Shown here piece by piece: positions 1 through 64,000 of a DNA stretch of 64,000 bases. The stretch's first letter is position 1; each line of letters opens with the position of its first letter. The notes beneath the pieces are model-generated. The model saw nothing but the letters and a program-made list of their open reading frames with translations, made no database searches and had not been told where the DNA came from. A program made the position numbers and the translations under genes. The DNA is taken from positions 2,728,001-2,792,000 of the forward strand of contig NZ_CP021138.1 in the NCBI RefSeq assembly GCF_002162035.1, read 5' to 3'. Source of the DNA: Sulfuriferula sp. AH1 (GTDB taxonomy: Bacteria > Pseudomonadota > Gammaproteobacteria > Burkholderiales > Sulfuriferulaceae).

Positions 1-90
1 CTTATAACAGCCAGTCACCGCCAACAACAGCAGCAATCGATAAAATTCCATTTATCAGCATAGCAAATACCCAAATCAGACACGAAAAAA

Positions 91-114
91 AACAGGCGAC
101 CGGAGTCGCCTGTT
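91..114 (-). terminator. Rho-independent terminator of the porin gene
   Basis: A perfect 10-bp stem (AACAGGCGAC and GTCGCCTGTT) with a 4-nt loop lies just past the porin stop. On the minus strand it is followed by a run of T (positions 85-90). The 84 bases to its left show no supported gene. Confidence 0.85.
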
Positions 115-154
115 CAAGCTTCCTAAACGCTAACTGGCAAACGCCAGCGCGAAA

Positions 155-1282
155 TTAGAAGGAGTGCTTCAGACCCAAAGACAGGCCGCTTACAGAGTCA
201 CCAGTGCCTACACCAGAAGCACCGTTATAGTTAAAGTTGTAAGCTGCGTTAGTATCGTTGCTGATCTTGGTGTACAAAGCATACACAGTGGTACGCTTGC
301 TGAAGCCGTAATCAGCACCTACAGTGTAGGCCTTGGCTCCGTTGTCACCAGTAGCGAATTGATTATCGCTACCTGCGTTAGCATAGGATGCCTTAAGTGC
401 AACTGCGCCCATCTGGTATTTGCCGGACAGGAACCAGGTGCGGTGACCGTACAAGTTGGCACCGGAAGCGCCTTGGTTGTCATCGGTCTTCTCATACATG
501 GCTGCCAAGGTGAAATCCATGATGCTGTAGGAAGCACCCAGTTTCCATGCTTTAGCATCTGTATTACCAACACCACTCATAGAGCCAGTACCAGTAGAAC
601 CGAAGTTATGCTTTTCGTAAGCAGCGGTCAGGTACAAAGGACCTGCGGCATACATCGCAGCCAGAGAGTACAGGTTACCGGTAGAAGCAGAACCGCTGGT
701 TGCTGTTTCAGCACCAAACACGTATGAACCCGCTGCACTGAAGCCGGAGAAGTTAGGAGTCAGGTAAACAACGGTGTTGCTTATACGCTGGTCAAAGTAG
801 GAAGAAGCGTTATTAGCGGCTGCGCCAACGCTGGTAGCGCTGTAAGCGCCAACGATGTTGTTGTAGTCGCCCAGGGTATCAGCAAACGGATCTAAAGAAC
901 CGGTAGCCATTTTGTATGGAGTGTCATGACGACCTACACGCACTTCACCCAGATCGTTGCTCTTCAGGCCAACGAAAGTGTTACGCAGACCACCGCCACC
1001 GAAGGTAGAACCGGTGCCGCCGTCAGCAGCTACAGCTTGTTCAATTTGCCAAGTCGCAGCCAAACCGTTACCCAGATCTTCAGTACCTTTGAAACCGATA
1101 CGTGAAGCGTAGTCGGAAACGCGGCCAACACGCTTGCTGGAATCGCCAGCAGCAGCATTGTTGTTGGTCACAGAATCAACACCAACGGACATCAAGCCGT
1201 ATACGTCAACGTTGCTGGTAGCAGCCATTGCAGGTGCAGATACAGCGGTAGCGATAGCCAGCGCGATCAGTTTTTTGTTCAT
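155..1282 (-). CDS. Gram-negative general porin (OmpC-like, betaproteobacterial type)
   Basis: The 375-residue product is an outer-membrane beta-barrel expected to form a trimeric channel for small solutes. Residues 1-20 are a clear signal peptide ending in AMA. The mature part alternates short polar and aromatic strands rich in Gly, Ala and Asn, and the protein ends in Phe, the usual signal for BAM-dependent barrel insertion. The motif VYGLMSVGVD at the mature N-terminus and the length fit the Porin_4 family. The start has a GGAG ribosome site 7 nt upstream. It is monocistronic, with its own promoter and terminator. Substrate selectivity cannot be read from sequence. Confidence 0.93.
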   Translation of the reverse strand: MNKKLIALAIATAVSAPAMAATSNVDVYGLMSVGVDSVTNNNAAAGDSSKRVGRVSDYASRIGFKGTEDLGNGLAATWQIEQAVAADGGTGSTFGGGGLRNTFVGLKSNDLGEVRVGRHDTPYKMATGSLDPFADTLGDYNNIVGAYSATSVGAAANNASSYFDQRISNTVVYLTPNFSGFSAAGSYVFGAETATSGSASTGNLYSLAAMYAAGPLYLTAAYEKHNFGSTGTGSMSGVGNTDAKAWKLGASYSIMDFTLAAMYEKTDDNQGASGANLYGHRTWFLSGKYQMGAVALKASYANAGSDNQFATGDNGAKAYTVGADYGFSKRTTVYALYTKISNDTNAAYNFNYNGASGVGTGDSVSGLSLGLKHSF

Positions 1283-1586
1283 TTGAATCTCCAGTTGGAA
1301 AATTAAAAGTACTCCCCTGTCAGGAAGCTGAGGCGATTATGCGTGAGGGTAAAAGGCTGCGGCAAGTGATTTTTGGCATTGCGGCCAATTGTGTTGTTTT
1401 TTTGCAACCGTAAAATTATTGTGATTTTCGTCATAAAAGCTTAATAAATCGCAACGACTCCTGGCTGAACTGGATGGCAATGCCCGCGCACTCACGAATT
1501 GCAGACATTAAAATCGCCAATCAGCAGCCCGTCCCAAACAATAATGGAAATCGGATGACGGGCCGTCGGCGAGATGAATTATATTT
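1283..1586. other. Intergenic region between porin and macB-like gene
   Basis: These 304 bases contain the porin leader and promoter on the minus strand. They also hold a weak 7-bp inverted repeat, GCCCGTC at 1527-1533 and GACGGGC at 1557-1563, with a 23-nt loop just beyond the macB stop. The repeat has no T-run, so calling it a terminator would be speculative. I see no gene. Confidence 0.5.
1336..1365 (-). promoter_or_regulatory. Candidate sigma-70 promoter of the porin gene
   Basis: On the minus strand TTGCCG (1365-1360) and CATAAT (1341-1336) are separated by 18 bp, giving a 5' untranslated region of about 45-50 nt. The match is reasonable but not perfect. Confidence 0.45.
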
Positions 1587-2810
1587 TTACTGATACCGCA
1601 ATGCATCTATCGGATTCATCAGTGCCGCCCGGCGCGCGGGATAAAAGCCGAAAAAAATACCGACTGCGGCGGCAACGCCGAAGGCGAGCAGCATGATGTC
1701 GAACGTGACCATCACCGGAAAGCCGGCGAATTTTTGCACGGCCCATGCGCCGCCGACACCCAGACCGGCGCCGATCAGGCAGCCGATGAGCGAAATGGTG
1801 ACCGCCTCGAGCAGAAACTGCAGAAGGATATCGCGATTGCGGGCGCCAATGGCGATGCGTATGCCGATCTCGCGGGTGCGTTCGGTAACCGATACCAGCA
1901 TGATATTCATGATGCCGATACCGCCGACGATCAGGGAAATCGACGCGATCGCGCCCAGCACATAGGACATGATGCGCGTCGTGGAGGCGGCAGCCTCGGC
2001 CATCGCCGACAGATTGCGCACTGAAAAATCGGGGTCGGCTTCCTCCGCAATGCGATGACGGGCCCGCAACAGCACATTCATTTCCTTTTCTACCGCAGGC
2101 ATGGCCTCGGCGGAACCGGCCTGCACCATGATAAAACGCACGCTGCCCGGAAACTGGTTGCCGAATAACTTGCGCTGCGCGGTCGTCACCGGGACGATCA
2201 CCACATCGTCCTGATCGCGCCCGTCCAGACTCTGGCCTTTGGCCTCGAGCACACCGACCACCGCAAACGGGCTCTGTTTTATGCGCATGGTCTTGCCTAC
2301 CGGATTTTCATCCCCGAACAGATTGTCGGCAACGGTTTTGCCGATCAGCGCGACCCGCGCCGCGCTGCGCACGTCGGCATCCGTGAATGCAAAGCCCGAA
2401 GCCACATTCCAGTTGCGTACCTGCAAATAATCGGGCGTAGCGCCAGTAATCGACGTGCTCCAGTTGTTGCCGGCATATACCGTCGCAGCCGTGCCTGGCT
2501 GAACCGGCGCCGAGGCGGCGACATTGGACAATTCGCCTATCGCCTGCGCATCCGCCATGGTCAAGGTGGGCGCCGTGCCCAGCCCCATGCGTTGCCCGCC
2601 CGAAGTGGTGGTGCCGGACAATACGATAAACAGGTTGCTGCCCATCGAACTGATGGTATCGTCGATCGCGCTTTGCGCGCCCTGCCCTACCGCCAGCATC
2701 AGCACTACCGCGGCAACACCGATCACCATGCCCAGCATGGTCAGAAAGGAACGCAGCCGGTTGGCGACTATCGCGCGCCAGGATTCGGCCAGCATCGCCA
2801 GGCTCATCAT
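1587..2810 (-). CDS. MacB-type ABC transporter permease
   Basis: This 407-residue inner-membrane protein has the MacB/FtsX layout: a first membrane helix near residues 20-42, a periplasmic MacB_PCD domain to about residue 245, and three C-terminal helices (about 280-400) with the family motif TERTREIGIRIAIGA. It should form the mechanotransmission subunit of a tripartite efflux pump. Unlike E. coli MacB it has no fused ATPase; the nucleotide-binding subunit is the next gene upstream, with which it overlaps by 4 bp. It is the last gene of the operon running from the TolC-like gene at 6397. The substrate (macrolide, peptide, heme or lipid) cannot be deduced. Confidence 0.9.
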   Translation of the reverse strand: MMSLAMLAESWRAIVANRLRSFLTMLGMVIGVAAVVLMLAVGQGAQSAIDDTISSMGSNLFIVLSGTTTSGGQRMGLGTAPTLTMADAQAIGELSNVAASAPVQPGTAATVYAGNNWSTSITGATPDYLQVRNWNVASGFAFTDADVRSAARVALIGKTVADNLFGDENPVGKTMRIKQSPFAVVGVLEAKGQSLDGRDQDDVVIVPVTTAQRKLFGNQFPGSVRFIMVQAGSAEAMPAVEKEMNVLLRARHRIAEEADPDFSVRNLSAMAEAAASTTRIMSYVLGAIASISLIVGGIGIMNIMLVSVTERTREIGIRIAIGARNRDILLQFLLEAVTISLIGCLIGAGLGVGGAWAVQKFAGFPVMVTFDIMLLAFGVAAAVGIFFGFYPARRAALMNPIDALRYQ

Positions 2811-3502
2811 GATGCATGCTCCACTGCGCCATCGTGCACGATCTCGCCGTCCTTGAAATGCACCATGCGCTGGGCAAACTGCGCGACATCCTGTTCATGC
2901 GTGACCAGCACTATCGTGATCCCGCCGGCATTGAGTTCGGTAAACAGCGTCATGATTTCCTCGCTGGTATGGCTATCCAGATTGCCGGTAGGCTCATCGG
3001 CGAGGATCAGGCGCGGCTCATTCGCCAGCGCCCGCGCAATGGCCACACGCTGCTGCTGGCCGCCGGACAATTCATTGGGACGCCGCTCGCCGAACCGGGC
3101 CAGCCCCACCTTTTCCAGCAGCGCTTCGGCACGCTGTTTACGCTCATACCCATTCGTGCCCTTATACAGCAACGGCAAGGCCACGTTATCCCTGGCATTC
3201 AGCCGCGGCAACAGATTGAAGCCCTGAAACACGAAGCCGATCACCCGGTTGCGCAAATGCGCCAGCGCATCACCCGACAATGTGGCCACATTTTGCCCAT
3301 CCAGCCAATATTCGCCCCGGGTCGGATGATCCAGGCAGCCCAGCACGTTCATGAAGGTGGATTTGCCGGAACCGGATGGCCCCATGATTGCGACGAATTC
3401 GCCTTGCGCGATGCTCAGATTCACCGATTTCAATGCAGTAAACGTCCCTGCCGCGGTTGCATAATCCTTGCCCAGCTGTTTGACTTCAATGATATTGGCC
3501 AT
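2807..3502 (-). CDS. ABC transporter ATP-binding protein (MacB/LolD family)
   Basis: The 231-residue nucleotide-binding subunit of the adjacent MacB-type permease shows Walker A GPSGSGKS (residues 41-48), signature LSGGQQQRVAIARAL, Walker B LILADEPTGNLD and a switch histidine in VTHEQD. Length and motifs fit the MacB/LolD/FtsE branch, which powers conformational coupling across the periplasm. It overlaps the permease by 4 bp, and one base separates it from the adaptor gene, so translation is likely coupled. Confidence 0.93.
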   Translation of the reverse strand: MANIIEVKQLGKDYATAAGTFTALKSVNLSIAQGEFVAIMGPSGSGKSTFMNVLGCLDHPTRGEYWLDGQNVATLSGDALAHLRNRVIGFVFQGFNLLPRLNARDNVALPLLYKGTNGYERKQRAEALLEKVGLARFGERRPNELSGGQQQRVAIARALANEPRLILADEPTGNLDSHTSEEIMTLFTELNAGGITIVLVTHEQDVAQFAQRMVHFKDGEIVHDGAVEHAS

Positions 3503-3503
3503 G

Positions 3504-4646
3504 TCAGAATAAACGCGCCGCCTGTTTGGCCTTGGCTTTATCAGCCTGCTTATCCTCGACGATCACTTTATCGCCCGCCATCAATTCGTCCCCCAGCACC
3601 TCGGTTTGCTTGGTATCGGTCAGGCCGGCCTTGATCCTGACCAGCACGGGTTGATCCGCACGCAGCAGGTAAACGACGCTGCCGCGAAGACGGCGCGCGG
3701 ATTTGTCGGCAGTTTTGCCATCACCGTCTGCCGCAGGTTTGAAGCGCAATGCCGCATTGGGCACCAGCAAGGCGTCATTGCGGCGATCAATTTCGATATT
3801 GACGTACGCAGTCATGCCCGGCAGCAGCACAAAATCAGGGTTGGCGACGGAAACGACGACATCATAGGTCACCACGTTCTGCTGATTGGTAGGGTTGAGG
3901 CGAATCTGCCTGACGCTGCCGACGAAATTGCGATCGGGATAGGCGTCTACCGTGAAATGCGCAGGCTGGCCCACTTTAATCCCGCCCACATCGGCCTCGG
4001 CGACCGTGGTATCGATCTGCATTTTGCTCAAGTCCTGCCCGATCTTGAACAGGGTCGGCGTTTGAAAACTGGCGGCTACGGTTTGACCGACGTCGACCGA
4101 ACGATCGATGACCGTGCCGGATACGGGGGAGCGGATCACGCTGTACGCCAGATTGGTCTTGTCGCGCTGCAGTTGCGCTCGCGCCACCTCGAGCTGGGCG
4201 CGAGCACCCGCTACCGCATCTTCGGCCTGATCGACATCCTGACGCGCAACGTAATCCTGCTTAAGCAGGCTCTGCTGCCGCGCCGCACTGGTTTGCGCCA
4301 GTTTCAGTGCGGCCTGGGCGCGGATGACATTGGCGGAGCTCTGCGCGATTTGCGCTTTCAATAATGCCGGGTCGAGTTCCAGCAGGATCTGCCCTGCCTT
4401 GACCTGCTGGTTGTAATCCGCATGCAACGCCTTGACCACACCCGACACTTGCGTACCCACATTGACCAGCACCACCGGGTTCAGCGTGCCGTTGGCAGAC
4501 ACGTAACGCACCAGATCACCCCTGACCACTTCGACCATGCGGTAGCGCTCTGCAGCAGGCCGGGCCTGTTTGCCATGGAAATAAACGTAACCGCCCCCGG
4601 CGACCAGCAAAACGGCCAATAGCCATAACAGTTTGCCAGGTTTCAT
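3504..4646 (-). CDS. MacA-like periplasmic adaptor (membrane fusion protein)
   Basis: This 380-residue HlyD/RND-type adaptor would bridge the MacB-type permease and the TolC-like duct. Residues 5-24 form an N-terminal membrane anchor. A split lipoyl domain flanks an alpha-hairpin rich in Ala, Gln and Leu (about residues 90-165), and beta-barrel and membrane-proximal domains follow. The phrase VSGTVIDRSVDVGQTV is typical of the second lipoyl half. The tail is Lys and Ala rich. It sits between the ATPase gene and a small membrane protein gene, 3 bp away. Confidence 0.92.
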   Translation of the reverse strand: MKPGKLLWLLAVLLVAGGGYVYFHGKQARPAAERYRMVEVVRGDLVRYVSANGTLNPVVLVNVGTQVSGVVKALHADYNQQVKAGQILLELDPALLKAQIAQSSANVIRAQAALKLAQTSAARQQSLLKQDYVARQDVDQAEDAVAGARAQLEVARAQLQRDKTNLAYSVIRSPVSGTVIDRSVDVGQTVAASFQTPTLFKIGQDLSKMQIDTTVAEADVGGIKVGQPAHFTVDAYPDRNFVGSVRQIRLNPTNQQNVVTYDVVVSVANPDFVLLPGMTAYVNIEIDRRNDALLVPNAALRFKPAADGDGKTADKSARRLRGSVVYLLRADQPVLVRIKAGLTDTKQTEVLGDELMAGDKVIVEDKQADKAKAKQAARLF

Positions 4647-4649
4647 ATG

Positions 4650-5027
4650 TTATTTTTCCTCATCCTCATGATCCCGATAAAAATTGCGCTCGGCTTCGGT
4701 CAAGTGCCTAATCAATAGATGCGACACGATATTAATGCCTATCCCTGCCGTAACCAGCGGCAGCAGATACAGCGCCATCGACAGCTCGGACGTTAACAGC
4801 CTGTCGTCCCAGATAGCGCGGGTATGCGCAGCCTCGTTCGCCAGGTGATGCAACAACACCGCATCTATGCCTGCCACGGCGATCAACGTCAGCCCCAGTA
4901 GCAATACCGTCATCCGGGAAATGGAATGCTTGACCAGCATGACGGCATATATCCCGCCCGGGATGAGCAAAGAGAACAGTATCACCAGCAAAAACTCAAT
5001 CCAGAATTGCCAATCGATGATATTCAC
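4650..5027 (-). CDS. Small inner-membrane protein of unknown function in the exporter operon
   Basis: I do not recognise this 125-residue protein. It has about three hydrophobic segments (near residues 8-30, 37-59 and 82-105) and a charged tail ending in DHEDEEK. It lies 3 bp from the MacA-like gene and 2 bp from the TolC-like gene, so it is probably translated with them. It could be an accessory subunit or a bystander. Nothing in the sequence points to a catalytic function. Confidence 0.75.
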   Translation of the reverse strand: MNIIDWQFWIEFLLVILFSLLIPGGIYAVMLVKHSISRMTVLLLGLTLIAVAGIDAVLLHHLANEAAHTRAIWDDRLLTSELSMALYLLPLVTAGIGINIVSHLLIRHLTEAERNFYRDHEDEEK

Positions 5028-5029
5028 GA

Positions 5030-6397
5030 TTACTCCAAATGTCCGATTGCCTGTGCCAATGCCACTTTGGCGATACGCCAGTTATATTGGGCCTGCACAC
5101 GCTGGCTGCGCGCACTCGCCAGACTGGATTGCGCGGTCAGCACATCGAGTATGTTACCGACGCCTGCGCGATAGCGCCCGAGCGCCATTTCAGCCGATGC
5201 AGTCGCGCTCCGGATGAGGTCGGCAGTCGCATCGAGCGCTGCGGTTTCCGTGGCAAGGTTTTGCCACGCCCGCCATACGTCGAGCGCGACCTGATTGCTC
5301 AATTGGGCTTGCTGCGCTTCCTGCGCATTCGCCTGCGCTTGTGCGGCGCGAATTTGATAGGTGCTGTTGAAGCCAGTGAAAATCGGCACGTTGACGGCAA
5401 CGCCCAAACTGCTGCCGTTGCCGTTAAAACTGCCGTTATCCTGATAACTGGTATTGCCGGTGAGCGACAATGCCGGCTTGCCTGCCGCTTCCTTCGCCCT
5501 CACCTGGGCCTGAGCGGCGCGCAACTGCGCGGCGGCGGCTTGCAAATCCGGGCGCTGCTGTTGCGCCTGCAGGATCAGGTCACGCACATTGCCGACCAGA
5601 TCCCTGGGCATCACGTCATCCGCAGAACCACTCAGATTCAACGCATGATCGGCATCCCAGCCCATCGCGTTAGCCAGCACGCCTTGTGCGACCCGCAGAT
5701 CACCCTCGCCGCGCAATGTTGCCAGGCGCGCCTGGGAATAGGCAGTTTGCGCCTGCAACACATCGGCGCGCGTATTGGTACCCGCCTGATAACGCGCATT
5801 GGCAGCATCGAAACTCGATTTGGCCGAACTCTCCGCCTCATGCAACGCATCGACCTGGGCTTGCGCGGCAAAATACTGGTAATACGCCTGCACTACGGCA
5901 AGGTAAACCGTATTCACGGCCTGATCCTGATTGCGATTGGCCGCTTCCAGCGTCGCTTGTGCAGCATCACGCTGGGCGCTGCGCGCCCCGAAATCAAATA
6001 GCAGGTAATTAATGGATAAACCCAGATTGCGATTGGTTGCGGTCAATCCGGTAAGCACACTGCGGTCGTGACTGATGCCGGCCGTGCCATTGACCGTGGG
6101 CAAATACGCGCTTTGGGCGCTCCCCACCTGCGCCGCAGCCACGCGTGCATTTGCCCACGCGGTACGCGTCTGCGGATTATTGCACAGCGCGACATCGATT
6201 ACGTCGGTCAGGCTCATTACCGTGCGCGGTATCGCGCAATTGCGATCAAGATAACCCGTGACGCCCGGCGCGACCTTCGCATTCACGCTGAAAGGATCGC
6301 TGCCCGACATCTGACCAGCCAAGTCGTTGTCAGCCGCCTGCGCAGTCAATGCCAGACAGCAGCACCCGTACAAAAAATTTCGGTTAAACTTCATCAT
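5030..6397 (-). CDS. TolC-family outer-membrane efflux protein
   Basis: The 455-residue product has a signal peptide (about residues 1-21, cleaved after AQA) and two repeated OEP domains with long amphipathic helices rich in Ala, Gln and Asn, for example residues with AAQVGSAQSAYLPTVNG and the repeat-like AAQAQVRAKEAAGKPALSL. Motif and length fit the TolC/NodT fold that forms a trans-periplasmic duct. It is the first gene of the five-gene exporter operon. Its start codon lies only 28 bp from the divergent mutM start, so its promoter probably extends into mutM. Confidence 0.92.
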   Translation of the reverse strand: MMKFNRNFLYGCCCLALTAQAADNDLAGQMSGSDPFSVNAKVAPGVTGYLDRNCAIPRTVMSLTDVIDVALCNNPQTRTAWANARVAAAQVGSAQSAYLPTVNGTAGISHDRSVLTGLTATNRNLGLSINYLLFDFGARSAQRDAAQATLEAANRNQDQAVNTVYLAVVQAYYQYFAAQAQVDALHEAESSAKSSFDAANARYQAGTNTRADVLQAQTAYSQARLATLRGEGDLRVAQGVLANAMGWDADHALNLSGSADDVMPRDLVGNVRDLILQAQQQRPDLQAAAAQLRAAQAQVRAKEAAGKPALSLTGNTSYQDNGSFNGNGSSLGVAVNVPIFTGFNSTYQIRAAQAQANAQEAQQAQLSNQVALDVWRAWQNLATETAALDATADLIRSATASAEMALGRYRAGVGNILDVLTAQSSLASARSQRVQAQYNWRIAKVALAQAIGHLE

Positions 6398-6425
6398 TCG
6401 TCTTTATAGTTTATCGATAGATCAC

Positions 6426-7244
6426 ATGCCCGAGTTACCTGAAGTCGAAACCACATTGCGCGGCTTGTTGCCCCACACTCTTCATCGCACGATTATGAGT
6501 GTCAGTATACGCAATCCGAAGCTGCGCTGGCCCATCCCCTCCAACCTCGCCGAGCTGACCCGACATCAAGCCATCCATGCGCTGAGCCGTCGCGGCAAAT
6601 ATCTGCTCATGCATCTGGATAACGGCACTGTCATCATACACCTGGGCATGTCCGGCAGTTTGCGCATACTAGACAGCGAAACCCCCACCGGGGTTCATGA
6701 TCATCTTGATATCGTGCTTGATAATCAGCAGTGTATCCGCTTGCGTGACCCCCGTCGATTTGGCGCGGTGCTGTGGGCCGAACACGATGCACTCGCCCAC
6801 CCGCTGCTGGCCAGCCTCGGCATGGAACCGTTATCCGACGACTTTAACGGCGATCTGCTTTACCGCAAGTCGCGTGGCCGCAGCAGCCCGGTCAAGGCCT
6901 TTATCATGGACAGTCATATTGTGGTTGGGGTAGGCAACATCTACGCCAACGAAGCGCTTTTTCATGCCGGCATCCACCCCACGCTTGCTGCGGGCAAAAT
7001 CAGCCGCCCGCGCTATGCACGTCTCGCACAGGCCATCCGCGACACATTAAGCAAGGCCATCATCGCCGGCGGCAGCAGCCTGCGCGATTTTGTCGGCAGC
7101 GACGGCGCCGCCGGCTACTTCCAGCAACAGTATGTTGTATATGGCCGCACCGGCTTGGATTGCCGCATTTGCGGCCAGCCGATACAACAACTGCGACAGA
7201 ATCAGCGCACCACGTTTTATTGTCCGCACTGCCAAAAAAAATAA
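6426..7244 (+). CDS. mutM: Formamidopyrimidine-DNA glycosylase
   Basis: This bifunctional glycosylase and AP lyase removes 8-oxoguanine and Fapy lesions in base excision repair. The start was placed at MPELPEVET because Pro and Glu right after Met form the catalytic N-terminus. The 272-residue length is normal. The C-terminus carries the zinc finger CRICG followed by CPHCQ. A longer in-frame reading upstream would bury the catalytic proline and is rejected. No strong Shine-Dalgarno site is visible. The gene is divergent from the exporter operon. Confidence 0.97.
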   Translation: MPELPEVETTLRGLLPHTLHRTIMSVSIRNPKLRWPIPSNLAELTRHQAIHALSRRGKYLLMHLDNGTVIIHLGMSGSLRILDSETPTGVHDHLDIVLDNQQCIRLRDPRRFGAVLWAEHDALAHPLLASLGMEPLSDDFNGDLLYRKSRGRSSPVKAFIMDSHIVVGVGNIYANEALFHAGIHPTLAAGKISRPRYARLAQAIRDTLSKAIIAGGSSLRDFVGSDGAAGYFQQQYVVYGRTGLDCRICGQPIQQLRQNQRTTFYCPHCQKK

Positions 7245-7339
7245 CTCCATTTTTTACTGAAAACGTTATACTTATCAGAAACTAAGCTTACAATTGGATA
7301 ATAAATAATCACTGCGCTGCAGCGTTTGGAGGCCACATC

Positions 7340-9301
7340 GTGTCAAATTTAACTTTAGCCCAACAATTCGAACAATATGGCGCTTGGCGCGAGGGGCTGG
7401 CTACACAAATCGGCCATTACCGTGACTGGCTTAATCACGAAGAAATCAACGACTGGCAAATCGATCTGCGCCTGCAGCATCTGATCGACCGCCTGGCGGA
7501 AGACAAGCTCAATGTCGCCTTCGTAGCCGAATTCTCCCGCGGCAAATCCGAACTCATCAACGCGATATTTTTTGCCGACTACAAAAAACGCCTGCTGCCA
7601 TCGACTGCCGGCCGCACCACCATGTGCCCGACCGAGCTGCTGTACGATGCCAGCCGCCCGCCTTCGATACAGCTGTTGCCCATCGCCACCCGTGCCGGCA
7701 ATGTTACCACCACCGAATACAAACGCTACCCGGACGAATGGACCACTATCCCGCTCGACGTTGATTCGGCCGACGCAATGCTGGAAACACTGCAGCGCGT
7801 CAGCGAAACCCAGCAAGTCAGCAAGGAAGAAGCGGAAAAATACGGCCTGTATCGCGCGCAGGATGCGGATTCGCTGCTTACCGTCTCCGCCGACGGCACG
7901 GTAGAGATTCCGCGCTGGCGTCACGCCATCATCAATTTCCCGCACCCGCTTTTACAAAAAGGGCTGGTTATTCTGGATACCCCGGGACTCAATGCGATCG
8001 GCACCGAACCGGAACTCACACTCAACCTGTTACCGAGTGCCCATGCGATCATTTTCATTCTGGCCGCAGACACCGGCGTCACCAAATCCGATATCGAGGT
8101 CTGGCGCAACCATATCGCGCCGATACAGGGCGGCCATCGCGGGCGTTTGATCGTACTCAACAAAATTGACGGCTTGTGGGACGATCTCAAATCACAGGAA
8201 GCCATCGACGCCGAAATCCAGAGTCAGGTAGAGAGCTGCGCCAATTTGCTTGGCCTGCAAAACAAACAGATATACCCGGTTTCCGCGCAAAAAGGCCTGC
8301 TCGCCAAGATCAGCAATGACGCCGCCCTGCTGGCCAAAAGCCGGCTGGAGGAACTCGAGCATGCCCTGAGCGATGAACTCATCCCTTCCAAACAGGACAT
8401 CGTGCGCGACAACACCGCCAGTGAAATGGGCGACCTCGTCACCAGTACCCGCGAACTGCTGGGCGCACGCCTCAAAAACGTGGACGAACAGCTGGAAGAA
8501 CTCACCGGCCTGCGCGGCAAGAATGAGGAAGTCGTGCAGCACATGATGACCAAGGTCGAAGAAGAAAAGGCGCATTTTGAAAAAGGCCTGCAGCAATTCC
8601 AGGCGCTGCGCAGCGTATTCTCGCACCACTCCAACGAATTATTCAGCCATCTGGGCATGGATCGCATCAAGACCGAAGTGCGCGACACCCGTATCGCGAT
8701 GGAAAACAGCCGTTTTAGCTCGGGCTTGCGCAGCGCAATGAGCTCATTCTTTGCCAAAGTCGACCAGAACATCACTCATTCGGCGACCCAGATTGATGAA
8801 ATCAAGGAAATGATGGCGGCGATGTACAAGAAATTCAGCACAGAGCACGGCTTGACCGAAGTTACGCCGCCGACGTATTCAACCTTCAAATACAAGAAGG
8901 AAATGGACCGGCTGGAAAAGAGCTACAACGAGCACTTCAACACGTTGCTCAACATGCTGACCAACGAACAACACACCCTCACTGCCAAATTCTTCGAAAC
9001 GCTGGCGAGCCGTGTGGTCAACATCTACGAAGTTGCCAACCGCGAAGCAGACAGCTGGCTAAAAGCAGTGATGGCGCCGATGGAAACCCAGGTGCGGGAA
9101 CACCAAATGCAATTGCGCCGCCGGCTGGAAAGCATCAAGCGCATCCATAAAGCCACCGATACGCTGGAAGATCGCATTGCCGAATTGCAGGAGATGCGCA
9201 TCAACATCAATAATCAGCTGAATGCACTGGACAAGCTTGACCGCGATATCAAATATGCATTGGTCGCCGCGCTAAATCAGGAAAACGCCATCGCGGCATA
9301 A
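7340..9301 (+). CDS. Dynamin-like GTPase
   Basis: This 653-residue protein begins at a GTG with a good GGAGG site 7 nt upstream. The N-terminal GTPase domain shows the P-loop AEFSRGKS (63-70), G3 motif DTPGLN (from residue 213) and G4 motif NKID (274-277). The rest is mainly helical and coiled-coil (about 345-640), as in bacterial dynamin-like proteins that act on membranes. No transmembrane segment is obvious. It stands alone between mutM and the convergent pyrimidine operon. Its cellular role is not known from context. Confidence 0.85.
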   Translation: MSNLTLAQQFEQYGAWREGLATQIGHYRDWLNHEEINDWQIDLRLQHLIDRLAEDKLNVAFVAEFSRGKSELINAIFFADYKKRLLPSTAGRTTMCPTELLYDASRPPSIQLLPIATRAGNVTTTEYKRYPDEWTTIPLDVDSADAMLETLQRVSETQQVSKEEAEKYGLYRAQDADSLLTVSADGTVEIPRWRHAIINFPHPLLQKGLVILDTPGLNAIGTEPELTLNLLPSAHAIIFILAADTGVTKSDIEVWRNHIAPIQGGHRGRLIVLNKIDGLWDDLKSQEAIDAEIQSQVESCANLLGLQNKQIYPVSAQKGLLAKISNDAALLAKSRLEELEHALSDELIPSKQDIVRDNTASEMGDLVTSTRELLGARLKNVDEQLEELTGLRGKNEEVVQHMMTKVEEEKAHFEKGLQQFQALRSVFSHHSNELFSHLGMDRIKTEVRDTRIAMENSRFSSGLRSAMSSFFAKVDQNITHSATQIDEIKEMMAAMYKKFSTEHGLTEVTPPTYSTFKYKKEMDRLEKSYNEHFNTLLNMLTNEQHTLTAKFFETLASRVVNIYEVANREADSWLKAVMAPMETQVREHQMQLRRRLESIKRIHKATDTLEDRIAELQEMRININNQLNALDKLDRDIKYALVAALNQENAIAA

Positions 9302-9312
9302 ACACTCATCAA

Positions 9313-9347
9313 CCGGATTTCAGCGGCCGCGAGCGGCTGGAATCCGG
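9313..9347. terminator. Hairpin between convergent genes
   Basis: CCGGATTTCAGC pairs with GCTGGAATCCGG (one T-G wobble) around an 11-nt loop. It lies between the stop codons of the convergent GTPase and pyrC' genes. There is no T-run on either side, so it is a stem-loop of uncertain terminator strength. Confidence 0.5.
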
Positions 9348-9351
9348 GCTA

Positions 9352-10638
9352 TTACTTGCCGTTTTCCCGCTCGAACACCACCTGACCTTCCACCAGTGTG
9401 TGCGTCACGACACCCTGCATTTCATAACCCAGGAACGGCGTATTCTTGCCCTGGCTGCGCAACACAGCCGGCATGACTGTCCAGCGTATTTCAGGGTTAA
9501 AAATACACACATCGGCTGAGTGACCTACGGCCAGATGGCCCGCATCCAGCCCCAGAATAGCCGCCGGCCGTTGCGTAATACGCGCGAGCGCATCGCTCAG
9601 ACTGACACGCTGTTCCGCCGCCCACTTCAATGTCAATGGCAACAACAGCTCCAGCCCGGTAGCGCCTGCTTCCGACTCGCCGAACGGCATCTGCTTGGCG
9701 TCGTCATCCACTGGCGCATGGTTGGAACACAATGCATCAATGACCCCCGCAGCCAATCCGGCACGGATAGCATCGCGATCGCGTATCGCACGCAACGGAG
9801 GAATCAGGTGATAGTTGGGGTCGAAATAGCCGATATCCATATCGGACAAATGCAGGTGATTGATGCTGACATCGCAACTTACCTTGAGCCCTTCGGCTTT
9901 CGCTATCCGCACCATCTCGACACCCTGCGCTGAAGACAGGCGACACAAGTGCACGCTGGCACCGGTTTCGCGGGCCAGCAGCAGGATCGTCGCTATGGCT
10001 ATGGTTTCGGCACTGTACGGAATCCCGGGTAGCCCCAGACGCGTGGCGACAAAACCGTCATGTGCGACGCCGCCTCTGGCAAGATAGGCATCCTGCGGGC
10101 GCAACCATACGGTAAACCCGAAGGTGGCGGCATATTCCATTGCGCGCACCAGCACTTGCGTATCGGAAATCGCCGCATCGGCCTGCGAAAAGCCGACGCA
10201 GCCTGCATCACGCAATTCGGCCATTTCCGTCAACCGCTCGCCTTCCAGCTTTTGCGTCAGCGCGCCGATAGGGTAGACGCGCGCCTGGTTCAGGTTCTGC
10301 GCACGGAATTTCAACATTTCCACCAGACCCGGTTCATCCAGCGGCGGATCGGTATCCGGCGGGCAAGCCAGACTGGTGACGCCACCGGCACACGCAGCAT
10401 TCATTTCCGACTCCAGCGTAGCGCGATATTCGAAGCCCGGCTCACGCAAGCGCGCAGCGAGGTCGACCAGACCGGGACACACGATGCAATCGCTGGCATC
10501 GATGACCCGATGAGCGTGAAAGCCTTCCGGCCCGGTGCCGATGGCGGCAATCTTGCCTGCCGCAATAAATACGTCGGCACGCTGGTCGACGCCATGTTTT
10601 GAATCGATCACGCGCCCGTGTTGAATTTGAATATTCAT
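9352..10638 (-). CDS. pyrC': Dihydroorotase-like PyrC' (probably non-catalytic ATCase partner)
   Basis: The 428-residue protein has the class I dihydroorotase fold but lacks the metal site. Where active enzymes have D-x-H-x-H-x-R it reads DLAARLREPG (residues 59-68), so Ala61 and Arg63 replace both zinc-binding histidines. In Pseudomonas and many betaproteobacteria such PyrC' (PyrX) proteins are inactive and hold aspartate transcarbamoylase in a dodecamer. It lies one base after pyrB, which supports that role. A true dihydroorotase should be encoded elsewhere. Automated annotation would probably call it pyrC. Confidence 0.9.
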   Translation of the reverse strand: MNIQIQHGRVIDSKHGVDQRADVFIAAGKIAAIGTGPEGFHAHRVIDASDCIVCPGLVDLAARLREPGFEYRATLESEMNAACAGGVTSLACPPDTDPPLDEPGLVEMLKFRAQNLNQARVYPIGALTQKLEGERLTEMAELRDAGCVGFSQADAAISDTQVLVRAMEYAATFGFTVWLRPQDAYLARGGVAHDGFVATRLGLPGIPYSAETIAIATILLLARETGASVHLCRLSSAQGVEMVRIAKAEGLKVSCDVSINHLHLSDMDIGYFDPNYHLIPPLRAIRDRDAIRAGLAAGVIDALCSNHAPVDDDAKQMPFGESEAGATGLELLLPLTLKWAAEQRVSLSDALARITQRPAAILGLDAGHLAVGHSADVCIFNPEIRWTVMPAVLRSQGKNTPFLGYEMQGVVTHTLVEGQVVFERENGK

Positions 10639-10639
10639 G

Positions 10640-11590
10640 TTAATTACCCGCCAAAATGCTCATGACTGCCATCCGCACTGCAATGCCGTAGGTTACCTGC
10701 GGCAAAATCACCGATTGCTTGCCGTCCGCCACGGCGGAATCGATCTCCACCCCGCGGTTCATCGGGCCAGGGTGCATGACAATGGCATCCGGGCGTGCCA
10801 GCGCCAGTTTTTCCTGGGTCAGGCCGTAGTATTTGAAATATTCCTGCGCGCTCGGCAAACGCGCACCGCGCATCCGTTCGTTTTGCAGCCGCAGCATGAT
10901 GACCACATCGACGTCTTTCAGCCCTTGCGTCATATCGTGATAGACATGCACGCCCATCTGCTCCACGCCCGTTGGCAACAGGGTCTTGGGTGCGATAACA
11001 CGCACTTCCGGAACGCCCAGCGTGGTGAGCGCATGAATCTGCGAACGTGCCACACGTGAATGCAGGACGTCGCCAACGATGGCTACGCGCAGGTTATGAA
11101 ACTCGCCTTTGAATTTACGAATCGTAAACATATCCAGCAATCCCTGGGTGGGATGGGCATGGCGGCCATCGCCGGCATTTACCACATGGATATGCGGTGC
11201 CACATGGCGGGCGATCATATGCGCAGCACCCGATTGCGCATGGCGCACCACGAACATGTCGGCCTGCATCGCAGCCAGATTGTCCACCGTATCCAGCAAG
11301 GTTTCGCCTTTGCTCTGGCTCGACGCGCTGATATTGAGATTGATCACATCGGCGGACAAGCGCTTGGCGGCGATCTCGAAAGTAGTGCGTGTGCGCGTTG
11401 ACGGCTCGAAGAACAGATTGAAAATCGCCTTGCCGCGCAGCAACGGCACCTTTTTCACTTCCTGCTCGCTTACCGCAATAAATCCTTCCGCCGTATCGAG
11501 TATCTGCGTCAGGATTGCGCGCGGCAAACCGTCTATCGTCAATAAATGACGCAAGCCGCCGTCTGCATTGAGTTGGGGATTTAAAGTCAT
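10640..11590 (-). CDS. pyrB: Aspartate carbamoyltransferase catalytic subunit
   Basis: It catalyses the committed step of pyrimidine synthesis, carbamoyl phosphate plus aspartate to carbamoyl aspartate. The 316 residues contain the carbamoyl-phosphate loop STRTRTTFE, the HPTQGLLD motif and the C-terminal [10 protein letters not shown]. It overlaps pyrR by 4 bp and is followed directly by pyrC', the arrangement of class A ATCases. Confidence 0.97.
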
Positions 11591-12111
11591 TTGAGATCCA
11601 CTAATTTCAAACCAAGATTCGCGTCATCATCCCGCACCAGATGGATATGCTGATGTGCAGGCACCCGCAACGCCGCGCCGACAAAATCAGCCGCAATCGG
11701 CAATTGCCGGTCGCCGATACGGTCTATCAGCACAGCCAGATGGATGCACGCCGGACGCCCGTAATCAAACAATGCGTTCATCGCTGCGCGCACGGAACGT
11801 CCGGTATACAGCACATCGTCAACCAGCAGGATATCGCGCCCTTCTACCTCAAACGGCAAATGTGTCGGCTTGACCTGTGCATGCAGACCGATACTTTCAA
11901 AATCGTCGCGATAGAACGAGATGTCGAGACTGCCATGCGGCATGGCCGGATTGAGCAAGGGGTGCAAATGTTCAGCCGCCCAGACGCCGCCGGTATACAT
12001 CCCCACCAAAACCGTATTGGCTGTCAGCGTTGGCTTGATCGCTGCCGCCAATTCGGCAATCAGCGCGTCCGCATTGGGCAATATGAGTGAATTCCCATCA
12101 GGCAAGTTCAT
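11587..12111 (-). CDS. pyrR: PyrR bifunctional protein / uracil phosphoribosyltransferase
   Basis: The 174-residue type I phosphoribosyltransferase shows the PRPP-binding loop [18 protein letters not shown] chose the start at MNLPDGNSL because upstream in-frame residues lie within ruvX and look like its shadow. The start overlaps the end of ruvX by 14 bp. In Bacillus PyrR attenuates pyr mRNA; in proteobacteria a regulatory role is less certain. I saw no obvious attenuator before pyrB because the genes overlap. Confidence 0.92.
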
Positions 12112-12553
12112 GAGCGGATTCCGATTCATCAAAATACTGTTGCAAAATTTGTTGTGCGGCGACCTGATCGAGCATGGCTTTCTGCTTGCGGCCATACACA
12201 CCTGACCCGGTTAACGCCATGCTTGCTGCGGTTGAGCTGTAACGCTCATCGACCCATGCCACAGGCAATCCAAAACGGCCTTTAAGCCTATTGGCAAAGC
12301 GCAAACAAGTAGGGGCAAATTCATGCGGCGTGCCATCGTTGTGATGCGGCATGCCGACTACCAGCAATACTGGACTCCATTCGCCGATCAGCGTTGCGAT
12401 GCGCTCAAAACGCACTGCGTTCACCTCGCTGCTTATGGTTTCCAGCGGATGCGCCAAAGCCAGTTCCAGCGTCCCCACCGCCACACCCACGCGTCTTAGG
12501 CCAAAATCGAACCCCAGCACGGTGCCTGCGCGGCACTTAAGCGTGTCCGGCAT
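12098..12553 (-). CDS. ruvX: Putative pre-16S rRNA nuclease YqgF/RuvX
   Basis: The 151-residue RNase H-like protein has the N-terminal [14 protein letters not shown] strand-turn with catalytic Asp and the VDERYSS motif near the C-terminal third. It is implicated in processing the 16S rRNA 5' end. The start [10 protein letters not shown] gives normal family length and overlaps algH by 17 bp; a longer in-frame extension lies inside algH and is rejected. It is in the algH-ruvX-pyrR-pyrB-pyrC' operon. Confidence 0.93.
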
Positions 12554-13097
12554 CTTCGGACAAGTTGGCGTAATCCACACCCAGCAAGCGCATCGCCGCT
12601 TCCAGCCGCTCTTCGGCAGGCAAATCAAATATCACCTGGGTATCTGCGGCAACTGAAAGCCATGCATTCTGCGCCAGCTCGTCTTCCAGCTGACCCGCTC
12701 CCCAGCCGGCATAACCCAGCGAAACCATCATCTTGTCGGGACCGCCGCCTTCGCCGATCGCATCCAGAATATCCTTGGAGGTAGTGAGCCCCAGCGTGTC
12801 ATTGACAGGCAAGGTAGATTGCCAATGACCCACCGGCTGATGCAGCACAAACCCGCGCCCGGTATCTACCGGGCCACCAAAATATAAAGTCTGCTGTGCC
12901 AGTTCTGTGCGGATCAGCGGTGTGCCGATCTGCGTAAACAGCTCGGCCATATTCATGTCGATAGGACGATTGACAATCACCCCGAGCGCACCTTCTTCAT
13001 TGTGTTCGCAAATATAGGTAAGCGTGCGTGCAAAACGCTCGTCTGCCATGCTGGGCATGGCAATCAGGAAATGGCCGGTGAGGTCGACAGTCTGCAT
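12537..13097 (-). CDS. algH: AlgH/YqgE family protein
   Basis: The 186-residue DUF179 protein starts with the family signature [14 protein letters not shown] and contains [15 protein letters not shown] and the [14 protein letters not shown] stretch. The biochemical function of the family is unsettled; the name comes from an alginate regulator in Pseudomonas. It is the first gene of the pyrimidine operon. No Shine-Dalgarno site precedes the ATG, and the predicted transcription start lies only a few bases upstream, so translation may be leaderless. Confidence 0.95.
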
Positions 13098-13106
13098 AAT
13101 AAGTGA

Positions 13107-13135
13107 ATTGTAACGGCCTCGGACAGGAAGTACAA
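13107..13135 (-). promoter_or_regulatory. Candidate sigma-70 promoter of the algH-pyr operon
   Basis: On the minus strand TTGTAC (13135-13130) and TACAAT (13112-13107) are spaced 17 bp apart. The start of transcription would fall near 13100, about 3 nt before the algH ATG. Confidence 0.5.
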
Positions 13136-13232
13136 TTTGTTAACGACCGGATGCAGACAAACGAATAAATAGGCTTGAATCGATACGATAAATTATTACA
13201 GCAATCCGGCCATGGCATAGGCCGCAACCCGC

Positions 13233-13628
13233 TCATGCATGCAGATCGAGCCACCGTTCGGGCAGCTTCAATAAATGGCAGACATTCTCACGCTCCGCCT
13301 GCGACATTAAATTCACCAGACCGACATATCCGTCACGCAAGTTGTATACCTGACGGTAACCATGCGCCTTGGCGATTTCACATGCCTCGCACGAACGGTT
13401 GCCCGTGCGGCACACAAAAATTACCGGCGTATCGGGTGCCGCGATTCTTGCCACCTCCACCGCAAATCCCGGGTTGGGATCCCACTCCGGGGTATACAGG
13501 GGAATATGGTAGGAACCGTTTACATAGCCAATGTCCTCGCGTTCATGCAAAAACCTGACATCGATAATGACTGCATCGGGTTGGCGCGCCAGCAAGCCCG
13601 ACAATTCATGGGGGCTAATCTGCAACAT
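13233..13628 (-). CDS. Rhodanese-like domain protein
   Basis: The 131-residue single-domain rhodanese has the active-site loop CRTGNRS with its catalytic cysteine and the CH2A motif VIIDVRFLHER. Such proteins transfer or bind sulfane sulfur. It has no signal peptide, so it is cytoplasmic. A GGAGG site precedes the start. It is transcribed away from metH and stands alone, with the algH promoter region downstream. The loop length (six residues after Cys) suits sulfur rather than arsenate or phosphatase chemistry. Confidence 0.9.
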   Translation of the reverse strand: MLQISPHELSGLLARQPDAVIIDVRFLHEREDIGYVNGSYHIPLYTPEWDPNPGFAVEVARIAAPDTPVIFVCRTGNRSCEACEIAKAHGYRQVYNLRDGYVGLVNLMSQAERENVCHLLKLPERWLDLHA

Positions 13629-13753
13629 GTTAAACCTCCGCTGATTAGTGTTTAAAATGGGCGCAACCAGTCAATTACATTTGAGTTCCGCCTGTCTGAA
13701 CAAAATGTAAGCAATGTATATGCCAATGAAATCAGCGTCTTTTGCAGCAAAAA

Positions 13754-13777
13754 ATGCGGTTTTTTGTTAATTTCTCG
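13754..13777. repeat. AT-rich inverted repeat between rhodanese and metH
   Basis: CAAAAAA and TTTTTTG flank a short TGCGG-type loop in the 252-bp divergent region. It could be a weak terminator-like hairpin or a protein site. I looked for SAH and cobalamin riboswitch cores in the same region and did not recognise either. Confidence 0.35.
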
Positions 13778-13880
13778 ACAACAGTGATGAAATTTGTCAT
13801 GACCTCGCCAGCCGCTGCAGACTGGCTTAAGCCCCTGATTCAACGTATCATAAACCCTTTCCGTTGTTTCCTGAATCGCC

Positions 13881-16800
13881 ATGACCGACCGCACCGCATT
13901 ACTCCACGCCGCACTTAAAAACCGCATCCTGATCCTGGATGGTGCAATGGGCACCATGATCCAGAGCTACAAGCTGGAAGAAGCGGACTATCGCGGGGAG
14001 CGCTTTGCCGATTTCGGTCATGATCTCAAAGGCAACAACGACCTGCTGGTGCTGACGCAACCCCACATTATCCGCGCCATCCACGCCGCCTATCTGGAAG
14101 CCGGTGCCGATATTCTGGAAACCAACAGTTTCAATGCCACGGCCATCTCCATGGCGGATTACCACATGGAGCATCTGGTCTATGAGCTCAATGTGGAAGC
14201 CGCCAGACTGGCGCGCAGCGCTGCGGACGAATACAGTGCGAAGACGCCGGACCGACCGCGCTTTGTCGCCGGCATTCTCGGCCCTACCAGCCGCACCGCC
14301 AGCATGTCGCCGGACGTCAATGACCCCGGTTTCCGCAACGTCACCTACGATGAGTTGATAACCACTTACACCGAGGCCATCCGCGGCCTGCTCGATGGCG
14401 GCGCGGATATCCTGATGGTGGAAACCATCTTCGACACGCTCAACGCCAAGGCCGCACTATTCGCTATCCAGAAATTCTTCGACGAAAACGATTGCCATGT
14501 GCCAGTGATGATTTCCGGCACGATTACCGATGCATCGGGACGCACCTTGTCCGGGCAGACCACCGAAGCCTTCCTCAATTCGGTGCGCCATGTACGTCCG
14601 CTGTCAATCGGCCTGAATTGCGCCTTGGGCGCGCATGAATTGCGCCAGTATGTCGAGGAGCTGGCCACCAAGGCCGACTGCTACGTTTCAGCCCATCCCA
14701 ATGCCGGACTGCCCAATGCATTCGGCGAATACGACGAATCCCCTGAAGCCATGGCGGCGCAAATCGGCCCGTGGGCAGCTGCCGGCATGCTCAACATTAT
14801 CGGTGGCTGCTGCGGCACCACTCCTGCGCACATCCAGGCGATCCGCGAGGCAGTGGAAAACCACCCACCGCGGCAAATTCCGGACATCGAGCGCAAATTG
14901 CGCATTTCGGGCCTGGAACCATTTAACCTCGGTGCCGGCGACCTGTTTGTCAACGTCGGCGAACGCACCAACGTCACCGGCTCCAAGATGTTCGCGCGCC
15001 TCATCATCAACGGCCAATACGACGAAGCCCTGGCAGTGGCACGCAATCAGGTCGAAGCCGGCGCACAGATCATCGACATCAACATGGACGAAGGCATGCT
15101 CGACGCGGAAGCGGCGATGGTGCGCTTCCTCAACCTCATCGCCTCGGAGCCCGACATCGCCCGCGTACCGATCATGATCGATTCGTCCAAATGGTCGGTG
15201 ATCGAGGCCGGGCTAAAATGCGTGCAGGGCAAATGCATCGTCAACTCCATCTCCATGAAGGAAGGTGAAGCCGAATTCATTGAACGCGCCAGACTGTGCA
15301 TGCGCTATGGTGCTGCCGCCGTGGTGATGGCCTTCGACGAGGTCGGTCAGGCCGACACCCAGGCGCGCAAGGTGGAAATCTGCACACGAGCCTACAGGAT
15401 CCTCACCGAACAGCTCGATTTCCCGCCCGAAGACATCATTTTCGATCCCAATATCTTCGCGGTGGCAACCGGCATCGAAGAGCATAACAACTATGCTGTC
15501 GATTTCATCGAGGCCACCCGCGAGATCAAGCGCACCTTGCCATTTGCCAAGATTTCCGGCGGCGTGTCCAACGTGTCGTTCTCGTTCCGCGGCAATGAAC
15601 CGGTGCGCGAGGCGATCCATACCGTATTCCTCTATCATGCCATCAAGGCCGGCATGGACATGGGCATCGTCAACGCCGGGCAGCTGGGCGTGTACGACAA
15701 CATCCCGGCCGACCTGCTGGAGCGGGTCGAGGATGTCATCCTCAATCGTCGCCCTGACGCCACCGAACGTCTGGTGGAGTTTGCCGAAAGCGTCAAAGGT
15801 TCGGCCAAGGAACAGGTCGAAGACCTGAGCTGGCGTGAGGCGCCGGTCGGACAGCGCCTGACCCATGCGCTGGTCAAAGGCATCACCGCCTATATCATCG
15901 AAGACACCGAGGCCGCCCGGCTAGAAGCGGAGCGCCCGATCCACGTTATCGAAGGCGCGCTGATGGACGGCATGAACGTAGTCGGCGACCTGTTCGGCGA
16001 AGGCAAAATGTTCCTGCCACAGGTGGTCAAATCAGCCCGCGTGATGAAACAGGCGGTCGCCCACCTCATCCCGTTTATCGAAGCGGAAAAAGCCCTGAGC
16101 GGCGAATGTGCCGAGGCCAAAGGCAAGATCGTCATGGCCACGGTAAAAGGCGACGTGCATGACATCGGCAAAAACATCGTCGGCGTGGTACTGGCATGCA
16201 ACAACTACGACGTGGTCGATCTGGGCGTGATGGTACCTGCCGCCAGGATACTGCAAACCGCGATTGACGAGAAAGCCGACATCATCGGCCTGTCCGGCCT
16301 GATTACGCCGTCGCTGGAAGAAATGGCGCACGTCGCCAAGGAAATGGAGCGACTGGGCATGAAACTGCCGCTGCTCATCGGCGGGGCCACGACATCGCTG
16401 GCGCACACTGCAGTCAAGATCGAACCGAATTACAGCGGCGCCACCGTGTATGTGAAAGACGCTTCGCGCGCAGTCGGGGTCTGTACCCAGCTGCTGTCGC
16501 CCGATTTGCGCGATGCCTATATGGCGGAAATCAAGGCCGATTACATCCGCATCCGCGAAAGCCACAAGGGCAAACGCGCCCAGTCCAAACGCGCCACGCT
16601 GGCACAGGCCCGCGCTAACGCACTGGTCACCGACTGGCAGACTTACACCCCGCCCGTGCCCAAACAACTCGGCATCCGGGTGTTCAAGGACTACCCACTC
16701 GCCGAAATCGCGCGCTACATCGACTGGACGCCATTCTTCCAGACCTGGGAACTGCATGGGCGTTATCCGAAGATACTGCAGGATGAAGTGGTGGGCGAAG

Positions 16801-17567
16801 AAGCGCGCAAGCTGTTTGCTGATGCCCAGGCCATGCTCAGGCGCATCATCGACGAAGAATGGCTGCATGCCAGCGGCGTGATCGGCCTGTTCCCTGCCAA
16901 CCGCGTGGATGACGATATCGAAATCTATACCGATGAAACCCGCAGCTCGGTCGCCATGACCTACCATGCGCTGCGCCAGCAAATGGAAAAACCGCCGGGC
17001 CGACCGAACATGTGCCTGGCCGATTTCATTGCGCCCAAAGACAGCGGCGTCAAGGATTATATCGGCGCCTTTGCAGTGACGGCGGGGCTGGATATGGACG
17101 AGCGCGTGGCAGCCTATGAAAAAGCCTTCGACGACTACAACGCGATCCTGCTCAAGGCGCTGGCCGACCGTTTTGCCGAGGCCTTCGCCGAGTGCATGCA
17201 TGCCCGTGTACGTCGCGAATTCTGGGGTTATGCCGCCGACGAAAAACTCAGTGACGACGAGCTGATCGACGAAAAATATCGCGGCATCCGTCCTGCACCC
17301 GGCTATCCCGCATGCCCGGAACACAGCGAAAAAGCCGGGCTGTTCGCGCTGCTGCACGCCACCGAGAATACCGGCATGCAGCTCACCGAGAGCTATGCCA
17401 TGCTGCCCGCTTCCAGCGTATCCGGATTCTATTTCTCGCATCCCGAATCCAGCTATTTCGCTGTCGCCAAGATCGACCGTGACCAGCTCGAAGATTACGC
17501 ATGCCGCAAGAACTGGGATATCGCGACGGCCGAACGCTGGCTGGCACCTAATCTGGGTTATGAATAA
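13881..17567 (+). CDS. metH: Cobalamin-dependent methionine synthase
   Basis: It transfers methyl from methyltetrahydrofolate to homocysteine through cobalamin. All four modules are present in 1228 residues: the homocysteine domain (to about 330) with zinc ligands Cys247, Cys310 and Cys311; the pterin domain (about 360-620); the cap and cobalamin domain with GDVHDIGKN, His760 being the lower axial ligand; and the C-terminal AdoMet reactivation domain (about 900-1228). Length matches E. coli MetH. The downstream transporter gene overlaps its stop. Confidence 0.98.
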
Positions 17568-18444
17568 GCGGGTATTGCCGGCTTATTTCGGCGTTATCCT
17601 GATCTGGTCAACCACGCCGCTGGCAATTCAGTGGAGCGGCGCGGGTGACGATTTCGTATTCCCGTTATTGGCACGCATGGCAATCGGCTTGCTCGCCTGC
17701 GTCATTCTGCTCATCGTATTGGGTCTAAAACTGCCTCTGCACCGCGCTGCGCTGCATGCCTATACAGCCGCGACGGCAGGCGTATTCGGCGCCATGCAGC
17801 TGGTTTATTGGGGCGCACGCTTTGTGCCGTCAGGGCTGATTGCCGTGCTATTCGGTCTGGTTCCGTTATTCACCGGCATCATCAGCCTGCTGCTCGGCAA
17901 TGAGGATCGCCTCAACCTTGCCAGATTGACTGGAATTATCCTGGGGCTGGCCGGGCTAGGCGTCATTTTCGGGGCAGGTACGCATATCGGCACACAGAGC
18001 ATGCCCGGATTTTTAGCCGTACTTGCCGCGGTAATGGTGCAAGCGGGCAGCCTGGTATGGGTCAAGCGAGTCGGGGCTGACGTGCCTGTGTTAGCGCTTA
18101 CTACCGGTGCATTGACTATCTCAGTGGCATTATTATTGCCCTTATGGTGGCTGCTATTCGGACATGTGCCGACCATGAACATGCAGGCCAGCCTATCCAC
18201 GCTGTATTTGGGCGTGTTCGGCTCGGTGATAGGGTTCACCTTGTATTTTTACGTCACCAAACACCTGCAGGCCGGACAGGTGGCGCTCATTACGCTGGTC
18301 ACGCCGGTGAGCGCATTATTGCTCGGACAATGGCTCAACCATGAACAGGTCAACATCGATATCTGGCTGGGTACGGCATTGATACTGCTGGGACTGGGCG
18401 TGCATCAATGGCAACAGCTCGCTCCGGTTTCTAGGGTAAAATAA
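17560..18444 (+). CDS. EamA/DMT-family transporter
   Basis: This 294-residue inner-membrane protein has about ten hydrophobic helices in two EamA repeats, the usual drug/metabolite transporter topology. The start [11 protein letters not shown] overlaps the metH stop by 8 bp, which suggests translational coupling. An in-frame extension upstream lies within metH and lacks hydrophobic character. The family exports amino acids, nucleobases or other metabolites. Coupling to metH hints at a methionine-related substrate, but that is inference only. Confidence 0.87.
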
Positions 18445-18472
18445 ACTTTATTTCGCGTATCTGTTTACCGCC

Positions 18473-19870
18473 ATGGCCAAATTCCCTACCAGTACCGACC
18501 CTGAACTCGCTGCGATCAAATTACCGCCACACTCAGTGGAGGCGGAGCAGTCCGTATTAGGCGGCCTGTTGCTGGAAAACCATGCATGGGATCGCATCGC
18601 TGACGTCATTAGCCATAACGACTTTTACCGCCACGACCACCGGCTGATATACCAGACCATTACCAAACTGCTCGAACAGGGCAAACCGGCAGACGTGGTC
18701 ACTGCAGGCGAGGCGCTGGAAAATCTGGGCGAGCTCAACAATGTCGGCGGCCTGCCTTATCTGGTTGCCCTCGCCCAGAACACCCCATCCGCTGCCAATA
18801 TTCGCCGCTATGCCGAAATCGTGCGAGACCGCGGCATCATGCGCAAACTGGTCGAAGTCGGCACCGATATTTCCGAATCTGCCTACAGTCCGGCTGGCCG
18901 CTCCGCCAGCGATCTGCTCGATCAGGCCGAATCCAAGGTATTCGATATTGCCGAAGCAGGCGCGAAAGGCAAACAGGGATTCCTGGAAATCAAACCTTTG
19001 CTCACGCAGGTAGTCGAGCGCATCGATGAGTTATTCAGTCGCGACAACCAAAGCGATGTCACCGGCATCCCCACCGGCTTTGCCGATCTGGATTCCAAGA
19101 CTGCCGGCCTGCAACCTGGCGATCTGATCATCGTTGCCGGCCGGCCTTCCATGGGCAAGACCGCGTTTTCCATCAACATGGGGGAAAATGTCGCGATCGA
19201 CAGCGGCTTGCCGGTCGCGATTTTCTCGATGGAGATGGGCGGCGCACAGCTGGTGATGCGGATGCTCGGTTCCATCGGCCGGCTGGACCAGCACAAAATA
19301 CGTACCGGACGCCTGCAGGACGACGATTGGCAGAAACTCACCTATGCCGTCGGCAAGCTGAACGATGCGCCTATTTTTATCGACGAAACACCTGCGCTCA
19401 ACTCGCTTGAGCTTCGTGCCCGCGCCCGGCGGCTGCATCGGCAATGCGGCAAGCTCGGCCTGATTATCATCGACTATCTGCAACTGATGTCGAGCGTTTC
19501 CAGCGGCGAAAACCGCGCCACCGAGATTTCGGAAATATCCCGCTCGCTGAAAGGCCTGGCCAAGGAGCTGAATTGCCCGGTCATCGCACTCTCGCAGCTC
19601 AACCGTTCGCTGGAACAGCGCCCGAACAAGCGCCCGGTGATGTCCGACCTGCGAGAATCCGGCGCTATCGAACAGGATGCAGACGTCATCCTGTTCATTT
19701 ACCGCGACGAGGTTTATAACCCGGACAGCGATGACAAAGGTAGCGCGGAAATCATCATCGGCAAGCAGCGGAACGGGCCGATAGGCACAGTCCGCCTGAC
19801 CTTCCTCGGCGAGCATACGCGTTTCGAAAATTATGCCAGCGGACATGCCGAGCGCCGTGAGGACTACTGA
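18473..19870 (+). CDS. dnaB: Replicative DNA helicase
   Basis: This hexameric helicase unwinds DNA at the fork. The 465 residues hold an N-terminal DnaB domain (LPPHSVEAEQSVLGGLL) and a RecA-like domain with Walker A GRPSMGKT (from about residue 223), Walker B LIIIDYLQLM and the arginine-finger region. No intein is present. It is followed 4 bp later by alr, the same order as in many proteobacteria. Confidence 0.98.
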   Translation: MAKFPTSTDPELAAIKLPPHSVEAEQSVLGGLLLENHAWDRIADVISHNDFYRHDHRLIYQTITKLLEQGKPADVVTAGEALENLGELNNVGGLPYLVALAQNTPSAANIRRYAEIVRDRGIMRKLVEVGTDISESAYSPAGRSASDLLDQAESKVFDIAEAGAKGKQGFLEIKPLLTQVVERIDELFSRDNQSDVTGIPTGFADLDSKTAGLQPGDLIIVAGRPSMGKTAFSINMGENVAIDSGLPVAIFSMEMGGAQLVMRMLGSIGRLDQHKIRTGRLQDDDWQKLTYAVGKLNDAPIFIDETPALNSLELRARARRLHRQCGKLGLIIIDYLQLMSSVSSGENRATEISEISRSLKGLAKELNCPVIALSQLNRSLEQRPNKRPVMSDLRESGAIEQDADVILFIYRDEVYNPDSDDKGSAEIIIGKQRNGPIGTVRLTFLGEHTRFENYASGHAERREDY

Positions 19871-19874
19871 TTAC

Positions 19875-20939
19875 ATGGCTCGTCCGATATTTGCTCACAT
19901 TGACACCGACGCCCTGAAGCACAATCTGGGCGTAATACGCAACCATGCCGGTACGGCCCGTATCATGGCTGTGATTAAAGCCAATGGCTATGGTCATGGC
20001 ATGGCAAAAGTGGCACGCGCGCTCTGGACTACTGACGGTTTTGCCGTGGCCTCGATCGATGAAGCGATCCAGCTCCGCGAACTGGGCTGGCTAAAACCGA
20101 TCCTACTGCTGGAAGGAGTGTTTGGTGCCGACGAAATTGCTGCCTGTGTCAATCACCGAATAGCAATCACCGTGCATCATTTCGACCAGATTCGCATGCT
20201 GCAGGCAAGCAAACCGGCACAGTCTCTGGCACTGTTCCTCAAGCTCAACAGCGGCATGAACCGGCTGGGATTCGAACCGCAGGACTTTCTTCGCGCGCTG
20301 GCACAACTGCAAGCCATGCAAACATGCACCGACATCACGCTGATGAGCCATTTTGCGACGGCAGACGATGCATATGGAATCGCCGATCAATTGCAGGTAA
20401 TTCAGACCTGCTTTGATGAATTACCCTATCCGGTCAGCCTCGCCAATTCCGCTGCCTTATTCCGTTATCCTGCGAGCCGCGGCGATTGGGTGCGCCCGGG
20501 TATCGCTTTATACGGAGCGTCCCCTTTTGCCGACACGGCAGCGAGCGCACTCGATCTGCGCCCGGCAATGACGCTGCACAGCCGGATTATTGCGGTACAG
20601 ACGCTTAAACCAGGCGACGCTCTCGGTTATGGGCGCACCTGGATTGCAGATCGACCCAGCCGTATCGGCGTAGTAGCGTGCGGTTATGCGGATGGTTATC
20701 CGCGTCATGCACCGACCGGAACGCCAATCCTGGTCAACGGCCAGCTTACCCGGACGCTGGGGCGCGTATCCATGGATATGATGTTTGCAGATTTGACCGG
20801 GCTGCCTGATGCCGATGCGGGCAGCGCAGTCATACTATGGGGCAAAGGACTACCGGTCGAAAGCGTGGCAAGCGCAGCAGGCACTATCAGTTATGAGTTA
20901 CTCTGCGCCCGGGCACAGCGCGTACCCGATCACGAATAA
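19875..20939 (+). CDS. alr: Alanine racemase
   Basis: The PLP enzyme supplies D-alanine for peptidoglycan. The 354 residues contain the PLP lysine in AVIKANGYGHG (Lys35) and the second catalytic base, Tyr, in CGYADGYPRHA. The start MARPIFAHID was chosen over an upstream in-frame Met that lies in dnaB. A strong terminator follows. Confidence 0.97.
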   Translation: MARPIFAHIDTDALKHNLGVIRNHAGTARIMAVIKANGYGHGMAKVARALWTTDGFAVASIDEAIQLRELGWLKPILLLEGVFGADEIAACVNHRIAITVHHFDQIRMLQASKPAQSLALFLKLNSGMNRLGFEPQDFLRALAQLQAMQTCTDITLMSHFATADDAYGIADQLQVIQTCFDELPYPVSLANSAALFRYPASRGDWVRPGIALYGASPFADTAASALDLRPAMTLHSRIIAVQTLKPGDALGYGRTWIADRPSRIGVVACGYADGYPRHAPTGTPILVNGQLTRTLGRVSMDMMFADLTGLPDADAGSAVILWGKGLPVESVASAAGTISYELLCARAQRVPDHE

Positions 20940-20948
20940 TTTACCCAT

Positions 20949-20986
20949 AAAAAAGGCGTTCCGTTTTTATCCGGAACGCCTTTTTT
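20949..20986. terminator. Bidirectional terminator between alr and the cytochrome c gene
   Basis: AAAAAAGGCGTTCCG and CGGAACGCCTTTTTT form a 15-bp stem around an 8-nt loop. A/T runs on both sides let it serve the two convergent genes. Confidence 0.92.
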
Positions 20987-21013
20987 ACAGGCTTTTTTAC
21001 AGGAGCAAATCCC

Positions 21014-21595
21014 TTACATTTTTTTCGCATCTGCGGCCGGAGCAGCAGGTGCACCCGCAGGAGCTGGAGCAGCGGCACCTGCGGCAGGCGCAGCACCTTC
21101 AGGCGGCGTGAATTTCGCGCCGCCAGCATTCGCCATGTAAGCAACGGCACGGGCAATTTCGACATCGGTCAGATCAGGATTGCCGCCACGGGGAGGCATT
21201 TGCCGAATACCGTTCTCTGCGTGCTGAATCAAAGTCTGATAGCCCTGCTTGATACGAGGACCCCAGGCGGCTTTATCGCCGAACTTGGGCGCGCCTAACG
21301 CACCAGGCGTATGGCAGGCAGTACAAACTTCGCCGAACACTTCGGAACCTTCTTTATCGACGTGCACAGCATTGGCATCAATTATCTTGACTTCGCCAAC
21401 AGGGTGAATCCGCTCTTCGACAGCCTGGTCATTGTAAGCCAGCGCTGCCTCATTGGAATGGCTACCCTGAATCTTGGCAATCAAGCCGACAATCAAGGCA
21501 ATTGCAATAATTGGTGCAAACAACCCACCCCATAATGCAAAGAAAAACTGTTGTGGTGTGGTTTTAGTCATTTTTGTGTCATGGTCACTCATCAC
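21014..21595 (-). CDS. Membrane-anchored cytochrome c (cytochrome c5 type)
   Basis: The 193-residue protein has an N-terminal membrane helix (about residues 18-40) and a periplasmic c-type domain with one heme site CTACH (91-95) and a likely Met ligand in RQMPPRGG. The C-terminal 35 residues are an Ala-Pro-Gly tail with low complexity. It should carry electrons between the bc1 complex and an oxidase or other periplasmic acceptor. Two adjacent Met codons make the exact start uncertain by one residue. Confidence 0.92.
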   Translation of the reverse strand: MMSDHDTKMTKTTPQQFFFALWGGLFAPIIAIALIVGLIAKIQGSHSNEAALAYNDQAVEERIHPVGEVKIIDANAVHVDKEGSEVFGEVCTACHTPGALGAPKFGDKAAWGPRIKQGYQTLIQHAENGIRQMPPRGGNPDLTDVEIARAVAYMANAGGAKFTPPEGAAPAAGAAAPAPAGAPAAPAADAKKM

Positions 21596-21721
21596 TACAT
21601 CCTTAAAAGTCGCAAACTCGAAGATTTTACGATTATAACGTCAAATCTTCAATCGCAAAAGCACTGCATGCAAATGCATATAGACGTTAACGCTGAAAAT
21701 CGTTATCCTAGCAGTCTGAAT

Positions 21722-21798
21722 GCGCCCGTAGCTCAGATGGATAGAGTGTTGGTTTCCGAAGCCAAAGGTCACTGGTTCGACTCCAGTCGGGCGCACCA
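21722..21798 (+). tRNA. tRNA-Arg (anticodon CCG)
   Basis: The 77-nt cloverleaf has acceptor GCGCCCG paired with CGGGCGC, anticodon loop TTCCGAA giving CCG, T-loop GGTTCGACTCC and encoded CCA. It reads CGG arginine codons. It stands alone upstream of the DUF971 gene. Confidence 0.97.
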
Positions 21799-21834
21799 CC
21801 CCTTTCCACATCCCGCGAATACCAGGAGTACAAC

Positions 21835-22212
21835 ATGGCAGGACTGGATAAAAACACCCCGCTCCCGACTGAGATCAAATTGCATCAAGCCTCGCATATC
21901 CTGGAAGTGGCATTTAACGACGGCAGCATATTTCAGCTACCCTATGAATTTTTGCGCGTCTATTCGCCGTCTGCCGAAGTACGCGGCCATGGTCATGGGC
22001 AGGAAACACTGCAGGTGGGCAAACAGGGCGTCACCATTACCGGAATCGAACCGGTAGGCAGCTATGCCGTGCAGCCAACATTCTCCGACGGCCATGATTC
22101 CGGCATTTATTCCTGGGATTATCTTTATGAAATCGGCAAAAATCAGCAAATGTTATGGGAACGCTATCTGCAACGGCTAGCTGATGCAGGCGCTTCACGC
22201 ACTCCACTTTAA
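21835..22212 (+). CDS. DUF971 (GBBH-like N-terminal domain) protein
   Basis: The 125-residue protein matches the small beta-rich DUF971 domain, recognised by LEVAFNDGSIFQLPYEFLRV and the YAVQPTFSDGHDSGIYSWDYL region (cited in pieces). In eukaryotes the domain is the N-terminal part of gamma-butyrobetaine hydroxylase; in bacteria it stands alone or is linked to iron-sulfur carrier proteins. It lies between tRNA-Arg and hda. The biochemical role is unknown. Confidence 0.88.
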   Translation: MAGLDKNTPLPTEIKLHQASHILEVAFNDGSIFQLPYEFLRVYSPSAEVRGHGHGQETLQVGKQGVTITGIEPVGSYAVQPTFSDGHDSGIYSWDYLYEIGKNQQMLWERYLQRLADAGASRTPL

Positions 22213-22230
22213 GCTGGATACATTCGCAAC

Positions 22231-22893
22231 ATGCAGCAACTTGTACTGGATATCGCACCTCCGCCACCTCCGCGCTTTGATAATTTTGTAACGGCTACCA
22301 ATGCGGAAGTGGTTCATGCCACCAGCGCAATGGCCATACAAAACAATAGCGAACCGCAGCTCTACCTATGGGGTGCACAAGGCAGCGGCAAAACCCACCT
22401 GCTCCAGGCCAGCGTGCATCTCGCGTGCTCTCGGGGTCACCGCGCTGTCTATGCTGATGCCGCAGCATTCGGCGCCATCGATCACACGGCATTCGAACTG
22501 CTTGCAATTGATAACGTCGATCAGCTTGATGCGCCCAGTCAGATAAAACTATTCAATTTCATCAACCAAGTGCGTGAGGGTCAAGGGCGTCTCATTGCGG
22601 CAGGACTGACTGCCCCCATGCAACTCCCGTTGCGGAACGATCTGACCACACGCTTGGGCTGGGGGCTGATTTATCAAATCCACCCGCTCTCCGATGCTGA
22701 CAAACTGTCTGTCCTGTCAACGCATGCGCAGGCGCGTGGTTTCGAATTGCAGGCAGGCGTCGCCGATTATCTGATACGCCACTGGCGGCGCGATCTGCCG
22801 TCATTAATTGCTGCACTGGATAGCCTTGACCGCTATTCGCTGCAAACTCAGCGTCCGGTTACGCTGCCATTGCTCAAGGAAGTGCTAGGTTAA
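22231..22893 (+). CDS. hda: DnaA regulatory inactivator Hda
   Basis: The 220-residue AAA+ protein resembles DnaA domain III without the DNA-binding domain. The N-terminus QLVLDI (residues 3-8) fits the clamp-binding motif needed for action with the DnaN clamp. Walker A is GAQGSGKT (48-55), and LLAIDNVDQLD is the Walker B region. It stimulates hydrolysis of DnaA-ATP after initiation. A terminator follows. Confidence 0.93.
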   Translation: MQQLVLDIAPPPPPRFDNFVTATNAEVVHATSAMAIQNNSEPQLYLWGAQGSGKTHLLQASVHLACSRGHRAVYADAAAFGAIDHTAFELLAIDNVDQLDAPSQIKLFNFINQVREGQGRLIAAGLTAPMQLPLRNDLTTRLGWGLIYQIHPLSDADKLSVLSTHAQARGFELQAGVADYLIRHWRRDLPSLIAALDSLDRYSLQTQRPVTLPLLKEVLG

Positions 22894-22934
22894 TCCAGCC
22901 ATGCACTAAAATTCCGCTGCCGGCTTTGGAATGG

Positions 22935-22964
22935 AAAAAGGGCACTCAGCGAGTGCCCTTTTTT
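22935..22964. terminator. Bidirectional terminator between hda and amtB
   Basis: AAAAAGGGCACTC and GAGTGCCCTTTTTT flank a 3-nt loop, with A/T runs on both sides. It fits both convergent genes. Confidence 0.92.
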
Positions 22965-22989
22965 ACAGCTTGCTACTTGCAGTCAAACG

Positions 22990-24474
22990 TTACGGATTGT
23001 ACGCACGCTCACCGTGGGTTGTAGTATCCAGACCTTCGCGTTCCTCTTCTTCAGGTACGCGCAGACCCATGAACATGTCGATAAGTTTGAACAGCACAAA
23101 ACTCACGACACCTGACCAGACCACTGCTGTGCCGACTGCCCACAACTGACTGACCAGCTGGGTAGAGGTACTGTACTCGGCAACCTTGTTCGCAGCGTAA
23201 TCAAACACGCCGGAACCGCCCAACGCAGGATTAGCCACGATGCCGGTACCCAGCGCGCCGATGATACCACCGATACCGTGCACGCCGAACACATCCAGAC
23301 TGTCATCGTAACCGAGCATTTTCTTCAAGCCGGTCACACTCCACAAGCACACAGCACCCGTCACTGCACCCAGTACGATGGCACCCATCGGACCGGCAAA
23401 ACCTGCTGCCGGCGTTACTGCAACCAGACCGGCAACCGCACCGGAGGTCACTCCAAGCAAACTGGGCTTGCCTTTGATCATCCACTCGACGAACATCCAG
23501 GATAAACCGGCTGCCGCAGTTGCAACGATCGTGTTAACCATGGCCAGCACTGCCGTACCGGTTGCTTCAAGGTTGGAACCGGCATTGAAACCGAACCAGC
23601 CCACCCACAGCAAGGAGGCGCCGATCATGGTCATCACCAGGCTATGCGGCGCCATGGCTTCCTTGCCGTAACCGATACGTTTGCCCAAAACGATCGCACC
23701 CATCAGCGCAGCCATACCGGCATTGATGTGGACAACAGTACCGCCCGCAAAGTCCAGCGCGCCCTTACCGAACAGGAAACCGGAAGGATCGCCGAATGCG
23801 GAAGGGCCGCCCCAGAACCAGACCATATGAGCCATAGGCAGGTATGAGAAAGTAAACCACAATACCGAGAACACCAGCATCGCGGAGAACTTCACGCGCT
23901 CAGCCAGACCGCCGACGATCAGCGCTACGGTAATCGCAGCAAAGGTCAACTGGAATACCATGAATACCATTTCGGGAATGACGACACCCTTGGAGAAGGT
24001 TTCCACCGTGGAATTCACGTCCATGCCGCTGAGGAACAATCGCGACATACCGCCGATAAAGTCGTTCATCCCCCCGCCTGCGGTAAACGCCATCGAATAA
24101 CCATACACTACCCATAAAATGGAAATCAGGCAGAAAATGGTAAATATCTGCGTCAGCACGGACAGCATATTCTTGGAACGCACCAAGCCGCCATAGAATA
24201 ATGCCAGGCCGGGGATAGTCATCATGATCACCAAAGCAGTGGCGACTATCATCCAGGTAGTATCACCCTTATCAGGTACTGGCGCTGCGGCTGGTGCAGC
24301 TGCAGGTGCCGATACGGGTGCTGCGGCTGCCGGAGCCGCTGGAGCAGGCGCTGCGGCTTCCGGAGCAGAAGCGGCTGCGGGCGCTGCAGCCGGCATGGCG
24401 GCATCATCGGCAAGAGTCACGCCGGAGATGCCTAAGGTACACAACATACTTAGTGCGATGAGCCATTTTTTCAT
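22990..24474 (-). CDS. amtB: Ammonium transporter AmtB
   Basis: The 494-residue protein has a signal peptide (to about residue 22), then an unusual 45-residue Ala-Pro linker, then the 11-helix Amt core starting near DTTWMIVATALVIMM. Family hallmarks DFAGGTVVHINAG and FGVHGIGG with pore histidines are present. The channel imports ammonium when nitrogen is scarce and is blocked by GlnK. It is the last gene of torF-glnK-amtB; 12 bp separate it from glnK. Confidence 0.96.
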   Translation of the reverse strand: MKKWLIALSMLCTLGISGVTLADDAAMPAAAPAAASAPEAAAPAPAAPAAAAPVSAPAAAPAAAPVPDKGDTTWMIVATALVIMMTIPGLALFYGGLVRSKNMLSVLTQIFTIFCLISILWVVYGYSMAFTAGGGMNDFIGGMSRLFLSGMDVNSTVETFSKGVVIPEMVFMVFQLTFAAITVALIVGGLAERVKFSAMLVFSVLWFTFSYLPMAHMVWFWGGPSAFGDPSGFLFGKGALDFAGGTVVHINAGMAALMGAIVLGKRIGYGKEAMAPHSLVMTMIGASLLWVGWFGFNAGSNLEATGTAVLAMVNTIVATAAAGLSWMFVEWMIKGKPSLLGVTSGAVAGLVAVTPAAGFAGPMGAIVLGAVTGAVCLWSVTGLKKMLGYDDSLDVFGVHGIGGIIGALGTGIVANPALGGSGVFDYAANKVAEYSTSTQLVSQLWAVGTAVVWSGVVSFVLFKLIDMFMGLRVPEEEEREGLDTTTHGERAYNP

Positions 24475-24486
24475 GTCGCTCTCCCT

Positions 24487-24834
<348 letters not shown>

Positions 24835-24889
24835 TTAGGTCGAGCGCAAAGTCAAACAGTGCGCCCGGGTTGGTTTGCAACGATCAAAG

Positions 24890-25699
24890 TTAGAAAGTCC
24901 GGGATACTGCAGCTACGAAATGGCCATCACCTTGGTTATTATCGGAATTTGCGCCAAGAATCTTCCATCCGGCATCTTTTGCATTGGTATCGGTGTAATA
25001 GGCAGTTGCGCTCCATCCAGTACCCAAATCCTTGGTCACGCCCAGTTTCCAGTCAACGTAAGAGTACAGACTGTCATTGGAAGCACCTCCGGCAACTGCA
25101 GTACCTGCAAAATACTGATTACCTACGTGTGCATTGATGGTCCAAGTATCGACGACTGGAATATTGGCTGATAAATCAAGATAATACGAGCCGCTTGCAT
25201 CATTGACACCAAACAAGCCATTCGACACGACGTACGAAACCTTACCGGTTAACCATTTGTAAGATAATGCGCCGTATAATTCGGTAGTATCAGGTTTTAC
25301 CGTACCGACAGGCAATACACCATAATGCCCCGGATAGTAATATTGCAGCACGCCTACATCATAACCGATGTCGCCAACGGTATTCTTATAACCACCGTAC
25401 ATGTCCCATTCCATGCTGACCGAATTTTTCGTACCATCCTGATTCGTCACGTTATCGGAGAACCAGCTAATGCTGGAAGCCCAGGTACCAGCATAAAAAC
25501 CACTGGAATGGCTAAAATCAAATCCGCCTTGAATGGCTGGCTTGCTTGCGGTCTGTGTAATACCGCGATAAACGTATTGGCTGGTCAAGCTTACGTTTGC
25601 ACTTAAAGTGTAATCTGGCGCGGGCGCATCAGCCGCAAAAACAGGTGCCGTCACGCAGGCGAGTGCGATGGTTAAAATGGTTTTATTAAATGTACGCAT
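24890..25699 (-). CDS. TorF-family putative outer-membrane porin
   Basis: The 269-residue protein has a signal peptide (about 1-22, VFA then ADAP) and a beta-strand-rich mature part, starting SANVSLTSQYVYRGITQT, typical of the Gcw_chp/TorF family, and ends in Phe. Its place as first gene before glnK-amtB suggests an outer-membrane route for ammonium or another nitrogen source. That role is inferred from context. The start has a TAGGAG site. Confidence 0.9.
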   Translation of the reverse strand: MRTFNKTILTIALACVTAPVFAADAPAPDYTLSANVSLTSQYVYRGITQTASKPAIQGGFDFSHSSGFYAGTWASSISWFSDNVTNQDGTKNSVSMEWDMYGGYKNTVGDIGYDVGVLQYYYPGHYGVLPVGTVKPDTTELYGALSYKWLTGKVSYVVSNGLFGVNDASGSYYLDLSANIPVVDTWTINAHVGNQYFAGTAVAGGASNDSLYSYVDWKLGVTKDLGTGWSATAYYTDTNAKDAGWKILGANSDNNQGDGHFVAAVSRTF

Positions 25700-25744
25700 C
25701 AGAAACTCCTAAAGTAAAAATCGCAACATTGCGTGAGGGATATA

Positions 25745-25759
25745 GCACAACCCATGCCA
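25745..25759 (-). promoter_or_regulatory. Candidate sigma-54 promoter for torF-glnK-amtB
   Basis: The minus strand reads TGGCATGGGTTGTGC. GG and GC lie exactly 10 bp apart, as at -24/-12 of RpoN promoters, and 5 of the 6 bases of the -24 box match. The predicted start is near 25733, about 34 nt before the torF ATG. Confidence 0.65.
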
Positions 25760-25820
25760 GAAAAATTATTAATAATAAACATTGGATTAAGCATACCTCA
25801 TTCAAGGCCACATTTTTCAT

Positions 25821-25881
25821 CGCACCAAATTAATGCATAAAGGGATGGCTTGGCACCATTAGCGGGCACGAATATGGTGCA
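25821..25881 (-). promoter_or_regulatory. Cluster of NtrC-like dyads
   Basis: Three dyads resemble the NtrC site TGCACC-N5-GGTGCA: CGCACC-AAATT-AATGCA (25821-25837), GGCACC-ATTAG-CGGGCA (25852-25868) and GGCACG-AATAT-GGTGCA (25865-25881). They sit 60-120 bp upstream of the sigma-54 promoter, normal enhancer spacing. The second and third overlap by 4 bp, so at most two may be used. Confidence 0.55.
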
Positions 25882-25979
25882 TCGGATGAAATTTCCTTGC
25901 GCTTTGCCTAGCGGCTTGGCAATTTGCCGGTTAAAATGAATCGGTCATTGACATTGGCACATTCACACAGAGGATAAAC

Positions 25980-26234
25980 ATGCTACCCAACCAGAAACTA
26001 TTCGATGAACTCGGTGACAAAATCAGTCAGGCGGTCAATCAGGGGCCTTTCAAGGACATCGAGCATAACTTGCGGGCGCTAGTGCAGAGTACATTGCAGA
26101 AACTCGACATCGTGACGCGGGAAGAGTTTGATGTGCAGCAGGAAGTATTGCTGCGTACCCGTGAACAACTCGTCGCGCTTGAGGCACGGGTAGCCGAACT
26201 GGAAAAACTGATCACCCAGCCGCCGGCAGCATAA
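25980..26234 (+). CDS. ubiK: Ubiquinone biosynthesis accessory factor UbiK
   Basis: The 84-residue YqiC/BMFP-domain protein is helical with a C-terminal coiled coil (LLRTREQLVALEARVAELEK). In E. coli it binds UbiJ and helps the aerobic ubiquinone complex. An AGAGGA site lies before the ATG. yifB follows after 6 bp. Confidence 0.9.
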   Translation: MLPNQKLFDELGDKISQAVNQGPFKDIEHNLRALVQSTLQKLDIVTREEFDVQQEVLLRTREQLVALEARVAELEKLITQPPAA

Positions 26235-26240
26235 GCCCAT

Positions 26241-27737
26241 ATGGCGATAGCGGTATTGCACAGCCGTGCACTCACAGGCATGGCTGCACCAGAAGTCGTT
26301 GTTGAGGCCCATTTGGCGAATGGGTTACCCAGCTTTACCATCGTCGGACTTCCTGAAACAGAAGTCAAAGAAGCACGCGACCGAGTCCGTGCCGCCATCC
26401 AGAATTCCCGTTTCGAATTTCCGGTCAGCCGCATTACTGTCAACCTCGCCCCGGCTGACCTGCCTAAAGAATCAGGCCGTTATGATTTGCCTATCGCGCT
26501 CGGCATTTTGGCCGCATCCGGACAAATCCCGGTGCAAGCGCTGAAGGAGTATGAATTTGCCGGGGAACTGGCTCTGACTGGCGAACTGCGTCCGATACGC
26601 GGCGCACTGGCCATGACGTTGGGTGCGGTATCCAGCGGGCGGGCATTCATCCTGCCGACCTCCAGCGCTGCGGAAGCCGCATTGGTCGAACATGCGGTCA
26701 TTTATCCGGCTGACTCCCTATTAGCTGTATGCGCACATTTAACCCGGCAAACCCTGCTCTCTCCACAACCGCGAACGGCAGCCGGCGACTCGGCTTTTTC
26801 AGTGCCGGATTTCTGCGATGTCAAAGGCCAGGCGGGTGCCAAGCGCGCACTGGAAGTTGCAGCCTCGGGAGGACACTCCCTGCTGATGTCAGGGCCGCCG
26901 GGCACCGGAAAATCCATGCTGGCAAGCCGCTTGCCGGGCATATTACCGGACATGAGCGAACTCGAAGCCATCGAATCGGCCGCCTTATTGTCATTAAATG
27001 GCGGATTCCGTCTGGCGCATTGGCGCCAGCGTCCCTACCGCAGCCCCCATCACACCGCCTCTGCGGTCGCCCTCGTCGGCGGCGGCAGCAACCCCCGCCC
27101 CGGCGAAATTTCGCTCGCACACCATGGAGTATTGTTTCTGGACGAATTGCCGGAATTTCCGCGCACAGTGCTGGAAGTGTTGCGCGAACCGATGGAATCG
27201 GGTGCAATCACGATTTCTCGCGCCACACGGCAGGTCGATTTCCCGGCACGATTTCAACTGGTCGCGGCGATGAACCCCTGTCCCTGCGGTTATTTGGGGC
27301 ATCCGGCAGGCAAATGCCGATGCACACCGGATCAGATCGCGCGCTATCGTGGACGTATCTCCGGCCCACTGCTGGATCGGATCGATATACAAATTGAAGT
27401 GCCTGCGTTAAATCATGACGAATTGCTCAAACAGGCTGATGGCGAAGCCAGTGCCATTATCCAGCAACGCGTTGCAACTGCACGTGCGTGCCAAATCAAT
27501 CGCCAAGGCAAAGCAAATACCGCATTATCCGGCACCGAAATAGACCAGTATTGCGCGCCCGACCCGGCAGGGGAAGCATTATTGAAACAGGCCATCACCC
27601 GCCTGAACTTGTCAGCGCGAGCCTATCACCGCATACTCAAAGTGGCGCGCACGATCGCTGATCTGGCAGGAGAATCCAGCGTTACCAGCCGACACGTTGC
27701 GGAATCGATCCAATATCGCCGCCTCGCCCACACTTAA
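26241..27737 (+). CDS. YifB family Mg-chelatase-like AAA ATPase
   Basis: The 498-residue protein has an N-terminal Lon-like/ChlI domain (about 1-180) and an AAA+ domain with Walker A GPPGTGKS and Walker B VLFLDELPEF, plus a C-terminal ChlI helical part. It is the ComM/YifB family, linked in some bacteria to branch migration in natural transformation. Its function here is unproven. It is in a tight operon with ubiK and the next transporter gene. Confidence 0.92.
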   Translation: MAIAVLHSRALTGMAAPEVVVEAHLANGLPSFTIVGLPETEVKEARDRVRAAIQNSRFEFPVSRITVNLAPADLPKESGRYDLPIALGILAASGQIPVQALKEYEFAGELALTGELRPIRGALAMTLGAVSSGRAFILPTSSAAEAALVEHAVIYPADSLLAVCAHLTRQTLLSPQPRTAAGDSAFSVPDFCDVKGQAGAKRALEVAASGGHSLLMSGPPGTGKSMLASRLPGILPDMSELEAIESAALLSLNGGFRLAHWRQRPYRSPHHTASAVALVGGGSNPRPGEISLAHHGVLFLDELPEFPRTVLEVLREPMESGAITISRATRQVDFPARFQLVAAMNPCPCGYLGHPAGKCRCTPDQIARYRGRISGPLLDRIDIQIEVPALNHDELLKQADGEASAIIQQRVATARACQINRQGKANTALSGTEIDQYCAPDPAGEALLKQAITRLNLSARAYHRILKVARTIADLAGESSVTSRHVAESIQYRRLAHT

Positions 27738-27749
27738 AGGCCAGCCCTC

Positions 27750-28796
27750 ATGTCTGCACGTCATCACGCCCTCGAAGGCTGGCTGGAAGAAAAACGCTCA
27801 GCTTATCTGTATCGCAATATTGCGCTGGCCGAGACTGGCACTTCAAGACAGGGCTTGTTTACCGAATTGGCCAATGCGGCAGAACAGCAGGCGAAGTTGT
27901 GGGAAATCGAGTTAACCAAGGCAGGCAGCGCCATTCCGGCCCGTTTTCAACCCGACCTGCGCAGTCGGCTGGTAAGCAATCTGGTGAAACGGCTGGGTAC
28001 GCGCACGATGCGCCCCGTATTATCGGCAATGAAGGTGCGCGGCATGGCCATTTATACACACGCCAGCGCCCAGCATCTTATGCCCGCCACCATTGAAGAT
28101 GTCGGCCAACGCCACCGTCTCGGCGGACATGGCAATTTACGAGCCGCGGTATTCGGCATCAATGACGGCCTGATTTCCAATGCCAGTCTCATTATGGGGG
28201 TAGCCGGTGCAACCATGGGTCAAAGCCAGATGATATTGATTTCCGGGCTGGCCGGATTATTGGCTGGCGCGTTTTCGATGGCTTCGGGTGAATATATCTC
28301 TGTGCGCTCACAGCGCGAAATGTTCGAATACCAAATTGGCCTGGAGCGCGAAGAGTTAGCGCAATATCCTCAAGAGGAAGCAGCAGAGCTGGCGTTGATT
28401 TATGCCGCCAAAGGCATGGACAAAACCGAAGCGGAGCGGGTAGCCGACACCCTGATTGCCGACCCTGACCGGGCGCTGGATACCTTGGCACGCGAAGAGC
28501 TGGGACTCAACCCTGACGAGCTCGGTTCACCATGGGGCGCAGCAGTTTCCTCGTTCCTGGCATTCTGCACTGGTGCTGCCATCCCCTTGCTGCCTTTTCT
28601 GTTCAGTACAGGACTACCCGCATTGCGGGGTGTCATGGGCATAACCGCCCTGGCATTATTTCTGGTTGGCGCCAGCATCAGTCTATTTACCGGCAGACAG
28701 GCCATTTTAGGCGGCTTGCGCATGCTGTTAATCGGCGGTGCAGCGGGCGCAGCGACTTATTTTACAGGTCATCTTTTGGGGGTCAGCCTTGGTTAG
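27750..28796 (+). CDS. VIT1/CCC1-family transporter with N-terminal ferritin-like region
   Basis: The 348-residue protein joins an N-terminal helical region (about 1-130) resembling the ferritin-like domain of MbfA to a C-terminal VIT1 domain with five membrane helices, starting with the conserved FGINDGLISNASLIMG. VIT1 proteins export Fe2+ or Mn2+. In the ferritin-like part the usual ExxH reads AEQQAKLW, so one metal ligand appears to be lost. It follows yifB by 12 bp. Confidence 0.85.
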   Translation: MSARHHALEGWLEEKRSAYLYRNIALAETGTSRQGLFTELANAAEQQAKLWEIELTKAGSAIPARFQPDLRSRLVSNLVKRLGTRTMRPVLSAMKVRGMAIYTHASAQHLMPATIEDVGQRHRLGGHGNLRAAVFGINDGLISNASLIMGVAGATMGQSQMILISGLAGLLAGAFSMASGEYISVRSQREMFEYQIGLEREELAQYPQEEAAELALIYAAKGMDKTEAERVADTLIADPDRALDTLAREELGLNPDELGSPWGAAVSSFLAFCTGAAIPLLPFLFSTGLPALRGVMGITALALFLVGASISLFTGRQAILGGLRMLLIGGAAGAATYFTGHLLGVSLG

Positions 28797-28896
28797 CAAC
28801 AGCTCAGCGAGACATTTATCCTTATTTGCGGCATAATTGCCAAAATTAAAGCATTACAATCAAAAACTAACAATAAATCATCACAGGAGATAACAC

Positions 28897-29196
28897 ATGG
28901 ATTTCAATATCACCACCGTACTCAATTTTAGCGCCATCCTTATTATGTTCTACTGCCTGTATTTGGTACTTTCGCTCAAATCCAGTATCCCGGGCGGCAT
29001 GGTAGGCAAGCGCTGGAATTTTCTCTCCATGCTGGTGGTATTATTCACCATCGGTTATCTGTCAACCCCCTTCTTCGACCAATTGCCCGATGACATCCTG
29101 CGCCTGGTAGTCTCCGGCATCTTCCTGTTCGGTGCAGTTTATGTGGTCGTGACCGTCCGTCTCATTTTCAACATTATTCGCGAATTAACTGAATAA
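28897..29196 (+). CDS. Small three-helix membrane protein (stand-alone sensor-like module)
   Basis: I do not recognise this 99-residue protein. It has three hydrophobic segments (about 8-27, 41-57 and 67-90) and a CAGGAG site before the ATG. Its second half resembles the membrane domain of the GGDEF-EAL protein at 52074-53708: both have an aromatic/charged entry, a G-Y pair, a P-D turn, then an S-x-x-F-x-x-G segment ending in a V-V-T stretch. The following gene is 12 bp downstream, so the two probably work together. Confidence 0.75.
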   Translation: MDFNITTVLNFSAILIMFYCLYLVLSLKSSIPGGMVGKRWNFLSMLVVLFTIGYLSTPFFDQLPDDILRLVVSGIFLFGAVYVVVTVRLIFNIIRELTE

Positions 29197-29208
29197 ACTG
29201 GAGTAATC

Positions 29209-29673
29209 ATGCATCCAGATTTGATCTTATTTCGCACCCCGAAAGGTGAAGAAATTGCCCGCAGTCACGGGCATGAAATCTCTGCCAACCATCGCCGTGC
29301 CTTACTGGTCGTCGATGGCAAAACCTCTGTCGCCAATCTGGCAAAAAAGGTGTTCTGGGTCAGTGATGTGACCTCCGTCCTTAAAGAGTTGTACGCATTG
29401 GGACTGATTCATGATGACGTATCGACGATACATGGCCAGGTCAGCCAGTCCGGCGGGGGTGGATTGTTATTAAAAGTTCAGCTTGCGACCATCGCCAAGG
29501 AATTGCTGGGCAGCAACGCTGAGCGCGTCATTAAAAAGATAGAAGACGCTGATGGCACACCCGATGCACTGGATGAAGCACTACTGGCCTGCAAGAAATT
29601 GATTAAACTGACAATCAGTGACGAACTCGCCGATACGTTCCTGCGACGTGGGCGCAATGCGATCGGCAAATAG
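29209..29673 (+). CDS. Soluble protein of unknown function
   Basis: The 154-residue protein has no signal peptide or membrane helix. The first 75 residues (with ISANHRRALLVVDGKTSVANL and a helix-turn-helix-like VTSVLKELYALGLI, cited in pieces) look like a small winged-helix or response-linked domain. The rest is helical and charged. It is likely cotranscribed with the small membrane protein before it. No function is assigned. Confidence 0.7.
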   Translation: MHPDLILFRTPKGEEIARSHGHEISANHRRALLVVDGKTSVANLAKKVFWVSDVTSVLKELYALGLIHDDVSTIHGQVSQSGGGGLLLKVQLATIAKELLGSNAERVIKKIEDADGTPDALDEALLACKKLIKLTISDELADTFLRRGRNAIGK

Positions 29674-29676
29674 GCA

Positions 29677-30447
29677 TCACAGATCCAGTGTGATCACAAC
29701 TGGCGCGTGATCGGACGGCCGCTCCAGTCGTCGGGGCGCCTTATCTACCACGCAGCTGCGGCACTGCGTAGCCAGTATTTCGGACAAAAGCACGTGGTCA
29801 ATGCGCGCACCCATATTGCGTCTGAATGCGGCCATGCGATAATCCCACCAGGTAAATACCGCTTCCGCCTGTTCAAACATACGGAAGCTATCAATGAATC
29901 CCGTTGCCAGCAGGCCTTGAAATGCCTCCCGTTCAGCGGCTGACACCAGTATCCCATCTCCCCAGGCTACAGCATCATAGACATCGGCATCCGCCGGCGC
30001 TATGTTATAGTCGCCGAACACTGCCAGTTGCGGGTGGCGTATCAGCTCATCAGCCAGATAAGCGGTCAACGCACGCAACCAGGCCAGTTTGTAAAGATAT
30101 TTTTCCGAATCCAGACTTTGCCCATTCGGCACATAGACGCAAACTACCCGGACGCCTGCTACTGTTGCCGCAATGACCCGCTGCTGCGGATCTTCCCAAC
30201 CCGGGATACCCATCACCACATCATCCAGGCCCGCACGACTCAGGATTGCCACGCCGTTATAAGCTTTCTGCCCGCAATACGCCACTTGATAGCCTGCTGA
30301 CGTTATCTCATCCAGTGGGAAATTCGCATCCTCGAGCTTGGTTTCCTGTAAACACACTACATCCAGCTGCTCAGTTGCTACCCAGTCCAGCAAATGAGGC
30401 AAACGTACTTTTAAAGAATTAACATTCCAGGTAGCCAATTTCATCAT
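29677..30447 (-). CDS. xthA: Exodeoxyribonuclease III
   Basis: The 256-residue EEP-fold nuclease cuts at abasic sites and removes 3' blocks during repair. Motifs are WNVNSLKVR near the N-terminus, CLQETKLED with the metal-binding Glu, GDYNIAP and SDHAPV with the catalytic Asp-His pair. The start is probably the second Met (MKLATWN). It overlaps the upstream gene by 4 bp. Confidence 0.95.
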   Translation of the reverse strand: MMKLATWNVNSLKVRLPHLLDWVATEQLDVVCLQETKLEDANFPLDEITSAGYQVAYCGQKAYNGVAILSRAGLDDVVMGIPGWEDPQQRVIAATVAGVRVVCVYVPNGQSLDSEKYLYKLAWLRALTAYLADELIRHPQLAVFGDYNIAPADADVYDAVAWGDGILVSAAEREAFQGLLATGFIDSFRMFEQAEAVFTWWDYRMAAFRRNMGARIDHVLLSEILATQCRSCVVDKAPRRLERPSDHAPVVITLDL

Positions 30448-30956
30448 TGCTTGATTTGCCCTAACGGTGGGGTGTCCTGCTTATGCGCACCCGCGGCGGA
30501 TGATTTGGGATAACCGGCTTCATCCAGCATGGCGCTCCATCGCACTGGCTCGAATCCTTTCAATGTCGCTTTGCCTATCTGTATTACTGGCAATTCCATT
30601 GCGCCTGTCAGCGCATTCAGCGCTTCCGCATCTGCCTTGCTTTTCTGCGGGTCTTTCAGTGTGTAAGGAATCCCGCGCTTTTCCAGAAGCGTTTTAGCAT
30701 TGGCACACAGTGGGCCGCAATCGCCGCCAAACAAGGTAACTGGATTTTTACTGACTGCATTTTTCACCAAATACGAGGCCTGCCCATCGATTACATTGGG
30801 ATTCAATTTGCGCTGCTCCAATTTACTTACATGTCCGGTCGGCGCCTGATCGCTGTAATGAACCGCGCCAGTTTTATCTACCCAACGATAAAAATCCGTC
30901 CCATCCGCACTACCGGCACAGATCAGGAGTAATCCAATCAGGCTGTTACGCAGCAT
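30444..30956 (-). CDS. Exported DUF4124 / glutaredoxin-like protein
   Basis: The 170-residue protein has a short signal peptide, then a DUF4124 segment (FYRWVDKTGAVHYSDQAP), then a glutaredoxin-like domain from about residue 75. The expected CxxC is replaced by CGPLC, spacing CxxxC, preceded by the strand NPVTLFGGD. It may be a periplasmic thiol protein, but the non-standard spacing makes redox activity uncertain. It overlaps xthA by 4 bp and lies 13 bp after prlC. Confidence 0.82.
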   Translation of the reverse strand: MLRNSLIGLLLICAGSADGTDFYRWVDKTGAVHYSDQAPTGHVSKLEQRKLNPNVIDGQASYLVKNAVSKNPVTLFGGDCGPLCANAKTLLEKRGIPYTLKDPQKSKADAEALNALTGAMELPVIQIGKATLKGFEPVRWSAMLDEAGYPKSSAAGAHKQDTPPLGQIKQ

Positions 30957-30969
30957 ACTTCCTCCTTGC

Positions 30970-32991
30970 TCAATTCATCCCACTATGACGCAATAGCGCA
31001 TCCATGTTCGGTTCTCGTCCCCGGAATGCCACAAATGATTCGAGCGCAGGACGCGACCCGCCAACGGCAAGTATCTCCTGCCAAAATTTGATGCCGATTT
31101 CCGGAGATAAAACACCATTGTCTTCAAACAGGCTGTACGCATCCGCAGATAAAACCTCTGCCCATTTATAGCTGTAATAGCCCGCAGCGTAGCCGCCCGC
31201 AAAAATATGTGAGAAATTATTGGGGAAACGATTGTAGTCCGGAGGAAACATCACTGCAATCTGTTGACGCACTTCTTGCAATAATTGCAATGCGCTACCG
31301 GATTCCGTGGCCGCACCGCCATGCAGGCGCAAATCGAATAACGAAAACTCGATCTGACGCAAGGTTTGCAATCCGCTCTGAAAATGTTTGGCCGCAATCA
31401 TCTTGTCATATAACGCGCGCGGCAATGGCATATTGGTGTCGACATGCTGCGTCAAATGCGAGAGCACATCCCATTCCCAGCAGAAATTCTCCATAAACTG
31501 CGATGGCAACTCCACCGCATCCCATTCCACGCCATTGATACCGGACACACCCATGTCTTCTATCTGCGTCAATAAATGATGCAGACCATGACCAAACTCA
31601 TGAAATAGGGTTATGACTTCATCGTGCGTCAATAACGCGGGTTTGCCGCCAACAGGCGCAGAAAAATTGCAGGTAAGATACGCCACTGGCGTCTGGATGG
31701 CATCTCCTTTGCGTCTCCGCGTCAGCGCATCATCCATCCATGCACCACCGCGTTTATGCTCGCGAGCGTAGAGATCCAAATAAAACTGCCCGATAAGCTT
31801 GCCATTGCTGTCAGTGATGTCGTAGAACTTGACATCATCGTGCCAAACTTCAGCCTTGCCGGGATTAACCTCCAACCCATACAGGGTATGGATCAGTTTG
31901 AACATTCCCGGCAAAACCTTTGATTCCGGAAAATATTGCTTTACTTCCTGGTCGGAAAAGGCATAGCGTTTGGCGCGCAATTTCTCGCTCACATAACTTA
32001 TATCCCATGCTTGTAGATCGGTCATTCCCAGTTCTGTCAGCGCGAAATCACGTAATTCCTGCATGTCGCGCTCTGCGTATGGTTTCGCACGCTGCGCCAA
32101 CTCTCTTAAAAATTCGTCGACTTGCTGCGAGGATTCCGCCATTTTACTGGCCAACGACAATTCAGCGTAACTGGGAAATCCAAGCATCAAGGCCGCCTCA
32201 TGCCGCAACCTGACAATATCGGCAATCAACCCGGTATTATCCAGCTCTGCCAAACCAAACTCCGAAGCGCGGGTTACGTATGCACGGTAGATTTTTTCCC
32301 GCAACTCACGATTCTCAGCATATTGCATTACTGGTAAATAACTAGGGGCATACAATGTCAGTTTCCAGCCCGCCTGACCGTCGCGATGTGCGGCATCCTG
32401 TGCAGCCAGCAAGACATCATCAGGCAAACCTACCAACTCGGCTGCATTATCAATCAGCAAGCTAAACGCATTGGTGGCGTCCAGTAAATTCTCTTCGAAT
32501 CTGGCAGAAAACTGCGCCAGTTGCTCCTGAATTTGCAAAAATCGTGGCTTGTCATTTTCATTCAGTTCAGCACCACCCAGCCTGAAGTCCCTCAACTCAT
32601 TTTCGATTATTTTTTTCTGCGCGGGCGTCAGCCATGCGAAACTTTGGCTATGTTTTAGCTGTGTGAATTTATTAAACAATGCCAAATTCTGTGCCAGTGA
32701 TGCGTAATACTGGGTTATTTTCGGCAAATTCTCATTATATGTTTCGCGCAGTTCGGGGCTATTCATTACGCTATTCAAATGGGAGACCGGTCCCCAGGCG
32801 CGAGAAAGCCGCTCATTTGCGTCTTCCATCGGCTGGATAAACGTTGTCCATGAAAGTATATGCTCTGACGCGAGCAGTTTTGCGATCAGGTCCGAATTCT
32901 CTTGCAATAGCTGATCAATTGCAGACGTTACATCAGACGCCTTTATACTATGATAATGCGGCAGGCCGGTGAAATCGAGTAACGGATTCAT
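30970..32991 (-). CDS. prlC: Oligopeptidase A (M3 metallopeptidase)
   Basis: The 673-residue cytoplasmic peptidase degrades peptides, including cleaved signal peptides. The zinc site LFHEFGHGLHH (HExxH type) lies in the C-terminal half, with the downstream Glu region NGVEWDAVELPSQFMEN (third ligand). Length and motifs match E. coli OpdA/PrlC. It is the first gene of the prlC, glutaredoxin-like, xthA cluster and is divergent from the carbonic anhydrase gene. Confidence 0.95.
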   Translation of the reverse strand: MNPLLDFTGLPHYHSIKASDVTSAIDQLLQENSDLIAKLLASEHILSWTTFIQPMEDANERLSRAWGPVSHLNSVMNSPELRETYNENLPKITQYYASLAQNLALFNKFTQLKHSQSFAWLTPAQKKIIENELRDFRLGGAELNENDKPRFLQIQEQLAQFSARFEENLLDATNAFSLLIDNAAELVGLPDDVLLAAQDAAHRDGQAGWKLTLYAPSYLPVMQYAENRELREKIYRAYVTRASEFGLAELDNTGLIADIVRLRHEAALMLGFPSYAELSLASKMAESSQQVDEFLRELAQRAKPYAERDMQELRDFALTELGMTDLQAWDISYVSEKLRAKRYAFSDQEVKQYFPESKVLPGMFKLIHTLYGLEVNPGKAEVWHDDVKFYDITDSNGKLIGQFYLDLYAREHKRGGAWMDDALTRRRKGDAIQTPVAYLTCNFSAPVGGKPALLTHDEVITLFHEFGHGLHHLLTQIEDMGVSGINGVEWDAVELPSQFMENFCWEWDVLSHLTQHVDTNMPLPRALYDKMIAAKHFQSGLQTLRQIEFSLFDLRLHGGAATESGSALQLLQEVRQQIAVMFPPDYNRFPNNFSHIFAGGYAAGYYSYKWAEVLSADAYSLFEDNGVLSPEIGIKFWQEILAVGGSRPALESFVAFRGREPNMDALLRHSGMN

Positions 32992-33103
32992 TTATTCCAT
33001 TCTTAGTAAATAACAATTAACAGTAAAATTTTATTCGCATCAATCTGCAACCTTGGCACGAGCTTATAATAAGTCTTTTAGGATAACATTAGCAGAGCAT
33101 ATT

Positions 33104-33649
33104 ATGCACAGCCATTTATCAGCGGTACAAGCCTATTTGAATCACATGCCCACAATTGCCGACAGCGCATGGATACATCATAGCGCCAATGTGATCGGCG
33201 ATGCCACTTTAAGTGCCAACTGCTCAGTATGGTGCGGCGCCGTCATTCGCGGGGATGTTAATCATATTGAAATCGGCGCCAATACCAATATTCAGGACAA
33301 CAGCATATTGCATGTTTCCCACAAAACACCTCTCGACCCCTCTGGCTCACCTTTATTCATCGGCAGTAACGTAACTATCGGCCATGGCGTCATCCTTCAT
33401 GGATGCAAAATCGGTGATGAGTGTCTTATCGGGATGGGTAGTCTGATTATGGATAAAGTGACGATAGAACCACAAGTATTGGTGGGTGCAGGCAGCCTTG
33501 TTCCTGAGGGTAAAACATTGTTAAGCGGCCATTTGTATCTGGGGCGTCCCGCCAAACTCATCCGTCCGCTTAGCAGCGATGAGTTAGCCTACTTTCAATA
33601 CTCTGCCGACCACTACGTGGCTTTATCCAAGCAATACGCAATACGTTAA
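33104..33649 (+). CDS. Gamma-class carbonic anhydrase-like protein
   Basis: The 181-residue left-handed beta-helix protein has hexapeptide repeats (IGDATLSANCSVWCGAVIRG and IGSNVTIGHGVILHGC) and histidines at the metal positions in NHIEIG, SHKT and GHGVILHG. The start MHSHLSAV was chosen because the upstream in-frame part covers a -10-like TATAAT (33065-33070). It fits the YrdA/PaaY group, often of unknown or weak activity. Confidence 0.88.
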   Translation: MHSHLSAVQAYLNHMPTIADSAWIHHSANVIGDATLSANCSVWCGAVIRGDVNHIEIGANTNIQDNSILHVSHKTPLDPSGSPLFIGSNVTIGHGVILHGCKIGDECLIGMGSLIMDKVTIEPQVLVGAGSLVPEGKTLLSGHLYLGRPAKLIRPLSSDELAYFQYSADHYVALSKQYAIR

Positions 33650-33692
33650 ATCCGGGATTGGGCAGGTGGTGATGCCAATTTCTGGCAATAAA

Positions 33693-33722
33693 AAACCCCC
33701 ATGGCGTAAGCCCTGGGGGTTT
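33693..33722 (-). terminator. Terminator of the rRNA operon
   Basis: AAACCCCCA and TGGGGGTTT form the outer stem around a 12-nt loop. On the minus strand the stem is followed by a run of T (33690-33695), as expected for the end of the rRNA transcript. Confidence 0.85.
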
Positions 33723-33732
33723 CTGGAATGGG

Positions 33733-33848
33733 TGTCTGACGATGACCTACTTTCACATGGGTAATCCACACTATCATCGGCGCGGTCCCGTTTCACGGCC
33801 CTGTTCGGGATGGGAAGGGGTGGTTCCAGGACGCTATGGTCGTCAGAC
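33733..33848 (-). rRNA. rrf: 5S ribosomal RNA
   Basis: About 116 nt. Both ends pair as GTCTGACGACC with GGTCATCGTCAGAC, and the internal CCCATCCCGAACAGGG and GAAAGTAGGTCATCG are conserved 5S elements. Ends are approximate by 1-2 nt. Confidence 0.95.
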
Positions 33849-33954
33849 GTAAACGGTTGGGCATGTCACAGATTTTATGTCTTATGACATGCGCCTTATT
33901 CGGAAGAAGTAAAGTTCTGGTTTGCGTGTTATACACGCATGTTTCAATTGTATC

Positions 33955-33989
33955 GCGCTTTATTAACCCAACCTGCTACTTAAGGTTAT

Positions 33990-33999
<10 letters not shown>
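33955..33999 (-). other. 3' half of the 23S rRNA processing stem
   Basis: GCGCTTTATTAACC (33955-33968) and a 21-nt element (33979-33999) are perfect complements of 36911-36924 and 36863-36883 on the other side of 23S. Together they form the long stem cut by RNase III. Confidence 0.85.
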
Positions 34000-36870
<2,871 letters not shown>

Positions 36871-37207
36871 CTATAACCTTAAGCGCCTTTTTCAAGGCTA
36901 TCCGGTTACAGGTTAATAAAGCGCTTATGACCCGGCATCGCTCGACTAAAAGCCATGCCGGTTGATACAATCAAAACCCATTTGTTAACGCCCTTCCTCA
37001 TCACGCTTGCGCGCGACGCGTCCAGTCGTCAACCTTTACTTCTTCCTGTTTGTTAAAGAGCTTTCACACTAAAGCGTGAGGTCTGACGCGTCTTCAACGC
37101 GGCACACCTGACACTTCAAGTCAGGCTACAATTGTTTCTTCGCTACGCACATTGCGTTCTACTGCGGCCTTGCTCAATTTGATTATTCATCAATCAAGCA
37201 GGGTGTT
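36871..37207 (-). other. Internal transcribed spacer between tRNA-Ala and 23S
   Basis: These 337 bases contain no gene. They hold the 5' half of the 23S processing stem (36863-36883 and 36911-36924) and a second boxA, GCTCTTTAACAA, at 37061-37050. Confidence 0.85.
37050..37061 (-). promoter_or_regulatory. boxA antitermination element in the spacer
   Basis: The minus strand reads GCTCTTTAACAA, matching the NusB/NusE-binding boxA of rRNA operons, placed before 23S as in E. coli. Confidence 0.85.
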
Positions 37208-37283
37208 TGGTGGAGGATGACGGGATCGAACCGACGACCCTCTGCTTGCAAAGCAGATGCTCTCCCAGCTGAGCTAATCCCCC
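37208..37283 (-). tRNA. tRNA-Ala (anticodon TGC)
   Basis: 76 nt with encoded CCA. The acceptor starts GGGGGAT, the anticodon loop TTTGCAA gives TGC, and the T-loop is GGTTCGATCC. Standard rRNA spacer tRNA. Confidence 0.97.
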
Positions 37284-37290
37284 GTAATCT

Positions 37291-37367
37291 TGGTGGGTCT
37301 GGTTGGGCTCGAACCAACGACCCCCGCGTTATCAACACGGTGCTCTAACCAACTGAGCTACAGACCC
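37291..37367 (-). tRNA. tRNA-Ile (anticodon GAT)
   Basis: 77 nt with encoded CCA. The acceptor starts GGGTCTG, and the anticodon loop TTGATAA gives GAT. It lies 7 nt upstream of tRNA-Ala in the 16S-23S spacer. Confidence 0.97.
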
Positions 37368-37450
37368 TGTAGCAGGATCTAGTCGTGTCGGGCTACTCCG
37401 CTCTGCTGTCTACGGTTCGCCTTCTTCGCGCCATTCCCTGTGCGTCGCTG

Positions 37451-37477
37451 ACAACCGATAAGTGTGAGTATTTACAG
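37451..37477 (-). other. 3' half of the 16S rRNA processing stem
   Basis: This 27-nt element is the inverted copy of the leader element at 39181-39207. The two differ at positions 17 and 26 only, and both changes become G-U pairs in RNA, so the RNase III stem is fully paired. Confidence 0.85.
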
Positions 37478-37486
37478 CAGCTTCTC

Positions 37487-39026
<1,540 letters not shown>

Positions 39027-39180
39027 TAATTCCTGTTCGCTACTCGCCATCTTCCGAAAAAAACAACTTTCGCCGTCGCTTGCTCACAATATCTCTATTT
39101 CAAGCATGCGTATTTACTACAATAGTTTTTAGCTTCGCTATCCCGCCACGGTCTCCCGGAACAAAACAACAAAACCGCTA

Positions 39181-39207
39181 CCGTAAATACCCACACTTAT
39201 CGGTTGT
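39181..39207 (-). other. 5' half of the 16S rRNA processing stem
   Basis: This 27-nt element pairs with 37451-37477 across the 16S gene, with two G-U pairs and no mismatches. This is the RNase III target that releases pre-16S. Confidence 0.85.
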
Positions 39208-39211
39208 CCAA

Positions 39212-39223
39212 TTGTTAAAGAGC
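39212..39223 (-). promoter_or_regulatory. boxA antitermination element in the rRNA leader
   Basis: GCTCTTTAACAA on the minus strand lies just after tRNA-fMet and before the 16S processing stem. Confidence 0.87.
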
Positions 39224-39232
39224 GATAATTCT

Positions 39233-39309
<77 letters not shown>

Positions 39310-39363
39310 TCCGATTGTTTCTTTACTTCTTCGCTGCGCTGTAGCGCTGCGTCGAGAGGTGAG

Positions 39364-39393
39364 ACTATAGCAAAAGCAGTTCACTCTCGTCAA
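39364..39393 (-). promoter_or_regulatory. Promoter of the tRNA-fMet-rRNA operon
   Basis: TTGACG (39393-39388) and TATAGT (39369-39364) are spaced 18 bp apart on the minus strand. AT-rich sequence upstream could act as an UP element. Transcription would start about 50 nt before tRNA-fMet. Confidence 0.7.
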
Positions 39394-39515
39394 CACTTTA
39401 TTTAATTCTTTGCTTTGCAGTACATGGAATTTCCTGCGAGAATACTTCCAACCTTTTGAGTTATATTGCTATTTACCCTGGCGGTATAATTAACCAATTA
39501 TTTTAGACAACCATC

Positions 39516-40703
39516 ATGTTCCCTGCCTTCAGCATTGCCCGCTTGCCACGCATCGAATTCGGTTCCGGAAAACTCAAGCTATTGCCGCAACTTATTGCCC
39601 TGCACGGCAAACGCGCGCTTATCATTACCGGCGCAACCTCTTTCCGCTCGTCAGAACACTGGCCGCGCTTGCTAGCGGAGCTCACTGCTCGACATATCGA
39701 GCACGTTGATTTACGCGTTACCAGCGAGCCGTCACCGCAACTTATTGATGCAGCAGTGCGGCAATTCCATGACGCAGACATCGATATCGTTATCGCCATA
39801 GGCGGCGGCAGCACACTCGATGCCGCAAAAGCGATTGCCGGGCTACTGAAATCCGGACATTCTGTTATGGACTATCTGGAAGGCGTGGGGGCCGAATTGA
39901 GCTACACCGGGCCTGCAACACCTTTCATTGCTGTCCCTACTAGCGCAGGGACAGGTTCTGAAGCAACCAAAAATGCCGTGCTGAGCATGCAAGGCGCCAA
40001 CGGATTCAAGAAATCATTCAGGAATGAGCAGCTGGTGCCCGAATACGCCATTATCGATCCGGATCTGCTCGAATCGTGCACTCCGGCCATGATCGCTGCA
40101 AACGGCATGGATGCATTCACTCAATTGCTCGAATCGCTGGTCTCGACCAAAGCAAACGCATTTACCGATGCGCTAGCATTAAGCGGGCTGGAAGCGGCAA
40201 ATAACGGATTGCTCGACTGGTACCTGAATCGCACCCAGAATCCGGATGCGCCTGCGCAGATGGCATATGCGGCTTTGCTATCAGGCATTACACTGGCCCA
40301 AACAGGTCTGGGCTCAGTACACGGACTTGCTTCACCGCTTGGCGCCTTCTTCCCCATTCCGCACGGCGTGGTTTGCGGCACGCTGGTTGCTGCTGCGGCT
40401 GACATTAATGTCAGCGCACTACTTGATCGTGCGCCACAGCATCCGGCCTTGCGAAAATACGCCGAAACCGGACGACTTCTGGCCAGAAACCATACGCTTG
40501 ATGATTACTCGGCCCGACAGGCACTGCTAACAACCCTGGAAGAATGGACGCAACGCATGTCGCTACCCAAGCTCTCCAGTCATGGCGTGACCGAAGCGGA
40601 CATTCCGCGCATCGTTGCCAATAGCCGTGGCAGCAGCATGAAAACCAACCCCATAGTCCTGAGCGACGATGAAGTAGCAGCAATCATACTGCGGCGGCTG
40701 TAA
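39516..40703 (+). CDS. Iron-containing alcohol dehydrogenase
   Basis: The 395-residue group III (Fe-ADH) oxidoreductase has the NAD-binding AIGGGSTLDAAKAIA motif and the metal-binding region with VHGLASPLGAFFPIPHG. The metal-site Asp and His lie in this family pattern. The substrate could be a short-chain alcohol or aldehyde. It is monocistronic and overlaps the convergent di-iron protein gene by 20 bp. Confidence 0.9.
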   Translation: MFPAFSIARLPRIEFGSGKLKLLPQLIALHGKRALIITGATSFRSSEHWPRLLAELTARHIEHVDLRVTSEPSPQLIDAAVRQFHDADIDIVIAIGGGSTLDAAKAIAGLLKSGHSVMDYLEGVGAELSYTGPATPFIAVPTSAGTGSEATKNAVLSMQGANGFKKSFRNEQLVPEYAIIDPDLLESCTPAMIAANGMDAFTQLLESLVSTKANAFTDALALSGLEAANNGLLDWYLNRTQNPDAPAQMAYAALLSGITLAQTGLGSVHGLASPLGAFFPIPHGVVCGTLVAAAADINVSALLDRAPQHPALRKYAETGRLLARNHTLDDYSARQALLTTLEEWTQRMSLPKLSSHGVTEADIPRIVANSRGSSMKTNPIVLSDDEVAAIILRRL

Positions 40704-41529
40704 CTACTTGCCCAACTTCTTTGCGATAACGGTTTAAGTCTTTTGTGCTCTCAAAGTTGCGACCAAACAAATTGGACAGCTTGGTCAGTATGGTATTTAC
40801 CACTTTCGCTTCCCATGGCGCATCAAAACGAATCTGCTCATCCAGCCAGCGCTCCAGCCACGCCGGATCAGGCAAGTGGCTCTGTACCGTATCATTAGGA
40901 AACAACGCCTGACTCACATGCAAATTGGTTGGGTGCAGCGCTTTTGCGCTACGCGAAGAACTTGTCATTAACACACCCACCTTGGAAAAAGCGGCCCGCG
41001 CCTCATCACCCAGACGCTCGATCGCCTGCTGCATGTAACGGAAATAAATCCCGCCATGACGGGCCTCGTCACCAGACAGCAACCCGTAAATATGCTTGAT
41101 CACCGGCTCGGTATGCCATTGCCCGGCACAGCGATACCACTGCGTCAGACGTATTTCGCCGCAAAAATGCAGCATCAGCGTTTCCATTGGCGGCGCCGGA
41201 TCAAATTCGAACCGCACTTCATGCAACTCGGCTTCGGTTGGCACCATATCCGGACGAAAACGCCGCAAATATTCCATCAACACCAGAGCATGCTTTTGCT
41301 CTTCATAAAACCATACCGACATGAATGCAGAAAAATCGCTATCGTGGCGGAAATCGCGCAGAAACATCTCGGTCGCAGGCAACGCCGACCATTCTGTAAT
41401 TGCATTCATTTTAATTGTTGCGGCCTGCTCGTCCGTCAATAAATCCGCTTGGAAACTACCCCACGGCACATCTTGCGCCAGACTCCAGCGCACTCGCTCC
41501 AAACTCGCAAAAGCTTCAGGATAAATCAT
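40684..41529 (-). CDS. Ferritin-like di-iron protein (acyl-ACP desaturase-like fold)
   Basis: The 281-residue protein shows an E, ExxH, E, ExxH pattern on four helices: Glu in TEWSALPATE, EEQKH, CGEIRLTQ and DEARH. This is the di-iron core of ferritin-like oxidases and desaturases. I placed the start at ATG 41529 because GAGGG lies about 7 nt upstream; a GTG at 41541 is possible. No membrane helix is seen. Substrate and partner are unknown. Confidence 0.78.
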   Translation of the reverse strand: MIYPEAFASLERVRWSLAQDVPWGSFQADLLTDEQAATIKMNAITEWSALPATEMFLRDFRHDSDFSAFMSVWFYEEQKHALVLMEYLRRFRPDMVPTEAELHEVRFEFDPAPPMETLMLHFCGEIRLTQWYRCAGQWHTEPVIKHIYGLLSGDEARHGGIYFRYMQQAIERLGDEARAAFSKVGVLMTSSSRSAKALHPTNLHVSQALFPNDTVQSHLPDPAWLERWLDEQIRFDAPWEAKVVNTILTKLSNLFGRNFESTKDLNRYRKEVGQVVTAAAV

Positions 41530-41697
41530 GCACACCCTCACAATCAGTCATTAGTTTAATTATGGTATCCGAGTTTTAATACTGCAATGTGACAAATCGA
41601 AGAAAAATCCGATATTCCAGTTTAGCCCAATCACAAGAGATATGCACAATCAGACGGCACGTCGAACCGGATAAAAAGTGCAACGCGCTGACGAAAG

Positions 41698-41820
41698 GCA
41701 AAAAAAACCCGAGTAATCATACTCGGGTTTGAAATCCTCTTATGATGGAGGATGGAGGAGACAACACTGAAGCTCTTGGGGAAAGAGCTGAAGAATCAGC
41801 GTTATTAGAATTTTCTAATA
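41698..41820 (-). ncRNA. Candidate small regulatory RNA with CU-rich loop
   Basis: On the minus strand a TATAAT (41825-41820) starts a region with no ORF. It contains an imperfect AT hairpin, a 7-bp hairpin AGCTCTT-TCCCC-AAGAGCT, an unpaired TCTCCTCCATCCTCC, and then an 11-bp terminator stem with a T-run. CU-rich loops like this can pair with Shine-Dalgarno sites. It could also be only the long 3' end of the roxA operon. Confidence 0.5.
41705..41730 (-). terminator. Rho-independent terminator
   Basis: AAACCCGAGTA and TACTCGGGTTT pair around a 4-nt loop, followed on the minus strand by a run of eight T. It would end the roxA operon or the candidate sRNA. Confidence 0.9.
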
Positions 41821-41872
41821 TTATAACTTTCTTGTCAAGAACTTTTTCAAAATGATCTGGACAAGACATAAT

Positions 41873-42367
41873 TCACAAACCCAATACTGCCGAAGATACG
41901 GATTGCTCGGCCACATCGAACATCTGCGCAAAACGTCCGGCGAGCAACCGGTAACGCGACAGATCCTCGCTGGTCAATACTGATTTGGCATGATCATGCT
42001 GCGGACGATACAAACACACACCTACGTCACTGTATATAAATACATCTGCATCCCGCTTTTCGGCAAGCACACGAATTTCAACCTGATGAGAAAAATCCCG
42101 CATCAAATTTTGCGTACGCGCTGCGCGCTGCTGTATAAATAACGGGTCAGACAGCACAACCCTCAAGCGCCGGGCAGTATTTTGCGCCAAAAAACTGCGC
42201 AACGACTCATGACGCGCATGCTCTTCAAACCCCAGGTCGGCAAGGTCTGTGTCATAGACGTCCAGACTCGCCTGGGCCGACGCAATTACCGTATCCACAC
42301 CCTGCCGATATTCGCTCAGTGTAGTAAAAATCTGATAACCCTCATCAGGCACAAATGTACCAGGCAT
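41873..42367 (-). CDS. Small DUF7931-like protein (degenerate phospholipase D-like fold?)
   Basis: The 164-residue protein has no signal peptide. It resembles small betaproteobacterial proteins with a phospholipase D-like core, such as SAQASLDVYDTDLADLGFEE and later HAKSVLTSED. The HxK-like stretch HDHAKS is only partial, and catalytic activity is doubtful. It follows the RoxA-like gene by 4 bp, so it is likely cotranscribed. I am unsure of the family. Confidence 0.65.
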   Translation of the reverse strand: MPGTFVPDEGYQIFTTLSEYRQGVDTVIASAQASLDVYDTDLADLGFEEHARHESLRSFLAQNTARRLRVVLSDPLFIQQRAARTQNLMRDFSHQVEIRVLAEKRDADVFIYSDVGVCLYRPQHDHAKSVLTSEDLSRYRLLAGRFAQMFDVAEQSVSSAVLGL

Positions 42368-42371
42368 GACA

Positions 42372-43496
42372 TTACACTCCTACCATAAGAAATCCATCGA
42401 CATAGCAGCCATACAACCAGTCCAGCATCACCGCATCAAATACCTGCGCAGAAATTCGGCGCTTGTCGGCCAGTAACTGCAGCAAATCGCAGCACCCGGC
42501 CAGCTCCACCAGCTCCCCATTCAAATAATATTGGTCTGAATAGAACAGCATGCGCGACTGCGGCGCCAGGCGAAGCCCCTGCTTTTGCACCTGGGCTGCA
42601 AATTTCTCAAAACTGACGGCACGGCGCGGCGGCTGAAAATACACATGGGGTTTGGGTTCGGTCAAATAGCGCCCGAGAAAATCGGCCACATCAGCTCGCC
42701 CCCAACGCACCTGAGCAATCATGGCTTCCATTTGCTCAATCATCGCTTCGCCGATTTCTGCCGGATGCGTCTGCAGCGCCAGATCCGGATCCTGATAACG
42801 CCCTTCCAGCACCAGCTTGTCCTGCATATAAACCAGGAATTGGGTGGCAATCTCTTGCGCGGCAGGCGCCCGGAAGCCAATTGAATACGTCATGCATTCA
42901 TCCATGGCAATGCCGTTATGCGCATAACGCGGCGGCAGATACAACATGTCTCCGGGCCCCAGCACCCACTCCTGCTCCGGCTGAAAATGCTGCAAGATTC
43001 GCAACGGCGCACCTTCCATCAGCGTCAAATCGTCTTGTGCACTGATCTGCCAGCGGCGATGACCACGCCCCTGCAACAGGAATACATCATAAGAATCAAA
43101 ATGCGGACCGACGCCACCGCCAGGCACGGCATAACTCACCATCAAATCGTCCAGTCGTGCATGCGGGATAAAATCGAATTGCTGCAGCAACGCTTCGCCG
43201 GCAGGCACGTAATGATTCAATTCCTGCACCAGCAATGTCCATACCGCCTTGCTGCGCCCGGTTTTAAAATCACCTGCCGCAAACGGCCCCTGCCGCAACT
43301 CCCAGCCGGCCCCTTTCTGCCGCACCAACCGCGCCAGGACATCCTCATCTGCCGCCAGTTCGAACAAAGCCGCAGGCTCAATCAATCCGGTAAAATCCGG
43401 AATCGCATTGCGCACCAGCAACGGCTGCTTTTGCCAGTAATCGCGCAGAAATTCGTCGCGGCTGATGCCGCCAAGTAATTGTTTATTCATAGGCAT
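42372..43496 (-). CDS. RoxA-type cupin oxygenase (ribosomal protein hydroxylase family)
   Basis: The 374-residue JmjC-like protein has the Fe(II) motif HFD (His132, Asp134) in GVGPHFDSYDVFLLQG, then the winged-helix C-terminal domain of the YcfD/RoxA family. In E. coli YcfD hydroxylates an Arg of ribosomal protein uL16. Length and motifs agree. The start is probably the first or third residue Met. Confidence 0.9.
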   Translation of the reverse strand: MPMNKQLLGGISRDEFLRDYWQKQPLLVRNAIPDFTGLIEPAALFELAADEDVLARLVRQKGAGWELRQGPFAAGDFKTGRSKAVWTLLVQELNHYVPAGEALLQQFDFIPHARLDDLMVSYAVPGGGVGPHFDSYDVFLLQGRGHRRWQISAQDDLTLMEGAPLRILQHFQPEQEWVLGPGDMLYLPPRYAHNGIAMDECMTYSIGFRAPAAQEIATQFLVYMQDKLVLEGRYQDPDLALQTHPAEIGEAMIEQMEAMIAQVRWGRADVADFLGRYLTEPKPHVYFQPPRRAVSFEKFAAQVQKQGLRLAPQSRMLFYSDQYYLNGELVELAGCCDLLQLLADKRRISAQVFDAVMLDWLYGCYVDGFLMVGV

Positions 43497-43562
43497 GAAT
43501 TATAATCCTGAAATGCGTTAGAATATCCGCATAAAATTTATCCGCCCCGTCGAGGACACACT

Positions 43563-44042
43563 ATGCAAATCGCAAAAAATACCATTGTCACCATTACCTA
43601 CGAACTCAGCAATTTGGCTGGTGAAATCCTGGAAAACGGCAGCGAACCTGTCAGCTACTTGCACGGCGGCTATGACGGCATATTCCCTACCGTCGAAGAA
43701 GCGCTTGAAGGCAAGAACAGCGGCGACGACATCGAAGTCACTCTTGAGCCGGAATATGCATTTGGCGAATACGAAGCCGAACTTATCCGTGCCGAGCCTC
43801 GCCACCTGTTCCCGGCCGAAGCCGCTGTTGGCATGCAATTCGAAGGCGCCGCCGAAGGTACCGACGAATTCATGCTGTACACAGTTACCGAAATTACCGA
43901 AGACACCGTCATGGTTGACGGCAACCACCCGCTGGCTGGCCAGACCCTGAAATTCAAATGCCATGTAGTCGACGTACGCCAAGCTACCGAAGAAGAAGTC
44001 AGCCACGGCCATGCTCATGGCGATCACGGCCATCACCATTAA
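43563..44042 (+). CDS. slyD: SlyD-like FKBP-type peptidyl-prolyl isomerase
   Basis: The 159-residue protein has an FKBP domain interrupted by an insert-in-flap region (about 70-130) and a metal-binding His-rich tail, HGHAHGDHGHHH. It folds proteins and delivers nickel. Metal-binding is suggested by the tail, which is shorter than in E. coli SlyD. It stands between a divergent RoxA-like gene and accA. Confidence 0.93.
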   Translation: MQIAKNTIVTITYELSNLAGEILENGSEPVSYLHGGYDGIFPTVEEALEGKNSGDDIEVTLEPEYAFGEYEAELIRAEPRHLFPAEAAVGMQFEGAAEGTDEFMLYTVTEITEDTVMVDGNHPLAGQTLKFKCHVVDVRQATEEEVSHGHAHGDHGHHH

Positions 44043-44049
44043 ACCGCAC

Positions 44050-44081
44050 GGCGGCAAATTCTTTGCCGCCTATCCGTTTTT
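44050..44081 (+). terminator. Terminator after slyD
   Basis: GGCGGCAAA and TTTGCCGCC form a 9-bp stem with a 3-nt loop, followed by TATCCGTTTTTGTT. Confidence 0.8.
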
Positions 44082-44129
44082 GTTATTTTCCGAACCATTA
44101 CCATGCCGTTTTAACGGTCCAAGTTGCCC

Positions 44130-45098
44130 ATGAAAACCACCTTTCTGGACTTTGAACAGCCCATCGCCGAATTGGAAGCCAAGATTGAAGAACTCCGCTG
44201 CGTGCAGGATGATTCAGCGCTGGACATTTCAAAGGAGCTCGTCCTGCTGCAAAAAAAGAGCGAGAAACTGACCCAGGATATTTACGCCAAGCTCACACCC
44301 TGGCAGATTTCCCAGGTAGCCCGGCATCCTCAGCGTCCTTATAGCCTGGATTATATCGGCGCACTCTTTTCCGATTTCGAAGAACTGCATGGCGATCGCG
44401 CTTTTGGCGACGACCACGCCATCATCGGCGGCATTGCACGCTTCAACGATCAAAGCATCATGATCATCGGCCATCAAAAAGGCCGCGACACCAAAGAAAA
44501 GATCTATCGCAACTTCGGCATGCCCCGCCCAGAAGGTTATCGCAAAGCGCTGCGCTTGATGCGCCTCGCGGAAAAATTCGGCATTCCGGTCATGACCTTC
44601 ATCGACACCCCTGGCGCTTATCCCGGCATAGGCGCGGAAGAACGCGGCCAATCCGAGGCCATCGCCCGCAACTTGTATGTCATGGCAGAATTGCGCACGC
44701 CGATCATATGCACCGTTATCGGCGAAGGCGGCTCAGGCGGCGCACTGGCAATCGGTGTCGGCGATCAGGTCATGATGCTGCAATACTCGACTTACTCGGT
44801 CATTTCCCCCGAAGGCTGTGCATCTATTCTGTGGAAAAGCGCCGAAAATGCACCGATCGCAGCTGAAACCCTGGGCATCACCGCACCACGCCTGAAGTCA
44901 TTCGGTCTTATTGACCGCATCATTCCCGAACCTGTCGGCGGTGCACACCGAGACCCGGCCGCGATGATGCATGCGATGAAATCGGCCCTGGAAGACACAC
45001 TTGCCGACATGCAGAAGCAGCCTATCGACGCCTTACTCAAAACCCGCTACCAGCGTCTCATGAGTTATGGACGCTACAAAGACACCCCAGCCAAATAA
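44130..45098 (+). CDS. accA: Acetyl-CoA carboxylase carboxyltransferase subunit alpha
   Basis: The 322-residue crotonase-fold subunit has the N-terminal coiled coil and the conserved [15 protein letters not shown] oxyanion region. With AccD it forms the carboxyltransferase that makes malonyl-CoA. Start ATG at 44130 is preferred over an upstream TTG. It overlaps the tilS start by 32 bp. Confidence 0.96.
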
Positions 45099-46409
45099 CC
45101 TTTATGCCGCATTTCGGGCGTGCGTGGCACAGCATGTAGCGCCCGAAACCCGTGTTTGTGTGGCCCTGAGCGGCGGCGTGGATTCAGTCGTATTACTCCA
45201 TCTGTTCACGCAGCTGCGAACGGACTACCCAGTTATCCTGTCCGCCATTCATATCCATCACGGCCTCAGCCCGAATGCGGATCACTGGGCGCAGACTTGC
45301 CGGCAATTGTGTACCACACTGGATATTCCGTTACGGATTTGCAATATCAGTCTCGAACGCAGTGCGGATCTAGGTATCGAGGCAGCCGCGCGCCATGCCC
45401 GCTACGCGCAATTCCGGCAGCAGGATGTCGATTGTATCGCCCTGGCCCACCACCGCGACGATCAGGCCGAAACCCTGATGCTGCAGCTGTTGCGCGGCGC
45501 TGGCGTCAAAGGCCTGGCCGCCATGCCGGTAATCCGCCACCAGCCCCGCCAGCCAAGCTATTTGCGCCCTTTGCTCGACATCGACCGCAGCACCATTCTG
45601 GACTGGGCACACCGGCACCAATTGCACTGGATTGAAGACGAAAGCAATCGGGACAGCCGTTATGCCCGCAACTTTTTGCGTCATGAGATACTGCCTCTGC
45701 TCACTCAGCGTTATCCCGCCTGGCGGACGACGATGGCGCGCAGCGCGCAGAATCTGGCCGAAGCCGCCGAACTGCTCGACGAACTGGCACAGCTCGACGC
45801 AGCTCAAGCAATTCAGGCCCGACACATCAGCTGCGCTTATCTTGCCGACATCACGCCAGTACGCGCCCGCAACCTGCTACGTTATTTCCTCGCCATACAC
45901 GGACTCACCATGCCCAGCCAGGCACGTCTGGCCGAAATGCTGCAACAATTAACCCACGCCGGTACAGACAGCCATGTCGCCATAGACCATGACAGTTATA
46001 TCCTGCATCGTTTTCGGCACTATGGCTATCTGGTAAAAAAACGGACGATACCCGCCAGCAATAGTCGCTGGCACTGGCAAGGCGAGACACAGCTGGCGCT
46101 CCCGCCGCTGGGCGGAACTCTCCATTTCGAACGCGGCCCTGCCCCGGGCTGGATCTCGCCAAGCTACAGGATATCAACATCCGTCTTCGTCTCGGCGGGG
46201 AGATGTTCCGTCCCGATTGCCGTCGCCCCAACCGTCGCCTCAAGGACTTGTTGCAAGCCGCCAATATTCCCCCTTGGCAGCGCCAGCGCACACCATTGCT
46301 TTACAGCGGCGACACGCTCGTTCATGTACCCGCCATAGGGACAGCATGTGGCTGGCAAGCAGCGCCCGGCAGTCCTGCGCTGCATGTCACCTGGCAAATC
46401 GGCGACTGA
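45067..46409 (+). CDS. tilS: tRNA(Ile)-lysidine synthase, apparent C-terminal frameshift
   Basis: TilS adds lysidine to the CAU anticodon of tRNA-Ile2. The PP-loop SGGVDS and catalytic core are intact. Near 46140-46150, in a C/G run, the frame breaks. The 0 frame goes on to 46338 with an unfamiliar, Ser/Pro-rich tail, while the shifted frame from about 46149 restores the expected TilS C-terminal domain: [17 protein letters not shown], then [17 protein letters not shown], with a stop at 46409. A one-base loss, true or artefactual, explains it. The start overlaps accA. Confidence 0.85.
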
Positions 46410-46418
46410 GCATGGGCG

Positions 46419-46450
46419 AAAAAAAAGCACAACCGCAGTTGTGCTTTTTT
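46419..46450. terminator. Bidirectional terminator between tilS and fbp
   Basis: AAAAAAGCACAAC and GTTGTGCTTTTTT pair around a short loop, with A/T runs on both sides. Confidence 0.9.
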
Positions 46451-46463
46451 AGCAGGCAGGCCA

Positions 46464-47471
46464 TTACATACCAGCGTGATATGACAGCACGACCTCAACT
46501 TCATTTTTGGAACCCAGGATCACTGGCACGCGCTGATGCAAACCTTCGGGTTGCACATCCAGGATGCGCTGACGACCGGTGCTCGACAAACCGCCAGCCT
46601 GCTCAACGATAAAGCTCATCGGATTGGCTTCGTACATCAGACGCAGCTTGCCGGCTTTAGCCGGATCCTTGGTATCTTTAGGATACATAAAGATACCGCC
46701 ACGGATAATTATGCGATGCACTTCCGCGACCATCGAAGCCACCCAGCGCATATTGAAATCGCGTCCGCGCGGACCAGTTTTCCCTGCTACGCATTCGCTG
46801 ACATAACGCTGCACCGGCGCTTCCCAGAAACGCTGATTGGAAGCGTTGATGGCAAATTCCTTGGTGTCAGCCGGAATCATCATGTTCGGGTGGGTCAGCA
46901 CGAACTCGCCGATATCGCTGTCCAGCGTAAAGCCATTTACACCGTGACCGGTAGTAATCACCAGCATGGTAGAAGAACCATACAGCGCGTAACCGGCTGC
47001 AACCTGCTTGGTACCTGGCTGCAGGAAGTCGGCGGCCACCGGATTGGTTGCGCTGCCTTCATAACGCAACACGGAGAAAATCGTACCTACCGAGATATTC
47101 ACGTCAACGTTGGAAGAGCCATCCAGCGGATCGAACACCAGCAGATATTTGCCGTGCGGGTATTGCGCCGGGATATCGTAGACGTCGTCCATTTCCTCGG
47201 ACGCCATGCCGGCCAGCTGGCCGCCACGCTCAGTGGTCTGCATGAAAATTTCGTTGGTGATCACATCCAGTTTCTTCTGGGTTTCGCCCTGGATGTTTTC
47301 TGACTCCAGGCTGCCCATCACCCCAACCAATGCGCCTTTGTTAACAGCATTGGAAATCACTTTACACGCGGTAACCACTTGCCCCATCAAAGCAAGCAAA
47401 TCAGGATTATTGGTGTTGTTCTTACGCTGTTCATCAGCGAGAAATTGCGCAATGGTTGTGCCAATCTGCAT
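46464..47471 (-). CDS. fbp: Fructose-1,6-bisphosphatase, class 1
   Basis: The 335-residue enzyme dephosphorylates fructose-1,6-bisphosphate in gluconeogenesis and in the Calvin cycle. The metal site is in [13 protein letters not shown]. The start [11 protein letters not shown] was preferred over an upstream in-frame Met that lies in unconserved sequence. It suits an autotroph but does not prove one. Confidence 0.95.
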
Positions 47472-47591
47472 GGGTTTAGCCTTTTTAGATAAAATGAATG
47501 GATAAATTATATCATGACGTTGGTCCAACATGAGACCTTTGCATGAGGCACTGATGCAGCTGTTTGCCGCTTGGGCAATGAATTGGGGCAG

Positions 47592-48491
47592 TTATTCTTT
47601 CGTGCTTAGCTGATCGCCGGGTGCAAATGTCCAGGTGCGGGTAATGACAACCACATCGGCCTTTTTGCGTACCTCTTCCGGAAATGGCGAATATGGCGCG
47701 GCCTGGCGCACGATGGCGACAGCAGCGGCATCCAGAATCCTGGAGCCCGAAGAACGGCTTACTTCGACATTATCCAGACTGCCATCGGCCTTGATTGACA
47801 CCGTCAGCTGCAATTTGCCATAAATCTTTTGCTGGCGTGCCGCGTCCGGATAATTCTGGTTACCCACCCGCTCCACCTTGATCCGCCAATCCTCAATGTA
47901 ACGGGCAAACACGTATTCCTGGGCGCTGGCACCAATAAACATCTTGCGCGGACGCTTTTGATAAGCATCGTACTCCTTGGAGATGCGTGCCTCCAGTTTT
48001 GCCATCTCCAGACTGCGCTCCAGCAGATTGCCTGTGGCCGATTTTGCATCCATCGTTTTTTCCGGCGCATCCGGTTGCGGCTGACCATTATCCAGACTGT
48101 AATTCGACTTGAGCTGGGTCATGATCTTGCGGCTTTCCGCCTCCAGCAGCTTCACGCGCTGCTGGGCGGCTTCTGTCTCGGATTGGCGCTGGTCGTGCAA
48201 CATTGCAGGCAAAGGGCTTTTGGCCCGGCGATCTGCATCGGTATTGCCCCCGCCATCGAGGTTGCTTTGCGCCAATGCATCGGCCTTACGTGGACGCGCA
48301 GCCGATTTGCTGTTTACCAGTACCACTTCCAATGGCGGGGTGAAGAAATTCTGCTCACTCACTTCCGGCAGTTTGAATGTCAGACTCAATGCAGCCGCAT
48401 GCAAAAAAAACGATACGAGCAGAGCAACCACAAACGCCACGGGCAGGCGCAACATCGCAGCTAGATCGTAAAGTGGCTTGAGTGCATTCAT
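47592..48491 (-). CDS. TonB-like energy transducer
   Basis: The 299-residue protein has an N-terminal membrane helix (about 15-35), a charged and Gln-rich middle part with a coiled-coil (about 100-190), and a TonB C-terminal domain (about 205-290) with YPDAARQQKIYGKLQLTVS and an A-x-x-Y-S-P-F-P turn. It would link the inner-membrane proton force to outer-membrane receptors, although no ExbBD is nearby. It follows the RNase gene by 5 bp. Confidence 0.87.
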   Translation of the reverse strand: MNALKPLYDLAAMLRLPVAFVVALLVSFFLHAAALSLTFKLPEVSEQNFFTPPLEVVLVNSKSAARPRKADALAQSNLDGGGNTDADRRAKSPLPAMLHDQRQSETEAAQQRVKLLEAESRKIMTQLKSNYSLDNGQPQPDAPEKTMDAKSATGNLLERSLEMAKLEARISKEYDAYQKRPRKMFIGASAQEYVFARYIEDWRIKVERVGNQNYPDAARQQKIYGKLQLTVSIKADGSLDNVEVSRSSGSRILDAAAVAIVRQAAPYSPFPEEVRKKADVVVITRTWTFAPGDQLSTKE

Positions 48492-48496
48492 GCGTT

Positions 48497-50389
48497 TTAT
48501 TCTAACCCGGAATCGCCACCCGCGGGCGCGGTATCGTTATCCGGCACCGACTTGTTGAGGAAAGTACAACTCAATTCGACATCGAGCAAGTCAACCTCGT
48601 CTATCGACAGATTCACCTGACTGCCTGCGGCCAGCTCGGGCAAGGATGGCACTCTGGTAATAAAGGGCAAACCCTCCAGGCGAACCAGATTTTCCTTGAT
48701 CACACTGGCACGAATACGGCTGACATTCTCCTGCTGCAACCAGCGCAAGCACCAGTAGCGTTCCATTTTTCGCTGGAACTCATTGTAGGCATCGTATGCC
48801 AGTTCAAAATCACGCAATACGGTATATAGCGTGTCCGATTTCGGCGGGTATGGCGGCGGCGCTTCCTGCGCCAGCGCGATGACCTGACGCTGATTAATCA
48901 AATCGACATAACGACGCAACGGGGAACTCGCCCAAGTGTACTGCGCCACTCCCAGACCGACATGCGGCGCCGGTTTGGTGCTCATCTTGACCTTGCCGTT
49001 CTGCTGCGTGCGATACAACGCCATGGTACCGGTATCCGCCAGCCATTTACCCCATTCCGCGTTCACAAAGATCATTAATTCCGACACCACCCGATCGATC
49101 GGATTGCCGCGCAGCCGGTCGGTAATGGTCACACGATCATTTTCCACCTTGAAGTTATAATCCACCCGCTGCGGCAGTTTTGGGTCCGGCGTTTTGCCCC
49201 GCGCAGCTTCCAGTGCGCCGGAAAAATGCCACAGCATAGTCAGTTCGGCTTGATGGGCGTAGGTTCCGCTGCCTGCCGTTAAATTCTCGTGATTAAAATG
49301 CCCTTCCAGCAGTTCATGGCGCAGATTGGCGGCGATATGCACACTTTCCACACGCGTCGCATGGCTAACCACCTGCCATGCCCCATCAGTCACTTCGATA
49401 TACATCGACAAGGCAGGAGCGGTACGCCCCTCGCTCAAGGTGTAATCGGCTATGGCGGCATCCGGCAGCATCGTGATCTTGCCGCCCGGATAATAAACGG
49501 TCGACAAACGCTGGGCGGCGATCTGGTCCAGTCTGGATGCAGGTGCAATTCCCAACGCAGGCGCCGCTATGTGTACACCCACTTGCCAATTGCCATTCGC
49601 CAAGCGCAGCACAGAGAAGGCATCATCTATTTCCGTGGTTGCGGCATCATCTATGCTGAACGCACTGACTTCTGCCATCGGCAAATCAGGGATGGCTGAC
49701 AATGCCTCGACTTCGGCAAAGCCGATACCACACGGAAAATGCTCGCGTAAAAATAATTGCAAATGGTAATCATGACTGGAGGCGATCGCGCCGCACCGGT
49801 CGAGCAGTTTCAGCGGCGTTAAGCCGGTATGCTTGCATGCCGCATCCAGCGCTTTCCACATCAGATGGTTTTTATCGGGCGCATAGAGTAATTGCGCTAC
49901 ATGCTCGCGCAGATCGGCCGGTAAGCTGAATGCCGTCAGCTCGGCAACATACGCTGCCAGCTGCTCGGCTTCGCGCTGTCTACGCTCAACGCCGGCCTTG
50001 GCCGCAGTCAGCGCTTCGGCAGGAGCCGATTTATACCGCCCCCGGCCCTTCTTGTAGAAGTGCATAGGCGATTCGTGCAAACGCATCAGAATACCTGCAG
50101 ATTCAGTCGGTGTCGGCACATGCCCGAAATAGTCGGCGGCCAGATCGCCAAAACCGAACTCTTCCTGACTGGCGACCTCCCATAGAAAATCGGCATCCGC
50201 CTCATCCCGTATGCTCTGGGCTGCTGCGATGAACTCGGCCGGGGCCGGTGCTGCAAAACGCATCATCACGTTAATGACTTTCACTTTGACACGCTTGCCG
50301 TGCTGGCTGTCGACTTGTAACGAGGTCTCGTTATCAGTAATTATGGTTCCGGCCTTGAACTGGCCATCTTCTTCGTAGAGTAAATACAT
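48497..50389 (-). CDS. RNase II-family exoribonuclease
   Basis: The 630-residue protein has an RNB catalytic domain with the acidic cluster in FSIDDAATTEIDDAF and the arginine-rich SSPLRRYVDLINQRQV region, then a short S1-like end. Length is near that of E. coli RNase II (644 aa) rather than RNase R. It lacks the usual N-terminal cold-shock pair in recognisable form. It degrades RNA from the 3' end. It may be cotranscribed with the downstream TonB-like gene. Confidence 0.9.
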   Translation of the reverse strand: MYLLYEEDGQFKAGTIITDNETSLQVDSQHGKRVKVKVINVMMRFAAPAPAEFIAAAQSIRDEADADFLWEVASQEEFGFGDLAADYFGHVPTPTESAGILMRLHESPMHFYKKGRGRYKSAPAEALTAAKAGVERRQREAEQLAAYVAELTAFSLPADLREHVAQLLYAPDKNHLMWKALDAACKHTGLTPLKLLDRCGAIASSHDYHLQLFLREHFPCGIGFAEVEALSAIPDLPMAEVSAFSIDDAATTEIDDAFSVLRLANGNWQVGVHIAAPALGIAPASRLDQIAAQRLSTVYYPGGKITMLPDAAIADYTLSEGRTAPALSMYIEVTDGAWQVVSHATRVESVHIAANLRHELLEGHFNHENLTAGSGTYAHQAELTMLWHFSGALEAARGKTPDPKLPQRVDYNFKVENDRVTITDRLRGNPIDRVVSELMIFVNAEWGKWLADTGTMALYRTQQNGKVKMSTKPAPHVGLGVAQYTWASSPLRRYVDLINQRQVIALAQEAPPPYPPKSDTLYTVLRDFELAYDAYNEFQRKMERYWCLRWLQQENVSRIRASVIKENLVRLEGLPFITRVPSLPELAAGSQVNLSIDEVDLLDVELSCTFLNKSVPDNDTAPAGGDSGLE

Positions 50390-50425
50390 GATGGGTAACC
50401 GCGCAAGCGCGCATAAACGATGCGG

Positions 50426-50977
50426 CTAGAATGCCAGAATCGTGGGAATATATTGTGTAAAAGATTGAAATCCGTGGTCGCCACCTGGCACCACTATTTG
50501 ACGACTGTCGGCATAATAAGCAACTGCATCACGATAATCCAGCACTTCGTCCCCGGTTTCGGCCAGCAACAGCAAGTTTTCCGGATGTTCCACTTGCGGC
50601 AAATCCAGAGCCGCCAGCTCATCCAGATGCTGTTGGGTAAACTGATAGATTTCGCCGCTGCTATAGTTTTTTTGTTCGCCGAGTTCGTCCGCCAGCAATA
50701 AATGCGCATGCACGGCAGGGTTAACCAGTGCAGCCTTTACGCCGAACTGCTCCGCCAGCCAGGTTGCATAAAAACCGCCCAACGAACTGCCAACGAGTTT
50801 TGCGCCATCGTGTTTTTGCAGCAAATCGCTCAGCATTGCGATAGCCTGAACCGGGCGATGGGGCAGATCCGGGCACAGAAACACCTGCGACTGTCCCAAT
50901 CGCGTAAAATATCCCTGCAACTCACGAGCCTTGGACGAAGCACTGCCGCTGTTGAAACCATGTACGTAAATCAGCAT
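50426..50977 (-). CDS. YqiA-like esterase
   Basis: The 183-residue alpha/beta hydrolase has the nucleophile motif GSSLGGFYA and a catalytic His in GGDHGFQ near the C-terminus. The start MLIYVHGFNSG gives family length; upstream in-frame codons lie within PBP7. It follows the PBP7 gene by 5 bp. It belongs to UPF0227/YqiA, small esterases of unclear substrate. Confidence 0.87.
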   Translation of the reverse strand: MLIYVHGFNSGSASSKARELQGYFTRLGQSQVFLCPDLPHRPVQAIAMLSDLLQKHDGAKLVGSSLGGFYATWLAEQFGVKAALVNPAVHAHLLLADELGEQKNYSSGEIYQFTQQHLDELAALDLPQVEHPENLLLLAETGDEVLDYRDAVAYYADSRQIVVPGGDHGFQSFTQYIPTILAF

Positions 50978-50982
50978 GCCGT

Positions 50983-51945
50983 TCAATTGCTCGAAATACG
51001 ATCCAGGCGCATGGCGGCGACCTTGCTGGCAGTTCGCTGTTCCAGCCATTCCTTGATACGTTTGGCATCGCTGATCCGGCCATATTTGCCAGAAGCATCG
51101 AGCAGCACGATGATCACCGGGGTTTGTGCGATTTTCGCCTGCATCACCAGGCAATGCCCGGCTTCATTGATAAACCCGGTTTTGGACAGGCCGATGTCCC
51201 ATTTGTCGTCACGCACCAGCTGATTGGTATTATGAAACGCGACCGTGCGGGTCACACTACGCCAGTTCTGCTTATGCTTGTAACGTACTTTCACTCTGCC
51301 GGTACTGGAGATTTCATAGTTTCCCGTGGTGGTAATTTCATGTATGGTTGGGTAGCGTACGGCGGCTTGCACCATCTTTGCCAAATCCGCCGCTGTAGAT
51401 TGATTGTTGCTGGATAAACCGGTGGAATCCTCAAACGAGGTATGTGCCATGCCCAGACTGCGCGCCTTGCGATTCATCGCCGCAATAAAACTGTCCTTTC
51501 CCCCCGGATAATTGCGGGCCAACGCCGATGCCGCACGATTTTCCGAGGCGATCAGCGCCAGATGCAGCATTTCACCGCGGCTTAACCGGGTGCCGACTGG
51601 CAATCGCGAACTGGAATGGCGCAGCGTATCCACATCTGCCTGGGTAATTTCAAGCATTTCGTCCATATCCAAATGGGCATCCAGCACTACCATCGCCGTC
51701 ATTAACTTGCTAATCGATGCGATAGGCGTTTCCATATCAATGTTTTTTTGATATAAAGGCTGACCGTCATTTTGATTTAATACCAATACCGATAATGCAC
51801 TTAAATGGGGCAGACCAGCGCTTTCGGGCTCGATGAACTCAGCCTGTTGTAACGCATGATGATGTCGCTCGGCAGCATTTGCATTTATCGCTACCGCAGC
51901 AGCAAACGCGGCAAACAGCAGGGTGTAACGAAACGGGATATTCAT
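50983..51945 (-). CDS. pbpG: D-alanyl-D-alanine endopeptidase (PBP7-like)
   Basis: The 320-residue S11 peptidase has a signal peptide (to about residue 25), SxxK nucleophile in ASISKLMT (Ser77, Lys80), SxN motif SEN and KTG motif in SKTGFINEAG. It trims peptidoglycan cross-links in the periplasm. The protein lacks a C-terminal amphipathic anchor, as in PBP7. Confidence 0.92.
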   Translation of the reverse strand: MNIPFRYTLLFAAFAAAVAINANAAERHHHALQQAEFIEPESAGLPHLSALSVLVLNQNDGQPLYQKNIDMETPIASISKLMTAMVVLDAHLDMDEMLEITQADVDTLRHSSSRLPVGTRLSRGEMLHLALIASENRAASALARNYPGGKDSFIAAMNRKARSLGMAHTSFEDSTGLSSNNQSTAADLAKMVQAAVRYPTIHEITTTGNYEISSTGRVKVRYKHKQNWRSVTRTVAFHNTNQLVRDDKWDIGLSKTGFINEAGHCLVMQAKIAQTPVIIVLLDASGKYGRISDAKRIKEWLEQRTASKVAAMRLDRISSN

Positions 51946-52073
51946 GGGGCTTTACCTTGAGCTTAGCATTAGTCCAAATATAGCAAAAATATAACAAGTT
52001 GGCGCGATTAGTTAAGGAAGTTTTTAACTTTTCTACGCTGAAGCTACAACAATACAATCGATGGTAGACTGCC

Positions 52074-53708
52074 TTGAAGATTTATAGTTTGTTACTGATC
52101 ATCGTCGGCATAGTGTGTATGCTGCGATCCAGCGGCTATGCCCGCATATTGCTAAAAGATGAACATACCCGCAACCTGGCCGGATGGCGCCTGTTATTCG
52201 GCTTTGTCATCATGTTCATCGCAGGCTATATCGGTTACGGCCTGACCTTGGTGGCTCGCCCTGCCGCTCCGGTAGATATTGTGGTATCCGCCGTATTTTT
52301 CGGGGGTGGATTGTTTGTCCTGGTTACCATGCATGTCAGCGTACAGACTTTGCACTACGTACGCGAAATCATGAAACGCGAACGCCACGGCTGGCTCCAC
52401 GACAGCCTGACCAATCTGCCCAATCGCCGCCTGTTGATGGAACGCATAGACCAGGCCATCACCATCGGCAATCTCACCAAAAAACCCATTGCGATCATGA
52501 TCATGGACCTCAACCGGTTCAAGGAAGTCAATGATACACTGGGGCATCATTACGGCGACGAATTACTGATCGCATTATCGCAGCGTTTGCAAGGCATCGC
52601 CAGCCCATCCTGCATGGTTGCCCGCATGGGCGGGGATGAGTTCGGCTTTGTACTCGAATCCACCAGCAAAAAGGAAGCCATCAGCTTCTCCAAGCATGTA
52701 CTGACGATGGTAGATGAACCTTTCGCCATCGACGGCCATAAACTCAGCATCGGCGGCAGTATCGGTATCGCCATGTACCCCGAACACGGGGACATCACCC
52801 AGCAGTTGCTGCAACATGCCGATGTCGCCATGTATGCCGCCAAACATGCGGGCAGCGGTTACGTCATGTATGCAGCAGGCATCAATGAATCCAGTCTGAG
52901 CAATCTGAATCTCATCGCGATACTCAAACACCCCGACCTCAAAAACCAGTTAAGCATCCACTATCAGCCCAAAATCAATCTGAGAGACGGCGTCGCCTGC
53001 GGCCTGGAAGCGCTGGTACGCTGGAATCATCCGGTACTCGGCAGCGTTCCTCCGGACCAGTTCATTCCGATTGCGGAGCGCATCGGCGTCATGAAACAAA
53101 TCACCTTTGCGGTACTGCACAGTGTCCTGGCACAACTCGAAGAATGGCACGCACTGGGTCTGAACATCAAAGTCGCCGTCAATCTGTCGATGCGCAATTT
53201 AAGCGACGAAAGCCTGCCCGACGACATCGCCTCCGCCCTCAAGTCCTACAACATTCCGCCTTCCAGTTTAATTCTGGAAGTCACGGAAAGCAGCATGATG
53301 CTCAATCCCGAACTCGCCAATGCCACGCTCACCACTCTCAGTGAATTGGGCGTGCAATGCTCGATTGACGATTTCGGTACGGGCTACTCCTCTTTGGCCT
53401 ATCTGAAAAGCCTGCCGGCAGCTGAAATCAAAATCGACAAATCATTCGTCACCAACATGACCACTGACGAAAACGATGCCATCATCGTTCATGCCACCAT
53501 CGTCATGGCCCACAATATGGGCTATCGCGTTGTCGCCGAAGGGGTAGAGAACGCAGAAATACTCGAGTTGCTGCAAATTCTGGGTTGCGATATCGTACAA
53601 GGCTTCTATTTCAGCAAGCCCATGCCTGCCGCCAGTGTACCGGAATGGATAATCTGGCATAACAAACAAAGCCTGCGTTTTGTGAGCAGCCGACTGGCAC
53701 TCCGTTAA
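52074..53708 (+). CDS. Membrane GGDEF-EAL hybrid protein
   Basis: The 544-residue protein has an N-terminal three-helix membrane domain (to about residue 95), a GGDEF domain with an intact GGDEF motif (186-190) but no RxxD inhibitory site, and an EAL domain with LEALVRW and DDFGTGYSSL. Both catalytic motifs look intact, so it may make and break cyclic di-GMP. The reading frame opens at a TTG (52074); no better ATG lies nearby except Met16. Convergent and overlapping by 4 bp with the next gene. Confidence 0.9.
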   Translation: MKIYSLLLIIVGIVCMLRSSGYARILLKDEHTRNLAGWRLLFGFVIMFIAGYIGYGLTLVARPAAPVDIVVSAVFFGGGLFVLVTMHVSVQTLHYVREIMKRERHGWLHDSLTNLPNRRLLMERIDQAITIGNLTKKPIAIMIMDLNRFKEVNDTLGHHYGDELLIALSQRLQGIASPSCMVARMGGDEFGFVLESTSKKEAISFSKHVLTMVDEPFAIDGHKLSIGGSIGIAMYPEHGDITQQLLQHADVAMYAAKHAGSGYVMYAAGINESSLSNLNLIAILKHPDLKNQLSIHYQPKINLRDGVACGLEALVRWNHPVLGSVPPDQFIPIAERIGVMKQITFAVLHSVLAQLEEWHALGLNIKVAVNLSMRNLSDESLPDDIASALKSYNIPPSSLILEVTESSMMLNPELANATLTTLSELGVQCSIDDFGTGYSSLAYLKSLPAAEIKIDKSFVTNMTTDENDAIIVHATIVMAHNMGYRVVAEGVENAEILELLQILGCDIVQGFYFSKPMPAASVPEWIIWHNKQSLRFVSSRLALR

Positions 53709-54433
53709 GCTTCGACTGCGTTCGCAGTTAGCAAAGCCATCTGTGCAGCATCCAGATGGCACCACTCGCCTTCATCCAATCCCAATGCATCCAGCTCCAA
53801 TCCGCCTATCGCCACCCTGCGCAATCCGGCGCAATGATTGCCGGCTGCAGCCAGCATGCGCTTGACCTGATGGTATTTTCCCTGCTCCAGGACGATCTCA
53901 AGCTGATACTCGCCGATTTGGCGGCAGGTTACCGCACGCAAAGACTCCGGCTCGTCATGCAGCCTCACCCCTGCCAGCAAAGCCGCCACCAGAGCGGCAT
54001 TCACCGGCGAATGGGTGGTCGCCACATAGACTTTTGCAACGTGCCGCCGCGGCGAAGATTGCGCATGGATAAAAGCACCGTCATCCGACATCAGCAACAA
54101 GCCCGTAGTGTCGTGATCCAGACGACCTACCGGCTGCACATCGCGCCACGCAAACTGCTCCGGAAGCAACGTCAGCACGCCCGGATGGTGACTGGGTTTG
54201 CGGGAGCACTCAAAACCGGTCGGCTTGTTTAATACAATATACAGGTGCTCGCGATACATCCATTCGGTATCGAACAAGGTAAATTGCAACCTGTCAGTTG
54301 CAAACTTGCTACGATAATCAGTCACCACCTGACCGGCTATCGTGACGTTGCCCTCCGCAATTAATTCCCGGCAATATTTGCGGGTGCCAAAGCCTTGCGA
54401 TTGGAGAATGCGATCCAGCGATAATGTATTCAT
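53705..54433 (-). CDS. RsuA/RluB-family pseudouridine synthase
   Basis: The 242-residue enzyme has an S4 RNA-binding domain (1-60) and the catalytic GRLDHDTTGLLL motif with Asp. The size is close to RsuA (231 aa), which modifies 16S rRNA, but the exact target is not clear. It is convergent with the GGDEF-EAL gene, and 76 bp separate it from the anti-sigma gene. Confidence 0.88.
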   Translation of the reverse strand: MNTLSLDRILQSQGFGTRKYCRELIAEGNVTIAGQVVTDYRSKFATDRLQFTLFDTEWMYREHLYIVLNKPTGFECSRKPSHHPGVLTLLPEQFAWRDVQPVGRLDHDTTGLLLMSDDGAFIHAQSSPRRHVAKVYVATTHSPVNAALVAALLAGVRLHDEPESLRAVTCRQIGEYQLEIVLEQGKYHQVKRMLAAAGNHCAGLRRVAIGGLELDALGLDEGEWCHLDAAQMALLTANAVEA

Positions 54434-54509
54434 TATACGACTCTACCAGAACCATGGCCTGATTTACCAGCCGGGATTCCTGCCGCTGCGCGCTCAATCA
54501 ATACCGCTG

Positions 54510-55262
54510 TCAGACTTTGATATAAGTCCACCCACCTTGCAATCGATTTACAATTTCCTCGATCGCCGTCGGCGTCACCTGAGTGTGCGGCAACAGCTTT
54601 ACCTTAACACCCTCTTTATCCAAACGGCGCATGGTTTGGTTACATGCCACAAAAATCACATTAGGGTGACTTTGGATCAAGCCGTTTATGCGTGCGGCGT
54701 AAGGCGTGACATCCGAGCGCAACATATTGAGCCCGTAGTGACTTGCAATCACCTCCACCTGCACCGGCTGTCCCAGCACCGCCTGATGCCGAGTCAGGTA
54801 ATCGACGTCATCCAGCAGGGTTTTGAATTTGGCAGGATCGGCGGAATCCACATGCATCACGACTTTATGTATATCTTCCGACACCCCGGCCAGGCTGACC
54901 GGACGCAACGTACCAACAGGAAACGCGACATGCGGCTGCGGCTGTGCCTGCGCCACTTGCGCAGCCGGAGCAGACTGACTCCAGTCGTGCCCCAGCCAGC
55001 CCAGAGTCAATCCCAGAGCCAGCATCGCACCCGCCACCAGCGACCTCGGTACGTAAAACTGCCGCGCCCACTCTTTCCGCACTAATACCGGCAGCTCTGC
55101 ATAGCCGTGCCGCACAAGCTCTTTGACAGCACGCAACTCGCAAACCTGCTGCGCCACTTCAGGATCAGCCTCAAACTCGGCGAACAAAGCGTCCTTCTCT
55201 GCAACATCCAGTTCGTCATCGACAAAAGCGTTTAGCTGTTCGTTTGAAATTTCCGGGCTCAT
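54510..55262 (-). CDS. Membrane anti-sigma factor with periplasmic DsrE-like domain
   Basis: The 250-residue protein has a cytoplasmic anti-sigma domain (about 1-65) with the hallmark NEQLNAFVDDELD, a membrane helix (73-94), a Gln/Pro linker (95-120) and a periplasmic domain (130-250) homologous to the exported DsrE protein at 56002. Shared features are HKVVMHV, Cys207 in CNQTM, and the end GWTYIK. The zinc motif H-x3-C-x2-C is reduced to one Cys41. It overlaps the sigma gene by 4 bp. It probably holds the sigma factor and senses a periplasmic signal. Confidence 0.82.
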   Translation of the reverse strand: MSPEISNEQLNAFVDDELDVAEKDALFAEFEADPEVAQQVCELRAVKELVRHGYAELPVLVRKEWARQFYVPRSLVAGAMLALGLTLGWLGHDWSQSAPAAQVAQAQPQPHVAFPVGTLRPVSLAGVSEDIHKVVMHVDSADPAKFKTLLDDVDYLTRHQAVLGQPVQVEVIASHYGLNMLRSDVTPYAARINGLIQSHPNVIFVACNQTMRRLDKEGVKVKLLPHTQVTPTAIEEIVNRLQGGWTYIKV

Positions 55263-55837
55263 TTCACTATCCTCAATACCGTACCTTTGGTAACAGGCGC
55301 CAATTCAATCAATGCTTCCTTCAGCGCCAAACGTCCCCTGCACAGTCGGCTCATCACTGTACCCACAGGAATCGCCAGAATCTCGGCAACCTGGTTGTAG
55401 CTGAATTCTTCCAGATCCACCAATGTCAGCACCTGACGCTGCCCTATCGGCAATAAGGCAATTGCCGCACGCACACGGTCCACTACCTGACTGCGCGAAT
55501 TGATATGCTCTGGCGTCTCGTTATGGGCGTAAAGGTAGTCTTCCAGATCCTCCACATCCTGGAAATCCTTCTGGCAGCGCAGACAATCACGCCAGCAGTT
55601 ATGCAAAATCTTGAACAGCCAGCTGTCCAGCTGGGCCGGATCACGCAGCTGATGCAGGTGCGACAGACCACGCGTAAGCGCCTCCTGTGCCAGATCATCT
55701 GCCAGCGTCCGGTCATGGCACCAGGAATAGGCGACACGATACAGGCGCGTCCGCCTTTCCTTGATCTGAGCGCTAATCCCGATGTTCACACCCACCAAAT
55801 CCAATAAATTCATTATTTTAAACCCATCTCTATCCAT
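55259..55837 (-). CDS. ECF (extracytoplasmic function) sigma factor
   Basis: The 192-residue protein has region 2 (YRVAYSWCHDRTLADDLAQEA) and region 4 with the helix-turn-helix EFSYNQVAEILAIPVGTVMSR (cited in pieces). No region 1.1 or 3 is seen. It forms the first gene of an operon with its anti-sigma factor. The predicted start of transcription near 55842 makes the second ATG (55813, MNLLDLVG) the more likely start, giving 184 residues. It probably recognises the promoters at 55848-55930. Confidence 0.9.
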   Translation of the reverse strand: MDRDGFKIMNLLDLVGVNIGISAQIKERRTRLYRVAYSWCHDRTLADDLAQEALTRGLSHLHQLRDPAQLDSWLFKILHNCWRDCLRCQKDFQDVEDLEDYLYAHNETPEHINSRSQVVDRVRAAIALLPIGQRQVLTLVDLEEFSYNQVAEILAIPVGTVMSRLCRGRLALKEALIELAPVTKGTVLRIVK

Positions 55838-55847
55838 CCACCTTAAA

Positions 55848-55881
55848 TTAAGACGTACGTCCAGAATGTTTTATTCCATCA
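55848..55881 (-). promoter_or_regulatory. Predicted ECF promoter of the sigma/anti-sigma operon
   Basis: The minus strand reads TGATGGAAT (55881-55873), 17 bp, then CGTCTTAA (55855-55848). GGAAT and CGTC are typical ECF -35 and -10 cores. It is the mirror copy of the promoter at 55899. Confidence 0.75.
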
Positions 55882-55909
55882 AAATTATTTATTTTTTATG
55901 ATGGAATAA
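55871..55909. repeat. Perfect 11-bp inverted repeat between divergent ECF promoters
   Basis: TTATTCCATCA (55871-55881) and TGATGGAATAA (55899-55909) are perfect inverses with a 17-bp AT-rich centre. Each arm holds one -35 box, which explains the symmetry. The centre could bend or bind another protein. Confidence 0.9.
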
Positions 55910-55932
55910 TACCGGAATTCGATTCGTCTTTA
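55899..55932 (+). promoter_or_regulatory. Predicted ECF promoter of the DsrE-porin operon
   Basis: TGATGGAAT (55899-55907), 17 bp, then CGTCTT (55925-55930). Box sequences and spacing are identical to the opposite promoter. Transcription would start near 55937, giving a leader of about 65 nt. Confidence 0.75.
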
Positions 55933-56001
55933 CTTAACGCACCTGATTACAAAACCGTGCACTTGGCTAATTACATCGTCTAACCGCAACAGGAGAAATG
56001 C

Positions 56002-56451
56002 ATGGGCAACACAATCGCCAAACTACTTTCTACCACCATGGCGCTATTCAGTCTGGTGCTGGCCCCTCTGAGCCATGCAGCAGTCAAACCGGATGCAGAA
56101 CCGATCAAAGTGGTTTATCACATTAACGATGCTTCGCGGGCCAGCGCGTTGCTCAAAAATGTGGAGAACCATTTGCGGGCGGCACCCGGCAGCAAGATAG
56201 CCGTAGTCGCTCACGGCAAGGGGATAGATTTCATGCTCAACAATGCCCAGGACGCGAACGGCAATCCCTACAACGTAATTATGGAAACATTGGCGCAGCA
56301 AGGAGTGGAGTTCAAGATCTGCAACAACACGCTTAAAAGCCGCAACCTGACCGCTGCCGATGTCGCCTACCCGGCCGTAGTCGTTCCGTCCGGCGTGGCT
56401 GAAATCGCCCGCCTGCAAGCAAAAGAGGGCTATGTCTATTTGAAACCTTAA
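56002..56451 (+). CDS. Exported DsrE-family protein
   Basis: The 149-residue protein has a signal peptide (about 1-27, SHA then AV) and a DsrE-like domain of the COG1416 type with KVVYHINDA, Cys107 in CNNTL and the end GYVYLKP. The same cysteine motif appears in the neighbouring anti-sigma factor. DsrE-type proteins bind sulfur or form thiol-dependent complexes. AGGAG lies 7 nt before the ATG. A porin gene follows after 49 bp, and both are probably controlled by the ECF promoter. Confidence 0.87.
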   Translation: MGNTIAKLLSTTMALFSLVLAPLSHAAVKPDAEPIKVVYHINDASRASALLKNVENHLRAAPGSKIAVVAHGKGIDFMLNNAQDANGNPYNVIMETLAQQGVEFKICNNTLKSRNLTAADVAYPAVVVPSGVAEIARLQAKEGYVYLKP

Positions 56452-56500
56452 CCAGCTTCACCGTCCGACAACACAAGCAATTTTTAACAGGGGAAACACA

Positions 56501-57844
56501 ATGAAGAAATACGCATTACCACTCGCCCTCCTCTCAGGATTGGCCATTTCCAACACCAGCCACGCTACCGACTGGATGTCAGTCCAAGGCCTGGAGCCTG
56601 CAAACGCACCGGCATACAAAATCTGGGGCTTTATACAACCGACCTACACCTATATCGATTCCAAACCCGTGACCGGATTGCAGGGTGCCGCCGCTACCTA
56701 CAACAATCATCAGCAGATCCCGAACCTGGTTGGCCCGGATCTGGACAGCACCCAAAACATACAGCTGTTCCGGGCGCGCTTGGGTGTCAGAGGCAAATTA
56801 AAAGCCATCGACGACCGCATTAACTACTTCGTGCTCCTGGAAGCCGGTCGTAATGGCGTCACCCGCGACCAAAGCGTCGTTCTCAGCGATGCCTCCATGA
56901 CCTTCAGCTACATTCCCGGCATGCACCTGCGCGCCGGCTTGTTCAAGCTGCCTACAGGCGAAGAGGCGTTGTCTGCGGTTCACGTTGCCTACAACTACAT
57001 CAATTTCACCAACGTCACCGATGGCTTGCTCAATGAACGCGATATGACGCCAAAAGCCGCCATCCCCGGAACACCCGCCGGACTGGCCGCCGCCTCGGTA
57101 ATGGGCAGCCTCAGCGGATTCCGCGACATCGGGGTAGAAGCATTCAACACCTTCCGCAAGAATCGCTGGGAGTTTGGTTACGCCGCGATGATTTCCAACG
57201 GCAACAATATCAATTTCATCACCGACAACAACCATGCCAAAGACTTCACCGGCAGACTGCAGGTCTCCTACATATTCAATGGCGCAGGCCCTAACCGTGA
57301 AGACGTCAACGCCTGGATCTGGCACCAGGAAGGTAAGCGCACGTTCGGCGGTACAGATTACAACCGCATGCGTGAAGGCACCGGCTTCAAATACCTAAAA
57401 GATAATCTGCGCTTCTCCGGCGAATATATGCGCGGCGCAGGCATGATCTACAATGGCCCGAACCCGCCATTCGTCGATATCCCGACGGATAGCACACCGG
57501 CTCCGGTCGATACCGTGGCGTTACAGGATTACAATAAGGCGGACGGCTGGTATCTGGAAGGCGGCTATCACTTCCTGCCAAAGTGGAGAGCCAACCTCAA
57601 ATATGATGTGTATCATCGCCTGACCAACTCACAGCAAGCGGCAAACCAGCGCAACTTCAACACCTGGACAATAGGCGGCGAATACTTGCTCAACAAATCG
57701 ACTCACTTCACCATGACTTATGAAATCCGCAAAGCTGAAGTGGCCAATCCGTCTGCACTCACTGGCGCAAACCTGAATAATGCGATGATCATTGCAAACA
57801 ATCTGGGCAACCGTATCAGCCTGCAAATGACTCACATATTCTAA
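56501..57844 (+). CDS. OprO/P-like outer-membrane porin
   Basis: The 447-residue protein has a signal peptide (about 1-22, SHA then TDW), beta strands with FIQPTYTYID, and the core GMHLRAGLFKLPTGEEA, typical of the phosphate-selective porin O/P family, and it ends in Phe. It may carry an anion such as sulfate, thiosulfate or phosphate; the family does not decide this. It is likely in one transcript with the exported DsrE gene. Confidence 0.87.
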   Translation: MKKYALPLALLSGLAISNTSHATDWMSVQGLEPANAPAYKIWGFIQPTYTYIDSKPVTGLQGAAATYNNHQQIPNLVGPDLDSTQNIQLFRARLGVRGKLKAIDDRINYFVLLEAGRNGVTRDQSVVLSDASMTFSYIPGMHLRAGLFKLPTGEEALSAVHVAYNYINFTNVTDGLLNERDMTPKAAIPGTPAGLAAASVMGSLSGFRDIGVEAFNTFRKNRWEFGYAAMISNGNNINFITDNNHAKDFTGRLQVSYIFNGAGPNREDVNAWIWHQEGKRTFGGTDYNRMREGTGFKYLKDNLRFSGEYMRGAGMIYNGPNPPFVDIPTDSTPAPVDTVALQDYNKADGWYLEGGYHFLPKWRANLKYDVYHRLTNSQQAANQRNFNTWTIGGEYLLNKSTHFTMTYEIRKAEVANPSALTGANLNNAMIIANNLGNRISLQMTHIF

Positions 57845-57851
57845 TCAACCC

Positions 57852-57880
57852 GCACGGCAACGGCCTCGCTGTTGTCGTGC
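57852..57880. terminator. Hairpin between convergent porin and dgt genes
   Basis: GCACGGCAAC and GTTGTCGTGC form a 10-bp stem with one G-T wobble and a 9-nt loop. Flanking T-runs are weak. Confidence 0.55.
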
Positions 57881-57899
57881 AATTTCTCCAGCAATCGAA

Positions 57900-59036
57900 T
57901 CAAATCAGCACATCCTCAATCTCGAATAAACGACGGTATTCACGCATCGCATAACGATCAGTCATGCCGGCAATATAATCGGCAATCACCCGTGGCGTAT
58001 CACTCTGCGGATGCGGCTGATGCTCGATCGGCAACAGCGCAGGCGTGCCCAGAAAAGCATCGAACAGGTCGGTCACGATACGCGCCGCTTTGGTAGTCAT
58101 GCGTACCACGCGATAATGCCGGTACAGATGCTTGCGCAGGAACTGCTTGAGCGCCTGATTTTGTGCAGCCAGCTCCGGGCTGAAGCCGATCAGCTGCGGC
58201 GCAGCCCGAACCTCATCGGGGTGTCCGACGCCAGCCGCACGAATGTTCGCCTGGCTATGCGCAATCAGGTCCACCACCAGGGTATTGATCATGCGTCGTA
58301 CCGTTTCATGGATGGTACGCCGCTCGCTCAATTGCGGATATCGCTCGCGCACCTGCGTCAGATGACCGGCAAACAGCTCGACCTGCTCCAGCTGCGCCAG
58401 CGTAATCAGCCCGGAACGCAAGCCGTCATCCACATCATGGTTATTGTAGGCGATTTCGTCGGCCAGATTGGCCACCTGCGCTTCCAGCGTAGGCTGTTGC
58501 TTGTGCAGGAAACGTTCGCCGACGTCGCCGAGCTGGCGCGCGTTTTCCAGAGAGCAGTGTTTCAATATACCCTCGCGGGTCTCGAAACATAAATTCAGGC
58601 CGTCGAATTCGGCGTAACGCTGCTCCAGCTTGTCGACCACGCGCAAGCTCTGCAGATTATGCTCGAAACCGCCGTAATCCTTCATGCAGGCATTCAGCGC
58701 ATCCTGGCCGGCATGGCCGAACGGCGTATGCCCAAGATCGTGTGCCAGCGAAATCGCTTCCACCAGATCCTCGTTCAGTCCCAGCACCCGCGCAATGGAA
58801 CGCCCGATCTGCGCGACTTCGAGACTATGGGTGAGACGGGTTCGGAACAGATCGCCCTCATGATTCACGAATACCTGGGTTTTGTATTCCAGCCGTCGGA
58901 ATGCGCCGGAGTGGATGATGCGGTCGCGGTCACGCTGAAATTCGCCGCGCGTTGCGGCAGCAGGCTCTGCGTAGCGCCGCCCGCGCGACTGCGCATCGTT
59001 CGCGGCATAAGCCGCCAGATTAAATGGCGTGAACAT
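57900..59036 (-). CDS. dgt: Deoxyguanosine triphosphate triphosphohydrolase-like protein
   Basis: The 378-residue HD-domain enzyme has the paired motifs [13 protein letters not shown] and [12 protein letters not shown], with metal-binding His and Asp. It hydrolyses dNTPs to nucleoside and triphosphate. Length fits the short type 2 dGTPase group. It overlaps aroB by 17 bp. Confidence 0.93.
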
Positions 59037-60108
59037 GATATGTCAGCGCCGCAGTCAGATCAGCCTCCGGTACATCGGCGCTGACGAAGGCTGCGCCGAT
59101 GCCGCGCAGCAATACGAAGCGGATGCGTCCACCTTCGACTTTCTTGTCCAACCCCATGTAATCCATATATTTCCCTGCTCCCAGATCCGGCGCGGTATCC
59201 GGCAAACCGGCGCGGCGATACAGCGCACGGACCCGTTCTACCTCGGTCGCGCTCATCAACCCCATGCGCCGTGACACATCGGCCGCCAGCACCGTACCCG
59301 CCGCCACCGCTTCGCCATGCAGCCAGTTGCCGTAACCCATTCCGGATTCGATCGCATGGCCAAAGGTATGACCGAGATTCAGCAGCGCGCGCAATCCTGC
59401 CTCGCGCTCGTCCTGTGCCACCACTTCGGCCTTGATCTCGCACGAGCGATAAACCGCATAGGCGATGCTGTCTTCATCCAGCGCCCGCAGCTTGTCGATA
59501 TTGGCTTCCAGCCAGTCAAAGAACGCTGCGTCATAAATCAGCCCGTATTTGATCACTTCTGCCAGCCCGGCAGACAGCTCGCGTGCAGGCAATGTAGCCA
59601 ACGTGCGCGTATCCGCCAGCACCAGCTGCGGCTGATAAAATGCGCCTATCATGTTCTTGCCCAGCGGATGATTGATGCCGGTCTTGCCGCCCACGGAAGA
59701 ATCCACCTGCGCCAGCAACGTGGTCGGAATCTGGATGAACGGCACGCCGCGCAGATAACTTGCTGCAGCAAATCCGGTCAGGTCGCCGATGACGCCACCA
59801 CCCAGCGCGATCAGCGTAGTCTTGCGCTCGCAGCGATGCGTGAGCAGCGCATCAAATATGCTGTTCAGCGTTTCCCAGGTTTTATATTGCTCACCGTCAG
59901 GCAGAACGATCGGCACCACCTCTACGCCATGCGCGACCAGACCAGCCGTCAATGTCGCCAGATACAATGGCGCCACCGTGGTATTGGTAATGACCGCTAC
60001 GCGCTTCTGCGGCAAGTGTGCCACGATCAGCTGGGGCTGTTTAAGTAAATCCATACCGATATGGATGGGGTAGCTGCGACTACCGAGGGCGACAGTTAAG
60101 GTTTGCAT
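59020..60108 (-). CDS. aroB: 3-dehydroquinate synthase
   Basis: The 362-residue enzyme makes dehydroquinate in the shikimate pathway. It has the NAD-binding [13 protein letters not shown] motif, the zinc ligands in the GHTFGHAIE helix and the KYGLIYD region. The aroB-dgt order is common in proteobacteria. No nearby aroK is seen; it may lie elsewhere. Confidence 0.97.
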
Positions 60109-60218
60109 CTTTATATAGTGACTTTGATTAAACAGGATAGTCCAATTATACCCAGCAAGTAGAAGGAATTGGACAGCTAATGCTAAACTACAGGCTTGTT
60201 TTATATTAAGGCAGTGCC

Positions 60219-60530
60219 ATGAATTACTTCAAACACCACGTATTTTTCTGCACCAATCAGCGTGACGATGGCGCGAAATGTTGCGGCGCGTCCGGCGGTC
60301 AGGCCATGCGCGATTACGCCAAGAGGAAGATCAAGGCGCTGGACATGAACGGTGTCGGCAAATGCCGTATCAACAGCGCGGGATGCATGGACAGGTGCAG
60401 CGAAGGACCGTTGCTGGTGGTGTACCCGGAAGAAGTCTGGTACACCTTTGTTGACGAACAGGACATAGACGAAATCATCGAAGAGCATTTGCAGCACGGG
60501 CGTATCGTGGAACGTCTGCAACTAAAATGA
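60219..60530 (+). CDS. Thioredoxin-like [2Fe-2S] ferredoxin
   Basis: The 103-residue protein has the thin ferredoxin pattern: Cys11 in FFCTNQR, Cys21/22 in KCCGASGG, then Cys49, Cys56 and Cys60 in [13 protein letters not shown]. The family binds one [2Fe-2S] cluster. It overlaps the next hydrolase gene by 4 bp. The electron partner is unknown. Confidence 0.9.
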
Positions 60531-61132
60531 AGCGCTCCAAATTACGCATCAAATCCGCCATCGGCCATATTGAAACCCTGGTCAACGACCCGGGCGATAC
60601 GCGCCGCGGCCTCGCATTCATTGCCCACCCTCATCCATTGCATGGCGGCTCGATGGATAACAAGGTCGTGCAAAGCATCGCGCAAATTTGCCACGACCAG
60701 GGCTATGTCGCCGTACGCCCCAATTTCCGCGGGGTCGGCAGCAGCGACGGCGAATACACCGGCGGCAGCGGCGAAACTGAAGACATGCTGGCGGTGATCG
60801 CCTTCGTACGCAGCCATTACGATGCGACCCTGCCTATCGTACTGGCCGGATTTTCCTTCGGCGGTTACGTGCAACACCGCGTGGCGCAGCAAATGGCAGT
60901 GGATAAACTGCTGCTGATAGGCCCGGCAGTCAATCTGTATGAATTCGGCAGCGTACCTGCCAACACCACCATCATCCACGGCACCGAAGACGAAGTCGTG
61001 CCCTTTGCCGATGCGCAAGGCTGGGCGCAAAACCACAATGTCGCATTTAAACCCATTGCCGCAGCCGGACATTTTTTCCACGGCAAGCTGGCTGAACTCA
61101 AGATGGTCGCACTGGCAGCATGTCTATCATAA
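60527..61132 (+). CDS. Alpha/beta hydrolase
   Basis: The 201-residue protein has the nucleophile motif GFSFGGYVQ and C-terminal His in AAGHFFHGK, plus the oxyanion region HPHPLHGGSMDNKV. It resembles YghX/dienelactone-like hydrolases. Overlaps of 4 bp with the ferredoxin gene and 13 bp with the ABC gene suggest a single operon. Confidence 0.88.
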   Translation: MKRSKLRIKSAIGHIETLVNDPGDTRRGLAFIAHPHPLHGGSMDNKVVQSIAQICHDQGYVAVRPNFRGVGSSDGEYTGGSGETEDMLAVIAFVRSHYDATLPIVLAGFSFGGYVQHRVAQQMAVDKLLLIGPAVNLYEFGSVPANTTIIHGTEDEVVPFADAQGWAQNHNVAFKPIAAAGHFFHGKLAELKMVALAACLS

Positions 61133-62034
61133 AGGTACGTAATTTAACCAAGCATTACGGCGGCGCCGAAGTCGTGCGCGGCCTGGACCTGGATATCAAA
61201 CGCGGCGAATGTTTCGGCTTGCTTGGCCCTAACGGCGCAGGCAAAACCACGACGCTCAAGATGCTGCTGGGGCTGATCACGCCGGATGCAGGCGAAATCC
61301 GCATACTGGACCAGACCATCCCGCTGCAAGCGCGACAAGCGCGACTGCGCATCGGCGTAGTGCCGCAAATGGACAATCTCGACCCCGACTTTACCGTTGC
61401 CGAAAACCTGCTGATATATGGACGTTATTTCGGCATGGCCGATGATCTGATCAACAGCCGCATCCCCGGTTTGCTGGAATTCGCCGGGCTTGCCAGCAAG
61501 GCCGACACCAAGATCACCACTCTGTCGGGCGGCATGAAGCGCCGCCTTACCCTGGCTCGCGCTCTGGTCAACGACCCCGAACTCATCGTCCTCGACGAAC
61601 CCACCACGGGACTCGATCCGCAAGCGCGTCATGTCATCTGGCAGGGACTGCGCCGGCTGATCCATCAGGGCAAGACCATCCTGCTCACTACCCATTTCAT
61701 GGAAGAAGCCGAGCGGCTGTGCGACAACCTGGTGATACTGGATCACGGCAAAGTCATCGCCGCCGGCAATCCCCGCGACCTGATTGCCGCGGAGATCGAG
61801 CCCGGCGTCGTCGAAATTTACGGCGAGCAGGTCGATGAATGGGCCAGACAATACGGCGCAGCCTGGTGCACCCGCCATGAAATCACCGGCGAAACCCTGT
61901 TCTGCTACACCCATGACGGCAACAGCCTGATCGCGCATTTGCGCGAACAATGCGAATTGCGCTATGTACAGCGCCCTTCCAATCTGGAAGACGTGTTCCT
62001 GAAATTTACCGGACGTGAGTTACGCGACACATGA
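61120..62034 (+). CDS. NodI-like ABC transporter ATPase
   Basis: The 304-residue subunit has Walker A GPNGAGKT (36-43), signature LSGGMKRRLTLARAL and Walker B LIVLDEPTTGLD. It matches the DrrA/NodI branch. The permease gene overlaps by 4 bp. In rhizobia NodIJ exports lipochito-oligosaccharides; the betaproteobacterial relatives have other, mostly unknown substrates. Confidence 0.9.
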   Translation: MSIIKVRNLTKHYGGAEVVRGLDLDIKRGECFGLLGPNGAGKTTTLKMLLGLITPDAGEIRILDQTIPLQARQARLRIGVVPQMDNLDPDFTVAENLLIYGRYFGMADDLINSRIPGLLEFAGLASKADTKITTLSGGMKRRLTLARALVNDPELIVLDEPTTGLDPQARHVIWQGLRRLIHQGKTILLTTHFMEEAERLCDNLVILDHGKVIAAGNPRDLIAAEIEPGVVEIYGEQVDEWARQYGAAWCTRHEITGETLFCYTHDGNSLIAHLREQCELRYVQRPSNLEDVFLKFTGRELRDT

Positions 62035-62813
62035 ACTACTTTGGCCACCCTCAACTGTCATGGCGCTTCATTCCGGTGTGGCGGCGCAATTTCCTGGTCT
62101 GGAAAAAACTGGCCGGCCCCAGCATCCTCGGCAATCTGGCCGACCCGATGTTTTACATGCTCGGTTTCGGCTATGGCCTGGGCAGCCTGATCCCGCAAGT
62201 GGGCGGCGCCAGTTATATGGCCTTTCTGTCGGCGGGTACCATCTGCTACTCCACGATGAACAGCGCCACCTTCGAAGTGCTGTATTCCGGCTTCTCGCGC
62301 ATGCACGTGCAAAAAACCTGGGAAGCCATCCTCAATGCGCCGCTGACGCTGGATGACGTGATGTTTGCCGAACTGAGCTGGGGCGCATCCAAGAGTCTGC
62401 TGTCCGGACTGGCGATACTTGCGGTGATCTGGGCGCTCGGCCTGCAGCAGAACTGGCTGCTGAGCCTGTGGGTGATCCCGGTGGTGGTCCTCATCGGCCT
62501 CACCTTCTCCGCGATGGGGCTGGTGATGACCGCGCTGTCGCCCAGTTACGATTTCTTCATGTACTACTTTACGCTGGTCATCACCCCGATGGTGCTGCTG
62601 TGCGGCGTATTCTATCCGGTAGAGCGCATGCCCGAGATTCTGCAAAATGTCGCGGCGGTGCTGCCGCTATCGCACGCCATCAATCTGGTGCGCCCGCTGA
62701 TACTCGGTCATATTCCAACCGCCATCACTACCCATATCGCCGCGATGCTAGCCTGGGCCGGTGTCAGTTACTGGCTGGCAGTCGGGCTGACGCGACGCAG
62801 GATACTGAAATAA
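62031..62813 (+). CDS. NodJ-like ABC-2 permease
   Basis: The 260-residue protein has six hydrophobic helices and the ABC-2 signature region GVFYPVERMPEILQNVAAVLP. It pairs with the NodI-like ATPase. It is the last gene of the four-gene operon starting at 60219. Confidence 0.9.
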   Translation: MNYFGHPQLSWRFIPVWRRNFLVWKKLAGPSILGNLADPMFYMLGFGYGLGSLIPQVGGASYMAFLSAGTICYSTMNSATFEVLYSGFSRMHVQKTWEAILNAPLTLDDVMFAELSWGASKSLLSGLAILAVIWALGLQQNWLLSLWVIPVVVLIGLTFSAMGLVMTALSPSYDFFMYYFTLVITPMVLLCGVFYPVERMPEILQNVAAVLPLSHAINLVRPLILGHIPTAITTHIAAMLAWAGVSYWLAVGLTRRRILK

Positions 62814-62831
62814 TCGATTCGCAATGCCGGA

Positions 62832-63113
62832 TTATTGCTGAAAATACTGACACCAGCCATGCGGATTGATATCGCCTTCAACCAACCTGCATGCGCCATT
62901 GCCCTTTCCTGATTTGACGGCAATATAATGCACGCAGTCATCGCAATCGGGCTTGCCTTTCAGGTGAATTTCATAATGCGCACTCGCCTTTGTCATCTTG
63001 GCCGCAGCGGCATCTCTTATTAGCACCGTGGGAATAATAGATATCCCCGCCAGCGAAGCTGATGTTTTTAAAAGATCACGACGCGACACCACCCGGTTTT
63101 TGATTTTATCCAT
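62832..63113 (-). CDS. High-potential iron-sulfur protein (HiPIP)
   Basis: The 93-residue protein has a Tat signal (SRRDLLK, residues 10-16) and cleavage after about residue 38. Four cysteines, 57, 60, 75 and 88, match the [4Fe-4S] HiPIP pattern with the family end GWCQYF. HiPIPs carry electrons in the periplasm of photosynthetic and sulfur- or iron-oxidising bacteria. It sits 31 bp after the phosphoesterase gene. Confidence 0.93.
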   Translation of the reverse strand: MDKIKNRVVSRRDLLKTSASLAGISIIPTVLIRDAAAAKMTKASAHYEIHLKGKPDCDDCVHYIAVKSGKGNGACRLVEGDINPHGWCQYFQQ

Positions 63114-63144
63114 AGCACCCCCCTAGACCAATTTCATTAATATC

Positions 63145-64000
63145 TTATTTCCCAAAATCAAACAAAGGCATCAAATCACCTAGCGCCGGACGATTTAGCG
63201 GTATGTAAGGATTCTTTTTATTGGATACAGGATTCGGCAGGTTATCGCGGCTACGCTGCGACAGCGTCGGCAAATTCCAGTTACGTTCAATAAATTTGGC
63301 GATGGAAGCATGGTCATAATAGGTATGATCGACTGCCCCCTTGCGCGCATAAGGCGAAACAGCGATCATCGGCACCCGCGTACCGTCACCGAAGAAATCC
63401 AGGAATTGCACATATCCGGAATCATAGTAGCCGCCACCTTCGTCAAACGTGATAAGAATGGCCGTCTTTTTCCACAATGCCGGATTGGCTTTGACCCGGT
63501 CGACCACATCCTTGACCAGTTCTTCAAAGCCGGTTTCCATCGCATAGCCGGGGTGACCGGAAATACTGTCATAGGTCGAAATAAAAGTAACTGCCGGGAA
63601 GTGTCTGGCATCTTTTACATCCACATAAAACTGTTGCAGATCCAGCAGCCTGTTCTGGTCAGCACCTGTCATGGTCGACTTGAAGAATGTCAACGGGTCG
63701 CACATGCCGCAATATTCCCTGTCAACTTTTTTACCATCATTACGCCCGCCGCTGTACCACTTCCACGACAGTCCCGCCGCGCTCATGGTATCGCCAATAG
63801 TCGGCATGACCTGGGGTGGCAGCAACCATTTATCGTGTCCCAACGTAATCGACTGAAGATTCGCCGTATAGGATGGATCAAGATTGTTAACCATGTAATA
63901 GGTGCCTGGCTCACAGTTGCCATTATTGAACGGACGATAAGGCAAACTGTTCAGATAATGCTGGATGGGTGCGACTCCATCGGCAGCCTGATCTGCGCAC
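63145..64000 (-). CDS. Phosphoesterase (phospholipase C / acid phosphatase family), partial
   Basis: The gene is cut at its 5' end by the window edge; the frame stays open to 64000. The visible 285 residues show family features such as ADGVAPIQHYL, LSWKWYSGG, YCGMCDPL, AILITFDEGGGYYDSG and VPMIAVSPYARKGAVDHT. It is exported or periplasmic in the family. The substrate is a phosphate ester or phospholipid. The start lies beyond the window. Confidence 0.87.
   Translation of the reverse strand, partial: CADQAADGVAPIQHYLNSLPYRPFNNGNCEPGTYYMVNNLDPSYTANLQSITLGHDKWLLPPQVMPTIGDTMSAAGLSWKWYSGGRNDGKKVDREYCGMCDPLTFFKSTMTGADQNRLLDLQQFYVDVKDARHFPAVTFISTYDSISGHPGYAMETGFEELVKDVVDRVKANPALWKKTAILITFDEGGGYYDSGYVQFLDFFGDGTRVPMIAVSPYARKGAVDHTYYDHASIAKFIERNWNLPTLSQRSRDNLPNPVSNKKNPYIPLNRPALGDLMPLFDFGK

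Follow-up and report, generated by a model that had tools for sequence, protein, structure and literature searches.

An ECF26-like promoter pair and an anti-sigma factor with a DsrE domain suggest a self-regulating, sulfur-sensing switch in Sulfuriferula sp. AH1

The window analysed here, a stretch of 64,000 nucleotides from Sulfuriferula sp. AH1, carries two back-to-back ECF26-like promoters, predicted from sequence and conservation, one leading to the genes for an ECF sigma factor and a membrane anti-sigma factor and the other to the genes for an exported DsrE-family protein and a porin. We read this arrangement as probably an ECF26-like self-regulating switch with a sulfur-sensing DsrE domain, the details of which are left open. 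Control of the module by these promoters is well supported by sequence comparison among relatives, and the identity of the signal and the step that releases the sigma factor we infer. To our knowledge, the sensing of sulfur compounds in the periplasm of sulfur-oxidising bacteria, where Sox chemistry takes place, is poorly known. The DsrE domain common to the inhibitor and the exported protein suggests a switch that senses sulfur compounds outside the cytoplasm, and with an invariant cysteine in the sulfur-carrier fold of the anti-sigma factor, and a conserved promoter pair reporting its state, this idea would become testable at one residue and two promoters.

Both promoters have the form TGATGGAAT-N17-CGTCTT. 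The one serving the sigma and anti-sigma genes (55850..55881, minus strand) reads as TGATGGAAT at 55881-55873, N17, and CGTCTT at 55855-55850; its counterpart facing dsrE and the porin gene (55899..55930, plus strand) reads as TGATGGAAT at 55899-55907, N17, and CGTCTT at 55925-55930. Between the two -35 boxes lies a 17-bp centre (55882..55898) composed entirely of A and T, possibly an UP element common to both promoters, and on either side of it TTATTCCATCA (55871-55881) and TGATGGAATAA (55899-55909) are perfect 11-bp reverse complements. An earlier note on this DNA had described the same box and spacing on both strands, facing outwards from a 17-bp AT-rich centre and creating a perfect 11-bp inverted repeat; direct reading confirms each of these points, and the pair is unique in the genome, since TGATGGAAT-N16-18-CGTCT is found nowhere else in the 2.9-Mb AH1 genome (two contigs, 2,916,145 bases, the larger 2,877,007) and the reversed-pattern control is found at 0 sites. 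The shorter pattern GGAAT-N16-18-CGTC has 5 sites in the 64-kb window against 1.55 expected, a number reached in 0 of 100 shuffles.

The boxes stay with the genes in many beta- and gamma-proteobacterial loci. We compared 93 loci, comprising the window, 12 of the 26 loci L033-L058 (14 were left out as copies of named loci) and L063-L142, searching for GGAAT-N16-18-CGT, with 200 dinucleotide shuffles of the same regions as the control. A sigma-side box is present in 88 of the 93 (shuffle mean 2.45, maximum 9), a divergent box in 64 (mean 2.4, maximum 8), and both in 62 (mean 0.06, maximum 1); two of the five loci without a sigma-side box (L070 and L097) reach a contig end. The earlier note had named, as the outcome that would count against it, relatives that keep the genes and lose the paired boxes, and the numbers keeping one or both boxes lie far above the shuffles. 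At 80% identity the sigma proteins form 47 clusters, of which 28 contain a two-box locus and 44 a locus with a sigma-side box. The N17 spacer occurs in both boxes of 58 of the 62 two-box loci, and every N17 site (80 of 80 sigma-side, 60 of 60 divergent) has GGAATA and CGTC although the pattern required only GGAAT and CGT; beyond these two motifs, information in the aligned sites drops quickly. The space between the boxes averages 60% A/T (59 loci) versus 40% for the loci overall, and the distance from box start to box start ranges from 26 to 246 bp in the 62 loci, being below 100 bp in 59. A fixed palindromic operator was rejected given this variable distance, and helical phasing of the two boxes was dropped, as the resultant length climbs steadily from 0.20 to 0.56 over periods of 9.5-12 without peaking at 10.5, and the loci, being related, are not independent observations. 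The description of the promoters as ECF-type is upheld, and because the boxes match the ECF26 consensus and remain with the genes across loci, autoregulation and co-control of both arms by the sigma factor are likely; very probably the AH1 sigma factor uses both boxes.

A wide regulon in AH1 was considered and rejected: genome-wide, GGAAT-N16-18-CGTCT has 11 sites against 4 reversed controls and GGAATA-N15-17-CGTC has 19 against 14, near chance, and of the 17 GGAATA-N15-17-CGTC sites beyond the pair, 15 lie inside open reading frames longer than 130 aa and 2 do not. There is no GGAATA-N15-17-CGTC site near the one soxY match of AH1 (C1:2544046). Two individual sites were recorded. At G000:C1:953157-953181 (L062, L207), GGAAT-N16-CGTC stands about 110 bases ahead of another exported AH1 DsrE gene; this site also falls within an antisense open reading frame and may be a chance occurrence. 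At G000:C1:1521885-1521910 (L164, L211), GGAATA-N16-CGTCT stands about 30 bases before the gene for an exported 256-aa protein, HAD-like by eye, which is a possible further target.

The two arms hold what the earlier note had assigned to them, as judged from Pfam domains and architecture: the ECF sigma factor and membrane anti-sigma factor leftwards, the exported DsrE protein and porin rightwards. The sigma factor (55259..55813, minus strand, 184 aa) has Sigma70_r2 and Sigma70_r4_2 domains. Its reading frame is open from the ATG at 55837, and translation probably starts at the ATG at 55813 because the alignments of most relatives begin only at residue 9; a start there gives a leader of ordinary length. 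As in the ECF26 group, the AH1 boxes and those of relatives have -35 GGAAT(A) and -10 (C)GT(C), and the sigma gene is followed by one for an anti-sigma factor with an N-terminal anti-sigma domain, one membrane helix and a predicted periplasmic C-terminal domain. That last domain is of the DsrE type instead of resembling the RsiW-like domain of the Sinorhizobium meliloti EcfR proteins, and we therefore call the sigma factor ECF26-like rather than ECF26. In a quick tree, which gave long-branch warnings, the DsrE-type sigmas (47 of 93 used) separate from 31 others with an SH-aLRT of 96; among these 31, a box is found in the sense direction in 7, divergently in 8, and in both directions in 3. A tBLASTn search of plasmids gave rhizobial sigmas as the best matches among those listed, with a divergent S8 serine peptidase gene in three of the four regions inspected and the fourth unannotated. 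In L093, two sigma/anti-sigma pairs of this kind are found, one immediately upstream of the other.

The anti-sigma gene (54510..55262, minus strand) overlaps the sigma gene by 4 bp and encodes a membrane protein of 250 aa, predicted to consist of helices at residues 7-55, a membrane helix at 73-96 and a DsrE domain at about 128-250 that includes Cys207. The window's protein has no Pfam match, PF02635 included, and PF02635 matches 6 of 26 family members (best E 3e-4). By blastp, residues 119-249 align with the exported DsrE protein (29% identity, E 6e-7), and profile-profile comparison of 26 anti-sigmas with 14 exported DsrEs gives a probability of 99% and E 2.6e-18. Searched against the PDB, the anti-sigma profile and the exported-DsrE profile both find MTH1491 (E 7.7e-13 and 2.2e-29, respectively). 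In an AlphaFold model (81 sequences) the N terminus is helical, residues 73-96 form the membrane helix and the domain behind it is of the DsrE type, with pLDDT 96-98; for this domain Foldseek returns MTH1491 (1l1s, E 2.2e-8, TM 0.91 by target length), also ST0148 and, more weakly, the DsrE of DsrEFH. By these sequence and model comparisons the domain is a DsrE domain homologous to the exported protein across the promoter, and its fold is well supported; the earlier note had not recorded it. Cys207 is invariant in 81 of 81 anti-sigma sequences and aligns with the cysteine of MTH1491 and of ST0148, the position characteristic of the DsrE/DsrF-like family. The 80 relatives among these were all picked through the peptide pattern LNAF[VI]D[DNG][EQ]L, which makes conservation at the N terminus circular and that of Cys207 not so; Cys41 (window 55140-55142), in the cytoplasmic helices, is kept in at least 90% of the 81 sequences.

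The anti-sigma DsrE domains (41 used) also separate in a quick tree from 56 exported ones, with an SH-aLRT of 97. The anti-sigma factor of L058 (1094-1744, plus strand) has a DsrE domain resembling the exported type and 52% identical to that of L040. Because it groups with the exported type in the tree, without firm support, fusion of DsrE to an anti-sigma factor may have happened twice, L058 perhaps representing a second, independent event. In a library of open-access full texts, no anti-sigma factor was found described as carrying a DsrE domain, and the excerpts of PMC2147049 and PMC7787665 contain nothing on such a system.

Across the promoter pair, the first gene (56002..56451, plus strand) encodes the exported DsrE-family protein of 149 aa, which matches PF02635 at E 5e-12 (46.4 bits, cut-off 22.7), has by inspection a signal-peptide-like N terminus and carries Cys107, invariant in 14 of 14 aligned sequences; a Shine-Dalgarno-like AGGAGA (55991..55996, plus strand) reads 5 bases ahead of the start codon. 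The gene for an outer-membrane porin-like protein (56501..57844, plus strand, 447 aa, Porin_O_P E 4e-7) follows, and a terminator scan between the two genes found no terminator-like site. A divergent DsrE gene within 450 bp is present in 57 of the 93 loci and absent from 36, and the divergent box accompanies 51 of the 57 versus 13 of the 36. In 31 of the 93, the divergent strand encodes a porin like the window's no more than 3 kb away. In a close relative (L033), dsrE is reduced to a remnant (about 6180-6430), both boxes are kept, and the box now precedes the porin gene.

The anti-sigma protein finds a match in 40 of 150 relatives, with both parts in one frame in 27 (26 plus G149), and phylum-wide the full-length anti-sigma/DsrE form is matched in 3 of 398 genomes. 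Genomes outside the class (L145-L153 and others) encode DsrE proteins that closely resemble the domain of the anti-sigma factor (E down to 4e-29), in matches that do not include an N-terminal anti-sigma part. Scanning the contigs of a genome collection with the single anti-sigma protein gave no relatives; scanning with the anti-sigma alignment gave 165, the best 80 of which were used. Among these best 80 of 165, 27 hosts are named to genus (the other 53 to a higher rank), and 25 of the 27 belong to what we take to be sulfur-oxidation genera, the remaining two being Sideroxydans and Hydrogenophilus.

The association with sox genes, likewise absent from the earlier note, is limited to a subset of relatives. 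SoxY is encoded by the first gene behind the divergent box in L096, L125 and L141. In L067 a YeeE-type transporter gene comes first and soxY, soxZ and soxA come after it; L101 has a gene for this type of transporter in second place; and in L114 the first gene encodes a 5'-nucleotidase-like protein that we take to be SoxB. On the other side, the anti-sigma gene is succeeded by soxY and soxZ, in the same orientation, in L048, L051, L055, L057, L109, L110 and L134. In L057 the sigma/anti-sigma pair is flanked by two soxY/soxZ sets, one on each side. Altogether, SoxY/Z/A-like genes occur in 19 of the 93 loci, in the DNA examined, and in 14 of these they lie between -2.5 and +1.5 kb of the sigma start. 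At the level of genomes, all 27 relatives that encode the anti-sigma/DsrE protein also have SoxY, versus 76 of 123 others, a comparison that falls short of full independence because 16 of the 27 (AH1 included) belong to one genus; two members of that same genus, G010 (64% complete) and G017, have SoxY and no anti-sigma match.

The mechanism we propose begins with the N-terminal helices of the anti-sigma factor, which would hold the sigma factor at the membrane. In the periplasmic DsrE domain, Cys207 would react with a sulfur species of that compartment (sulfane sulfur, or one derived from thiosulfate or sulfite), or have such a species loaded onto it, and this modification would weaken the grip on the sigma factor and turn the module on. 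Once released, the sigma factor would drive transcription from the two promoters, to the left of its own gene and that of the anti-sigma factor, and to the right of those of the exported DsrE and the porin; in relatives, the switched module would include sox sulfur-oxidation genes. In proteins of the DsrE/TusD type, the fold carries sulfur on one cysteine. We are fairly confident that the DsrE domain is the sensor, and on balance we favour a sulfur compound as the signal, although one cysteine does not reveal what is sensed.

The exported DsrE might be a feedback partner and not only a target, binding the anti-sigma DsrE domain as a hetero-oligomer so that the tightness of the hold on the sigma factor depends on how much sulfur it carries or how abundant it is, much as periplasmic CpxP acts on CpxA and RseB on RseA. 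The homologous domains encoded on either side of one promoter pair lend themselves to this idea, as do the presence of a divergent DsrE gene in 57 of 93 loci, accompanied by the box in 51 of the 57, and the L058 anti-sigma factor, whose DsrE domain is like the exported type and 52% identical to that of L040. We nevertheless think it unlikely, given that 36 of the 93 loci have no DsrE gene within 450 bp, that L033 keeps both boxes and the porin gene without an intact dsrE, and that the anti-sigma and exported kinds of DsrE form separate groups. That the exported DsrE takes part in the mechanism is similarly unlikely. A more elaborate scheme, which we offer as distinctly speculative, is a two-part periplasmic sensor in which the exported DsrE would take up sulfur and exchange either this sulfur or, as a subunit, itself with the DsrE domain of the anti-sigma factor, such that a sulfur-carrier relay and not a proteolytic cascade would free the ECF sigma factor and tune sulfur oxidation.

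What the DsrE domain senses could also be a general thiol-reactive compound, an oxidant or envelope stress, and not a sulfur substrate: the invariant feature is a single, oxidisable cysteine, and the likely control of a porin gene is reminiscent of envelope-stress regulons. The DsrE fold itself, the sox and YeeE neighbours and the 25 of 27 genus-named hosts from sulfur-oxidising genera all point the other way, and we regard this alternative as quite improbable. Least plausible, and disfavoured already, is the idea that the 11-bp inverted repeat is the operator of a dimeric transcription regulator and that the ECF boxes are incidental. The perfect palindrome with its A/T centre in the window would suit such an operator, but in the 62 two-box loci the distance between box starts varies almost tenfold while N17 is kept within both boxes of nearly all of them, and information falls away outside GGAATA and CGTC.

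The earlier note knew of no described system with this layout, which does not hold: excerpts of PMC6180224 describe rpoE6 as divergent from a serine protease gene, an arrangement widely conserved among ECF26 sigmas, and on S. meliloti pSymA we find a divergent box at the rpoE6 place, where the sigma factor is 38% identical to that of AH1. The ECF26 promoter consensus, which the AH1 boxes share with those of S. meliloti and Starkeya, is given as -35 GGAAT and -10 CGTC in excerpts of PMC6527743 and, across species, as GGAATA/GT in those of PMC6180224, which also describe the C-terminal domains of ECF26 anti-sigmas as somewhat RsiW-like. Excerpts of PMC3511301 and PMC6527743 report that RpoE1 and RpoE4 of S. 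meliloti and SigE of Starkeya novella respond to sulfite-generating compounds, that SnRpoE1 responds to tetrathionate, that in preliminary data RpoE3 and RpoE6 are not induced by sulfite-generating compounds, and that the target genes of one beta-proteobacterial group of sigmas linked to sulfite oxidase lack the GGAAT/CGTC consensus. As far as these excerpts go, the ECF26 systems (RpoE1, RpoE4 and RpoE6 of S. meliloti, SigE of S. novella) resemble that of AH1 in the -35 GGAAT(A) and -10 CGTC boxes, a gene for a membrane anti-sigma factor placed after the sigma gene, a divergent target in the rpoE6 type and a small regulon. They differ in the periplasmic domain of the anti-sigma factor, which is of the DsrE type in the AH1 family, and the AH1-family sigmas form a group of their own; four RpoE6-type anti-sigmas, RpoE6 being the one named ECF26 member compared by sequence, match the AH1-family anti-sigma profile mainly at the N terminus, and 0 of the 4 match the DsrE profile. 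With anti-sigmas of the MucA/RseA type the AH1 protein shares a helical N-terminal anti-sigma part and a single membrane helix, whereas sequence matches are weak and non-significant (6in7 E 0.11, 8z6g E 0.23) and those proteins have no DsrE domain. With DsrE/DsrF-like proteins (PF02635; MTH1491, ST0148, DsrEFH) it shares the fold and the position of the cysteine, but unlike in these proteins the DsrE domain follows an anti-sigma domain and a membrane anchor in one polypeptide and is predicted to be periplasmic. The promoter type and the divergent layout are thus already known, and what is new is the DsrE domain of the anti-sigma factor together with an output of dsrE and porin or sox genes.
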